Shown piece after piece: positions 1-47,770 of a stretch of DNA of 47,770 nt (within the stretch, counting starts at the first letter, position 1; every line of letters begins with the position of its first letter). Origin of the DNA: Armatimonadota bacterium (GTDB taxonomy: Bacteria; Armatimonadota; Hebobacteria; GCA-020354555; CP070648). Both the position numbers and the translations under genes were made by a program. The DNA lies in contig DATLAK010000044.1 of the NCBI GenBank assembly GCA_035527535.1, forward strand, positions 1 through 47,770, in the 5' to 3' direction. The notes under the pieces are model-generated. The model ran no database searches. It was not told the origin of the DNA and saw only the letters and a list, made by a program, of their open reading frames with translations.

Positions 1-20
1 CGCCCCGACCGGTCGGGGCG
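1..20. terminator. Perfect 20-bp palindrome, possible terminator hairpin
   Basis: The window opens with a palindrome with 10-base arms (CGCCCCGACC and its complement) and no loop. It lies just beyond the 3' end of the minus-strand phosphatase gene that ends at 140, so it could end that transcript or one entering from the left. No U-run is visible. Bases 21-139 hold nothing else I can support. Confidence 0.35.
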
Positions 21-139
21 CCCACGTTTCCGCGCCCAGGTCCGATTCCCTCCCCTTGGCGGTTTTCCTTCCCCGTTACATAGCGCGCGCAAGTACCATC
101 TCGGCGGTTCCCCCCGCCAGCGCCGCCGCGGTCGTCATC

Positions 140-1480
140 TCACTCTTTCGCGGCCGGCCGCGCGGGCCGCGCCACCATGATCGTGATATCGTCCCGCCGG
201 TGGCCGCCGGCGGCGTAGCGCTCGATCGCGGCGAGTATCGCTTGCGCCGCAGCGGCCGCCGAGTCCGCCGCCGCGAGGGCGGCGCACGCGGTCTCGCGGA
301 AGCGGTCGGCGCCGAACTCCTCGGTGCCCGCGCCGCGCGCCTCCACCGCGCCGTCGGTGTACAAGACCAACGCATCCTCCGGCGTCCAGCGCAGTCGTCC
401 TTGCTCGTAGCGGGCGTCGCTCAGCACGCCCAGCACCAGCCCCCCGCTGGCCAGCGCTTCGGTGGCTCCTGACGCGCGCACCAGCAGCGGCGGATCGTGG
501 CCCGCGTTGACGTAGGTGATGGCTCCGGCCGATGGATCCACTTGGGCATAGAACATGGTCACGAAGCGGTCCGGCTGCAGCTCGTCGAAGACCAACTGGT
601 TGACGCGTTCCACCACCTGTGCGGGCCCGGGCTCGATCATCGCCGCCACCTTGAGGGCGTACTTGACCACGGGCACGCGCAGCACCTCCGCGCCGTGCTT
701 GCCGGCGACGTCGGCCACGCACAACCCGTAGCGCCCGCCGTCGAGGTGCAGCAAGTCATAGTAGTCACCGGCCCCCATGCGCAGCGCGGGGCGGAAGGCG
801 ACTCCCACCTCCAGGTCGGGCGGGGAGGCCAGCGCCTGCGGGTTGACCAGGTCATAGAAGTCCTGCATCAAGCGTCGCTGCTGACGATAGGCGGCGAGCA
901 CTCGCGCCGTGCGCTCGAAGGTCTGTCGTTCCCGCTTCTGCGCGTCCGCGACATAGCCGCTCAGGAGCGCCACCAATACCAGGAACGGTACTCGCTCTCG
1001 CAGCGCATCGCCGACGCTCATGGCGGCGTCGGGGCCGGCCGCGGCCAGCACCGCGACGTAGAGCGCCCCCGAGACGACCGCGGTCGCCAGCGCGCCCGCG
1101 GTGCCGAACCACAACGCCGCGATCACCGCCAGCGCGTAGTAGAGCGGGAAGAACGCCAGGCCGGTGGGGCCGCTCAGTCCCACCCACAGGGTGATGAAGA
1201 CGATGTCGAGACTGAGAATGAAATGACGCTGCCCGGGGAAAGACACCCGCCGCCAGTACATCACCAGCAGCGCTGCGTTGTATACTCCCGCGAGCAGGAT
1301 GGTGACGTAGAGGGGCGACAGCAGGTCCACCACGCCGCCGCGCCCGGACAGCGTGGCCACCACCATCACCACGAAGGTGGTGCGAAAGATGGCCACCGCC
1401 AGCTCCGGGTTGATGGCGCTGCGGGCGGCCTCTACACGGGCCTCGCCTTCGGGCTCGAGGTGCGACTCAGGCAGGATCAT
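140..1480 (-). CDS. Membrane-anchored PP2C/SpoIIE-type serine phosphatase
   Basis: This 446-residue protein has an N-terminal block of about five or six hydrophobic helices (roughly residues 25-190), a short linker helix, and a C-terminal PP2C domain of the SpoIIE/RsbU type (roughly 210-440). Visible PP2C motifs are GAGDYYDLLHLDGG and CVADVAGKHG, which carry the metal-binding Gly-Asp and Asp positions, YVNAGHDPPLL, LYTDGAVEA, and the terminal RRDDITIMV. Such enzymes dephosphorylate anti-anti-sigma proteins in partner-switching pathways. No partner-switch gene lies beside it, so the target is unknown. I chose the ATG at 1480 because the upstream extension is arginine-rich and unlike a signal or membrane start. 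It follows the two minus-strand genes at 1574-2747 and may be their last operon member, after a 93-base gap. Confidence 0.85.
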   Translation of the reverse strand: MILPESHLEPEGEARVEAARSAINPELAVAIFRTTFVVMVVATLSGRGGVVDLLSPLYVTILLAGVYNAALLVMYWRRVSFPGQRHFILSLDIVFITLWVGLSGPTGLAFFPLYYALAVIAALWFGTAGALATAVVSGALYVAVLAAAGPDAAMSVGDALRERVPFLVLVALLSGYVADAQKRERQTFERTARVLAAYRQQRRLMQDFYDLVNPQALASPPDLEVGVAFRPALRMGAGDYYDLLHLDGGRYGLCVADVAGKHGAEVLRVPVVKYALKVAAMIEPGPAQVVERVNQLVFDELQPDRFVTMFYAQVDPSAGAITYVNAGHDPPLLVRASGATEALASGGLVLGVLSDARYEQGRLRWTPEDALVLYTDGAVEARGAGTEEFGADRFRETACAALAAADSAAAAAQAILAAIERYAAGGHRRDDITIMVARPARPAAKE

Positions 1481-1573
1481 GTTCCAGGCTCGGCCAGGCG
1501 GTTTCGCCTGGCGCCGGCGCGGTCCTGCCCCGGCGCAGAGACGCACACGCCGTGGGCGCCCAGCGGTCGGCGG

Positions 1574-2023
1574 CTAGATCTCGAAATCGAGCACCGCCGA
1601 GACCCCGACGCCGGACACGCCCTTGGGGGATCCGCTCACGGTCTCGGTGCTTACCGGGATCAGCACGCGCATGCGGAAGCGGTCGTGGTACTTGGTCTCG
1701 ACCTGGGCGACCGCCTTGACCGTCTCGACCTTGCTCGGCACGCCCACCACCTGCGCCGCGCCGATAAAGCCGCCGCTGCCCACGGAGAGAATCGGCACCA
1801 CTTTGGTCGCCCCGCGGATCTCGGCCCCGCGCTCGCCCAGCGTCTTATTGAGGAACGAGTCAATGTCCCCCGAGAAGTGCTGGACCACATAGCCGATGCC
1901 GAAGATCTTCACCAGACCGCCGATGTCCAGCGCCACCGCCGCTCCCCCCACCAGGGCCACGATCACCAGCCCCGCCAGCACCGTCACCAGGCGGCGGTCC
2001 AGCTTTCTGCGCAATGTCGTCAT
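1574..2023 (-). CDS. Single-pass membrane protein, shorter of two tandem paralogues
   Basis: This protein of about 149 residues begins with a basic segment and one membrane helix (roughly residues 10-30, VTVLAGLVIVALVGGAAVAL). A domain of about 80 residues follows that matches the C-terminal part of the next gene upstream: KVVPILSVGSGGFIGAAQVV, then VKAVAQVE, then VLIPVSTETV and GVSVSAVLDFE-like strands. The start at 2023 is supported by AGGAG eight bases upstream. The upstream gene stops only 19 bases before this start, so the two are probably cotranscribed. The topology suggests an anchored extracytoplasmic domain. I do not recognise the family. The many short beta-type strands would fit a binding or assembly role, but that is a guess. 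Confidence 0.65.
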   Translation of the reverse strand: MTTLRRKLDRRLVTVLAGLVIVALVGGAAVALDIGGLVKIFGIGYVVQHFSGDIDSFLNKTLGERGAEIRGATKVVPILSVGSGGFIGAAQVVGVPSKVETVKAVAQVETKYHDRFRMRVLIPVSTETVSGSPKGVSGVGVSAVLDFEI

Positions 2024-2042
2024 GTCATTGGCTCCTGTCGCC

Positions 2043-2747
2043 CTAGAACGGGAGGTTGTAGTCAATCAGCGCTTCCACGCTCACCCCTTGCACGCGCTGC
2101 GGGCGCACGCTGATGGAGGAGACGGGAACGTAGATGTGGGCGCGCACCGCGTCCTTGAAGTTGGCCTCGATCTGCGCGACCGCCTTGACCTTGCCGATTT
2201 CGACCGCCGGGCCCACCACGCGCGCCCCGCCGATGGAGACGCCGGGGGTGCCGATGCTGAAGATGGGGACGATCTTGTCGCCCTGGCGCTCCCAGTTGAC
2301 CTCGGGCGAGACCGGCGCCGCTGCCTCGACCTCGCCGCCCAGCGCCTGCACCAAGTTGGCGTTCCACGCCCGCGCCAGCATCATCGGCGTGGTGCCGTTG
2401 GCCTGCGCGTGGAAGCGGTCCGCGGTCACGATCAGCTTCCCGCCGTCGGTCACCAGCGCGGTCTCATTATTGACCTGGCCTACGCGGAAATCGCCCCACT
2501 GCGCACCCGCGGCGAAAGCCTGGTTCAACCGCGCCGCCACCGTCTCGGCGCGCTGGGTCGCGCTATAGCCGCCGGCGGCGCTGCGAATCCGCATCACCAC
2601 CGCGCCGTTAACCAGCACCTCGCCCTCCTCGCGATCACCCCACGTGCGCGTGCGCGCGGCCGCCTCCATCGCCAGTGCGCTCGCCGCCGCGAACAGCACT
2701 ATCACCGCCGACCATGCGGCGACCCTTCGCAATCTGCCTTTGCTCAT
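2043..2747 (-). CDS. Exported protein, longer of two tandem paralogues
   Basis: This 234-residue protein starts MSKGRLRR followed by a hydrophobic stretch (about residues 9-26), which fits a signal peptide or anchor. The first 110 residues after that (with ATQRAETVAARLNQAFA and a VTDGGKLIVTADRFHA strand pair) have no counterpart in the neighbour. The last 85 or so (KIVPIFSIGTPGVSIGGARV, VKAVAQIE, HIYVPVSSISV, VQGVSVEALIDYNL) align along their length with the gene at 1574-2023. The start at 2747 is fixed by GGAGG seven bases upstream. It is the first gene of the minus-strand group. Its function is unknown; the N-terminal half may be a substrate- or ion-binding domain. Confidence 0.7.
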   Translation of the reverse strand: MSKGRLRRVAAWSAVIVLFAAASALAMEAAARTRTWGDREEGEVLVNGAVVMRIRSAAGGYSATQRAETVAARLNQAFAAGAQWGDFRVGQVNNETALVTDGGKLIVTADRFHAQANGTTPMMLARAWNANLVQALGGEVEAAAPVSPEVNWERQGDKIVPIFSIGTPGVSIGGARVVGPAVEIGKVKAVAQIEANFKDAVRAHIYVPVSSISVRPQRVQGVSVEALIDYNLPF

Positions 2748-3000
2748 CCCTGCACCTCCGGACGCACCTGATATGGGCGCTCGACCATCGTCCGCTAGTT
2801 TACCGCACCGGGTACGGAATGTCCTGCCCGCAGTGGTGGGCCCAGCGCACAAGGCGGAGCTCGCTTACACCGACGTCTCCTGCCACGCCCATTTGACGCG
2901 CGGGGGCACAGGATGGTTCGCACGGCCCGCCGCCCCCGCCGGCCCTGGCGCGGGGTGTGTTCGATCTTGGTGGGTGTGGCGGGCGGGGGGCTGACTAACT

Positions 3001-3112
3001 CCTCTCCCTCTCAGGGAGAGGCGGGGTGAGGGTGAAAACGCCGTGCCTGCCACCCCCACCTCAATCCTCCCCCCTTCGACAGGCTCAGGGCAGGCTCTGG
3101 AAGGGGGAGGAG
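3001..3112. repeat. Two short interspersed repeats in the 2748-3257 intergenic region
   Basis: Bases 3001-3033 read as a CTCTCCCTCTCAGGGAGAG hairpin followed by GGGGTGAGGGT. A fragment of the same unit occurs inside csaB near 6158-6306. Bases 3066-3110 form a second hairpin (CCTCCCCCCTTC against GAAGGGGGAGG) whose centre holds CTTCGACAGGCTCAGGG. That same word appears inside the gene at 45620-47212. Both resemble REP-type elements. The rest of the 510-base gap is the divergent promoter region. Confidence 0.6.
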
Positions 3113-3171
3113 TTTGTTCCCCAGTCCCCACGGTCCGCGGACATACCCCTGGCGGCTTGGCGCGGCTTTCC

Positions 3172-3200
3172 TTGACGCGCATCAGGGGCGCGCCTATAAT
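3172..3200 (+). promoter_or_regulatory. Sigma-70 type promoter for the DUF3084 gene
   Basis: TTGACG at 3172-3177 and a perfect TATAAT at 3195-3200 are separated by exactly 17 bases. Transcription would begin near 3207, giving a leader of about 50 bases before the ATG at 3258. It is one of the two best housekeeping promoters seen in the window. Confidence 0.8.
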
Positions 3201-3257
3201 GACCCCGACGACGGCTCGGGCGAGGTCGCATGCGCGCGAGCGCGGGAACGGCGGTTG

Positions 3258-4775
3258 ATGGGCGGCTACGGCGTATTCCTGATCGCGGCGCTGATCGTAG
3301 TGAGCGGTGTCATCGCCTACGTGGGCGATATCATCGGTCGCCGCATGGGTCGCCGGCGGCTGACGCTGTTCCACTTGCGCCCGCGCCACACCGCGGTCGC
3401 GATCTCGGTGTTCGCGGGGATGCTCATCGCCGCCTTCACCCTGACCTCGGCGATGCTGGTGTCGCAGAACGTGCGCGACGCCTTCCTGCACGTGGCGGCG
3501 ATGCGGCGGGAAAACCTGCAACTGGAGCGCACCGCGCGCGAGCTCGAGGCCCGCGCCGTGCGCGTCCAGCGCCGCCTGGATGACGCACAGGGGCGCCTGC
3601 GGGAAGTGTCCGCGGCCCTGCGCTCGCAGACCGGCGAACTCACCAGCACCAAGGGGCAACTGCTCCGCGTGTCCGGCCAGCTGCGACGCAAGGCCGCCCA
3701 GTTGGAGGCCCAGAAGCGCGACCTGCAGGCGACCACCGCCCGGCTGCACGAGGTCGCCGGCGAGCTCGCCGGCAGCCGTCGCGACCTGACCTCGACGCGC
3801 TCGCTCCTCGCCTCCGCCCGGGAACAGCTCGACCAGACATCAGCGCAGCTGGCGCAGGTCGAGCAGAACCTCGCCGACAAGAGCCACGAGCTGCAGAACG
3901 CCACACGGGTGTCGCTCGAGATCGGGCGCAACCTCTTGAGCCTGGAGAGCCAGCGCGACGCGCTGCAGGCGGAGGTCGGCAAGCTGCAGGCGCAGATCCA
4001 GGACCTCTCACAGTGGCGCTCCCGCGCGCTGCAGACCTTCGGCGAGATTCGCACCCAGTTCGGCGAGATTCGCAGCCAGCCGGTCATCTTCGGCGCCAAC
4101 GAAGACATGCTGACGCTGGTGGTCGAGGGGGCGCGGCCGGCGGAGCAGGTGCAGCGTGACCTGCGGCAGATGGTCACCAGCATCAACCAGGTCGCGGACG
4201 CCGCCGGCGCGGGCAAGGGCGAAGACAACCGGGCGATCGCCGTTTTCCGCCCGGTGCTGGACGAGGACACGGGGCAGGTAGTTTACTACGGTGAGGAGCA
4301 GGTGCTGGCCGCGCTCGCCGCCACCATCAGCGCCACGCCGGGCAGCGTCATCGTGCGCGCCGTGTCGGTAGGTAACGTCGTGCGGGGCGAGACGGTGCTG
4401 GTGGATTTCGAGCTCTTCCATAACGCCCTGGTGTTTCGCCGTGACCAGGAGATCGCACGCACGTCAGTGAGCAGTTCGCTCGATGAGGTAAGCCTGTTTC
4501 TGGAGCTGTGGGCCTTCCTGCGCGGCCAGGTATCGGCTCGCGCGCGCGCTGCCGGGGTCATGGCGCTGCCCGCCGGCCACCCGGGCGAGCATGTGGAGTC
4601 CCTGTTCCCCGAACCCGACGAGGTCGTCGGCAAGATGCGCTACCCCGAGTTGCTGCACGTCATCCGCGAGGTCAAGCGCCACCGCGACCACGTACTGGTG
4701 GTGGCCCGCGCCGCCGCCGACACCTGGACTGCCGGGCCGCTCCAGGTCAGGCTCGAGGTCGAAGGCCGGGAGTAA
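3258..4775 (+). CDS. DUF3084-family coiled-coil membrane protein
   Basis: This 505-residue protein starts with two membrane helices (roughly residues 3-25 and 45-65) around a basic loop, GRRMGRRRLTLFHLRPRHTA. A very long, heptad-rich coiled coil follows (about 75-270, rich in Leu, Glu, Gln and Arg). The C-terminal globular part contains ANEDMLTLVVEGARPAEQV, the segment AIAVFRPVLDEDTGQVVYYG and ETVLVDFELFHNALVFR. This order matches DUF3084 proteins known from Cyanobacteria and some other Terrabacteria, where the role is unresolved. I chose ATG 3258 because the frame upstream is not membrane-like and the promoter at 3172-3200 places the transcript start downstream of the earlier possible starts. 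The polysaccharide pyruvyltransferase gene follows after 207 bases of repeats, which suggests an envelope role. Confidence 0.82.
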   Translation: MGGYGVFLIAALIVVSGVIAYVGDIIGRRMGRRRLTLFHLRPRHTAVAISVFAGMLIAAFTLTSAMLVSQNVRDAFLHVAAMRRENLQLERTARELEARAVRVQRRLDDAQGRLREVSAALRSQTGELTSTKGQLLRVSGQLRRKAAQLEAQKRDLQATTARLHEVAGELAGSRRDLTSTRSLLASAREQLDQTSAQLAQVEQNLADKSHELQNATRVSLEIGRNLLSLESQRDALQAEVGKLQAQIQDLSQWRSRALQTFGEIRTQFGEIRSQPVIFGANEDMLTLVVEGARPAEQVQRDLRQMVTSINQVADAAGAGKGEDNRAIAVFRPVLDEDTGQVVYYGEEQVLAALAATISATPGSVIVRAVSVGNVVRGETVLVDFELFHNALVFRRDQEIARTSVSSSLDEVSLFLELWAFLRGQVSARARAAGVMALPAGHPGEHVESLFPEPDEVVGKMRYPELLHVIREVKRHRDHVLVVARAAADTWTAGPLQVRLEVEGRE

Positions 4776-4804
4776 CGGCGGGTAAACCACGAAGACACGA
4801 AGAC

Positions 4805-4880
4805 AAGAAATGGTAGGACGACCGCCTCGGCTGCCAACCTCGTGACTTGCCAGGCGAGACGCCTGGCCTACCATTTCCTT
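4805..4880. repeat. Miniature inverted-repeat element between DUF3084 gene and csaB
   Basis: The 76-base unit is bounded by imperfect terminal inverted repeats, AAGAAATGGTAGG on the left and the complement of AAGGAAATGGTAGG on the right. Inside are CCGCCTCGGCTG and a CCAGGCGAGACGCCTGG hairpin, words shared with the copies at 5743-5823, 7614-7690 and 45478-45588. Confidence 0.7.
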
Positions 4881-4892
4881 GTGGCTTGGTGC

Positions 4893-4938
4893 GGCTAGGC
4901 CAGGGGCCGCCGTGGCGGTCAGCTTTGCTGACCTAGCC
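4893..4938 (-). repeat. GCTAGG-type palindromic repeat, copy 1
   Basis: The element begins GGCTAGGCC and ends GACCTAGCC, with CCGCCGTGGCGG in the middle. Read on the minus strand it has the same word order as the copy at 5109-5150 inside csaB: GCTAGGTC, then AAA, then GACCGCCACGGCGG, then GGCCTAGCC. Confidence 0.65.
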
Positions 4939-4982
4939 ACCTTGGTGGTTAAGATCTTCCATCTGCCATACCCGGAGCGAGC

Positions 4983-6473
4983 TTGCGCGTCATCATCTCA
5001 GGCTACTACGGCTTTCACAACGCGGGCGACGAGGCGGTGCTGGCAGGCCTCATTGCCGGCCTTGTGGCACAGCCGTTTCCGAATCCCGATTCATCGGGGC
5101 CCCCGGTTGCTAGGTCGCAAACGACCGCCACGGCGGGCAACGGCCTAGCCGCTGTGTCCGGTTCCGGCAACCCAATGGACATCACCGTCCTCTCCGGCGC
5201 TCCCGCGGCTACGGCGAACCTTCACGGCGTCCGCGCGATCGGGCGCGGTCTCGGCGCGCTCAGGCGCGAGCTGCGTGACGCCGACCTCTTCATCAGCGGC
5301 GGCGGCAACCTCTTCCAGGACGCCACCAGCGCGCGGTCATGCCTCTACTACCTCTACGTCATGCGCCAGGCATTGCTCGCTCGCGTGCCGGTGGTGGTGC
5401 TGGGGCAGGGCATCGGCCCCTTGCGCCGATGGTGGGTGCGCGCGCTCGTGCGCCGCTGCCTGAACCGCGTGCAGGGTATCGCGCTGCGCGATTCGGAATC
5501 CGCGCGCGAGCTGGAGCGCCTGGGGGTCAGCCGCCCGCCCATTCGCGTCGGCGCCGACCTCTCCTTCGCCATGAGCCTGCCCCCCGCGGAAGAGGTCGCC
5601 GCGGCCTGGCGCGGCATCGGCGTCGAGGATCCCGGCTCCGTGCTTGCCATCGCACCGCGCACATGGCACATCAGTGGAGCAGGGGAGGGAGTCGTCGCCT
5701 CCCTCGCGGCGGCGGTCAAGTGCGCGACCGCGCAATTCGGAGATGTGGCACAGCCGCCCCCGGCTGTGTCGCCGCCGCTCCAGCGGCGGCGAATAGGACA
5801 GGCGCGGGCGCCTGTCCCACACCTGGGCGCTCCGCGGCCACAGGTGGTCGTCTTCCCCATGCAACGGCCTCAGGACGATCCAGCCTGCGCGGCCCTGGCC
5901 GACGCTGTCGGCGGAATCTTCGCGCAGCCGGAATTGCCCCCCGCGCTGCTGGCGGCCATGATCGGCAGCGCGCGGGTGGTGGTGGGGGTACGCCTGCACG
6001 CGCTCATCTTCGCCGCCATGGGTGGGGCGATGCCGGTCGCGATCAGCTATGATCCCAAGGTCGAAGCCTTCATGACCGATTTGGGTTTGAACGTGGCCGC
6101 GACCACCGCCGACCTCGCTGGGAGTGACGTAGAAGTCTCGGAGTCACGGTCATCGCACCCCTCTCCCTCTCAGGGCTACTTCGCCCGACGAAGCTGGGCT
6201 ACGAAGCCCGCGAAGGCGGGAGAGGGTAGGGTGAGGGTACACACACGGGATGCCCACCCTCCCCCGGGCCGCGAGGGCGGGCCGACCTCTCCCTGGCAGG
6301 GAGAGGAGTTGCCGGAAGCGCGCCTTGCAGAGGCCATCATCGCTGCCTGGAACGCAGGCGATGAAACCCGCGCCGCCTTGCGCCGGGCTGCCGAGGAACG
6401 GCGGCGCGTCGTGGCGGACACGTTCGCATGGGCGGTGGAGATTGCCCGCGGAGCATGGCCGCCTCGGCCGTGA
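4983..6473 (+). CDS. csaB: CsaB-type polysaccharide pyruvyltransferase with three in-frame repeat insertions
   Basis: The family moves a pyruvyl group from phosphoenolpyruvate to cell-wall polysaccharide, making the ketal that S-layer-homology domains bind. The start RVIISGYYGFHNAGDEAVLA, the segment DLFISGGGNLFQDATS, the VVVLGQGIGPLRRWW strand, the GVRLHALIFAAMGGAMPVAI site and SYDPKVEAFM are typical. Translation begins at TTG 4983, five bases after GGAG. The 496 residues exceed the roughly 370-400 expected. The excess lies in three low-complexity stretches, about residues 28-64, 254-281 and 392-442, each encoded by interspersed repeats that keep the frame. They fall between conserved blocks, so the enzyme may still fold. 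The adjacent DUF3084 gene is a likely functional partner. Confidence 0.82.
   Translation: MRVIISGYYGFHNAGDEAVLAGLIAGLVAQPFPNPDSSGPPVARSQTTATAGNGLAAVSGSGNPMDITVLSGAPAATANLHGVRAIGRGLGALRRELRDADLFISGGGNLFQDATSARSCLYYLYVMRQALLARVPVVVLGQGIGPLRRWWVRALVRRCLNRVQGIALRDSESARELERLGVSRPPIRVGADLSFAMSLPPAEEVAAAWRGIGVEDPGSVLAIAPRTWHISGAGEGVVASLAAAVKCATAQFGDVAQPPPAVSPPLQRRRIGQARAPVPHLGAPRPQVVVFPMQRPQDDPACAALADAVGGIFAQPELPPALLAAMIGSARVVVGVRLHALIFAAMGGAMPVAISYDPKVEAFMTDLGLNVAATTADLAGSDVEVSESRSSHPSPSQGYFARRSWATKPAKAGEGRVRVHTRDAHPPPGREGGPTSPWQGEELPEARLAEAIIAAWNAGDETRAALRRAAEERRRVVADTFAWAVEIARGAWPPRP
5064..5172. repeat. Repeat insertion 1 inside csaB, including GCTAGG copy 2
   Basis: This segment starts with TGTGGCACAGCCG, the left end of the multi-hairpin family, and contains a CCCGATTCATCGGG hairpin. 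The second GCTAGG element lies at 5109-5150, in plus orientation. It encodes csaB residues of about 28-64 without a stop, between the conserved N-terminal helix and the DITVLSGAP strand. Confidence 0.65.
5743..5823. repeat. Multi-hairpin repeat, copy inside csaB (insertion 2)
   Basis: Three hairpins follow one another: CACAGCCGCCCCCGGCTGTG at 5750-5769, GCCGCCGCTCCAGCGGCGGC at 5771-5790 and GACAGGCGCGGGCGCCTGTC near 5797-5816. The ends are TGTGGCACAG and the complement of TGTGGGACAG. The 7614-7690 copy has the same architecture. It encodes csaB residues of about 254-281. Confidence 0.8.
6158..6306. repeat. Nested repeat insertion 3 inside csaB
   Basis: The left part begins CCCCTCTCCCTCTCAGGG and later gives GAGAGGGTAGGGTGAGGGT, the same unit as at 3001-3033. 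It is interrupted by an inner element rich in CTTCG and CGAAG words (GAAGCTGGGCTACGAAG). A second CTCTCCCTGGCAGGGAGAGG hairpin closes the stretch. The frame stays open throughout and encodes about 50 residues. Confidence 0.65.
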
Positions 6474-6513
6474 TAGCCATGCGGAACACGTCCGCTTTCG
6501 CGCCCTATGGGTT

Positions 6514-6533
6514 GGGCGCAATCGATTGCGCCC
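6514..6533. repeat. 20-bp perfect palindrome centred on ATCGAT
   Basis: The arms are GGGCGCAATC and its complement, followed by CCTACGAC. It lies just after the csaB stop. The form resembles a short interspersed repeat rather than a terminator, because no T-run follows. Confidence 0.5.
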
Positions 6534-6595
6534 CTACGACGGACGCCGCACTGCGCCGCTCTCCCACGGGCGGGGGCGCCCATGCTCCATCTGCT

Positions 6596-6627
6596 GCGGC
6601 GGGGCGGCCCCCTGACCGCCCCGCCGC
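6596..6627. terminator. Strong hairpin between convergent csaB and anti-sigma genes
   Basis: A perfect 12-base stem (GCGGCGGGGCGG and its complement) encloses an 8-base loop. The hairpin sits between the csaB stop at 6473 and the anti-sigma stop at 6639, so it can serve both directions. There is no clear U-tract, as is common in high-GC genomes. Confidence 0.6.
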
Positions 6628-6638
6628 GTCTGCGCGTC

Positions 6639-7949
6639 TCACCGCTCCGACTGCGCCCTCAACTGCTCCTTGCTCGGTTGGATGTCCATCTGGCCGATCC
6701 GCTTTCCGTCCGCCGTCATGACCAGCCGCAGCAGACTTGCGCTCTTCTCGATGGTTGCGGTTGCCTGCACCGTCTTTGTGCCTTCAGGAAGCCCCAGCTT
6801 GGTTGGCGCGGCGGGAAACGGCACATCATACTCGACCAGATCAACAACCTGCACCAACTCCTCCGGCGACCCCTCAGCCTGGGCGTACTGATGCATGGTC
6901 AGGAGACGGTTTGTCTCGGCGTCTACCTCGCATACCCATCTCCCAGTCACCTTGCGAGGGGAGGAGCTAATCGTTGCGGTCACCGTGACCACAAGCACCT
7001 TGCGTCCTTCACGCGTCTGCGAAGTCACCGACTCCTTGATATCGCAGAACCCCGCAGCGCCCACCAGGGTCTTGATCTCCCCTGGGGTTGGGGTCGCTAA
7101 CGATGAACGGAGCATTTGGTTCACTTGCGCCACGGCGTCGCCCACCCGGTCGGCGATCGGCGTAAGGTCGGCGACATAGACCGCATTGTCCTTTGCGTCG
7201 TAGTTCCACCACTCGCGCGCGTCCGCATCGAGCACGGTCAGCCCGCTCAACTTGCCGTCTGGGGAGACGACTCGGACATACCCCTTGCTACTGCCTGCCC
7301 AGATCTCGAATCGCTCTGACATCATCTTCATCCCGCTTGGGGTGTCCTTGGATGGTCCCGAACCGTGTCCTGCGAAGTGCACCGACTTGGCCTCCTCCAT
7401 CGCCTGGGCGGCGGCGATCAGAATGGATCTCGCATCCTGCTTGGCCCCACGGCGGGGAACGAACACCGCGGCGGTAACCGCGACTGCCAGCAATGCCAAA
7501 CCTGCCAATGCCATCCGTCTCATTCTCCTCTCCCCCTTCTCTTTGGTAGGGCGGACGCCTCGCCCGCCAACAGGTATGACTCTTTCTTGTGGGGATGGAT
7601 TGAGGCACTCACCATGTGGCACAGCCGCCTCGGCTGTGTTGGCGCCGCAGAGCGGCGCCTGTCTGACAGGCGAGGGCGCCTGTCCCACATCCGGCAGTGC
7701 ATTATCCCCACCTCTCAAGGTCACACCTCCACCCATCGCTTCCGGCACCTCCAGGATTTGCGCGAGCAGCTCCGCCGGCGGCTCGAAGCGCCCCACCTCT
7801 CCCAGGGCGCGCCGCAGCGCCCGCAGGGACCGCGCCTCGGCCCGGCAGCCGCCGCACCGCGCCAGGTGCAGGCATCGGCGAGGGGACACCCTCCACCCCA
7901 GACCACCTTCCCCTTCACGAAGCATCTGTCGCACTCGGCTGCATCTCAT
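6639..7949 (-). CDS. Membrane anti-sigma factor with LolA/RseB-like outer domain
   Basis: The 436-residue protein has four parts. Residues 1-70 form a short anti-sigma zinc-binding domain with MRCSRVR and the HLARCGGCRAE (HxxxCxxC) motif. Residues of about 86-135 are encoded by interspersed repeats. Residues 143-163 form one membrane helix. The remainder is an extracytoplasmic domain of alternating strands (FEIWAGSSKGYVRVVSPDG, LVVTVTATISS, TGRWVCEVDAETNRLLT) that resembles the LolA/RseB fold. It overlaps the sigma gene by 35 bases, which implies translational coupling and makes that sigma factor its likely partner. The outer domain would sense an envelope signal. The repeat-derived linker is odd but falls at the expected cytoplasm-to-membrane hinge. 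Confidence 0.8.
   Translation of the reverse strand: MRCSRVRQMLREGEGGLGWRVSPRRCLHLARCGGCRAEARSLRALRRALGEVGRFEPPAELLAQILEVPEAMGGGVTLRGGDNALPDVGQAPSPVRQAPLCGANTAEAAVPHGECLNPSPQERVIPVGGRGVRPTKEKGERRMRRMALAGLALLAVAVTAAVFVPRRGAKQDARSILIAAAQAMEEAKSVHFAGHGSGPSKDTPSGMKMMSERFEIWAGSSKGYVRVVSPDGKLSGLTVLDADAREWWNYDAKDNAVYVADLTPIADRVGDAVAQVNQMLRSSLATPTPGEIKTLVGAAGFCDIKESVTSQTREGRKVLVVTVTATISSSPRKVTGRWVCEVDAETNRLLTMHQYAQAEGSPEELVQVVDLVEYDVPFPAAPTKLGLPEGTKTVQATATIEKSASLLRLVMTADGKRIGQMDIQPSKEQLRAQSER
7545..7690. repeat. Multi-hairpin repeat cluster inside the anti-sigma gene
   Basis: Bases 7614-7690 repeat the three-hairpin layout of the csaB copy: CACAGCCGCCTCGGCTGTG, GGCGCCGCAGAGCGGCGCC and GACAGGCGAGGGCGCCTGTC. 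The ends are ATGTGGCACAG and the complement of ATGTGGGACAG. Next to it, GGTAGGGCGGACGCC (from about 7547) and GGTATGACTCTTT (about 7573-7585) match the inner part and the terminal repeat of the element at 45478-45588. Together they encode about 50 in-frame residues. Confidence 0.75.
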
Positions 7950-8484
7950 CGCAGATCACCTCCTCCGCCAGCAACCCCCGGAGCAGCGCAAACCCTTTCG
8001 CGCGGCGCGACTTGACGGTTCCCTTCGGGATTCCCAGCACCGACGCCACCTGCTCGAGCGAGAAGCCCTCCAGGTTGTGCAGGACGATGACCTCGCGGTA
8101 CGTGTCCGGCAGCCTGCCGAGCGCGCCCCGCACGGCGCGGACGAGCTCCTGTCGCTCGAGCCGGAGCTGTGGATCGAACCTGGGTGGCTCCACCGCCGAG
8201 GCCTCCGTGCTCTCATCGAGGGCGATGGTCTCCAGGCTTGGGCGCCGCTGGTGCTGGAGGTACTCGTTGCGAGCGACCCGGTACACCCATGCCCTCAGAG
8301 CGCGTTCTCCGCGGAACTCCGGCGGATGCCGCCAGACCTGAACGAACGTCGCCTGGGTCAGGTCTTGCGCGAGGTCGGCATCGCTGCATAGCCAGCACAG
8401 GTAGCTGTACACCCCCGCATGGAAGCGCCGCGCCAAACGTTCATACGTCCCCGGGTGGGCCGCCCATGTCATCGCCGCTTTCAC
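7915..8484 (-). CDS. ECF-type RNA polymerase sigma factor
   Basis: This 189-residue sigma-70 family protein has only regions 2 and 4. Region 2 covers about residues 15-85 (YLCWLCSDADLAQDLTQATF, then RGERALRAWVYRVARNEYL, the core-binding and -10 recognition segments). Region 4 covers about 115-170 (LGRLPDTYREVIVLHNLEGF, then SLEQVASVLGIPKGTVKSRR, the helix-turn-helix for the -35 element). It starts at GTG 8484, or at the in-frame ATG 8472; neither has a strong Shine-Dalgarno. It overlaps the anti-sigma gene and is divergent from mraZ. No target promoter can be named from this window. Confidence 0.9.
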   Translation of the reverse strand: MKAAMTWAAHPGTYERLARRFHAGVYSYLCWLCSDADLAQDLTQATFVQVWRHPPEFRGERALRAWVYRVARNEYLQHQRRPSLETIALDESTEASAVEPPRFDPQLRLERQELVRAVRGALGRLPDTYREVIVLHNLEGFSLEQVASVLGIPKGTVKSRRAKGFALLRGLLAEEVICDEMQPSATDAS

Positions 8485-8742
8485 CGCCTACTGCCTGTCT
8501 GCGCTCCGGCCGGAGTCGCGCCGCCCGGCGGGCTGGCTCGCGGAGCAGCCAAGACTGCTCTGCCTATAGTAATGCAGGTTTGGCCCTGGCGGTTCGCGGA
8601 TCGTTGGCGGCGGGTGGGCGCAATTGCTCGCGCCGGGCGCCTGAGAGCCTGAGAGGTGATGTGGTGCGGTGTCGAAACGGGCCCGGCGTGGAGCGGTGTG
8701 GAAATAATTCGCAAGATTCCTGAAATACAGGGGGCTAGGCTA

Positions 8743-8771
8743 TTGACATTGGTGAGGTAGTGTGGTAAATT
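8743..8771 (+). promoter_or_regulatory. Promoter of the dcw operon
   Basis: A perfect TTGACA at 8743-8748 is followed after 17 bases by TAAATT at 8766-8771 (4 of 6 consensus). Transcription would start near 8778, about 60 bases before the mraZ start. The spacer and -10 element overlap the MraZ boxes. Confidence 0.8.
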
Positions 8772-8795
8772 GTGGCGCGCAGTGGGAGACGGTGG
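8752..8795 (+). promoter_or_regulatory. MraZ operator: GTGG boxes with 10-bp period
   Basis: GTGG occurs at 8762, 8772, 8782 and 8792, exactly ten bases apart, preceded by a degenerate GTGA at 8752. A further GTGG at 8803 is one base out of phase. MraZ of other bacteria binds tandem TGGG-type boxes with 10-bp spacing upstream of its own gene. Here the array covers the spacer, -10 element and start region, which predicts autorepression of the whole cluster. Confidence 0.8.
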
Positions 8796-8836
8796 ACCCG
8801 AAGTGGTCCAACAGCGGCAACGCGAAGGGGCGAAAG

Positions 8837-9274
8837 GTGACCTCCGACCTGTGGGGGGAGTTCGAACACCAGCTCGATGACAAGGGCCGAGTCACGGTCC
8901 CGGCGACCTGGAGGCCCCAACTGGCGGAACCCTTCTTCCTGTGCCCGGGACTCAACGGCAACTGCCTGTTCATCCTGCCGAAGTGGCGATGGGACGAGAT
9001 CAGGGACAAGCTGTCGAAGGTGACATACGACAACGAGAAGGGGATGGCATTGCAGCGGCTGTTCGGCTCCGGCTGCGAGGCGAAGCTCGACGGCCAGGGC
9101 CGCGTGTTCATTCCGCCCAAGTTGCGGGCGCGGGCGTCCATTGCTAACGAAGCCATCCTGCGGGGCACGTTCGACCGCATCGAGATCTGGAACCCGCAAG
9201 CGTACCGCCTGTTCGAGGAGAGCAAGCTCAGCCAGGAGGCGGTGCAAGAGTCGGCTTCCAGCCTACAGTTGTGA
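8837..9274 (+). CDS. mraZ: Transcriptional regulator MraZ
   Basis: The 145-residue protein has the two MraZ half-repeats. The first carries GEFEHQLDDKGRVTVPATWR (residues of about 6-25) and the second CEAKLDGQGRVFIPPKLRA (about 82-100). Each is an AbrB-like swapped-hairpin unit with the DxKGR/DxQGR signature, used for DNA binding by the oligomeric ring. I chose GTG 8837, preceded by AAGGGG, because family members begin just before the first repeat; the open frame upstream lies in the operator region. MraZ is the first gene of the operon and its likely repressor. Confidence 0.92.
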   Translation: MTSDLWGEFEHQLDDKGRVTVPATWRPQLAEPFFLCPGLNGNCLFILPKWRWDEIRDKLSKVTYDNEKGMALQRLFGSGCEAKLDGQGRVFIPPKLRARASIANEAILRGTFDRIEIWNPQAYRLFEESKLSQEAVQESASSLQL

Positions 9275-9314
9275 GGATTCGGCGGACCGGCGCTGAATCC
9301 TGCCGAAAGAAAAA

Positions 9315-10265
9315 ATGAACGAGCAGGTCCACCGCCCGGTGATGGTGGCCGAAGTGCTTGAGCACTTGGCGTTGCAGCCGGGGATGCGGGTGGTGGACTG
9401 CACGGTGGGCAGCGGCGGACACGCCCAGGCGATGCTGGAGCGACTGGGGCCCACGGGCGAGCTGATCGGCCTGGACGTGGACGCCGAGGCCATAGAGAGA
9501 ACCAGCAGGCGATTGGCCCCGAGCGGCGGGGCGCTCCTGGTTCAGGGCAATTTCAGAGACCTCGAAACGATCCTTGACAATTTGGACCGGCCGGTCGCCG
9601 ACGGCTTCCTGTTCGACCTGGGAGCCTCCGCCGAGCAGCTTACCGCGGTCGCGGGGCGCGGTTTCAGTTTCCGCTCCGACGCGCCCCTGGACATGCGGAT
9701 GAATCCCGCGCTCGGCAAGCCGGCGGCTGCGCTGGTGGCCGAGCTCCCAGAGCAGGATCTGGCCCGCCTGTTGTGGGAGTTCGGCGAGGAACGGTGGGCA
9801 AGGCGCATCGCGCGGGCAATCGTCGCCCAGCGGCGGCGGACGCCGATCCGCACCGCCGCGCAATTCGCAGAACTAGTCGCAGCAGCGATCCCATCCGGCG
9901 CGCACAGCCAGCGAACTCACCCGGCCACCCGCAGCATGATGGCCCTGAGAATCGCGGTCAACGACGAGCTCGCGGCACTTCGTCAGGCCCTCCCCCAGGC
10001 CCTCCGTCGCACTCGCGGCGGGGGCAGGATCGTGGTGCTGTCGTACCACAGCCTGGAGGACCGGCTGACGAAGAACGCGTTCCGCGATCACTCCAGAGCC
10101 TGCCGCTGCCCACCGTTCCTGCCCATCTGCCGCTGCGAGGGGCGGCCGCTGGTGCGCGTGTTGACGCGCAAGCCGGTGACCCCCGGCGCGGCGGAGGTGG
10201 AATCCAACCCGCGGTCGCGCAGCGCCAAGCTGCGCGCCGCAGAGAGGATACCGCAGAGCCCTTAG
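9315..10265 (+). CDS. rsmH: 16S rRNA (cytosine-1402-N4)-methyltransferase RsmH
   Basis: RsmH methylates C1402 in the decoding centre of 16S rRNA using S-adenosylmethionine. The protein is 316 residues. It begins HRPVMVAEVLEHL, has the methyl-donor binding motif DCTVGSGGHAQAML (about residues 32-45), GLDVDAEAIERT, DGFLFDLGASAEQL, the GFSFRSDAPLDMRMN block, VLSYHSLEDRLTKNAFRD and the C-terminal RCEGRPLVRVLTRKPV. All are family signatures. It follows mraZ after 40 bases, its usual place. Confidence 0.96.
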   Translation: MNEQVHRPVMVAEVLEHLALQPGMRVVDCTVGSGGHAQAMLERLGPTGELIGLDVDAEAIERTSRRLAPSGGALLVQGNFRDLETILDNLDRPVADGFLFDLGASAEQLTAVAGRGFSFRSDAPLDMRMNPALGKPAAALVAELPEQDLARLLWEFGEERWARRIARAIVAQRRRTPIRTAAQFAELVAAAIPSGAHSQRTHPATRSMMALRIAVNDELAALRQALPQALRRTRGGGRIVVLSYHSLEDRLTKNAFRDHSRACRCPPFLPICRCEGRPLVRVLTRKPVTPGAAEVESNPRSRSAKLRAAERIPQSP

Positions 10266-10344
10266 GGTCAATGACACAGGTTAATACGGCCTCAAATGGC
10301 AGACTCCCGTTGCCTCCGTCGGGATCTGCCGCGGCGGTGAGCGC

Positions 10345-10878
10345 ATGTCACAGCACAATTTGCAGCAGCGGTTGCACCAGGACCGTCAATTCGCCCCCAG
10401 CGAGCGACCCAAGCGCCGACGTCCAATGGCAACAGCGAGACAACCAGTAATCGCAGCCCTTGCGCTCACCGCCTTCTTTATTATCGCCGCCCTCGTTCAT
10501 GTCAGCTCCTACGCGCGCCTTGCGCAGTTCGAATACCAGCGCCAGGCGCTGGTCGCCGAGACCCGCTGCCTGGAGGCGGCCAACAGCCAGTTACGCTTCG
10601 ACGTCGAGCGCGCGCGCGCCCAGGAACGGATCGCCGCCGTCGCCCAGCAGTGGGGCATGACGGTGGCGGACCCCGCGGGCGAGGTTGACTACATCATCTT
10701 GCCGTCCGCGGCCGGCGCGCCCGTCGCCGGCTCCGGGCACTATCCCCGCTTTCATGCCGTGCTGCGCGACTTCGCCCTCGCCCGGCAGGTGACCAGCGTC
10801 GTCACCACCGGCTGGAGCCCGGCGGTGCGGACCGCGGCCGGGACGGCGCAGATGGGGCGACCCCATGACCGGCTCTGA
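10345..10878 (+). CDS. ftsL: FtsL-like septal membrane protein
   Basis: The 177-residue protein has a basic cytoplasmic segment (residues 1-35), one membrane helix (about 36-56, IAALALTAFFIIAALVHVSS) and a short heptad helix (about 60-95). It then has the segment RIAAVAQQWGMTVADPAGEV, similar to the end of the FtsL helix. The last 60 residues look unstructured and are longer than in most FtsL. FtsL joins FtsQ and FtsB in a complex that activates FtsW-FtsI. Sequence conservation is weak, so the call rests on topology and on the position between rsmH and ftsI. Confidence 0.72.
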   Translation: MSQHNLQQRLHQDRQFAPSERPKRRRPMATARQPVIAALALTAFFIIAALVHVSSYARLAQFEYQRQALVAETRCLEAANSQLRFDVERARAQERIAAVAQQWGMTVADPAGEVDYIILPSAAGAPVAGSGHYPRFHAVLRDFALARQVTSVVTTGWSPAVRTAAGTAQMGRPHDRL

Positions 10879-10966
10879 CGCTTGCGACCGGCTCTAAATC
10901 GAATGGCGGCCCGGAAGCGCGCGATGCGGGGTGGCGCGCTTTCGCTATCACTGGAGCGCGGAACCA

Positions 10967-12739
10967 ATGCGACAGCTTAGCTCCGCCGGCATCTGCCGGC
11001 GCATCCGTATATGGGCTTGCGTGTTCGCCCTCGGCTTTGTCCTGCTGGGGGTCTGGCTTTTCTACCTCCAGGTCGTGCGCCATCCCGTGCTCGCCAAGGA
11101 GGCGGAGAAGCTGCAGCGGGTGCGCGCCGACTTGCTGGGAGCCCGCGGCACCATCTATGACCGCAACGGCGTCCCCCTCGCCTTCAGCCGCATCACTTAC
11201 TCCATCTTCGCCGATCCCGGGAGAATCGTCCCTCAACAGCGGCCGGCGGCGAGGCTCGCCGCGATCCTCGGGCGACCGGAGACGGAGATCGCGGCCCTGC
11301 TCGCGCGCGGCGGCCGCTTCCAGTGGCTGTGCCGGCGCGCAAACGACGACGTGGTGGTTCGGGTGCGCGAGCTGTGCCAGACGACCAGGGGCGCGGACGG
11401 AAAGATGGTTGAGGGCCTGCGGGGCGTCGGGTTCAAGGCGGAGAAGAAGCGCCTCTACCCCTACGGCGCCCTCGCTGGGCAGACGCTCGGGTTCGTGCGC
11501 GATGACCACCTGGGCGGCGCGGGGATCGAGCTGGCATACGACGAGGTCCTGTCCGGGCGTGATGGCTACTTGGTGGCGGAGGTGGACGGCTCCAGTCATC
11601 GCCGCGTCATCCCCGGACGCCGCCTGCAGCAGGTCAAGCCCGAAAGCGGGCGCGACGTATACCTGACCATAGACGTCCGCATCCAGGAGACAGCGGAGGC
11701 GGCCCTGCGCGCGGCGGCGGAGCAATTCGGCGCCGCCGGCGGCAGCGCCGTCGTCGTTGATCCGATGACGGGCGAGGTGCTGGCGCTGGCCAACTACCCG
11801 ACGATGGACCCCAACCACTACCGCGACTTCCCCCGCGAGCAGTGGCGCAATCACGCGGTCACCTGCGTCTACGAGCCGGGCTCGACCTTCAAGCTGGTTG
11901 CCGCGTGCGCGGCCCTCGAGGAAGGCGGCATGACGCCCGAGTCGCCGGTGCTGTGCTGCACCGGCGCCAAGCGCATCGGGCGACGCGTCATCCACTGCGC
12001 GCAGCACCACGGCTCCCGCGCTCACGGCGCGCTCAATCTGCACGGCGTGGTCGTGCAGTCGTGCAACATCGGGGCCGCGACCATCGCCGCGGCGGTGGGC
12101 AGCCGCAAGTTCTACCACACCTTGCGCGCGCTCGGGTTCACGGAACGCACCGGCGTCGGCCTCCCCGGCGAGGCGACGGGATCGGTGCCGCCGCTCCAGC
12201 AGTGGCGCGATATCCGGTTGGCCAACCTCGCCTTCGGCCAGGGCATCAGCGTGACCCCGCTGCAGCTCGTCCGCGCCTACTCCGCCGTCGCCGCGCGCGG
12301 CGTACTGCCGCCGCTCCACATCGTCGCCCGCGTCGGCGGCCCCGATGGCGCGTCGGCGGAGCCGCTCCTGCGCGGCCGCCGGGCGCTGTCCGCCCGCACC
12401 GCCGAGACCATGGTCGGCATCCTGCGCGATGTGGTTACGGAGGGCACCGGCAAGTCGGCGCAGGTCGCCGGCTTCACCGTCGCCGGCAAGACCGGCACCG
12501 CCCAGAAGCCGACGCCCGAGCAGGGGTATGCCTCGGGCCTGCGTGTCGGCTCCTTCGTCGGGTTCGCCCCCGCCGAGGACCCGCGCATGGCGATCTTGGT
12601 CGTGATTGACGAGCCGCAAGGCAGCGGCTACGGCAGCGTAGTGGCGGCGCCGGCCTTCGCCGACATCGCCCGCCGTGGGCTTGCCTACCTGGGAATGCCG
12701 CCGCGCATGCTGGCGCAGGCGATGCCGCCCGTGCAGTAG
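10967..12739 (+). CDS. ftsI: Septal penicillin-binding protein 3 / FtsI transpeptidase
   Basis: This class B PBP has a short cytoplasmic tail, one membrane helix (about residues 17-37), a dimerisation/pedestal region opening with ARGTIYDRNGVPLA, and the transpeptidase domain. Catalytic motifs are STFK with nucleophile Ser306, SCN at 365-367 and KTG at 508-510 (counted from ATG 10967). It cross-links peptidoglycan at the septum with FtsW. The ATG at 10967 has GGAG ten bases upstream; GTG 10931 is an in-frame alternative. The protein is about 590 residues, with no PASTA domain at the C-terminus. Confidence 0.93.
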   Translation: MRQLSSAGICRRIRIWACVFALGFVLLGVWLFYLQVVRHPVLAKEAEKLQRVRADLLGARGTIYDRNGVPLAFSRITYSIFADPGRIVPQQRPAARLAAILGRPETEIAALLARGGRFQWLCRRANDDVVVRVRELCQTTRGADGKMVEGLRGVGFKAEKKRLYPYGALAGQTLGFVRDDHLGGAGIELAYDEVLSGRDGYLVAEVDGSSHRRVIPGRRLQQVKPESGRDVYLTIDVRIQETAEAALRAAAEQFGAAGGSAVVVDPMTGEVLALANYPTMDPNHYRDFPREQWRNHAVTCVYEPGSTFKLVAACAALEEGGMTPESPVLCCTGAKRIGRRVIHCAQHHGSRAHGALNLHGVVVQSCNIGAATIAAAVGSRKFYHTLRALGFTERTGVGLPGEATGSVPPLQQWRDIRLANLAFGQGISVTPLQLVRAYSAVAARGVLPPLHIVARVGGPDGASAEPLLRGRRALSARTAETMVGILRDVVTEGTGKSAQVAGFTVAGKTGTAQKPTPEQGYASGLRVGSFVGFAPAEDPRMAILVVIDEPQGSGYGSVVAAPAFADIARRGLAYLGMPPRMLAQAMPPVQ

Positions 12740-12771
12740 CGGTGCGGGGGCGATCGCTTTCTCTGGTGCGC

Positions 12772-12804
12772 GGCGCGTCCGGGGGACGCGCGTTCTGCTA
12801 TAAT
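12772..12804 (+). promoter_or_regulatory. Hairpin plus extended -10 promoter before murE
   Basis: TGCTATAAT at 12796-12804 is a perfect -10 hexamer with the extended TGn element; no good -35 hexamer lies 17 bases upstream. Just before it, CGCGTCC and GGACGCG form a 7-base stem around a GGG loop. The site follows the ftsI stop and would give the murE-onward genes a start independent of the MraZ-controlled promoter. Confidence 0.6.
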
Positions 12805-12849
12805 CACAATGGTGCTGGGCCTGCTGGGCGCGGCAGGAAACGCTCGCTG

Positions 12850-14364
12850 ATGAGAAGCCTGTTCGAACTACTCGCCGACGTCAACTACCTGCGACTCACG
12901 GGCGCGCCGGAGGTGCGGATAACCGGCGTTGCCTATGACTCGCGCGCGGTCGAAGCGGGCAACCTGTTTGCCTGTCTGCCGGGCCGGCAGACCGATGGCC
13001 ACCTCTACATCAGCGACGCGTTGGCGCGCGGGGCGGTGGCGGTGTTAGTGGAGCCCGGACGCGTCGCCGACGGCCAAGACTTCGGCGCGGCCGCGGTGGT
13101 GTCGGTGGATGACACGCGCAGCGCCCTCGCCGCGGTCGCGGACGCGTTCTACGACTACCCGTCGCGCCAGCTCTCGCTGGTAGGCATCACCGGCACCAAC
13201 GGCAAGACTACCACCAGCTACCTGACGGCGGCGATCCTGCGTCACGCGGGATTCACCACCGGCGTCATGGGCACGCTGGGCCACCGCATCGGGGACGAGC
13301 TGGTGCCGGCCCATCACACCACGCCCGAGGCCCCCGACTTGCAGCGCCTGCTGCGGCGGATGGTCGAGGCGGGCGTCACGCATGGCGCGCTGGAGGTGTC
13401 CTCTCACGCGCTGGCGCTGCGCCGCGCCGACCACTGCGCCTTCTCCTTCGCGGTCTTCACCAACCTCACCCGCGATCACATGGATTTCCATACCGATGCC
13501 ACCGACTACTTCGAGGCCAAGGCGCGGCTCTTCTGCGATCCGCTGCTGTTCCCGCGCCACCGCCTGCGCATCAACGTCATCAACGCCGACGACCCCGCCG
13601 GCCGCGCCCTCACCGCGCGCGCGGTCGGCCTCACCGTCACCTACGGCATCGAGGGACGCGGCGACGTCATGGCGCGCGACGTCGCGCTGAGCGCTGCCGG
13701 CACCTCCTTTCGCGTCCAGACGCCGCAGGGAGTGCTGCCGGTGAACCTGCAGCTGGTGGGGACGTTCAACGTCTACAATGCGCTGGCCGCACTGGCGGTC
13801 GCGTTGGGGGTCGGGGTCGAGCTCGAGCCGGCGGTCGCGGCGCTGGAATCGGTGGCGCCGATTCGGGGCCGCTTCGAGCGCGTCGAGGCGGGACAGGATT
13901 TCGCGGTCGTAATTGACTACTCCCACACCCCCGACGGGCTGGAGAAGGCCCTGCGCGACGCCCGCCGGCTGGTGCCGGGGCGGCTGCTCGTGGTCTTCGG
14001 CGCGGGCGGCGACCGCGACCCCGGCAAGCGCCCATTGATGGGGGAAATCGCCGCGCGCCTGGCCGACCTGGCGTTCATCACCTCCGACAACCCGCGCAGC
14101 GAGCCGCCCGAGCGCATCATCCGCGATATCGTCGCCGGCGTCCCGCGGGCGAGCCGGCGCCGCTGCCACACCGAGCCCGACCGGCGCGAGGCGATCCGTC
14201 TCGCCCTCGACGAAGCGCGCGCCGGCGACCTCGTCCTGGTCGCGGGCAAGGGCCACGAGACCTACCAGATCTTCGCCGACCGCAGCCTCCATTTCGATGA
14301 CCGCGAGGTGGTGACCGAGATCGTCGCCGGGCGCAACCGCCAAGCCGGCGGTCGACAGGTGTAG
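12850..14364 (+). CDS. murE: UDP-MurNAc-tripeptide synthetase MurE (meso-DAP type)
   Basis: MurE adds the third amino acid to UDP-MurNAc-L-Ala-D-Glu in the cytoplasm. The 504-residue protein has the N-terminal UDP-binding domain (GVAYDSRAVEAGNLFACLPG), the ATP-binding loop GITGTNGKTTTSYL, the HHTTPEAPDLQRLL substrate segment and the C-terminal domain with FGAGGDRDPGKRP. The DNPR motif at residues 413-416 is the known signature for meso-diaminopimelate. The ATG at 12850 matches the usual N-terminus; the upstream frame crosses the promoter hairpin. Four bases separate it from murF. Confidence 0.95.
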   Translation: MRSLFELLADVNYLRLTGAPEVRITGVAYDSRAVEAGNLFACLPGRQTDGHLYISDALARGAVAVLVEPGRVADGQDFGAAAVVSVDDTRSALAAVADAFYDYPSRQLSLVGITGTNGKTTTSYLTAAILRHAGFTTGVMGTLGHRIGDELVPAHHTTPEAPDLQRLLRRMVEAGVTHGALEVSSHALALRRADHCAFSFAVFTNLTRDHMDFHTDATDYFEAKARLFCDPLLFPRHRLRINVINADDPAGRALTARAVGLTVTYGIEGRGDVMARDVALSAAGTSFRVQTPQGVLPVNLQLVGTFNVYNALAALAVALGVGVELEPAVAALESVAPIRGRFERVEAGQDFAVVIDYSHTPDGLEKALRDARRLVPGRLLVVFGAGGDRDPGKRPLMGEIAARLADLAFITSDNPRSEPPERIIRDIVAGVPRASRRRCHTEPDRREAIRLALDEARAGDLVLVAGKGHETYQIFADRSLHFDDREVVTEIVAGRNRQAGGRQV

Positions 14365-14367
14365 GAC

Positions 14368-15747
14368 ATGGCGCAGTTCACCGCAGCTCAGATTGTCGCC
14401 GCGACCGGCGGCCGCCTGGCGTCCGGGTCGGGCGACGCGAGGTGCTCCGGCGTGGCCACCGATTCGCGCGCCGTCGGCGCCGGCCAGTGCTTCTTCGCCC
14501 TGCGCGGCGAGCGCTTCGACGGCCATGATTTCGTGGCGCCGGCGCTGCGCGCCGGCGCCGCCGGCGCCGTCGTTTCACGCGTGCCCGAGGGCCTGCCGCT
14601 GATCGGCGACGAGGCGTTCGTGGTGGTCGTCGCCGACACCCTGAGAGCGCTCGGCGATCTTGCGCGCCTCCATCGCGCGCGCTTCGAGGTGCCCGTGATC
14701 GGGATCACCGGCAGCACCGGCAAGACCACGACCAAGGATATGACCGCCGCCATCCTCGCGCGTCGCGGGCCGGTTGCCGCCACCCCTGAGAACTACAACA
14801 ACGAGATCGGCGTTCCCCTGGCCCTGCTGTCGCTGGCGCCCGGGCACCACGCCGCAGTGATCGAGATGGCAATGCGGGCCCCGGGCGAAATCGCCTACCT
14901 CGCGTCGCTGGCGCAGCCGCAAATCGGGGTGGTGACCAACGTCGGCCTCAGCCATCTCGAGCGCCTGGGCTCGGCCGACGCCATCGCCGACGCCAAGGGC
15001 GAACTGGTGGAGGCGCTGGGCCGCGGCACCGCCGTGCTGAACGCGGATGACCCTTATTTGGAGCGGCTGGCGCGGCGCGCGCAGGGGCAGGTCGTCACCT
15101 TCGGCCAGGGCGCTGCGGCGCAGTTTCGCGCGACGGCGATAGCCGCCTCGGAGCAAGGCGTCGGCTTCCGTCTGGTCGCGCCTGCGGGTGAGGTGCAGGT
15201 GCGCCTGGGCCTCCCCGGGCGCTACCTGGTGCTCAACGCGCTAGCGGCGGCCGCGGCGGCGGCGCAGGCCGGGGCCGGGCTGGAGCAGGTTGCGGCCGGG
15301 CTGGCCTCGTTCAGCGCCTCCCGGCGCCGGGCGGAAATCATCGAGACCGCCGCCGGTTTTCGCGTCGTTGACGACTGCTACAACGCCAGCCCCGCCTCCA
15401 TGGAGGCCGCCCTGGAGCTGCTTGGTGATCTCCGCGGCGAGCGCAAGATCGCGATCTTGGGAGATATGCTGGAGCTGGGAACGACCGCGCCCGAGCTGCA
15501 CCGAGCGCTCGGTGCGCAGGCGGGGCTGATGGGCCTCGATCTCGTCATCGCCGTCGGCGAGCTCGGGCGGTGGATCGCGGACGGGGCGGGCGCGGCGATG
15601 GGGCCGGAAGGGGTGCGCTGGGCGTCCAGCAATGAGCAGGCGGCGCAGTGGGCGCTCGACGTCTTGGGCCGCGGCGACCTGGTGCTGGTCAAGGCGTCGC
15701 GGGCAATGGCCTTTGAACAGATCGTGGGGAGGCTGACCGGTGCATGA
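14368..15747 (+). CDS. murF: UDP-MurNAc-pentapeptide synthetase MurF
   Basis: MurF ligates D-Ala-D-Ala to the tripeptide precursor. The 459-residue protein has the N-terminal domain (GVATDSRAVGAGQCFFALRG), the P-loop GITGSTGKTTTKDM with Lys119, the TPENYNNEIGVPLALL segment and the C-terminal domain starting VVDDCYNASPASMEAAL and KIAILGDMLELG. It starts at ATG 14368, with TAGGA before it, directly after murE. Its end overlaps the mraY start by 8 bases. Confidence 0.95.
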   Translation: MAQFTAAQIVAATGGRLASGSGDARCSGVATDSRAVGAGQCFFALRGERFDGHDFVAPALRAGAAGAVVSRVPEGLPLIGDEAFVVVVADTLRALGDLARLHRARFEVPVIGITGSTGKTTTKDMTAAILARRGPVAATPENYNNEIGVPLALLSLAPGHHAAVIEMAMRAPGEIAYLASLAQPQIGVVTNVGLSHLERLGSADAIADAKGELVEALGRGTAVLNADDPYLERLARRAQGQVVTFGQGAAAQFRATAIAASEQGVGFRLVAPAGEVQVRLGLPGRYLVLNALAAAAAAAQAGAGLEQVAAGLASFSASRRRAEIIETAAGFRVVDDCYNASPASMEAALELLGDLRGERKIAILGDMLELGTTAPELHRALGAQAGLMGLDLVIAVGELGRWIADGAGAAMGPEGVRWASSNEQAAQWALDVLGRGDLVLVKASRAMAFEQIVGRLTGA

Positions 15748-16729
15748 CCCGCTGGCATTGGCTGCGGCCTTCGCGGTGGCGGTCGCCCTCGGGCGCCCGG
15801 CAATCCGCCTGCTGCGCCGCTGGGGGTGCGGCCAGCACGTGCGCGACGACGGCCCGCAGTCGCACCATACCAAGCAGGGCACGCCGACCATGGGCGGCGT
15901 CATCATCATCATCGCGCTCGTCGCCGGCACGGTGGTGAGTGCCACCGTCATGCGCGACGTTCTGCTGCCCGGCGGTACCAGCGCGGTGGCGATCGTGGTG
16001 GGGCTGGCGGTGGGGTTCGGTCTGATCGGTCTCGCGGACGATCGCGCGATCATCAAACACCAGCGCTCGCTCGGCTTGCGGGCGCGCGAGAAGCTGGTGC
16101 TGCAGTTCGCGCTCGCTGCGGGCTTCCTCTATCTGATATCGCAGCTGGGTTTCGCCAACCTGGTGGTGAGGATGCCCTTCTCGCAGCGACCACTGGCGCT
16201 CGGGGGGTGGTACTACCCACTGGCGGCGGTGTTCATCGTCGGGACCTCGAACAGCGTCAACCTGACCGATGGGCTCGACGGTCTGGCGGCCGGGCTGGCG
16301 GCGATGGCCGGGATTGCCATCGCCGCGCTGGCAACCGTCAACGGGTATCCGGCGGTGAGCGCCATGTGCTACGCCCTGGCCGGCGCGTGCGTGGGTTTCC
16401 TGTGGTACAACGCCCATCCCGCGCGCATCTTCATGGGCGACACCGGCGCCCTCGCCCTCGGCGCGGCGCTGGCGGGGGCGGCGATCATGTGCAAGGTCGA
16501 GCCGTGGCTGCTCGTCATCGGCGTCATCTTCTACCTCGAGGCGCTGTCGGTGGTGATCCAGGTGGTCCACTTTCGCCTCACCGGGCGGCGCATTCTGCGC
16601 ATGAGCCCGCTCCACCATCACCTCGAGCTCGGGGGATGGCCGGAGCCGCTGATCGTGTCGCGCATGTGGATCCTCGCCGGCCTCATCGGCTGGGGGGCGG
16701 TGCTGGCCGAGCGCTTGCTGCCGCTGTGA
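15740..16729 (+). CDS. mraY: Phospho-MurNAc-pentapeptide transferase MraY
   Basis: MraY transfers phospho-MurNAc-pentapeptide to undecaprenyl phosphate, making lipid I at the inner face of the membrane. The 329-residue protein has about ten membrane helices. Signatures are HHTKQGTPTMGGVIIII near residue 42, the GLADDRAIIKHQRSLGL loop carrying the acidic pair, NLTDGLDGLAAGLA, the FMGDTGALALG motif and the late HHHLELGGWPE segment. The start is GTG 15740, inside the end of murF, which indicates coupled translation. Confidence 0.95.
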   Translation: MHDPLALAAAFAVAVALGRPAIRLLRRWGCGQHVRDDGPQSHHTKQGTPTMGGVIIIIALVAGTVVSATVMRDVLLPGGTSAVAIVVGLAVGFGLIGLADDRAIIKHQRSLGLRAREKLVLQFALAAGFLYLISQLGFANLVVRMPFSQRPLALGGWYYPLAAVFIVGTSNSVNLTDGLDGLAAGLAAMAGIAIAALATVNGYPAVSAMCYALAGACVGFLWYNAHPARIFMGDTGALALGAALAGAAIMCKVEPWLLVIGVIFYLEALSVVIQVVHFRLTGRRILRMSPLHHHLELGGWPEPLIVSRMWILAGLIGWGAVLAERLLPL

Positions 16730-16744
16730 GGTTGCGAACTTGAG

Positions 16745-18202
16745 ATGTCGGAACCCGGATTCGAGCGCGCGCCCATGACCGGCGCCTTCAACTCCGCAGC
16801 GCCGCGGGGGCGCATCAGCGCCAAGCGCGCCTACGTCATCGGCCTCGGCGAGTACGGCTCCGGGCGCGCGGCGGCGACCGCGCTTGCCGGCATGGGCGTG
16901 GCGGTCACCGCCGCCGACGTCAAGCCGGCCGACGAGCTGGCGGCGCAGCTGTGCGCCTTGCCCCCGGAAGTGGCGGTGGAAGTGGGGGAGAATGCCTACC
17001 GCACCCTGCTGGACAGCGACCTGGTGGTGATCAGCCCCGGGGTGCCGCCGGATTTGCCGGTGCTGGAGGCGGCGCGCGGCCGCGGCCTCGAGGTCATCGG
17101 CGAACTGGAGCTCGCGTACCGGGTGAGCGCGGGCAAGTTCGTCGCCGTCAGCGGCACCAAGGGCAAGACCACCACCACCGTCTTGATCGCGCGGCTGCTG
17201 GCAGACGCGGGCCTGTCGGTGCGCGTCGGCGGCAACATCGGGGCGCCCATCATCGAGCCCGCGCTCACCGCCGGCCCCGACGACCTGCTGGTGACCGAGG
17301 TCAGCAGCTTCCAGCTCCAGACCACGCGCGACTTCCGGCCGCACGTGGCGGTGCTGCTCAACTTCTCGCCCGACCACCTCGATCATCACCGGCACCTGGC
17401 CGAGTACTGGGGCGCCAAGCGACGCCTCTTTGACCGCCAAGGCGCGGAGGACTGGGCGGTGCTCAATTTCGACGACCCTGCGGTGCGCGCGCTGGCCGAT
17501 CGCGTCAAGTCGCAGGTGGTGCCCTTCAGCCGCACCGAGCCGCTGGGCCGCGGGGTCTACGTGGACGGCGAACGTATCGTCGCCGCCCCGCCGGTTGCCT
17601 CCGCGTGGCGCGCGGTCGCGCCGGTTTCCTCGCTGCGGCTGCGCGGCCGCCACAACCTCGAGAACGCGTTGGCCGCGCTGGCTGCGGCCGGCGCCGCCGG
17701 CGCCGACCTGGAGCAGGCCGCCGACACCTTGTCATCGTTCGAGGGCGTGCCCAACCGCCTGGAGCAGGTGGCCACCGTCGCCGGCGTCACCTTCATCAAC
17801 GACTCGCAGGCCACCAATCCGGCGGCGGTCGAGGGGGCGCTGGAGGCGATCGCGGAGCCGGTGACGCTGATCGCGGGGGGGCGGGCGAAAGTGCCGGATT
17901 TCGGCGGCCTGGGGCAAGCGATCGCCGCCGGCGCGCGGGCGCTGGTGGTGATCGGGGAGGCGGGACCGGCGATCGCCGCCGCCGCCCGCGCGGCCGGGCT
18001 GGACGAAGTGCACTCGGCGGGCTCGCTGCCGGAGGCGGTACGGATGGCGTTCGCCCGGGCGCGGCCGGGCGAGGTCGTGCTGCTGTCGCCGGCGTGCGCC
18101 AGCTTCGACATGTTTCACAGCATGGCCCACCGGGGCGAGGTCTTCCGCGGCGCCGTCGCCGCGCTCGCCGCGGAGGCGCCGACGCGCGAGGAGAAGCGAT
18201 GA
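16745..18202 (+). CDS. murD: UDP-MurNAc-L-alanine:D-glutamate ligase MurD
   Basis: MurD adds D-glutamate to UDP-MurNAc-L-Ala. The 485-residue protein opens with about 25 extra residues before the Rossmann strand AYVIGLGEYGSGRAA. It then has VISPGVPPDLP, the P-loop VSGTKGKTTTTVLIARLL, the EVSSFQLQTTRDFRPHVAVL block, NFSPDHLDHH, GRHNLENALAA and the C-terminal FINDSQATNPAAVEGAL and SPACASFDMF motifs. It overlaps the ftsW start by four bases (ATGA). Confidence 0.95.
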   Translation: MSEPGFERAPMTGAFNSAAPRGRISAKRAYVIGLGEYGSGRAAATALAGMGVAVTAADVKPADELAAQLCALPPEVAVEVGENAYRTLLDSDLVVISPGVPPDLPVLEAARGRGLEVIGELELAYRVSAGKFVAVSGTKGKTTTTVLIARLLADAGLSVRVGGNIGAPIIEPALTAGPDDLLVTEVSSFQLQTTRDFRPHVAVLLNFSPDHLDHHRHLAEYWGAKRRLFDRQGAEDWAVLNFDDPAVRALADRVKSQVVPFSRTEPLGRGVYVDGERIVAAPPVASAWRAVAPVSSLRLRGRHNLENALAALAAAGAAGADLEQAADTLSSFEGVPNRLEQVATVAGVTFINDSQATNPAAVEGALEAIAEPVTLIAGGRAKVPDFGGLGQAIAAGARALVVIGEAGPAIAAAARAAGLDEVHSAGSLPEAVRMAFARARPGEVVLLSPACASFDMFHSMAHRGEVFRGAVAALAAEAPTREEKR

Positions 18203-19386
18203 CCGACACCGGCAGCGCCCGGTCGTGGGGGCAGGAGCGCCCGGGCCTCGATGTCTACATGGTGGCGTTGACCGCGGCGCTGGTGGGCTTCGGCATCGTC
18301 GCTGTCTTCAGCGCCACCTTCGCGCGGGCCGCGCTGTCCGCAGGCGACAGTCTCTACAAGGTGAAGCCGCAGGTGGCGGCGGCGGTAGCAGGCGCGTTGG
18401 CGATGTTCGTCGTCGCGCGCCTCAACCTCGAGCGCATTCGCCAGCTCGCCTACGGGGCGGCGGCGCTGGCGGGGTTGGCGCTGGTGGCGGTGCTGGTGCT
18501 GGGGGTCGAGATCAACGGCGCACGCCGCTGGTTTGAGATCGGACCCTGTCATATCCAGCCGTCGGAGTTCGCCAAGCTCGCAGTCATCGTCGCGGCCGCG
18601 CGGTTCGCGATGGAGAACCCGCGACGGATACGCAGCCTCAAAGGGCTGGCGCTGCCGATGGCAGTAGTGGCGGCGGGGGCGGCGCTGGTGCTGGCCGAGC
18701 ACGATCTGGGCACCGCCGTGGTCGTGACCGCGCTCGCGTTCCTCATGTGGCACTTCGCCGGCGCCAAGCTGCGCCACCTCGCGGTTTACGCCGTGGTGGG
18801 GCTGGCCTGTGTGACGGTCGCCATCGTCGCCGAGCCTTACCGGCTGGCGCGCATCAAGGCATGGTGTGACCCGGGCAAGACCGCGCTCACCAGCGGCTAT
18901 CAGCAGCACCATTCCGTGATCGCGCTCGGCGCCGGCGGGGTCCTCGGCCGCGGTCTCGGCGAAGGCCGTGAGAAATACTCCTACCTGCCGGCGGCTGAGA
19001 CCGACTGCATCTTCGCCGTCATCGGCGAGGAAATGGGCCTGCTCGGCACCTGGGTGCTGCTGGCGCTCTTCGGCCTGCTGCTATGGCGCGGCCTGGCGGC
19101 GTCCCTGCGCGTTGCGGACCCGTTCTGTGCGCTGCTGGGCGCGGGCATGACTTCGCTGATCGCCCTCCAGGTCCTGATCAACGTTGCCGTCGTCACCGGC
19201 CTGATGCCGGCCAAGGGCGCCCCCTTGCCCTTCGTCAGCTACGGCGGCTCGTCCCTGGTGTCCGCCATGACCGCGGTCGGGGTGCTGCTGAATATCTCGC
19301 GCCAGCCGGGGCGCGACCTGCGCCCACGGGGCGCGGCCGCCGGCGGCGCGTCGTCCTCGCGCGCGGAGCGCTTCCCATTCGCATGA
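18199..19386 (+). CDS. ftsW: Septal peptidoglycan polymerase FtsW (SEDS family)
   Basis: FtsW polymerises lipid II into glycan strands at the septum together with FtsI. The 395-residue protein has about ten membrane helices. SEDS signatures include NGARRWFEIGPCHIQPSEFA, a LAEHDLGTAVVVTALAF segment, LTSGYQQHHSVIALGAGGVL, AETDCIFAVIGEEMGLLG and PLPFVSYGGSSLVSAM. ATG 18199 overlaps the murD stop and has GAGGAG upstream. Its stop overlaps the murC start, leaving no room for murG, which commonly lies here. Confidence 0.95.
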   Translation: MTDTGSARSWGQERPGLDVYMVALTAALVGFGIVAVFSATFARAALSAGDSLYKVKPQVAAAVAGALAMFVVARLNLERIRQLAYGAAALAGLALVAVLVLGVEINGARRWFEIGPCHIQPSEFAKLAVIVAAARFAMENPRRIRSLKGLALPMAVVAAGAALVLAEHDLGTAVVVTALAFLMWHFAGAKLRHLAVYAVVGLACVTVAIVAEPYRLARIKAWCDPGKTALTSGYQQHHSVIALGAGGVLGRGLGEGREKYSYLPAAETDCIFAVIGEEMGLLGTWVLLALFGLLLWRGLAASLRVADPFCALLGAGMTSLIALQVLINVAVVTGLMPAKGAPLPFVSYGGSSLVSAMTAVGVLLNISRQPGRDLRPRGAAAGGASSSRAERFPFA

Positions 19387-20813
19387 GCCATCGCGCATCA
19401 CAACCCCATACCCATCTGATGGGCGTCGGCGGCATCGGCATGAGCGCGCTGGCGCAAGTCCTCCTCGCCCGCGGGGAGCGCTTGTCCGGATGTGACCTGC
19501 ATGCCTCTGCGCTCACCGCGAAGCTCGAGCGCCTGGGGTTGGCCTTCAGCGAGGGCCACCACCCCGAGCACCTGGCGGGCGCCGACCGCCTCATCATCTC
19601 GGACGCCATCGGGCGCGACCACCCCGAGTTGGCGCACGCCCGCGCCGCGGGCCTGCCGGTGCTGCGCCGCTCCCAGGTCGTGGGCGAACTGATGCGCTGC
19701 CATCGCGGCCTCGCCGTCGCCGGCACCCATGGCAAGACCACCACCACCGCCATGATCGGCCTCATCCTCGCGGAGGCCGGTCGCGACCCGACGGTGCTCA
19801 TCGGCGGCGAGCTGCCGCAATTCGGCGGCAATGCGCGCGTCGGCGGCGGCGAGCTGCTGGTGGCCGAAGCTTGCGAGGCCTACGAGTCCTTCCTCGACCT
19901 CGAGCCGGAGATCGCGGTCATCACCAATATCGAGGCCGAGCACCTCGACCACCATCACAGCGAGCGGGCGGTGCTCGACAGCTTCGCTCGCTTCCTGGCG
20001 CGCGTGCGCGCGGGCGGGAGCGTGATTGTGTGCGCGGACGACGCCAACGCCGCCGCGGTCGTCAGCCGCGCAAAGGTGGCGGCGGCAGGCCTCGATGTGG
20101 TAACCTATGGGCTGGGTGGCGGCGGCGATTTCCGCGCCGAGGAGGTCCGCGACGAAGGCATGGGCATGGGCTTCACCCTCGCTCACCCGGCGGGGCGCAC
20201 CGCGGTGCGCCTGGCCGTGCCCGGCGCGCACAACGTGGCGGACGCGCTCGGGGCGATCGCGGCTTGCACCGTGGTCGCGGTGAGCGCGGAGCAGGCGGCG
20301 GCGACGCTCGCCTCCTTCGGCGGGGTCGAGCGGCGCTTCCAGGCCGTCACCACCGCGGGGGTGACAGTGGTGAACGACTACGCCCACCACCCGACCGAGA
20401 TTCGCGCCGTCGTCGCCGCCGCCCGAGCGCGGTGCGGCGGCAAGCTGGTGATCGTCTTTCAGCCGCATCTCTACACCCGGACGCGCGATTTCCTGGCGGA
20501 CTTCGCGGACGCCCTGTCCGCGGCAGAGACGATAGTCGTGACCGATATCTACGCCGCGCGCGAGCAGCCGCTGCCCGGCGTCAGCGGCGAGACGATGGTG
20601 GAGGCGGTGCGTGCGCGCGGGCAAGAGGATGCGTTTTTCTGGCCGCAGAAGGACCAGGTGGCAGAGGGCCTGGTGGGAGGTCTAGAAACGGGAGACTGGG
20701 TGCTGGTGCTGGGCGCAGGCGACATCGGATCAGTGGCTCGTGATCTCGCGGCGCGGCTGCGCCGCCGCGGCGCGGCTCCGTCGGGGCCGGGAGGGACAGC
20801 GTGTCGGGCCTGA
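19383..20813 (+). CDS. murC: UDP-MurNAc:L-alanine ligase MurC
   Basis: MurC adds the first amino acid, L-alanine, to UDP-MurNAc. The 476-residue protein starts with HLMGVGGIGMSALAQVLL (UDP-MurNAc binding), then the P-loop VAGTHGKTTTTAMIGLIL. Next come EACEAYESFLDLEPEIAVIT, NIEAEHLDHHHSE, FGGVERRFQ, VNDYAHHPTEIRA and FQPHLYTRTRDF. It starts at ATG 19383 inside the ftsW stop and overlaps murB by 13 bases. Confidence 0.95.
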   Translation: MSHRASQPHTHLMGVGGIGMSALAQVLLARGERLSGCDLHASALTAKLERLGLAFSEGHHPEHLAGADRLIISDAIGRDHPELAHARAAGLPVLRRSQVVGELMRCHRGLAVAGTHGKTTTTAMIGLILAEAGRDPTVLIGGELPQFGGNARVGGGELLVAEACEAYESFLDLEPEIAVITNIEAEHLDHHHSERAVLDSFARFLARVRAGGSVIVCADDANAAAVVSRAKVAAAGLDVVTYGLGGGGDFRAEEVRDEGMGMGFTLAHPAGRTAVRLAVPGAHNVADALGAIAACTVVAVSAEQAAATLASFGGVERRFQAVTTAGVTVVNDYAHHPTEIRAVVAAARARCGGKLVIVFQPHLYTRTRDFLADFADALSAAETIVVTDIYAAREQPLPGVSGETMVEAVRARGQEDAFFWPQKDQVAEGLVGGLETGDWVLVLGAGDIGSVARDLAARLRRRGAAPSGPGGTACRA

Positions 20814-21760
20814 ACACGGCGGCCGCACAACCCGCCGCATCGGTGCTTGCCGCCGCGGGGTGCGACATCCGCGAGTTGCAGACGGCGGTGGGCGGTTGCG
20901 TGCTCCTTGATGAGCCCATGAGCCGCCACACCACTTTCCGCATCGGCGGCCGCGCCGATATCTTCGTCCAGCCCCGGGACGAAGCCGACCTGCGCATGGC
21001 GGTCGCGTGGCTGCGGGCCGCGGGCGTGCCCCTGCGGGTCATCGGCAACGGCAGCAACCTGCTGGTCGCCGACGCGGGCCTGCGCGAGGCGGTGATCAAG
21101 CTCGGCCCTGCGTTCTCCGGCATCAGCTTCAACGGCGAGGGGGTGGTGGTCGGCGCCGGGGCGCGGCTGGCCGCGGTCGTCAGCCGCTGCTGCGCGGCCG
21201 GCTGGAGCGGCCTCGAGAGCACCGTGGGCATACCCGGCACCGTCGGCGGCGCCATCGTCACCAACGCCGGCACCGACACCGGCGCCATCGGCGACCTGGT
21301 GCAGGAGGCGGTACTGATGGACCCGGCGGGCGATATCTACACCGTCAGGTGCGCGGAGCTGAACTACGGCTATCGCTGCAGCAGCCTGACGCTGTCGCGG
21401 CACATCGTCCTGCGCGCGCGGCTGCGGTTGGATCGCGCGGACGCGGTCGAGGTGCGCGCCAAGATGCAGCGGCTCCGCCTCAAGCGCGCCAGCCGCCAGC
21501 CGCTGGGCTGCCGTTCCGCGGGGAGCGTGTTCAAGAACTATCCGCACATCGCGGCCGGCAAGCTGGTGGATCGCGCGGGGGGCAAGGGCCTGCGCGTGGG
21601 CGACGCCGAGGTCTCCAGCAAGCACGCCAACTTCATCGTCAATCGCGGGCACGCCACCGCCGTCGACGTGCGCGGGCTGATGTCGCAGGTGCAGCAGCGG
21701 GTGCTGCGCGTCCACGGCGTGTGGCTCGAACCGGAGATCGAGTTGGTGGGCGAATGGTAG
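20801..21760 (+). CDS. murB: UDP-N-acetylenolpyruvoylglucosamine reductase MurB
   Basis: MurB reduces the enolpyruvyl group to make UDP-MurNAc, using FAD and NADPH. The 319-residue protein has HTTFRIGGRADIFVQP, the FAD-binding VIGNGSNLLVADAGL, the GLESTVGIPGTVGGAIVTNA core, YGYRCSSLTL with the conserved Arg, and SAGSVFKNYP, where Ser is the likely proton donor. The C-terminal VWLEPEIELVGEW carries the active-site Glu. It starts at GTG 20801 within murC. The length suits the shorter type II MurB. Confidence 0.95.
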   Translation: MSGLNTAAAQPAASVLAAAGCDIRELQTAVGGCVLLDEPMSRHTTFRIGGRADIFVQPRDEADLRMAVAWLRAAGVPLRVIGNGSNLLVADAGLREAVIKLGPAFSGISFNGEGVVVGAGARLAAVVSRCCAAGWSGLESTVGIPGTVGGAIVTNAGTDTGAIGDLVQEAVLMDPAGDIYTVRCAELNYGYRCSSLTLSRHIVLRARLRLDRADAVEVRAKMQRLRLKRASRQPLGCRSAGSVFKNYPHIAAGKLVDRAGGKGLRVGDAEVSSKHANFIVNRGHATAVDVRGLMSQVQQRVLRVHGVWLEPEIELVGEW

Positions 21761-21770
21761 GCTGCCGATC

Positions 21771-22793
21771 ATGAGCAAGCTGCGGGTTGCGGTGCTGATG
21801 GGCGGACGCTCGAGCGAGCGCGAGGTGTCGCTGCGCAGCGGCGCGATGGTGGCGCGTCACCTCGACCGCGGCAAGTACGACGTGCTGCCCTTCGACACCG
21901 GCGCCCTGACCCGGCTCCAGGGCGGTGCGGGGGCGCCGCCAGGCGCCAACGCCGAGCCAGACCTGACGGCGCTGGCGCCCCTGGCGCCCCGGGCCCTTGA
22001 CCGCGCTTCCTGCGCGCCCGCGGTTGACGTCGCCTTTGTCGCGCTCCACGGCCGCGGCGGCGAGGACGGCGCCCTCCAGGGGCTGCTCGAGCTGCTGGGC
22101 ATCCCCTACACCGGCTCCGGGGTTCTCGCCAGCGCGCTGGCCATGGACAAACCCGCCGCCAAGCGCGTCTTCCGGGCGGAGGGCATCCCCACCGCCCCCT
22201 GGCGCGGCTACCGGATGGATAATTGCGCCGACGCGCGCTCCATCGCCGCCGATATCGCGTCGTCGCTGCGCCTGCCGGTAGTGGTGAAGCCGGCGTGCGA
22301 GGGCTCCACCATCGGCGTCACCGTCGCGCGCAAGCGCGAGGACCTGCCGGCCGCCCTGGAGTGCGCCGCCGGTTACGGCCCGCGGGTGCTGGCCGAGGAG
22401 TTCGTGCCCGGCGTCGAAATCGCCGCCGCCATCCTGGGTAATCGCCGCCCCCAGGTGCTGCCGCTGGTGGAGATCGTGCCCGCGAGCGGGTTCTACGATT
22501 ACGCGGCGAAGTATACCCCCGGCGCCACCGACGAAATCGTTCCCGCCCGCATCGGTGACGAGGCCGCGCGGCAGGCGCAGGAGGCGGCGCTGGCGGCGTT
22601 TACGGCGCTCGGCTGTCGCGGTATGGCGCGCGTGGATATGATCGCCGGCCCGCGGGGGCCGGTCGTGCTGGAGGTCAACACCATCCCGGGGCTGACCGAG
22701 ACCAGCCTGGTGCCGCGGGCGGCGGAAGCCGCGGGCATGACTTTCGCGCGCCTGCTGGAGCGGATGATCGAGCTGGCGCTGGAGGAAGCTTGA
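21771..22793 (+). CDS. ddl: D-alanine:D-alanine ligase Ddl
   Basis: Ddl is an ATP-grasp enzyme that makes the D-Ala-D-Ala used by MurF. The 340-residue protein has VLMGGRSSEREVSLRSGAMV at the N-terminus, FVALHGRGGEDGALQGLLE, GIPYTGSGVLASALAMDKPA, VVVKPACEGSTIGVTV, and the metal- and substrate-binding ARVDMIAG and EVNTIPGLTETSLVP. An Ala/Pro-rich stretch at about residues 45-80 is longer than usual. It starts at ATG 21771, ten bases after murB. Confidence 0.95.
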   Translation: MSKLRVAVLMGGRSSEREVSLRSGAMVARHLDRGKYDVLPFDTGALTRLQGGAGAPPGANAEPDLTALAPLAPRALDRASCAPAVDVAFVALHGRGGEDGALQGLLELLGIPYTGSGVLASALAMDKPAAKRVFRAEGIPTAPWRGYRMDNCADARSIAADIASSLRLPVVVKPACEGSTIGVTVARKREDLPAALECAAGYGPRVLAEEFVPGVEIAAAILGNRRPQVLPLVEIVPASGFYDYAAKYTPGATDEIVPARIGDEAARQAQEAALAAFTALGCRGMARVDMIAGPRGPVVLEVNTIPGLTETSLVPRAAEAAGMTFARLLERMIELALEEA

Positions 22794-22796
22794 GCC

Positions 22797-23573
22797 GTGC
22801 ACGAGCAGCGCTACAATGATATCGGCGGGCGCGGTCGGCGCAGCCGACGGCGCGACCGCACCCTGATGGTGCTGCGCCTGGTAGCGGCGGGGCTGTCGCT
22901 GGTGCTGGCGGTCGAGTTGCTGTGGGCGCTCTACCGGTCGCCGCGGCTGCAGGTGCGCCAGGTGCGGGTCGTCGGCGTCCGCATGCTCGACCCGGCCGCG
23001 GTGATAGCGTCCGCGGCGATCCCCCCGGGCGCCACCCTGGCCGGCGTCTCGACGCGCAAGCTGCGTCGCGCGATCGCGGCCATTCCCGCCGTCGAAAGGG
23101 CCACCGTTGCCCGTGACTGGCCCGCGACGCTGGTCATTGTCGTGCGCGAGCGCACACCTGCGGTGTTCGTTCGCTGCCGCCAGGGTATCGTATTCGTGGA
23201 CCGGCGGGGCATCGCCTTCACCGGTACGCGCTGCGACACGGCGGGCTTGCCGGAGCTGAAAGGGGTCGGTGTCGCTCCCGGGGAGATCGGCCGGGCGCTG
23301 AAGGGTCGGGCGGTCGCGCAGGCGCTGGTCGCGCTGTCAGCGGCGCAGGAGGCGGAGCTGCCCGTGAGCGAGGTCGTCCTGCGCGGGCGCGACGACCTGG
23401 CGCTGCGCCTGGCGGATGGAACCGCGCTGCACCTGGGGCGCCCGCAGCAGTTGCGGCTCAAGGTGAGCCAGGCGAAGGTGGCGCTGATCGAGCTGCGGCC
23501 GCGGCAGCGCGTCGAGTACATAGACGTAAGCTGCCCTGACGCGGCCGTCTGGAAGCCGCGTCTCGAATCATAA
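22797..23573 (+). CDS. ftsQ: FtsQ/DivIB-type division protein
   Basis: The 258-residue protein has a strongly basic cytoplasmic tail (GGRGRRSRRRDR), one membrane helix (about residues 26-46), and an extracytoplasmic POTRA domain. The POTRA pattern is visible as VRQVRVVGVRMLDPAAVIAS, a helix, and IPAVERATVARDWPATLVIV followed by VRERTPAV. The beta domain and a closing RQRVEYIDVSCPDA follow. FtsQ links FtsL/FtsB to the divisome. It starts at GTG 22797, three bases after the ddl stop. Confidence 0.9.
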   Translation: MHEQRYNDIGGRGRRSRRRDRTLMVLRLVAAGLSLVLAVELLWALYRSPRLQVRQVRVVGVRMLDPAAVIASAAIPPGATLAGVSTRKLRRAIAAIPAVERATVARDWPATLVIVVRERTPAVFVRCRQGIVFVDRRGIAFTGTRCDTAGLPELKGVGVAPGEIGRALKGRAVAQALVALSAAQEAELPVSEVVLRGRDDLALRLADGTALHLGRPQQLRLKVSQAKVALIELRPRQRVEYIDVSCPDAAVWKPRLES

Positions 23574-23594
23574 CAGCGGAGCGGAAACGCATCC

Positions 23595-24338
23595 ATGGAC
23601 GTTCGACACATGCGCATCAAGGCGTGGAGCTGGGTGGGACCGGTGACGATGGTGTGCTTCGTCGTCGGCGCGCTGCTGGCGCTGCAATTCACCACCCAGC
23701 GCAAGACCGGCGCCGCGTCGCGCTACGGGCGCGCCGACGTCCTGGCGCAGATGCTGGCGGGCTACAAGGCCCAGGTGGACAGCCAGGACGCCGAGATCAA
23801 TGACCTGCGCGCCAAGCTCAACGAGTACCGCGAGGCCTCCACCAAGAACCAGGGAGTCCTGGCCCTGCTCAACAAACAGTTGACGCAGGACCAGATGGCG
23901 CTGGGGCTGACCGAGGTCATGGGCCCGGGCATGGTGATGACGCTCGATGACAGCACCCGGGCGACGCAGGCGGGCGAGGACAAAGAGCCCTACCTGGTGC
24001 ACGATTACGACTTGTGGCCGGTCGTCAACGAGCTGCGCTCCGCCGGCGCGGAGGCGATCGCCATCAACGACCAGCGCGTCGTCGCCACCACCGCCATCCG
24101 CTGCGCGGGGTCCGTGTTCAACATCAACAACGTCCCCGTCGCGTCTCCCTTCGTCATCAAGGCTATCGGCGACCCCGGGGCCCTCAGTGGCGCCCTCAAC
24201 ATCCCCGGCGGGGTCGTCGAGCAGTTCCGGGCGTCGGACTTCCCGGTCAAGGTGGAGACGCGCAAGGACATCACGATCAAAGCGGTGCCGGTTGCCCCCA
24301 GCTTCCGCTTCGCCCAGCCCGTCCCACCGGAGAAATAG
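23595..24338 (+). CDS. DUF881-family membrane protein
   Basis: The 247-residue protein has one membrane helix (about residues 13-33), a coiled-coil stretch (about 50-95, DSQDAEINDLRAKLNEYRE), and the DUF881 domain. Its marks are LTEVMGPGMVMTLDD, LVHDYDLWPVVNELRSAGAE, AIAINDQRVVATTAIRCAGS and VFNINNVPVASPFVIKAIGD. DUF881 genes commonly sit between ftsQ and the small basic protein in Firmicutes and Actinobacteria. A division or envelope role is inferred from location only. Confidence 0.9.
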   Translation: MDVRHMRIKAWSWVGPVTMVCFVVGALLALQFTTQRKTGAASRYGRADVLAQMLAGYKAQVDSQDAEINDLRAKLNEYREASTKNQGVLALLNKQLTQDQMALGLTEVMGPGMVMTLDDSTRATQAGEDKEPYLVHDYDLWPVVNELRSAGAEAIAINDQRVVATTAIRCAGSVFNINNVPVASPFVIKAIGDPGALSGALNIPGGVVEQFRASDFPVKVETRKDITIKAVPVAPSFRFAQPVPPEK

Positions 24339-24341
24339 GCC

Positions 24342-24728
24342 ATGATCATGCTACCGCTGTTCGCCTTGCTGCTCGGGTTCCTCATCGTCTATATCCTCAA
24401 TATCTCGCTGCCGGTCGGCTATGCCGACTACATCTCGCTGATCATCCTCGCCAGCCTCGACGCCATCGCCGGCGGGGTGCGCGCGCGCCTGGAGGGAACT
24501 TTCGATGACGGCATCTTCATCAGCGGCGTCATCTTCAACTCGATGGCTGCGGTCGGCCTCGCCTACATCGGCGACCGCATGGGCATGAGCCTTTACCTCG
24601 CCCCGGTGGTGGCTTTGGGCATACGAATCTACTACAACGTCGGGCGCGTACGCCGGCTCCTCATGGGGCACGCGGGCGCCGCTGGCGCCTCGCCCCGGGA
24701 CTCCGACTTCGAGCGCCTGGGCTGCTAG
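24342..24728 (+). CDS. sbp: Small basic protein (DUF1290) membrane protein
   Basis: The 128-residue protein is almost all membrane helices. It contains LPVGYADYISLIILASLDAI, AGGVRARLEGTFDDGIFISG, VIFNSMAAVGLAYIGDRMG, SLYLAPVVALGIRIYYNVGR and a basic tail. These are the conserved segments of the small basic protein that accompanies DUF881 before ftsA or ftsZ. The function is unknown. Three bases separate it from the DUF881 gene and five from ftsA. Confidence 0.9.
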   Translation: MIMLPLFALLLGFLIVYILNISLPVGYADYISLIILASLDAIAGGVRARLEGTFDDGIFISGVIFNSMAAVGLAYIGDRMGMSLYLAPVVALGIRIYYNVGRVRRLLMGHAGAAGASPRDSDFERLGC

Positions 24729-24733
24729 CGGGT

Positions 24734-25921
24734 ATGTGTCCGGTGGCTCGCGAACGCACGATCATCTGCCTCGACCCGGGCACCACCAAGACCTGCGCGC
24801 TGGTGGTGCGCATCGCCGGTCGCACTCCCCACGTCATCGGCGCCGCTCGCGCCACCTCGGTCGGCATCCGCCGGGGCACGATTACGGACCTGCGCTCGGC
24901 GGCGGCCTCCATCGCCCAGGCCGCCCAGGAGGCCTGCCGCGCGGCGGGAACGCGCGACGACCGTACCTGGACCGCGGTCAGCGGCGAGCACCTGGAGGGG
25001 CTCGCCGCCCGCGCCGAGGCCGCTCCGGCCGGCCCCGAGGTGCGGCAGCGCGACCTCGATCAATGCCTACGCCGGGCCGCCGAGGGTGCGCACCTGCCCC
25101 CGGGCCGGGAGGTGCTCCACGCCCTCCCCGGCGAGTTCGCGGTGGACGGGCAGCCCGGCATCGCCAGCCCGCTGGGGATGGCGGCTCAGCGCCTATCGGT
25201 GGACGCCTTCCTGGTTACCGCCTCCAGCAGCGCCCTCGACAACCTTGAGCGCGGCGTCGAATCCGCCGGCCTGTGCGCGGACCAGCAAGTGCTGTCAAGC
25301 CTGGCCGCGGCTTGGGCCACCACCGATGTGGCCGAACGCGCGGCGGGCGTCCTGGTCGTGGACATCGGCGGAGGCACCACTGATTTCATCGCCTTCCGCG
25401 ACGGCCGGGCGGCGCTGGTAGGCTGTCTCGGAGTCGCGGGCACCCACGTCACTCGCGACATCGCCGTCGGCCTGCGCGTCACCATGGGCGAGGCCGAGCG
25501 GCTCAAGCGCGAGCATGCCGCCGCGCTCGCCCGGCTGGTGCCGGCCTGCGAGATCCGTCTCGCCTGCGGCGACCGTGCGGGGCGCTGGTTCCTGGCGGAG
25601 ATCGTCGAGGCGCGCATGCGCGAGATCCTGGAGCTGGTGCGCTCGCGCGTCAGGCAGGCGGCGTTGGCGCCGACGCTGGCGGTGCTGACCGGCGGCGAGA
25701 CGCGCCTGGCGGGGTCGGCGACGTTGGCGGAAGAAGTGCTCGAATGTCCGGTGCGCGTGGGAGCCGCGGCGGCACCGCGCGACGCCCGCGTCGCCCGTGA
25801 CCCGGCGTGGGCGGTGGCGCTCGGCCTCGCTCGTTACGCGGCCGAGCAACGGCCTTCGTCCGCGCCCCGGGGCGGCCCCATCGCGCGCGCCCAGCGTTGG
25901 GTGCGCGAATCGTTCAAGTAG
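24734..25921 (+). CDS. ftsA: FtsA, actin-like membrane tether of the divisome
   Basis: FtsA polymerises and ties FtsZ to the membrane. The 395-residue protein has the actin-like phosphate loops ICLDPGTTKTCALVV and VLVVDIGGGTTDFIAF, the inserted 1C region (about residues 75-160), VTASSSALDNLERGVESAGL, and LTGGETRLAG near the end. The C-terminus RAQRWVRESFK is a plausible amphipathic membrane helix. It is more divergent than the mur genes. It is the last gene of the cluster; ftsZ does not follow. Confidence 0.87.
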   Translation: MCPVARERTIICLDPGTTKTCALVVRIAGRTPHVIGAARATSVGIRRGTITDLRSAAASIAQAAQEACRAAGTRDDRTWTAVSGEHLEGLAARAEAAPAGPEVRQRDLDQCLRRAAEGAHLPPGREVLHALPGEFAVDGQPGIASPLGMAAQRLSVDAFLVTASSSALDNLERGVESAGLCADQQVLSSLAAAWATTDVAERAAGVLVVDIGGGTTDFIAFRDGRAALVGCLGVAGTHVTRDIAVGLRVTMGEAERLKREHAAALARLVPACEIRLACGDRAGRWFLAEIVEARMREILELVRSRVRQAALAPTLAVLTGGETRLAGSATLAEEVLECPVRVGAAAAPRDARVARDPAWAVALGLARYAAEQRPSSAPRGGPIARAQRWVRESFK

Positions 25922-25978
25922 GCGCCCCACCGCAAATCCCATCGTCGCCCCCGTCCGCGGCGGACGGCAGGCCTTCCG

Positions 25979-26275
25979 ATGCGCGCGCAGTTCGTCGGCG
26001 AAACGATAACCGTGGAGCTTGCCGACATCGCCGGCCGGCCCCCGACCGCAATCGAGTGGCGCGGTGAGCGCCATGCGGTCGAGCTCGTCGAGGCGACCTG
26101 GCACGACGCAAGCTGGGGGCCGCTGCGGGCGCCAGTGAAACGCTGGTGGCAGCGCCGCCATCGCACGTACTTCCAGCTGCGGGTGCCGGGCGGCCGCATC
26201 TTCGAGGTCTATCACGACCGTGGACTCGATCGCTGGGTGCTGTACCGCATCCTGCATCCGCAGCCCGAGCCCTAG
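25979..26275 (+). CDS. Small DUF6504-like protein
   Basis: The 98-residue protein has IEWRGERHAVELVEATWHD, a tryptophan-rich centre (WWQRRHRTYFQLRVPGGRIF) and YHDRGLDRWVLYRILHPQP. This is like DUF6504 proteins, which are usually found next to DNA-repair polymerase genes. No such gene is nearby. It starts 57 bases after ftsA and could still be cotranscribed. Its stop overlaps the stop of the convergent gene by three bases. Confidence 0.65.
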   Translation: MRAQFVGETITVELADIAGRPPTAIEWRGERHAVELVEATWHDASWGPLRAPVKRWWQRRHRTYFQLRVPGGRIFEVYHDRGLDRWVLYRILHPQPEP

Positions 26276-27153
26276 CCGCCGGGGTAGCACGCCGCGAAGA
26301 ACTCGCGCAGCGTCCCCGCAAACTCGGCGCGCGTGAGCTGGGTCCAGGTCATCTGATCGCCGTAGGAGTAGTAGAGCAGCACCCGCCCCTCGAACTCCGC
26401 CAGGTCCGGGTCCGAGGCATTGCAGCACTCCGCATGTCCCGGCGCGAGGATGGGGTTGCGCGGGCTCGGCTGCCATTGTCGGAGATCCCGGGAGCGCGTC
26501 ATGAAGGTCTCGAACGCCCAGTGCGGCGTACGCCGTTCCAGATACATCATGTAGTACCAGCCGTCCACATGGCGCAGGCACGGGCACGCGGTATAGCGAT
26601 CGCTCCCGTAAACGACCTCCGGCAGCTTGCGCCAGTCAACGAGGTCGTGCGATTCCGCAAACTTGATGGTGAATGCGGGCCACCGCGGGTCGTTGCTCTC
26701 GTACGACATCACGAACCGATCCCCCGCCCGGCATACCGACTGGTTGAACAGCTGCTCGTCGGGGTTCTCGGCGATGACCACGCGCGGCTCGCTCCAGGTC
26801 ACCAGGTCACGGGAGCTGAACTCGCTTACATCGTGCCACCGGCCGTCCTGACTGCGCGCGCCATACACGTAGAGCGTATCCTGCCAGGCGAACGCCGAGG
26901 CGAGGGAGTATCCCCGGCCGAAGGTGCTCACCACGCGACCCTCGGCCAAGTCCCGCAGCTCCAGGTAATGCGCCGCCGGGTCATCGGTCGAGGGCGGCCG
27001 AATGTTGACCAGCAGCAGCCGCCGTCCCTGCCCGCCGTGAACAGAGTCGAAGGGCCACACCAAGGGCGTCGCTTCGCAGACGGGCCCGTATTTCGCCCCC
27101 GTCTTTACCAGCCCGGGCACCCCCGAGCCGCCGATCTCATCCCGTTGCGTCAT
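26272..27153 (-). CDS. Beta-propeller glycosidase-like protein (GH43/GH130-like)
   Basis: The 293-residue protein has repeated propeller-blade sequences: ATPLVWPFDSVHGGQGRRLL, SAFAWQDTLYVYGARS, EFSSRDLVTWSEPRVVI, DRFVMSYESNDPRWPAFTIK, RYTACPCLRHVDGWYYMMYL and RSRDLRQWQPSP. The repeated form (S/R)RDLxxW is typical of five-bladed GH43/32/130 propellers. I cannot assign catalytic acids, so the substrate is open. There is no signal peptide. The start at 27153 has AGGAGG five bases upstream. That ribosome site and the first nine codons are duplicated at 28653-28753. Confidence 0.68.
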   Translation of the reverse strand: MTQRDEIGGSGVPGLVKTGAKYGPVCEATPLVWPFDSVHGGQGRRLLLVNIRPPSTDDPAAHYLELRDLAEGRVVSTFGRGYSLASAFAWQDTLYVYGARSQDGRWHDVSEFSSRDLVTWSEPRVVIAENPDEQLFNQSVCRAGDRFVMSYESNDPRWPAFTIKFAESHDLVDWRKLPEVVYGSDRYTACPCLRHVDGWYYMMYLERRTPHWAFETFMTRSRDLRQWQPSPRNPILAPGHAECCNASDPDLAEFEGRVLLYYSYGDQMTWTQLTRAEFAGTLREFFAACYPGG

Positions 27154-27227
27154 CCAGTCCTCCTCGCTGGCTGCAAGCTCGGCCTACTGCTGCAGCACGA
27201 TGATGGAATCCACTTCATCCGGCGGCG
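27127..27227. repeat. 101-bp direct repeat, copy 1
   Basis: This copy spans the first codons of the GH43-like gene, its ribosome site and the tail of a GH29-like gene. It aligns without gaps to 28653-28753; the central part, about 18 bases, has diverged. Confidence 0.8.
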
Positions 27228-27245
27228 TGGGATAGCGTCCGCAGG
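27184..27245 (-). pseudogene. 3' tail remnant of a GH29-like gene
   Basis: Minus-strand codons ending at 27184 give TPPDEVDSIIVLQQ and a stop. They match the last residues of the intact GH29-like protein (APPDEVDSIIVLEQ). No start or body accompanies them: the preceding gene is the UROD-family gene, whose stop is at 27333. It is the broken end of a second copy. Confidence 0.7.
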
Positions 27246-27332
27246 TGATCTGCGAGCCCGGGCTCCTCCGGGCGGAAACACCCGCGCCGCCCACGATTCC
27301 CGGCGCGGATGTAGGGGGGAATCCCGTGCGAT

Positions 27333-28451
27333 CTACTCTGTATAGGGTATCGGCTCCTTGCCGATGAACTCGCACTTGCGCTCGCGGTAGTAGACGAAAT
27401 CTTCCCACGAGACGTCCGGCGGCACCAGGTGATCGGTATGGGGAATGAAGCCGCCGCCGGCGAGCAGGGGCCGCAGGCGGTCGAACTCGCGGTCTATGGC
27501 CTCCTTGCCCGCGGCCAGCGCCCGCTTGTCGAAGCCGCCGCGCAGGGGAGCCCGCACACCGAACTGCTCGCGGATCTTGTAGGCGTCGGTGTGCGCCGCC
27601 TCCAGCGGGAACATGACGCTGACGCCGCCCTCGATCCATGCCGGCACCAGCTGGTGGATGTTGCCGTCGCAGTCCACCATATGGAACTCGCACCCGCACT
27701 CGCGGCGCAGGAATTCGGTGGTGCGCTTGCACTGCGGCACCGCGTACTGTTGGAACCAGCGCGGCGACACCAGCGGGCCCTTCTTGTAGCACATATCCTC
27801 CCACCACCAGCCCAGGTCCAGGCGGCATTTGCCGGCGACCCTCTCGTACACGCTGAGCTTCAGTTCGGTGAGATGGGTTATCATCTCGGCCACCCATTCG
27901 GGATCCTCGGCGATGGCGATGGAGATGTTCTCGACGCCCATCCAGTTGCGCAGCAGCCCGTAGACCGAGCCGCAGTTGGCGGCGACGGGATAGTCGGCGT
28001 CGAGGGTGCGACGGCAGCGGTCATCAATGTCATCCGGTATCCTGCCCGGCGTGTCGGGGTTGAGGCGCTCATCGCGGATGAGCTCCCAGTCCGCGCGCGT
28101 CTCCAGCGCGTGGCGCAGGTAGCGGGGGATGGACGCGCCCAGCTCGGGTTTCATCATCTCCGAGACGGCTCCGTCGAGATCCTGGACGATGACGTGGTCG
28201 CCCTTCTCCTCCAGCACCTTACGCTCGAATGCCGGGAACAGGGCAATGTTGATCCCAAGCGTGGGGCCGAAGTCCTTTTCGTCGGTGTGGAAGTAGCACT
28301 GGATGCTCCCCCAGACGCCGCCCAGGCCGGCGGGCAATCCCTCCTGCTCCCAGCGGTTGATCGTTTGCTCCCAGGCGCCGAACTCGTAATCGGGCACCCG
28401 GTCAACAGGCTCAAAGCGCAGCGTCGCCAGCAAGCGTTCCCGATGTGTCAC
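27333..28451 (-). CDS. Uroporphyrinogen decarboxylase (UROD)-family protein
   Basis: The 372-residue protein starts MTHRERLLATLRFEPVDRVP, a common opening of UROD-superfamily proteins outside haem synthesis, such as methyltransferase subunits MtaA and CmuA. Other marks are QDLDGAVSEMMKPE, VAANCGSVYGLLRNWMGVEN, KGPLVSPRWFQQYAVPQCKR, FHMVDCDGNIHQLVPAWIEG and GGGFIPHTDHLVPPDVSWED. The last two include likely metal-site Asp, Cys and His. In accessory catabolic clusters such proteins are usually of unknown substrate. It sits between the two 101-bp repeats, with its own 200-base upstream region. Confidence 0.8.
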   Translation of the reverse strand: MTHRERLLATLRFEPVDRVPDYEFGAWEQTINRWEQEGLPAGLGGVWGSIQCYFHTDEKDFGPTLGINIALFPAFERKVLEEKGDHVIVQDLDGAVSEMMKPELGASIPRYLRHALETRADWELIRDERLNPDTPGRIPDDIDDRCRRTLDADYPVAANCGSVYGLLRNWMGVENISIAIAEDPEWVAEMITHLTELKLSVYERVAGKCRLDLGWWWEDMCYKKGPLVSPRWFQQYAVPQCKRTTEFLRRECGCEFHMVDCDGNIHQLVPAWIEGGVSVMFPLEAAHTDAYKIREQFGVRAPLRGGFDKRALAAGKEAIDREFDRLRPLLAGGGFIPHTDHLVPPDVSWEDFVYYRERKCEFIGKEPIPYTE

Positions 28452-28583
28452 GGTGACCCCCGAGGAGAAAGATGTTGGTGTCGGTCCTCAGCGATGATCG
28501 GGCGGGCCCGGGGTCAATCGGGGAGCAGTCCTGGTCTGCCCGCCCTTCCATACTGATCGGTCCTGCGCGTCATGCGAGGGTGC

Positions 28584-28679
28584 TCACGCCGAGCCACAAA
28601 GGCCCGCATGCGAAAAACTCTTCTCCGCGCCAGGATCGCTCCCCTGCCCGGCGCCGCCGATCTCATCCCGTTGTGTCAT
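28584..28679 (-). pseudogene. 5' head remnant of the GH43-like gene
   Basis: The 31-codon frame begins MTQRDEIGG, the same nine residues as the intact gene at 26272-27153. It keeps the same AGGAGG ribosome site five bases upstream, then diverges and stops at 28584. It is a displaced gene start left by the rearrangement. Confidence 0.7.
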
Positions 28680-28753
28680 CCAGTCCTCCTCGACGGGCTC
28701 CAGGCCACTCTACTGCTCCAGCACGATGATGGAATCCACTTCATCCGGCGGCG
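28653..28753. repeat. 101-bp direct repeat, copy 2
   Basis: It covers the end of the intact GH29-like gene, the short intergenic region and the start codons of a GH43-like gene, colinear with 27127-27227. About 85-90% of positions agree by eye. Confidence 0.8.
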
Positions 28754-30029
28754 CGCACGGCAGGTGGATGGTGATCCCCTCCGGCGCCGCGTCGCATCGC
28801 AGCGGCTTCCCGCCAAGCCACCGCGCCGCGCTCACGGGCTGCTCGATCCCCGGCAGCCACAATCGCTCGCCCGGCCATTCGAGAACGTGCAGGTAGATCG
28901 TCTCTCCCCTGACCACCGGCCAGCCCCACGCCTGGGCCGGCGTGCCCAGGGGGCGTGTATCATATACCGCCTCGCCGTGTTTGCGCAGCCAGGCGCCCAC
29001 CACTTCCAGTGGTCGGGCGTCTTCGGGGTTGACTGCGCCCGACGCGAGCGGCCCCTGGTTGAGCAGGTAGTTGCCCCCGCGCCCCACCACTTCCACCAGC
29101 CGCCGGATAAGGGTGAGCGCGTCCTTGCGATTGGCGTCCGTCGGATTATGGAACCATGACCCGCCGATGGTGTCACACACCTCGAACGGCCACGCCTCCG
29201 GCTGCGGCCCCCCGCCCTCAGGGAACAGTTCGTAATCGAGCACCTGGCCCTCATCGTCCAGGAACACCCGGCGGTCGAAAGTCTGCTCCGCGCCATCCCA
29301 ATCCCGCGACGATACCAATGTCTCCGGCCAGCGTGCGCGCACGAACGCCTCGACTTCCGCCATCGGGTAGCGGTAGCTCGCCCCGTTCCACGGCCCGGGG
29401 TCGAGCCAGAAACCGGCGAGGGGGCCGTAATCGGTTGCCAGCTGCTCCAACTGGGAGAGGAGGTGCTGCATGAACCGCTGCCAGGCGGCGGCATCCAGCG
29501 GCCGGCAGTCGGGATGATGCAGGTCCGGCAGCGACAGGTAGGCGAACAGGGGCATGTCGCGGCGGTGGCACTCATTAGCCAGCGAGCGCAGGAAATCGCG
29601 CCGCGGGCCGAGCATCGCCGTGTTGTAGTCGCTGTGGCGGGAGGCGTAATTGGCAAACCCCAGGTGGTGCTTGGTGGTGAAGCAGATGTAGCGCTGGCCC
29701 GCACGCTCCGCCAGGTCCACCCAGGCGGCGGGGGCAAACGACCTTCCCAGCCGGTCGAGCTCCGTCCCCAGCGACCGGGCGTCGAAATCAGCCGCCGACC
29801 ACGGCAGCGCCGGCGGCGCCAGTTCCGGGCGGTGGGTGATGATGGATTCCACCCCCCAATGGATGAACATCCCGAACTTGCGGTCCTTGAACCACTCCTG
29901 GCGCGCCGACAGCGGAGGCCGCTTCGGCGCCGCGACCCGCCGAATGCCGGGGCTTACCGGCATCCCCTCGCGGCCGTACACCCACGGCGGCTGGTCAGGC
30001 TGGCTCCCGGCTGTGGTCTTCCGCGTCAC
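28710..30029 (-). CDS. Alpha-L-fucosidase family (GH29) protein
   Basis: GH29 enzymes release alpha-L-fucose with retention. The 439-residue protein has the TIM-barrel opening QEWFKDRKFGMFIHWGVESI and TTKHHLGFANYASRHSDYN. The likely nucleophile is Asp210 in GFWLDPGPW. EVCDTIGGSWFHNPTDANRK, LVEVVGRGGNYLLNQGP and a C-terminal beta domain follow. Family members usually have KHHDGF where this has KHHLGF. There is no signal peptide, so it would act inside the cell. GTG 30029 overlaps the stop of the res remnant; ATG 29963 is an alternative start. Confidence 0.82.
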   Translation of the reverse strand: MTRKTTAGSQPDQPPWVYGREGMPVSPGIRRVAAPKRPPLSARQEWFKDRKFGMFIHWGVESIITHRPELAPPALPWSAADFDARSLGTELDRLGRSFAPAAWVDLAERAGQRYICFTTKHHLGFANYASRHSDYNTAMLGPRRDFLRSLANECHRRDMPLFAYLSLPDLHHPDCRPLDAAAWQRFMQHLLSQLEQLATDYGPLAGFWLDPGPWNGASYRYPMAEVEAFVRARWPETLVSSRDWDGAEQTFDRRVFLDDEGQVLDYELFPEGGGPQPEAWPFEVCDTIGGSWFHNPTDANRKDALTLIRRLVEVVGRGGNYLLNQGPLASGAVNPEDARPLEVVGAWLRKHGEAVYDTRPLGTPAQAWGWPVVRGETIYLHVLEWPGERLWLPGIEQPVSAARWLGGKPLRCDAAPEGITIHLPCAPPDEVDSIIVLEQ

Positions 30030-30193
30030 GGCAGCTGCGCCGCGCCGGCGAGACGATTCGACGCAATGCCGAGCCCGTCGCCAAGCGTTAAGGAGAGGTC
30101 AGCCTCGATCCGCCGCTGGCCTTTGGGCAGGGTCGCCACCCCTTCGATTGCGCGCACCTGGTATTCCTGGTTGGCGTCGAACTTGAACTGCAT
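30026..30193 (-). pseudogene. N-terminal remnant of a type III restriction (Res) subunit
   Basis: The 55-codon frame starts MQFKFDANQEYQVRAIEGVA, then the short LPKGQRRIEADLSLTLGDG, then GIASNRL and a stop. The opening and the NRL element follow the pattern of the N-terminus of type III Res helicase-nucleases. The DEAD-helicase motifs and the nuclease domain are absent. It lies just downstream of hepT. I identified it by similarity of pattern only. Confidence 0.65.
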
Positions 30194-30198
30194 CAGTT

Positions 30199-30555
30199 CT
30201 AGTCCTTGGCGGGATGCGGGGGAAGCAGCGCGTCAAGCTGCTTCGTCAGTTGCGGAAGGTAATCGCAAATCAGCACCCACATGTTCCCCTGCCGTATCTC
30301 GCCGTATTCGTGGGTGAGGACATGCCGTTGTGCGATGATGCGTCGCCAAGGGATCTCAGGATGGGCCTCCCGGAAGTCGGAAGAGACGCTGCGCGCGGCC
30401 TCGCCGATGATCTCCACCAGCCGCTCGACGGCTAGCTGAAGCTTGCGATCGCGCAGGTATCTCTCCGCATCATAGCCGGCCGCGAACTCCAGCGCGGTCT
30501 TGGCCGCATCCAGCATATCCCAGAGGTATCCCGCGTCCTTCTCGTCAAGCTGCAT
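30199..30555 (-). CDS. hepT: HepT-like HEPN toxin (DUF86)
   Basis: The 118-residue all-helical protein has the HEPN ribonuclease motif RX4HXY as Arg77-HVLT-His82-E-Tyr84, with GEAARSVSSDFREAHPEIPW before it as in DUF86 proteins. HepT cleaves RNA. In the studied Shewanella system MntA silences it by adding AMP to the Tyr of this motif. Its start overlaps the mntA end by 11 bases, so the pair is coupled. Motifs and length look intact. Confidence 0.88.
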   Translation of the reverse strand: MQLDEKDAGYLWDMLDAAKTALEFAAGYDAERYLRDRKLQLAVERLVEIIGEAARSVSSDFREAHPEIPWRRIIAQRHVLTHEYGEIRQGNMWVLICDYLPQLTKQLDALLPPHPAKD

Positions 30556-30847
30556 GGATCACCTCGCGGGTGCGCAGAATGGCATGCCGGCGGAACGGGT
30601 TCCGCAACCCCGCTTTATCTACCAGATCTACCTGTCGCCCAAGAATCGCCTCAAGCTCCTCAATCATGTCCACCCACCCGAACGCATCCCAGGGAGCGTC
30701 CTCCTCAAGCTCGACTAGTACGTCCACGTCGCTGTCCGGGTGAAAATCCTCCCGCAGCGCCGAGCCGAAGATGGATAGTTCCTTAACCCTCCACTTCCGA
30801 CAAAACCCCTCAATGCGCCCTCGATCCACCGCGATAGCAAGTGGCAT
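30545..30847 (-). CDS. mntA: MntA-like nucleotidyltransferase antitoxin
   Basis: The 100-residue protein is a minimal nucleotidyltransferase. The signature is FGSALREDFHPDSDVDVLVE (about residues 27-46), with the Gly-Ser and the paired Asp residues that bind metal. It would add AMP to the toxin HepT. The start at 30847 has GGAGG six bases upstream. Both genes of the pair are intact while the sequences on either side are truncated. Confidence 0.88.
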   Translation of the reverse strand: MPLAIAVDRGRIEGFCRKWRVKELSIFGSALREDFHPDSDVDVLVELEEDAPWDAFGWVDMIEELEAILGRQVDLVDKAGLRNPFRRHAILRTREVIHAA

Positions 30848-30884
30848 CTCTCACCTCCGCTAGATCGTCTTCAGCCGCTGTTCT

Positions 30885-30998
30885 TCACCCGCCCACCTTG
30901 CCCTCGGCAAACGTCTCCAGGAAGATCTCCCACAGTCGCTCGACCTGGTCGGCGATCAGGTCGGGTGAGGTCACAGCCACCTTCTCAGGGCCTCTCAT
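30885..30998 (-). pseudogene. N-terminal remnant of a type III DNA methyltransferase (Mod)
   Basis: The 37-codon frame starts MRGPEKVAVTSPDLIADQVE and continues RLWEIFLETFAEGKVGG to a stop. Type III Mod proteins commonly open with the same kind of helix, ending FxEGK(I/V)DF. This one stops at that point and has no methyltransferase motif. An AGGA site precedes the ATG. Bases 30999-31174 hold nothing else I can support. Confidence 0.65.
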
Positions 30999-31174
30999 GG
31001 CGGATTCCTTGGCGTACTAGAACCTGCTCCTCGGAGCAGGGCGTTGGCTTCATCTTACCGTCAACCCGCGATGCAGCGCAAGGCGCCGCGGGACCACGCG
31101 TGGTCGAGCGCAGCTCCGCGGCCAGGGCAGCCGCAGTCGCGTTGCCGGCTGAGTGGCCCGCGTGGGGTGAATGA

Positions 31175-32575
31175 TCACCCCTTCTCCGCCCGCAGGCGGG
31201 GGAAGTAGAGCCCGCGCAGCAGCTTCGCGTTGCCCGGGCTGGGGGGGCTGAAGATCATCAGCCGCGCCTGCGCCGCCAGCACCTGCTCCACCAGCTCTCG
31301 CGTCAGCGTGGGGTCGCCGTTGTTGCACAGCAGCCCGATGGTGTTGCTGATGTTGTAGCCGGAGATGAAGTAGCGCAGGTACTCCGGCTCCAGGTAGCGG
31401 CCTTCCTGCGCCTCGCCCCGGAAGTTGTAGTCGCCCCAGGTGTCAATGAACGGGCAGTAAAGGAAGGGGCACCACCCCTTGACATACCCGGCCCCCGGCG
31501 GATTGCCGGTGGTATGCAGCATCAGCATGCGGTCGTCGCCCAGTATCTCGCGGGCCTTGCGCACCAGGTAGTAGGAGCGCGCTACCGAGCCCAGGTAGAG
31601 GCCGTCGAAATAGAGCCCGTCGGGGGCGATCGCTTCGGTATTCAGCAGGCGCTTGATTTCGGCGAGATACACTTCGACGTTCTCCCCGTCCGCGACCCCG
31701 GGGATAATCATCGCCTCGGGGTACTGGTCGGCCCACGGTTCGTAGCGGCTGCCGCGGTAGAAGTAAAAGGGGGAGGCATAGACGAAAATCCGCATCCCCA
31801 ACTCGTGCGCCCAGCGAATCGTCCGCGCCCAGCGGCGGGAATGTCGCGGCTCGAACTCCATGTTCCAGCGCTTCCACCACTGCATCTCGTTGGCCGGCAG
31901 CAGGACCTTGCCCCAGCGCGCGATGTCCTCCATTTCCGGCCGCTCCCAATACGGGTGCTTGACGCTTACCGGCGGGTGGCATACCACCACCTCCTCGTCG
32001 GCGCGCTTTTGCGGATAGGGCTTGGGAGGGAAGATGCCGACCAGCAGCACGTCCGCGGGCTGCAGGAAGAAGATCGCCCCGCGCGGCGTCTCCCTCAACG
32101 CGCCGTCCCCTATCACGTAGGCGCCGAAGCCGCCGTCGGGATCGAGGCGCATGAGGTTGGCCAGCCACACGCTGCGCAGCTCAGGCTCGATGTGGCAGTG
32201 GAGGGTCACCTCGGCTCCCCGCCGCGTAGAGATGTGCAGCAGCGAATCGCAGTTGACGCGCAGGGTGGTTCTGCCCCGGTCCGCCCGCAGGATGAGGGCG
32301 CCCGAACCCTCGGCCGCCACCCGCATCCCCGTCAACCGGGCGGGCGCGACCTGTACTGTGACCACGCGCCGCGGACTCGGCAGCCGCGCACGGCAGACGA
32401 TGCGCCCCTTCGTCGCGTCAATCTCGAACACCGCCCCCGTGGTCACGATCCGGGCGCTCTGCGCACGGACCTGCGCCTCCTCCACCCCCATTCCCCACGC
32501 CGCCTGCATGAAGTTGCGCGGCGACAGCATGAGTTGCCGCTCATCCGGCGTTCTCTCGGTCCTGGTCGTTGCCAT
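31175..32575 (-). CDS. Predicted TIM-barrel glycosidase-like protein, uncharacterised
   Basis: The 466-residue protein has an N-terminal beta-rich half (about residues 40-190). The C-terminal half is barrel-like: WARTIRWAHELGMRIFVYAS, the segment YPEAMIIPGVADGENVEVYL, AIAPDGLYFDGLYLGSVARS and HTTGNPPGAGYVKGWCPFLY. The DGLYFDG strand end carries Asp residues at the place where barrel glycosidases keep catalytic acids. No signal peptide is present. I do not recognise a named family. It lies downstream of the FAD oxidoreductase on the same strand. Confidence 0.6.
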   Translation of the reverse strand: MATTRTERTPDERQLMLSPRNFMQAAWGMGVEEAQVRAQSARIVTTGAVFEIDATKGRIVCRARLPSPRRVVTVQVAPARLTGMRVAAEGSGALILRADRGRTTLRVNCDSLLHISTRRGAEVTLHCHIEPELRSVWLANLMRLDPDGGFGAYVIGDGALRETPRGAIFFLQPADVLLVGIFPPKPYPQKRADEEVVVCHPPVSVKHPYWERPEMEDIARWGKVLLPANEMQWWKRWNMEFEPRHSRRWARTIRWAHELGMRIFVYASPFYFYRGSRYEPWADQYPEAMIIPGVADGENVEVYLAEIKRLLNTEAIAPDGLYFDGLYLGSVARSYYLVRKAREILGDDRMLMLHTTGNPPGAGYVKGWCPFLYCPFIDTWGDYNFRGEAQEGRYLEPEYLRYFISGYNISNTIGLLCNNGDPTLTRELVEQVLAAQARLMIFSPPSPGNAKLLRGLYFPRLRAEKG

Positions 32576-32607
32576 TTCAACCGTCCCCTATCCTGTGATG
32601 ATCGTGG

Positions 32608-32898
32608 TCATTCCGGCGTCGGCGGCTGCTCGAACAGCAGCAGGTGCATACTCCAGGGCGCGACCTCGGGCACTGCGACGCGCCGGTACCCCGGCTCCGG
32701 CGTAGGCTCAGTTTCCAACCACGCCGTCTTCCCCTCCATCGGCACATGCTCGACCTCACCCGGCGGCATCCGTAGCCGCAGCGCCAGCTCGGGCTGCGGG
32801 TCGAGCGAGGCATTGAGCACCACCACCGCCGCCCGGCCGTTCGCGCCCGCGCGCGCCCACGTGCCGCGCGACGGCCGCCTCTCGTGCCCGCGAGCTGC
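32608..32898 (-). pseudogene. C-terminal domain fragment, probably of a glycosidase
   Basis: The frame reads RAAVVVLNASLDPQPELALR, then MPPGEVEHVPMEGKTAWLE, then PEVAPWSMHLLLFEQPPTPE and a stop. This is the kind of beta-sandwich that ends many large glycosidases. No start with a ribosome site precedes the domain; upstream the frame runs into the FAD oxidoreductase gene. I take it as a detached 3' end. Confidence 0.5.
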
Positions 32899-32920
32899 GA
32901 GGGGGATGGGGAGGGCGGCA

Positions 32921-34264
32921 CTACGCGGCGGGCGGCACTTGCTCGAGATAGACGCCGTCGGCGCGAAGCACATCCTGCAGCCCGGCGACCTCCAGCTCGG
33001 TCATCTCGATCCCGGCCTGCAACGCCAGCGCCGCCGCCGTGCCCACCCCCTGGCCCATGACCATGCAATGAGACTGAAGCCGCACCGACGCAAGCCCTTC
33101 GTGGGTCGCGGAGGCGCACCGGCCGGCGACTGCCAGATTGGGAAGGTCGTCGTTCAGGCACATCCCCAATGGGATATGGTAGCTTTGCCCGGCGGGAAGC
33201 ATGATGCTCTCGTTTCTGTCGTGCCATGTACTGTAGCCCGAACCGAGGGGGTCGTGGATGTCGATCCCCCAGAAGCCGTGGCCGACCGCATCGGGCTGCT
33301 TCCGGGCGGAGAGGACCATGTCGGCGTCCAGAGTCTTCCGACCCTTGATCCGGCGCGACTCGCGGACCCCCAGGGCGAAACCGGTCTGCTCGACCTCCAC
33401 CTGCTCGAAGCCGGGGATCCGGCGCCGCATGAAGCCGACGTATTCGTGCGCCTGCCGCCGCGCGCGCGCCGTGAGCGCTGTCAGCTCCTCCTCGTCGAGC
33501 GGGTCGCCGGCGACGGGGCTCATGTTCGCCATCTGCCGATTCTTCGCGTGGCGACAGGGGTTGAATGCAGGCCCATAGGGAGGGAGATCGCCTGCACGGC
33601 TGAGCGCCCGCATCTCTTCGCCGATCGCCTCCATCTCCTCGTCGGTCATCGCCTGCCGCCTGCACTCATCAATCCCGCACAGGCGATACACCATGGTCAT
33701 TCCCTGGACGCGACCGTCGGCTCGCCGCCCGTATTCGAATCCCAGCCCGGCCTTGGCGGCGACGTCTCCGTCACCGGTGGCATCAATGACGATCCCAGCC
33801 GTCACCGCGCGGCGGCCAGCCTTGGTGTCGGTCAGGACGCCGCGGATTCTCCCCTCCTCGATCACGGGATCGCCGGCCACCAGATTGCAGATCGTCCGCA
33901 CGCCGGCTTCCTGCAGCATCTCATGCCAGACCACCTTGAGTCCTTCCGGCTCGACCCAATGGGTCTCGTAGAGGTGAGGGGTGCGCGGAAACCAGCGCGC
34001 CCAACCGCGCTCGTGCAGCCGTCTGGCGGACTCATCTACCAGCCCGAAGATGACCAGCTTCTCGCGATCACTCCGCACCCAATGGTTGACCAGGGCCGCC
34101 GTCCCCATGCCCCCTACGCACGGCCAGCGCTCAAGCAGCACGACCTCGGCCCCGTGGCGGGCCGCCGCGATCGCGGCGGCGACCCCGGCAGGACCGCCGC
34201 CGCAGACGAGAACATCACATTGCGCCAGGACCGGTGTTTCTGCCTGCGGTACGATTACGTGCAT
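32921..34264 (-). CDS. FAD-dependent oxidoreductase
   Basis: The 447-residue protein starts with a Rossmann fold, CDVLVCGGGPAGVAAAIAAA (GGGPAG at residues 22-27), and LLERWPCVGGMGTAALV. Further FAD-family marks are VIDATGDGDVAAKAGLGFEY, TGFALGVRESRRIKGRKTL, YHIPLGMCLNDDLPNLAVAG and a closing MVMGQGVGTAAALALQAG. This is the FAD_oxidored type common beside glycan-degradation genes in Planctomycetes and Armatimonadota, where substrates are mostly unknown. The start at 34264 has GGAG nine bases upstream and overlaps the preceding small gene by 10 bases. Confidence 0.82.
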   Translation of the reverse strand: MHVIVPQAETPVLAQCDVLVCGGGPAGVAAAIAAARHGAEVVLLERWPCVGGMGTAALVNHWVRSDREKLVIFGLVDESARRLHERGWARWFPRTPHLYETHWVEPEGLKVVWHEMLQEAGVRTICNLVAGDPVIEEGRIRGVLTDTKAGRRAVTAGIVIDATGDGDVAAKAGLGFEYGRRADGRVQGMTMVYRLCGIDECRRQAMTDEEMEAIGEEMRALSRAGDLPPYGPAFNPCRHAKNRQMANMSPVAGDPLDEEELTALTARARRQAHEYVGFMRRRIPGFEQVEVEQTGFALGVRESRRIKGRKTLDADMVLSARKQPDAVGHGFWGIDIHDPLGSGYSTWHDRNESIMLPAGQSYHIPLGMCLNDDLPNLAVAGRCASATHEGLASVRLQSHCMVMGQGVGTAAALALQAGIEMTELEVAGLQDVLRADGVYLEQVPPAA

Positions 34265-34512
34265 GGCGTTCGCTCCCGTGCGCAGCCCTCGCCTCCGCTC
34301 CGTGCCCCGAGGGCGGCGAATGGATCTTGGCAAGGAGCTGCGTCGCGCTCCCAAGTCGTCTCGGCGGAGCCCGGCCAGACCGCGTGCGCCGCCTGCTCGA
34401 TGAGCGCGTGCAGCCGGTCAATCGTGCCCCGGTTATGTTCCAGCCAGGTCCGCCGCAGCAGCCGCTCCTGCTCCAGCCAGTATGCCGGATGTACTCTCAG
34501 TGCGGTTATCAT
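34255..34512 (-). CDS. Small helical protein, coupled to the oxidoreductase
   Basis: The 85-residue protein is mostly helix: LRVHPAYWLEQERLLRRTWL and EHNRGTIDRLHALIEQAAHA. A less ordered tail overlaps the start of the oxidoreductase gene by 10 bases. ATG 34512 has a strong GGGGAGG site six bases upstream, good evidence that it is translated. I do not recognise the family; the tail may be a frameshift or readthrough product. Confidence 0.5.
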   Translation of the reverse strand: MITALRVHPAYWLEQERLLRRTWLEHNRGTIDRLHALIEQAAHAVWPGSAETTWERDAAPCQDPFAALGARSGGEGCARERTPCT

Positions 34513-34706
34513 CTCGCGCCTCCCCAACTGCTATGGATGCACGGCCACGCCCTGGGGCGCGGGGGCGATGCGCGGAGACCGCCGTTTCGCCGCTCGCGCC
34601 GGGATGCCTTCTGCAACTTGGCGCGGCAGGACAGCCGGTCAGCGGCGGCTAGTAGCGAGCGGTTAGAGCTGCCCAGGCGCATGTGCGCCGGCGAGGAGGG
34701 AGTCCG

Positions 34707-36776
34707 ATGCGAAAGGCATGTATCGTCGCACTCTTGGTGGTTGCCTTGGCGACGGGGCTGCTGGCCTTCACGGCCGGCGCGGAGGTCTCGGCACCGACTA
34801 AGGTGACGCCCAAGATCATCGCCGCCCCTGCGGCCAAGGTTCTCGCGCCGCCTACGGCGAGCATCCAAGCGAGTTTCCAGGGCTTGGTAGCCAAGCAGAG
34901 CTGGCCCCGGGACCAGCAGCAGGCGGTGCTGGGGGCATTCGCCAAGCTGCCCGCCGGCATGCAGCAGGCGGTCGCCGCCAGCCGCGACCGCGGCGTGGCG
35001 AGCAAGCTGGGCGTGGCGGCCATGCGCTTCGACCGCTCCATCATCGCCCGCCCGCCCTTCGCCATCAAGTTGCCGCATGTCACCAGCGTGTGGCCGGCCA
35101 GCGGCGACGGCGCGCCCCACAGCTACCTGCTGGTGTACGGCATCGGCATGAACGCCGACTGCGAGGTCTGGTTCGACGGGGCGGCGCGCACTACCCACTA
35201 CATGCCCTGGGGCGAGGATTGGGGCGATTGCATCGGCTGCGAGATCCCGGCGCTGGCGCTGGCGCACGACTACGACCTCTACGTCAAGGACACCGCCGCC
35301 GACCGCGCGGGCAATCATCTCAACTACCGGGTGGTGGCGCCGCGCAGTTGGCGCGGGTGGCACGGCTGGAAGTTCGCCAATTTCGGCGAGCCCAACCCGC
35401 CGGGGATGCCGTGGGAGAACTTCCGCCACTACTTCGGCGCCGACGAGGTGGAGGACGGCGCCGGGCATCACCTGCCCGCGGCCCAGGCGTGGTTCGACAG
35501 CACCTACCGCGGCGTGGGCCGCGGCGGCAACTGCTTCGGCATGACCCTGCGCGCCATCCGCACCCTGTTTTGGCAGCCGTGGTCGGCCCACCAGTCGTGG
35601 TGGAACGGCCACCGCCTCGCGCGCGCCTGGAGCTACGACTTCGTCAACGAGGTGCACCGCACCGTCAACGAGGACCAGGCGGCCCAGCTCGAGGCCAGCA
35701 TCATGGCCAACCGCCAGTGGCTGCTCGACAACCAGGACCATAACCAGGCGTGGGAGCGCTGCCGCACCCTCATCGGCCAGCTCGGCGCCGGCAACCAGCC
35801 CCTGCTCAGCATCTACGGCCCCGGCTGGGGGCACTGCGTCTGGCCCTATCGCACCGAGGAGGTCGGCAACACCCGCCGCATCTTCATCTACGACAATAAC
35901 GTCCCCTACGCCGAGGACGAGACCGCCGATGGCACCCGGGTAGTCGAGATCAACAAGACCACCGGCGCCCTCACCTGGGGCAGCGCCACCCGCACCATCT
36001 GTCGCAGCTACGCCGACTGCACCCCCGCCAACCCCCACCTGCCGACCGAGGCGACCGACGGCGAGGCCGCCACCATGGTCACCCTGGTCCTGGACAAGCC
36101 CGGGCGCATCACCCAGATCAGCGATGAGCGCGGGCGCCATTTCTACGTCGCCGGCCGTATCAATACCGATACCAAGACCCGCATCCCCAACGCGGGGCTG
36201 TTCCTGCCCGACACCGGCACCACCACCGACCCCGACTTCCCAGCGGTTTACATCTTCCGTCGCGCGCGCGACAAGCAGCTCGACCTCCAGCTCGCCGGCG
36301 TTCGCGGCCGCAAGCTGCGCGCGTTCACTCCGGGCGCCGTGTTCGAGGTGGAATCCGGCGGCGATCAGGCGCAGGTGACCCTGGCCCGCCTGCTGACCAA
36401 CCAGGTCTCGCTGCTGTGGAACCAGGACCAGCCGGCGCAGCTCCGCGCCATCATGCGCGTCGGCCCGCGCCAGGAGCGCGTGATCGGCGTCAAGGTGCTG
36501 GAGGGAGCGCGGGGGCTGCGGCTGACGCCCAAGGCGGACCGCAGCGGGGTGACCATCGAGAACCGCACCGGCGCCGCGGTGCGCTACCAGGTTGAGATGC
36601 AGAGCTTCCAGGCGGGGCGGGTGCTGACGATGCAGGCCCCGGTGCAGACGCTCGCCACGCAGACCGGGGCGGTGGTAACTCCCGCCAACTGGACGCAACT
36701 GCGGGACGTCAACCTCGAACTGCGCAACCTGCGCACCGGCGCCACCATCCGCCGCGAGGTCCTGCGGCCGCAGTAG
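34707..36776 (+). CDS. Secreted protein with papain-like Cys/His/Asp arrangement
   Basis: The 689-residue protein has a signal peptide (MRKACIVALLVVALATGLLA to about residue 27). An IPT/TIG-like region follows (about residues 125-155, HVTSVWPASGDGAPHSYLLV, then CEVWFDG). Next is a domain with Cys276 in GRGGNCFGM, His376 in GPGWGHCVWPY and Asp396 in IFIYDNNVPYAED. The order Cys, His, Asp/Asn with a GNCxG start is that of papain-fold peptidases and transglutaminases. The C-terminal 200 residues are beta-rich (binding domains). The start has GAGGAGGGAG upstream. I do not recognise a named family. Confidence 0.75.
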   Translation: MRKACIVALLVVALATGLLAFTAGAEVSAPTKVTPKIIAAPAAKVLAPPTASIQASFQGLVAKQSWPRDQQQAVLGAFAKLPAGMQQAVAASRDRGVASKLGVAAMRFDRSIIARPPFAIKLPHVTSVWPASGDGAPHSYLLVYGIGMNADCEVWFDGAARTTHYMPWGEDWGDCIGCEIPALALAHDYDLYVKDTAADRAGNHLNYRVVAPRSWRGWHGWKFANFGEPNPPGMPWENFRHYFGADEVEDGAGHHLPAAQAWFDSTYRGVGRGGNCFGMTLRAIRTLFWQPWSAHQSWWNGHRLARAWSYDFVNEVHRTVNEDQAAQLEASIMANRQWLLDNQDHNQAWERCRTLIGQLGAGNQPLLSIYGPGWGHCVWPYRTEEVGNTRRIFIYDNNVPYAEDETADGTRVVEINKTTGALTWGSATRTICRSYADCTPANPHLPTEATDGEAATMVTLVLDKPGRITQISDERGRHFYVAGRINTDTKTRIPNAGLFLPDTGTTTDPDFPAVYIFRRARDKQLDLQLAGVRGRKLRAFTPGAVFEVESGGDQAQVTLARLLTNQVSLLWNQDQPAQLRAIMRVGPRQERVIGVKVLEGARGLRLTPKADRSGVTIENRTGAAVRYQVEMQSFQAGRVLTMQAPVQTLATQTGAVVTPANWTQLRDVNLELRNLRTGATIRREVLRPQ

Positions 36777-36804
36777 CCAGGGGCGACGCAAACGCGCAGA
36801 TCCG

Positions 36805-36828
36805 GGGGGCGGTTCGCGAGCCGCCCCC
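36805..36828 (+). terminator. Hairpin after the secreted peptidase-like gene
   Basis: GGGGGCGG and CCGCCCCC pair around an 8-base loop, 28 bases after the stop. There is no U-run. A short coding-like stretch (KGNIATALRDRAERRFSIAR) lies at about 36875-36935 but has no start and is not called. Confidence 0.5.
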
Positions 36829-36961
36829 ACGGCTGCGATGAGCGCATCAGATAGAAACCGGGCGCGCACGCAAGCGCAAGGGCAACATCGCCACCGCCCT
36901 GCGCGACCGCGCCGAGCGCCGCTTCAGCATCGCGCGCCTGCAGCCCCCACATGTCGGGGTG

Positions 36962-38254
36962 TCACCCGCGGAGCCAGGTTGTCACCCCCTCCATTCGCAG
37001 CGGCTGGACATAACGCGCGATGCCGGAGGTGACCGCATGCAGCACCTCGCGCTCCGGATCGGCGGCGACGCCGAGAGTTTGGGCATTGGCGTACAGCCGC
37101 CGCCGCGCCTCCTTCACCTGCGGATGGGTGAACGTGTAGTGCCCGCAGACGATGGTCACCTCCGCGCGGCGAGCCGGGTCCGCGCGCAGGTCGGCCTCGG
37201 TGGTGCCCTTCTCCGCCGGCCGCAGCCACTTGGCCCAGCGCCCGGCGGAGAGCACCTGGTCCTCGACGATGCGCCGCAAGTCCGATGGCGCGACACCGGG
37301 GGCGGGGTTCTCGCGCAGGGCGGCCGTCTCGCGGTCGGCGAGGGCCAGCAGGGCCTCCGTCTCGGCGTGACCGAACTCGGGGGCGATGTTGGCGGCGGTG
37401 ATGCCCAGCTCGGGGTGGGCGCGCAGCACGTCGTCAGGCAAGTAGTCCGCGTTGTGCTCCTTGAAGCCGAGGCCATGCTCGCGCGCGACCCTCGCCAGCC
37501 GCCGCGCCGTGGCCGCGTCGAAGACGCCGACGTTGTCCCGCATCTTGAGTAAGGTGCCGGTTTGCCCCACGACGAACGCAGGGCGCGGCAGCCCCTGCGC
37601 CTCGAGCTGGCGCAGCAGGTCGGTCAGGAACCCCGCGAAATCGGCCTCGGCCGTCAGCCCGCCGCGGATGTCGTCGGTGCCGATCTCATACGAAACCGGC
37701 GGCAGGCCGCGCTCGGTGCGGACGCGCTCGATGGTCTGCACCAGTTCCAGGCTGCGCGCGGCGATGTCCTCCGGGGCGACCGCGCCGCCGGGATCGCGCG
37801 TGGGGTCAACATGCAGCTGGTGGAAGCCCGCCGCGAGGTCCGCCAGCAGGGACTCCGTCGCGCTCGCCATGGCCTGCTCCAGAGGCAGGCCGGCGCGCAT
37901 CTCGTCGTCGCGGAACCAGGGGCCGCCGTGGTCGCGGCAGATATAGAGCAGGCCCTCGAACCCGGCCGCGGCCGCCAGGCGCCGGATGTCCGCGGCGAAG
38001 GTCTCCTGCGTCCAGCCCTCGACATAGCCCCCCCCGAACGCGGCGGCATCCACCTGGTTGCGGCTGGCGATCAGCATCACCGGGCAGTCGGCGTCGCGCC
38101 CCACCGCAAGCGCCGCGCGCACCACCAGCGCCGACATCGGCCCGACCCCCAGCAGCGTCGGCGCCCATCCCTCCTGCTCATAGCGGCCCAGCAGACGGGC
38201 GACGACCTCATTCAGAGTCAAGTCAAGCGGCAACCTGGTTCCCAACTCATGCAC
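36962..38254 (-). CDS. GatZ/KbaZ-like (D-tagatose-bisphosphate aldolase non-catalytic subunit family) protein
   Basis: The 430-residue protein has the family series: MLIASRNQVDAAAFGGGYV, YICRDHGGPWFRDDE, a HQLHVDPTRDPGG loop, SYEIGTDDIRGGL, FVVGQTGTLLKMRDNVG, the FKEHNADYLPDDVLR block and ITAANIAPEFGHAETEAL. GatZ and KbaZ stabilise the catalytic GatY/KbaY aldolase in E. coli. No GatY/KbaY gene is here, so it may act alone or with a distant partner. GTG 38254 is directly against AGGAG; TTG 38245 is better spaced and may be the true start. Bases 36829-36961 hold no supported gene. Confidence 0.85.
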   Translation of the reverse strand: MHELGTRLPLDLTLNEVVARLLGRYEQEGWAPTLLGVGPMSALVVRAALAVGRDADCPVMLIASRNQVDAAAFGGGYVEGWTQETFAADIRRLAAAAGFEGLLYICRDHGGPWFRDDEMRAGLPLEQAMASATESLLADLAAGFHQLHVDPTRDPGGAVAPEDIAARSLELVQTIERVRTERGLPPVSYEIGTDDIRGGLTAEADFAGFLTDLLRQLEAQGLPRPAFVVGQTGTLLKMRDNVGVFDAATARRLARVAREHGLGFKEHNADYLPDDVLRAHPELGITAANIAPEFGHAETEALLALADRETAALRENPAPGVAPSDLRRIVEDQVLSAGRWAKWLRPAEKGTTEADLRADPARRAEVTIVCGHYTFTHPQVKEARRRLYANAQTLGVAADPEREVLHAVTSGIARYVQPLRMEGVTTWLRG

Positions 38255-38284
38255 CTCCTCGTCGGTAGGGAGAAAGATAAGCCC

Positions 38285-38326
38285 CGGGCCGCACCGGCAT
38301 GCCCCGGGGCATGCCGGTGCGGCCCG
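38285..38326 (-). terminator. Perfect 42-bp palindrome, terminator of the guaA-like gene
   Basis: Arms of 21 bases (core GGGCCGCACCGGCATGCCCC and its complement) pair with no loop base left over. It lies 47 bases after the guaA-like stop and 31 bases before the next gene start. On the minus strand it is followed by CTTATCTTTCT, a weak U-rich tract. Confidence 0.7.
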
Positions 38327-38372
38327 CGCACTCGCGAGCCGGGTTCTGCGTCATCGGCTCCGCTGCGGGGAG

Positions 38373-39338
38373 CTAGACGACCTCCATCGTTGACGGCGGC
38401 TTGGTGGCGATATTGTAGGTCACGCTGACCACCCCGGGCACCTCCGAGGTCATCCTGGCGGCCAGCTTCTCCAGCACCTCATGCGGCAAGCGCGTCGGCG
38501 CCGCCGTGCGCGCGTCAACACTGTCCCAGCAGCGGACCTCGATCTGCAAGCCGAACTCGCGCTTGCCATCGCGCATACCGGTTACGCGGTCCTGGTGCAG
38601 AATCGCCATGTACTGGAACGCCTCCGTATGCGACAGCTCCGCTTCGACGATGACGGTCGCCCGCCGCACCGTCTCGATCCTCTCCGGCGTCACCTCGCCA
38701 ACGACGCGCGCGGCCAGCGCCGGCCCCGGGAACGGTTTGCGGTTGGACACCGATTCCGGCAGCTTCAGTGCCGCGGCGACCTTGCGCACGCCGTCCTTGC
38801 GCAACTGCACCAACGGCTCGATAATCGCGTAGCCAAACGCGTCCTGGGGATCAATGCCGAGCTGCGCGAAGACATTGTGCTGGCGCTTGATGCCCGCCAC
38901 CGTCTCATCCACATCGGTCAGAATCGTTCCCTGGAGCAGGAACTTCGCGCCGCTGTCGCGCACGAGCTTGCCGAAGACATGCTGGTAGAAGGTCTGGGTT
39001 ATCGCTTCGCGCTTCTCCTCGGGGTCGGTTACGCCTTTGAGCGCGGCGAAGAACTGGTCGCGCGCGTCAACGATCTCGACTATCACCCCCAACCCCGCGA
39101 AAAGGTCAACAATGCGCTGGGGTTCGCCTTCGCGCATCAGGCCATTCTCGACGAAATACGTCCTCAGACGGTCGCCCAACGCGCGGTGGCCGAGCATGGT
39201 CACCGCCGAGGAGTCCACTCCGCCCGACAGGGCGTTGATCGCGACCCCGTCGCCGACCGTTGCCGCGATCTCCGCCGCCTTGTCGGCGATGAACTGTTCC
39301 GCATCCAGCTCGCTCGACTTGATCTCCGTGATGCTCAT
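38373..39338 (-). CDS. Stand-alone GMP synthase ATP-pyrophosphatase domain
   Basis: The 321-residue protein matches only the C-terminal two domains of GuaA. The PP-loop ALSGGVDSSAV lies at residues 36-46. FLLQGTILTDVDETVAGIKR, KPFPGPALAARVVGEVTPER and the terminal SVTYNIATKPPSTME are present. GuaA adenylates XMP and replaces the group with ammonia; the glutaminase domain normally makes that ammonia. Here it is missing, as in archaeal GuaAB pairs, and no glutaminase gene is nearby. Several conserved GuaA positions, such as the KSHHN loop, are altered (KRQHN). It may be a paralogue with another job. The start has GGAGG eight bases upstream. Confidence 0.8.
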   Translation of the reverse strand: MSITEIKSSELDAEQFIADKAAEIAATVGDGVAINALSGGVDSSAVTMLGHRALGDRLRTYFVENGLMREGEPQRIVDLFAGLGVIVEIVDARDQFFAALKGVTDPEEKREAITQTFYQHVFGKLVRDSGAKFLLQGTILTDVDETVAGIKRQHNVFAQLGIDPQDAFGYAIIEPLVQLRKDGVRKVAAALKLPESVSNRKPFPGPALAARVVGEVTPERIETVRRATVIVEAELSHTEAFQYMAILHQDRVTGMRDGKREFGLQIEVRCWDSVDARTAAPTRLPHEVLEKLAARMTSEVPGVVSVTYNIATKPPSTMEVV

Positions 39339-39530
39339 GAGCAGGTCCTCCGCGTCGTTATGCGGCGATAAGGCGGGCGGTGCGCCCACACCAGTCGGGG
39401 CAGCCCGACGGCCCCGGGCCGGAACCATATTCTTGCGACGGCGCGAGGGGGGATTCCTTCCGCGCGCACCTGCCGGGCGCGAAGGCGGGTTAGATCCCCT
39501 GCGTTCATCTGCGCGATCCGCGGACGACTC

Positions 39531-42284
39531 CTATAATGTGAACTCCACGGTTGCGATCTGCTTCGCCTTCAGCGGCAGCGACAATTTGCTCCCGTCAGGG
39601 GTCAGGTGCTCCTGCACCTCCTCGTTGAGGTTGAGCAGGGCCGCCGAAGCGATGGGCTTGTACGCCGCCAGGGTCGCGGTCACGTCGTGTGCCGTCGGGT
39701 TGTAGATGCGCGCGACCAGCGTCTCCCGATCCTCGGCGCGCTTGAGGGCGCTCAAGGCCACCGCCTCCGGCTCGATCGTCAGCAGGCTCAGCTCCTTGGG
39801 CAGATCGCCTCCGTGCTTGCCCGCCTGCGCCACCTCCAGCGGCAAGCTGTGCGACTCCGCCTCGCGATACACGCCCGCGTGCTCCCAGGTGCCGGCGTGC
39901 GGGTAGATCGCATAGCGGAACTCGTGCTCGCCCAGCGACTGCGCCAGCGTCATCTCGGGGTAAACGTCCCAGCGATCTATGACCGGCGACTGGCAGAACA
40001 CGAACCCGCGCATGAGCGTGATCGCCACCGCGCGCTCGGGCCTGTCAATCGCCTCGAACGAGCGCAGCCCGTCATTGATGATCGCCACCCCGACCTCGCC
40101 GTCGCTCACGTCCACGAAGCGATGATTGGGATAGATGGGGTTGTCGCGCTCGTAGTAGAGGCTGTCGGGGGTGCGATCAATCGGCCGTTCAATGACATCG
40201 AATGCCGCCTCTGCCGCCGACACCTTCGCCGCCACGCCGGTCGGGAACACCGCGCGCAGGCGGTGGTTGCGGCACTGGTTGTCAAAGCGCGTCACGATGT
40301 CCACCGCGCGCGCCCCGCGGCGCAGGGTAATCCATGATTCGATGACCAGCGGCTTGCGCTCGGCGGCGCGATGCGCGCCGTCGTCGCGCGTCTCGATCCC
40401 TGCGGGAATCTCCATTCGCACCCGCACCCGATAGCGCGCCAGCAGCGCCCCCTCCTGCTCCAGCGCGACCTCGACCGGCGCGCCGTGGCTGGTGATGAGC
40501 TCGTCGTGGGCGGGCGCCATGTGCACCCACGAGTGGCCGACCTCGCCGCCATCCTCGAAGTAGTGCAAGCCGTGGTAGGTATGTCCCGTCCGCTTGTCGG
40601 TGACTGACAGCGTACCATTGTCGTTGACGCGCACTTGCAGGTGCTCGTTCTCCATCAGGTTGTGGGCGACGACCAAGCTTCCCGGCGCACGGTGCTCGCT
40701 GCTGCGCCGCTGCAAGTGGTAGGTCTTGTAGCCGAGCGCGGGCACCTGCTTCGCCCACAGGTGGAGCCGGATGCGGGTTGCGCGCTGCTCCAGGCTGATG
40801 TCTTGCAGGTTGCGCACGAGGGTGCCCTGCGGCCAGCGCGCGACCTCCTGCCACGGCGCCTCGTGCCCCTGGGGATCCACGATGGCGAAGCCCTCGTATC
40901 CCGATTCGTCGGGCAGGTCCAGCAGCACCGTCACCACTTCAGACCGCGGGAAGGGCGAGGGGTTGAAGACCGTCAGCACCGCCTCCGAGACATCAATGTC
41001 GTCGTTGTTGATCCGCCGCTGCAGGTGCTGGAGGCCGCGCCGCATCAGCCCCTCAGACATGATGCGGCACTGGTCGAAGCGGTGCCCCATGTCCTTCTCC
41101 ATCTGGTCCACGCCGGCGCCGCAAATGGTGTCGTGGGGATGGTTGTGCAGCAGGTACCGCCACGCGATATCGAAGGCGGGCTTGAGGTATTCCGCGCCCA
41201 GCGTCCAGGCGAGCGCCGCGAACGGCTCGGCCTTGCGCTGCAGCAAGGTCTCGGCGTGGGCGTTGGCGCGCTTGGTACGGGTGCGGCTCTCGATGACATC
41301 GCCGAACAGGTGCGTCCACTTGCCGGTCGCGCCGGGGTCGCGGCTCTCGCCGTGGATGACAAACGGGTGCTTGACCTCCTGGCGCATGCCCGCGAAGTAC
41401 TCCAGCAGGCTGCTTTGCTTGATGGTGTCGTTGGGCAGGTGGGCCTGGCATTCGGCGATGAGGTCAATCTCCACCGGGTCCGGCTCCGAGGAATCGAACC
41501 CCTGCATGGAGGCGATATGGCGCGTGGTGAAATGCTGTGACTCGTCGCGCACCAGCTTCTGCACCTGCTCCGGGATGTACTCGCGCAGGTCGAGTTTCCG
41601 CTCGGGGTCAACCACGTAGTAGTGCGCGCGTGGGTGCTGCTCATTGCACAGGCGGAAGGGCAGTGCGCCGCGGTCCCATTCATAGCGCCAGTCGTCGCGC
41701 GTCTTGTCGTAGCGCACCATGCGGTAGATATAGAAATAGAAGCTGAACCGCGACAGCGCGCCGAAGCGACACCCCAGCAGCCGCGAGCCGTCCGGTCCCT
41801 CCATCACGAACTCCGAGTGCGGGGTGTTGATGCCGCGGTAGAAGACGATGGTATCAATGCCGAAGCCGTGGTAGATCTGCGGCATCTGCGACGTCTGGCC
41901 GTAGGAGAAGGGAGTGTAGCCGAGCTTCATCGGCCCGCCCAGCGCCTCCGCCACCCGGTGGCCCACCACCAGGTTGCGCACCAGCGATTCGCCGTTGACG
42001 ATGTACTCCTCCGGCAGCGAATACCACGGCCCGATCAGCAGCCGCCCCGCGCGCACCTGCTTGACAATGCGCTCGCGGTTCTCCGGCCGCAGCTCCAGGT
42101 AGTCCTCCACGCACAGGGTCTGCGCGTCCATCAGGAACGAATGGTAGTCAGGCCGCTGCTCGAGCAGATCCAGGAGATGATCCATGAACTCGACCAGCAG
42201 CAGCTGCGTCTCGCGGAAGGGATAGACCCACTCGCGATCCCAGTGGGTGTTGCAGATGACGTGGATGATCTTGCCGTCGGGCAT
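39531..42284 (-). CDS. GH38 alpha-mannosidase family protein with altered nucleophile site
   Basis: The 917-residue protein has the GH38 layout. The N-terminal alpha/beta domain begins [20 protein letters not shown] (zinc ligands His14 and Asp16). It has [20 protein letters not shown] and [20 protein letters not shown] with the late zinc His. A three-helix bundle and large beta domains follow. In most bacterial members the nucleophile is Asp in GYxPDSFG; here the matching segment is [16 protein letters not shown], with Phe126 at that place. The family hydrolyses alpha-mannosides. This protein may be inactive, shifted in mechanism, or part of a subfamily. The ATG has AGGGGA upstream. Confidence 0.85.
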
Positions 42285-42689
42285 CGGTGTGCAGTTCCCC
42301 TTTCACCTTCGGCGCGCAGCGCCGTGGAAGTCAGGCGGTTGACAGTCATGGAGAGCAGTTTCGTTGTGCGCCCGCGCCGGCCCTGCCGCAACCGGTGGCT
42401 CCGTACGGCCGGGGCTCTGCCCCCGCCCGTTCCCGCCGGCCGTCGAACACGTGCTCCAGGTTTTGCCCGACCAGCTCTCGCGGGAACAGCCCCCGCGCCG
42501 TTTCCCTCGCGACGCGGCCGGGGCAGGCGCCGGCAGGAGGTCGTCCCCGGCCATGGAATTGGGGGACTCACGACCACCCGCAATAGAGGTGATGCGGCGC
42601 GGCCGGAACTCCGCGGCGCTTTGCGCCATGGGGTCCCAGGGGCGCCGGTCTCCGCTGCGTGGTCTGAGCTGAAGAAAGGACCTGGAAGC
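42285..42689. other. 405-bp divergent intergenic region
   Basis: This lies between the start of the GH38 gene and the start of the ThuA-like gene, so promoters for both should be here. TTGACA occurs at about 42337 on the plus strand without a convincing -10. Open frames on both strands are compositional and show no family motifs. I see nothing else. Confidence 0.5.
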
Positions 42690-43424
42690 ATGAGCAAGCC
42701 GATTCGCGTCACGGTGTGGAACGAGTTTCGCCACGAGCGCAAGAGCGCGGACATCGCCGCCATCTACCCGCGGGGGATGCACGGGGCCATCGCGGAGCAT
42801 TTGCGCGGGCAGGAGGGCTTCGAGGTGCGCACCGCGACCCTCGACGAGCCGGAGCATGGCCTGACGGAGCAGGTGCTGGCCGCCACCGATGTCTTGACGT
42901 GGTGGGGGCATACTGCGCACCGAGAGGTGCAGGACGATATCGTGGCGCGGGTGCAGGCGCGGGTGCTGGACGGCATGGGGCTGATCGTGCTGCACTCGGG
43001 GCACTTCTCGAAGATCTTTCGCGCGTTGACCGGCACCACGTGCAACCTGCGCTGGCGCGAGGCGGGTGAGAAGGAGCGCCTGTGGGTGGTGGACCGCAGC
43101 CACCCCATCGCCGGGGGGCTGGGGGAGTACTTCGAGCTGCCCCACACCGAGATGTACGGCGAGCCCTTCGACATCCCGGCGCCCGACGCGCTGGTGTTCG
43201 TGAGCTGGTTTGCCGGGGGCGAGGTCTTCCGCAGCGGCTGCTGCTTCAATCGCGGCCGCGGCAAGATCTTCTACTTCCGGCCCGGGCACGAGACGCTCCC
43301 CATCTATCACGACGCCAACGTACTCCGCGTCATCACCAATGCCGTGCGTTGGGCGGCGACGGCGCACGCGGCGCCGCCGACGTTCGGCAATGTCGAGCCG
43401 CTGGAGAAGCTGACCGGGGACTGA
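42690..43424 (+). CDS. ThuA-like domain protein
   Basis: The 244-residue protein follows the ThuA (trehalose utilisation-like) fold, a glutamine-amidotransferase-like alpha/beta protein. It has [20 protein letters not shown], the segment [59 protein letters not shown] and [20 protein letters not shown]. The class is common in glycan-degradation loci, with little biochemistry. I chose ATG 42690 because AAAGGA precedes it and the family starts here. Confidence 0.85.
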
Positions 43425-43513
43425 CGGACCTCGGGGCGTGAGCGTGGGGCAGAGCACCCTACGCGCCGAGACCTGCATACCTATACGGTTGCGACCGCCC
43501 TGGTCTCGTCGAG

Positions 43514-43554
43514 GAAAAAACAGCAGGCGGCCCCGGTCTATCAGGGCCGCCTGC
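43514..43554 (-). terminator. Rho-independent terminator of the RRM gene
   Basis: On the minus strand an 11-base stem (GCAGGCGGCCC with GGGCCGCCTGC) closes a 10-base loop and is followed by TGTTTTTTCC. It lies 40 bases after the RRM stop and is the clearest terminator in the window. Confidence 0.9.
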
Positions 43555-43593
43555 GACATGGCATGTTATGTAGCTGCAGCGTCGGGTGGCGGG

Positions 43594-43983
43594 CTACCAG
43601 CGCCGCTCTCGGCCACCACGCCCGCCGCCGCCCCCGCCGCCCCCGCGACCGCCGCGGCCACCACCGCCACCGCCACCGAACCCGCCACCGCCGCCGAAGC
43701 CACCGCCCCCGCTGCGCCCGCCGCCGCCGCTGCGCTCGCCGCCGCCGCTGCGCTCGCGCGGACGCGCCTCATTGACAGTCAGCGGGCGACCGCGAAAGTC
43801 CTGCCCATTCAGTTCGGCAATGGCACCGTCGGCGTTCTGTTCATCGAGCTCGACGAAGGCGAACCCTCGGTTGCCCATCATGCGCACCTCGGTCAGCGGC
43901 TCGAACTTCTCGAACATCTGCCGCACGTCCGCCTCCGTGGTGTCGTAGGGGAAGTTCCCTACATACAGCGTCTTGTTGGGCAC
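43594..43983 (-). CDS. RRM-type RNA-binding protein with Gly/Arg-rich tail
   Basis: The 129-residue protein has one RNA-recognition motif at residues 4-75: RNP2 as TLYVGNF (5-11) and RNP1 as RGFAFVEL (39-46), with the usual beta-alpha-beta spacing. Residues of about 80-129 form a tail of Arg, Ser and Gly repeats. Similar small RRM proteins in Cyanobacteria and other phyla bind RNA and often respond to cold. It starts at GTG 43983, with AGGAG seven bases upstream. It is a single-gene unit, closed by the terminator. Confidence 0.93.
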   Translation of the reverse strand: MPNKTLYVGNFPYDTTEADVRQMFEKFEPLTEVRMMGNRGFAFVELDEQNADGAIAELNGQDFRGRPLTVNEARPRERSGGGERSGGGGRSGGGGFGGGGGFGGGGGGGRGGRGGGGGGGGRGGRERRW

Positions 43984-44183
43984 GTGCCCTCTCCTCTCGT
44001 TCCGTCCCAGCGGAACCCTATAGTCGCGGTCACCGACCGCCTAGCGCTTCGTCCGCTGAACCAGCTGCCGTCTGCTCGACAGTCAGAGAGGACAGGGACG
44101 CCTCGCCGCGTGATTCGATTTCCACGCCGGTGGGGGATTACCTCTTGCCCCGTGGCTCATCGTCCGCACATCTGCTGCGCGCC

Positions 44184-44783
44184 TCAGCGGGAATACGTTC
44201 CCACCAGCCGCGCCTGCCCCAGGAGGTGCGGCTGCATCGCCCGCTCCACGTCGGCCGCCCTCGCCCGCAGGGGCAAGTCGAGCGGCGCGTCGAGCGCGTA
44301 GAGCGTGAACCGATAGTGGTGCGCCGGCCCCGGCGGCGGCGCCGGCCCGCCGTAGCCGACCTTGCGGAAATCGTTGAGCCCCTGCTTGGCCCCGCCGAGG
44401 TCCGACAGCGTCTCCTGGGTGGCGACGCCCTCGGGCAAGGCGGTGCGCGCCGCGGGCAAGTCGTAGAGCACCCAGTGCGTCCACGTGCCGCGCGGGGCGT
44501 CGGGGTCGTCCACGATCAGGGCGAGCGAGACGGCGCCCTCGGGCGCGCCCCGCCACGACAGCGGCGGGGAGACGTCGGCCCCATCGGCGGTGTAGCGGGC
44601 GGGTATGCGCGCGCCTTCCGCGAAGGCGGGGCTGGTGACGGCAAAGCGCTCTCCCACGGTGCTCACCTCCTCAGGCGGCGTGACCTCGGGGGCGGGCGGC
44701 TGTCGCCGGCAGCCGGTGGCCCCCAGGCCGAGTATCGCCGCAACCACGCCGCCGGCGACGATCCAGCGCGTGACTTGGCTCAT
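44184..44783 (-). CDS. PEBP-family (YbhB/YbcL) lipoprotein
   Basis: The 199-residue protein begins with a lipoprotein signal, with the LGATGC lipobox at about residues 20-25. The phosphatidylethanolamine-binding-protein domain follows: FAEGARIPARYTADGADVSP, LALIVDDPDAPRGTWTHWVL, NDFRKVGYGGPAPPPG and HHYRFTLYALDAPL. These include the DPDxP and the GxxxPPP-type ligand-site signatures. Bacterial members may bind small anions or inhibit proteases. The start at 44783 is chosen for the signal and the GAGGG site upstream. Confidence 0.9.
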   Translation of the reverse strand: MSQVTRWIVAGGVVAAILGLGATGCRRQPPAPEVTPPEEVSTVGERFAVTSPAFAEGARIPARYTADGADVSPPLSWRGAPEGAVSLALIVDDPDAPRGTWTHWVLYDLPAARTALPEGVATQETLSDLGGAKQGLNDFRKVGYGGPAPPPGPAHHYRFTLYALDAPLDLPLRARAADVERAMQPHLLGQARLVGTYSR

Positions 44784-45026
44784 GCTTCGGCCCTCTTCCA
44801 CGATCTCATGTCCCCTGCATGCTACCATATCGCAGGCGCACCTGGAAGGGGCCCCATGCGTCAGCGGTCTCCTGGGCGCGGCGGGAATCGCCGGCCGACC
44901 CCGCCGTCGGGTCTGGGGGCGGGTGATCCGAACTGCGCACACCCGCGAGCAGGAAAAACTACCGGCGGCAGGTCAAGCCGTGGCCGCCGACGAAAACTGC
45001 GCGGAGCTCACCACAAGGAGGTAGTT

Positions 45027-45416
45027 ATGTACCCTGGCGATCTGAGATACACCAGCACTCACCAATGGGCGCGCATAGAGGGCGAAACAGCCACCATTGG
45101 CGTCACCCACTACGCTCAGGACCAGATGGGAGATCTGGTGTACGTCGAGCTGCCCGAGGTGGGGGACGACGTCACCGCGGGCGCGCCTTGCGGGCAGGTG
45201 GAGTCGGTCAAGGCCGTCAGCGATGTCAATAGCCCGGTGAGCGGCGAGGTGACGGAAATCAACGAGGCCCTGGTGGATGCGCCCGAGACGGTGAACAAGG
45301 ATCCATACGGCGAGGGCTGGCTTTTCAAGGTCCAGCTCAGCGACGCGTCGGAGGCGGAGGACCTGCTCGACAGCGCCGCCTACCAGGCGTACCTGGCCAA
45401 GGAGCAAGCGCCGTAG
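45027..45416 (+). CDS. gcvH: Glycine cleavage system H protein
   Basis: The 129-residue lipoyl-carrier has RYTSTHQWARIEGETATIGV, the segment GDLVYVELPEVGDDVTAGAP, and GQVESVKAVSDVNSPVSGEV with the lipoylated Lys62. VNKDPYGEGWLFKVQLSD follows. H protein shuttles the methylamine intermediate between the P, T and L proteins. None of those genes is in the window. The start has AAGGAGG at 45015-45021. I looked for a glycine riboswitch upstream and saw none. Confidence 0.96.
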   Translation: MYPGDLRYTSTHQWARIEGETATIGVTHYAQDQMGDLVYVELPEVGDDVTAGAPCGQVESVKAVSDVNSPVSGEVTEINEALVDAPETVNKDPYGEGWLFKVQLSDASEAEDLLDSAAYQAYLAKEQAP

Positions 45417-45477
45417 GGGGGACCCGGCCGCGGGCGATGCTGCCGCCCCGCGACGCCCGGCCGCCGCACGTGCCGAT

Positions 45478-45588
45478 GGGTGTGACTCCAGAAGTGGGAA
45501 TGCACAAGACATGCCTGGTAGCGCAGCCGTCTCGGCTGCGAGAGGTTGGCAGGCGAGGACGCCTGCCCCACCATAAAGAGTCACACCC
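45478..45588. mobile_element. MITE-like element with terminal repeats and 8-bp target duplication
   Basis: The 111-base element has perfect 11-base terminal inverted repeats (GGGTGTGACTC on each end). It is flanked by the direct duplication GTGCCGAT at 45470-45477 and 45589-45596. Inside are the hairpins GCAGCCGTCTCGGCTGC and GGCAGGCGAGGACGCCTGCC, shared with the repeats in csaB and the anti-sigma gene. It holds no gene. Confidence 0.85.
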
Positions 45589-45619
45589 GTGCCGATGAAG
45601 GCCGGCCTGCCGCCCCTCG

Positions 45620-47212
45620 TCACCGCTTCATGCGGAGGGGGTAGTCGTAGGTGACTTCCGATCCGCGCTGGCCTCGATTCCGCTCAAGAGCGGTGACGTT
45701 ATCAAGCCCCCCATCGTCCTTGCCGTCGGGCCCGACGCTGTAGATGAGGTAGCCTGCGCCTGCATGTGCAGGAGTGGCCCTTGGTGGCTGCCCATTCCCA
45801 GCCGAGGGCCCTTCGACAGGCTCAGGACGGGCGGGCTGGGCCACATCGGGTCGGTAGATGAAGGGCTTGCCGGAGAACGGATCATCCGGGATCGCCCAGC
45901 CGCCGCGGGCTTTCAATTGAGCCAGAGAAGTTGGGTATTCGCCGTGCTCGACCTGGTAGGCCCGCAGCGCCAGCGCCGCCTGCATCATCCCGATCAATGC
46001 AATCCCCCTGTCACGCGCCTCCGACGCGCGACTGAAAACCGGGAAGAACGCCCGCGTCCAGATCGCGTATCGCGGGAAGCGGTCCCTTATCGTTTCCTCA
46101 AGCCGAACGAAATCCGCTCGGCTGTCCCGAGAGAGTTTCTTGTGGAGCGGCATTGTCTCCTCCCAGCCCCGTATGAAGTACGTTTCATCGAGCTTCAGGA
46201 ATGGCATCCACACCACACGCGCAAGGGGGAAAAGCGCCCGCAGCGCGAACCTGTGCCGTCGCGCCCATGCTGGGCCCCGGTTCACTCCTGACATCGAGAA
46301 CATCACCATGAAGTTGTCCGGACTCCGGCGCACGTAATCGAAGCCCCACAGCCCCATGGCTCGCTCTCCCTCCATGCCGTGCAGCCACGAGCCGGTCATG
46401 TCCACCTGGCCCAGCAGGTCGTAGAATGCGCGGCTCTCCTGCGCCGTCGGCGGGGCTTTCTCCAGGACCTCGGGGAGACCAGCGGACACGATAGCGATGC
46501 ACGAGACGCGAACGAGCTGCGCGATCAGCGTCGGCTCGGCGCTCATGTGATTTGACATGCGAATCGCGGTCCCCAGGTCATCGAGCGCCGCGCCTGCGCG
46601 CCCGTCGCGGGCGTCCACCAGCGCCTTCGCGACCAGGAAGCGAGTCGCGTTGCGCGCTTGTCCCAAATGGGGGAGCAGCGCCTCGAAGCCCTTCTCCCAC
46701 TCGACCGGGAAGCGGCACGCGGGGCGCAGAGAAGCCTCTCTGAGCAGCCGGAAGTCACCCTCATGTTGGGCCAAGAACGCCTCGATCTCGGCTTGCGATG
46801 GCGGCGGCAGCCCCTTTCCCGGCTGTCCCGAGAACCGCCAGGGCCCATTGTACAAAGCCCTCCGCAAGAAAAGCGTATCCTCCTCGTTCGCCAGCCCATT
46901 GAACGCCTTCTGGTAAAGCACGGCGGCGTTCTCCGAGTCCGGAATCTTCGGCGGCGCGGCCTCCGCCGGCGTCAGCGGCGCGCCCTCGGCGCGCAGCCGG
47001 GCCAGCTCTCGCCCCAATCGCCGGCTCGCCACGACGTTGAGCACAATGTGGGCGAGAATGAGCAGCGCCAGCAGCGCGGCCGTGTAGCGCCAGGTCTTGC
47101 GCCACAACCAGGCCACGCCGTGCGCCGTGTGCCACGGCAATCCAAGCAGCCATCGCGGAGCCGCCCGGAAGGTCGGGAAACGGCTCGCGGCAGACTCGTC
47201 GCGGTCGCTCAT
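45620..47212 (-). CDS. Membrane protein with pseudopilin-like C-terminal motif
   Basis: The 530-residue protein has one membrane helix near the N-terminus (about residues 42-62, YTAALLALLILAHIVLNVVA). A long helical region and a C-terminal part follow: KARGGWAIPDDPFSGKPFIY and GAGYLIYSVGPDGKDDGG. The last resembles the calcium-site loop at the end of type II secretion pseudopilins. The segment RPEPVEG (near 45806-45832) is encoded by an interspersed repeat. Its start overlaps the stop of the upstream gene (ATGA). The function is unknown. Confidence 0.7.
   Translation of the reverse strand: MSDRDESAASRFPTFRAAPRWLLGLPWHTAHGVAWLWRKTWRYTAALLALLILAHIVLNVVASRRLGRELARLRAEGAPLTPAEAAPPKIPDSENAAVLYQKAFNGLANEEDTLFLRRALYNGPWRFSGQPGKGLPPPSQAEIEAFLAQHEGDFRLLREASLRPACRFPVEWEKGFEALLPHLGQARNATRFLVAKALVDARDGRAGAALDDLGTAIRMSNHMSAEPTLIAQLVRVSCIAIVSAGLPEVLEKAPPTAQESRAFYDLLGQVDMTGSWLHGMEGERAMGLWGFDYVRRSPDNFMVMFSMSGVNRGPAWARRHRFALRALFPLARVVWMPFLKLDETYFIRGWEETMPLHKKLSRDSRADFVRLEETIRDRFPRYAIWTRAFFPVFSRASEARDRGIALIGMMQAALALRAYQVEHGEYPTSLAQLKARGGWAIPDDPFSGKPFIYRPDVAQPARPEPVEGPSAGNGQPPRATPAHAGAGYLIYSVGPDGKDDGGLDNVTALERNRGQRGSEVTYDYPLRMKR
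45806..45832. repeat. Short interspersed repeat inside the 45620-47212 gene
   Basis: The word CCTTCGACAGGCTCAGGACG also occurs, with slight change, at 3073-3092. On the minus strand it encodes RPEPVEG in frame, close to the conserved C-terminal motif. Confidence 0.65.
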
Positions 47213-47544
47213 AGCATGTCCTCCTGCTCCGGCATCGCTGCGAGTATCGCCTGGCGCTGGCGGAACGCCGCCAGCGCGTCTGCGCTTGCCTCGCCGCTCG
47301 CCGCCGAGATGCCCACGTTGCCCGTCAGTCGCGCCAGCCGCGCCGACTGGGCGCGATCTATCCCCAGGTCGAGGGCGATCAAGCCCAGCAGGCACAGCGC
47401 GTAGGCGAGCGGTCGCGCCCACGTTCGCCGCGTCGCCCGGGCGGCGGCCGCGCGCAATACGCGCTCGCGCACCGCCTCGGGCGGCGCCGCGGTCGGCAGC
47501 GCGCGCAGCCGTGCCTCGAATTCCTGCTCCTCATGATTGATCAT
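47209..47544 (-). CDS. Small membrane protein upstream of the pseudopilin-like gene
   Basis: The 111-residue protein has a polar N-terminus (HEEQEFEARLRALPTAAPPE), one membrane helix (about residues 47-62, YALCLLGLIALDLGI) and a short helical tail. The layout is like a membrane partner in sigma/anti-sigma operons, but the zinc motif is absent. It overlaps the next gene by four bases. GGGAG lies nine bases before the start. It is unclassified. Confidence 0.65.
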   Translation of the reverse strand: MINHEEQEFEARLRALPTAAPPEAVRERVLRAAAARATRRTWARPLAYALCLLGLIALDLGIDRAQSARLARLTGNVGISAASGEASADALAAFRQRQAILAAMPEQEDML

Positions 47545-47565
47545 GGCGATGACTCCCTTGCCAAT

Positions 47566-47748
47566 ACCCTTCGCTAACGCTCAGGGTGACATAGAACCTA
47601 TCCTAAAACTCACACTCCACGGGCATGTCATTCCGAACCCTTCGCATGCCGTCATTCCGAGCGCAACGAGGAATCTGCCCCTGCTCAGGGCAAGCTCCGT
47701 GAGGAATCTCGGTTCGGAACGAGATCCCTCGTTGCCGCTCGGGATGAC
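47566..47748. repeat. Interspersed repeat cluster at the right end
   Basis: GTCATTCCGAGCGCAACGAG at 47651-47670 and the near-complement CTCGTTGCCGCTCGGGATGAC at 47728-47748 form a long imperfect inverted repeat. Another unit, CCCTTCGCTAACGCTCAGGG, lies at 47568-47587. No gene is supported in 47545-47770. Confidence 0.7.
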
Positions 47749-47770
47749 AGTCGGTCGGTTCTTCGGATAG

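Follow-up and report, generated by a model that had tools for sequence, protein, structure and literature searches.

A probable relic of a type III restriction-modification operon retaining an intact MntA-HepT pair in an Armatimonadota genome

In Shewanella, the antitoxin MntA adenylylates the tyrosine of the RX4HXY motif of HepT and so silences this RNase covalently (PMC7641770). Plasmid stabilisation by a HEPN-MNT pair is on record for E. coli (PMC4621449). The class I HEPN-MNT set is defined by two Pfam families together with motifs, and equivalog cut-offs are not among its defining features (PMC7641770). HEPN genes are already known from restriction-modification (R-M) operons (PMC3710099). 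Embedding of defence genes in operons of R-M and other defence systems is the subject of the "guilt by embedding" preprint (Payne et al. 2024, cited in PMC12988326 and PMC11411939). PADLOC places MntA, RhuM and the TIR type of two loci described below (L077 and L084) under its PDC candidate models. Type III R-M systems consist of Mod and Res (PADLOC MTase_III and REase_III), usually in the order mod then res.

The MntA-HepT pair reported here is carried by contig DATLAK010000044.1 (47,770 nt, analysed as a whole and called the window) of a 3.24 Mb genome that is 95.75% complete and in 192 contigs. Both proteins are full length. MntA matches PF01909 (NTP_transf_2, E=4e-15) and PADLOC PDC-S09 (E=7e-27), HepT matches PF01934 (HepT-like, E=8e-21), and the motifs GSX10DXD at MntA residue 28 and RX4HXY at HepT residue 77 are complete. 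With a PF01934 toxin beside a PF01909 antitoxin, the antitoxin upstream and both motifs present, the pair has the make-up of a type VII toxin-antitoxin module. It resembles Shewanella SO_3166/SO_3165 (PMC7641770, PMC4621449) in its Pfam pair, its motifs and its antitoxin-first overlapping order. It differs from the Shewanella HepT/MntA in scoring below the NCBIfam equivalog cut-offs of 60 (20.5 bits for HepT, NF047751; 48.1 bits for MntA, NF047752) and in lying inside an apparent R-M operon scar. Like the RhuM and TIR cargoes described below, its MntA matches a PADLOC candidate model (PDC-S09); in contrast to other embedded defence genes, the operon that carried the pair is lost, and the pair stands by itself between the scars. 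Elsewhere in the phylum, G124 and L039 (Armatimonadota) have the same 61% HepT match. The window's own genome holds a second MntA, 67% identical to the first (L004, G000:C19 18778-19044), with no HepT match beside it, possibly a solitary antitoxin.

The minus strand reads, in order, a Mod start, the last Mod codons with a stop, mntA, hepT, a Res start, and the last Res codons with a stop:

30885..30998, minus strand: Mod head, a 37-codon frame; codons 4-35 match the type III Mod N-terminus (profile E=9.6e-7)
30860..30880, minus strand: Mod tail, QRLKTI and stop, in a frame different from that of the Mod head (rank 1 of 1299 stops)
30851..30858, minus strand: putative ribosome-binding site of mntA, GGAGGTGA, read from the sequence and outside the mod deletion
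30545..30847, minus strand: mntA, intact antitoxin/adenylyltransferase gene (PF01909, PDC-S09, GSX10DXD)
30199..30555, minus strand: hepT, intact HEPN RNase toxin gene (PF01934, RX4HXY)
30050..30193, minus strand: Res head, about 48 codons of a type III Res N-terminus (profile E=3.5e-9)
30026..30040, minus strand: Res tail, AQLP and stop, in frame with the Res head (rank 3 of 1299 stops)

Head and tail of res share one frame of 55 codons (30026-30193). The spacing is tight: 37 nt separate the stop of the Mod head from mntA, mntA and hepT overlap by 11 nt, and the Res head starts after a gap of 5 nt behind hepT.

The profiles that identified the two heads combine about 22 N-termini of Res and 16 of Mod, taken from intact loci, and were compared with the 879 stop-to-stop segments of the window. 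The next-best segments came at E=3.5 (Mod) and E=7.3 (Res), and 0 of 5000 shuffles of either head peptide reached its real score. The Res head also matches positions 1-41 of the PADLOC REase_III profile (E=0.008), the sole family-library match for either short peptide, and positions 1-40 in a profile search of the phylum (E=1e-6). In a plasmid collection both peptides match, weakly (E=0.4 and 5), the N-termini of adjacent mod and res genes on pTH1 of Hydrogenophilus thermoluteolus. Searches of Pfam, NCBIfam and PDB sequences with both peptides gave no usable match, and a scan of viral contigs with the Res head found no relative. Closer Res heads were sought in Planctomycetota and in the genomes of the closest HepT loci; this gave two weak matches, both to long Res frames. 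A Res similarity seeming to run beyond the res-head stop into the fucosidase region (residues 1-72) was dismissed on reading the alignment.

The tails were found by scoring the 1299 window stop codons that have six open codons before them against the C-termini of relatives. The nearest full Mod/Res lineage within the phylum is that of G080 (locus L031), in which Mod ends in QCRLKTI and Res in LASELP; the Res of G073 ends in KVSELP. In the window, the stretch that separates the mod head from mntA closes with QRLKTI and the res-head frame with GAAQLP, each before a stop. Against the Mod C-terminus of G080 (CRLKTI) the Mod tail scores 20 and the next candidate 15. The Res tail was ranked against the Res C-termini of both G080 and G073, and its match is short, at four residues. 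The DNA of the Mod tail is CGGCTGAAGACGATC in the window and CGGTTGAAGACGATA in G080; that of the Res tail, CTGCCGTGA, is the same in both. The mod gene of G080 (L031 9554-11070) is itself apparently frameshifted near its C-terminus, with two overlapping frames, and that locus may be decaying too or contain an assembly error.

Taken together with the intact operons described below, these remnants make it quite probable that the locus is the relic of a chromosomal type III R-M operon, mod-mntA-hepT-res, whose embedded pair was kept for its own value or leverage. N- and C-terminal remnants of both genes are present and colinear with the intact operon, the Res C-terminus by a short match. The colinear series of head, tail, mntA-hepT, head and tail indicates complete genes that lost their bodies internally, with mntA-hepT lying between them beforehand. 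The pair has the position of R-M-embedded cargo: a mod 3′ end precedes mntA, and a res 5′ end lies 5 nt past hepT. Like a type III system, the locus keeps the ends of both genes in the usual order; in contrast to one, it is without any catalytic region and can neither methylate nor cut. A functional Mod has an N6_N4 methyltransferase domain, and here codons 4-35 and the last six are left. A functional Res has SF2 helicase and endonuclease domains, and here about 48 N-terminal codons and the C-terminal residues are left. No intact copy of this Mod or Res lineage was found in the rest of the genome, at its 95.75% completeness.

An earlier note on this DNA had described four minus-strand frames (a 37-codon mod head, mntA, hepT and a 55-codon res head), had read the short peptides as type III Mod and Res N-termini without catalytic domains, and had regarded the MntA and HepT motifs as intact. 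All of this is borne out by the frames, the profiles and shuffles, and the motifs. The ancestral order mod-mntA-hepT-res that it had supposed is supported by the Mod 3′ end right before mntA and the Res 5′ end right after hepT. Its description of a decay to two gene heads holds for the loss of both bodies but not for the 3′ ends, which are also kept.

On this reading, two separate internal deletions, of about 600 and 850 codons as judged from relatives, took the bodies of mod and res. The mod deletion is out of frame and the res deletion in frame; each gene retains its first 35-48 codons and a few codons at its end, and the embedded MntA-HepT is untouched. Transcription is presumably still driven from the DNA ahead of the mod start, and mntA-hepT would have become a stand-alone type VII module under the old operon promoter. 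Both this upstream region and the ribosome-binding site of mntA escaped deletion, a layout that fits expression from the old operon start. By analogy with Shewanella and from the motifs, MntA would add AMP to the RX4HXY tyrosine, keeping the HepT RNase silent. While the R-M system was lost, the pair may have been kept for what it offers by itself, be it defence by abortive infection, a switch under stress or addiction. A scan upstream of the mod start recognised no sigma-70-like site. About 25 bp upstream of the mod-head start lies a perfect 8-bp inverted repeat with a 2-nt spacer (31023-31040; CCTGCTCC GA GGAGCAGG on the minus strand), possibly an operator, but chance repeats are expected in GC-rich DNA.

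The relic lies in a sugar catabolism neighbourhood (GH43, fucosidase, FAD oxidoreductase, GH38). In G001, a genome of the same family, the fucosidase adjoins a region matching window positions 32629-32860, and both the relic and the gene at 31175-32575 are missing. Thus the island is either a lineage-specific insertion or was lost in G001. No close relatives carrying this locus were found. Elsewhere in the window, a 107-bp direct repeat, about 89% identical between its copies (27121-27227 and 28647-28753) and containing the fucosidase 3′ end, flanks a URO-D-like gene (27333-28451). That gene is missing between the same neighbours in G001 and looks like an insertion with its junction duplicated.

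The complete loci for which the earlier note had proposed a search do exist. In a survey of 175 MntA-HepT loci (80 taken from GTDB contigs and the others from genomes of the phylum, two partly overlapping sets), complete and tightly packed mod-mntA-hepT-res operons are found in Gemmatimonadota (L076) and Acidobacteriota (L091). In L076 the end of mod overlaps the mntA frame, and res follows directly after hepT. Expanded versions with further cargo are present in L085 and L079. The Mod and Res of these intact operons are of another type, distant from that of the window (PADLOC MTase_III E=6.5e-150; Pfam ResIII E=3e-8), and no genome is known in which an operon of this order is intact and has Mod and Res of the window's own lineage. 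In that lineage, the mod-res interval of G080 carries PHP-AAA and AlbA proteins, and related plasmid loci have GmrSD-like, DUF262 or RhuM genes between mod and res. In a quick tree of MntA and HepT with many weak forks, the window pair, the G041 pair described below and the L076-type clade stand in separate places. The association of the pair with type III loci therefore probably arose more than once, and MntA-HepT was likely embedded in such loci several times independently. L085 (8000-10400) and L079 (8000-9700) also have a doubled hepT-tail/res-head junction, reading intact hepT, truncated res head, extra cargo, hepT tail and full res. The doubled junction points to recombination within type III loci that exchanged or duplicated cargo.

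Other relics retain their cargo as well. In G041, from another family of the phylum, the last 82 codons of the window's Mod lineage, frameshifted (E=5e-16), stand directly before an intact mntA-hepT, with no res at the locus; its mod had been a candidate for an intact gene beside mntA-hepT and was dropped when it proved to be a frameshifted relic. In Nitrospirota (L077 6822-8333 and L084 6670-8333) an L076-type Mod tail, VKIVGDEGIESLKIV, is followed by a CAP12/Pycsar-type TIR effector and mntA-hepT, again with no res. In G135 (L312, L324; G135:C66 12945-14308) an intact RhuM lies between a Mod tail and a res head, and another Mod tail comes after the res head; a Fic-like frame was read by eye downstream. 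The RhuM and TIR cargoes match PADLOC PDC-S05 and PDC-S35, and GSX10DXD and RX4HXY are present in every MntA-HepT pair that adjoins a relic. A search blind to cargo compared the Res N-terminus profile with 291 phylum genomes and gave matches in 17. All of these head long Res frames except in the window (68 aa) and in G135 (51 aa, with stops), and the cargo is intact in 2 of these 2 relics, a small number. Conserved stand-alone short frames, which by the earlier note would have spoken against decay, were not seen in this set, the one in G135 being a further pseudogene. Cargo retention is thus recurrent and extends beyond toxin-antitoxin pairs, with the same outcome in at least three other lineages, and this suggests that defence genes inside such operons often outlive the operon.

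Why the pair remained can be read in several ways. The earlier note had favoured addiction-like retention, in which leftover HepT would poison cells that lose mntA-hepT, so that deletions could take mod and res but never the pair. Three relic lineages with intact MntA-HepT and both motifs, and the stabilisation of a plasmid in E. coli by a HEPN-MNT pair (PMC4621449), are in keeping with this. However, RhuM, a single gene without an antitoxin partner, is equally kept in G135, and L077/L084 have retained a TIR effector next to MntA-HepT, which argues that retention is not specific to toxin-antitoxin modules. In addition, HepT is silenced covalently (PMC7641770), and a toxin already modified need not wake after the loss of both genes. 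Addiction proper is a possible but doubtful explanation, and retention for an anti-phage or other benefit fits no worse. That embedded defence genes generally bring a benefit independent of their carrier is rated above addiction alone because cargo other than toxin-antitoxin pairs survives likewise. Alternatively, the locus could be a neutral snapshot of random operon decay, with two large deletions in two large genes and mntA-hepT merely spared so far. Mod and res, as the bulk of the ancestral operon, are the larger targets, and the locus was noticed through its intact small genes, a biased sample. Yet a rough model of random placement puts only about 2% of deletions of each size wholly within mod or res, four lineages show this outcome, and the cargo is intact in both relics that the cargo-blind search gave, which makes neutral decay rather unlikely.

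The ends might also mark exchange and not decay, had mntA-hepT moved together with pieces of mod and res by homologous recombination. The doubled junctions of L085 and L079 and the res head adjoining a second Mod tail in G135 could be taken in this sense. A moved cassette needs neither of the outer pieces, mod head and res tail, whereas both are there and colinear, and a second copy of any piece was not found in the genome; such a transfer is improbable. That the short frames are functional by themselves, for instance by encoding a leader peptide that couples translation to that of mntA, is very unlikely. The mod head does stop 37 nt before mntA, with start region and ribosome-binding site spared, but the same frames are not genes in any relative, and their sequences are the N-termini of catalytic proteins without their domains. 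An assembly artefact or a chance similarity, conceivable in a genome of 192 contigs and with short peptides, is hardly credible in view of the profile and shuffle tests, the ranks of the tails and the separate relics in other genomes. The preferred reading remains that of an operon relic with a retained pair.

Embedded defence genes are commonly regarded as partners of their host R-M system, and a search of open papers gave no earlier account of cargo left alone between the scars of its carrier. A wider proposal, offered tentatively and with the balance somewhat against it, is that the mod-res interval is a cargo slot whose occupants routinely outlive the carrier, selection stripping the R-M bodies and leaving the cargo under the old promoter. 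If so, many stand-alone HepT-MntA, RhuM and TIR loci would be released cargo, recognised by the mod tail on its upstream side and the res head on its downstream side, and the partial duplications at the cargo/res junction in L085, L079 and G135 would record an exchange of cargo through homologous recombination. Relics reduced to their cargo are a natural deletion experiment that reveals what is retained, and stand-alone toxin-antitoxin and effector genes may originate along this route. Their scar signature, a mod C-terminus before and a res N-terminus after the cargo, is easily searched. Thus, which gene depends on which becomes something that can be counted.
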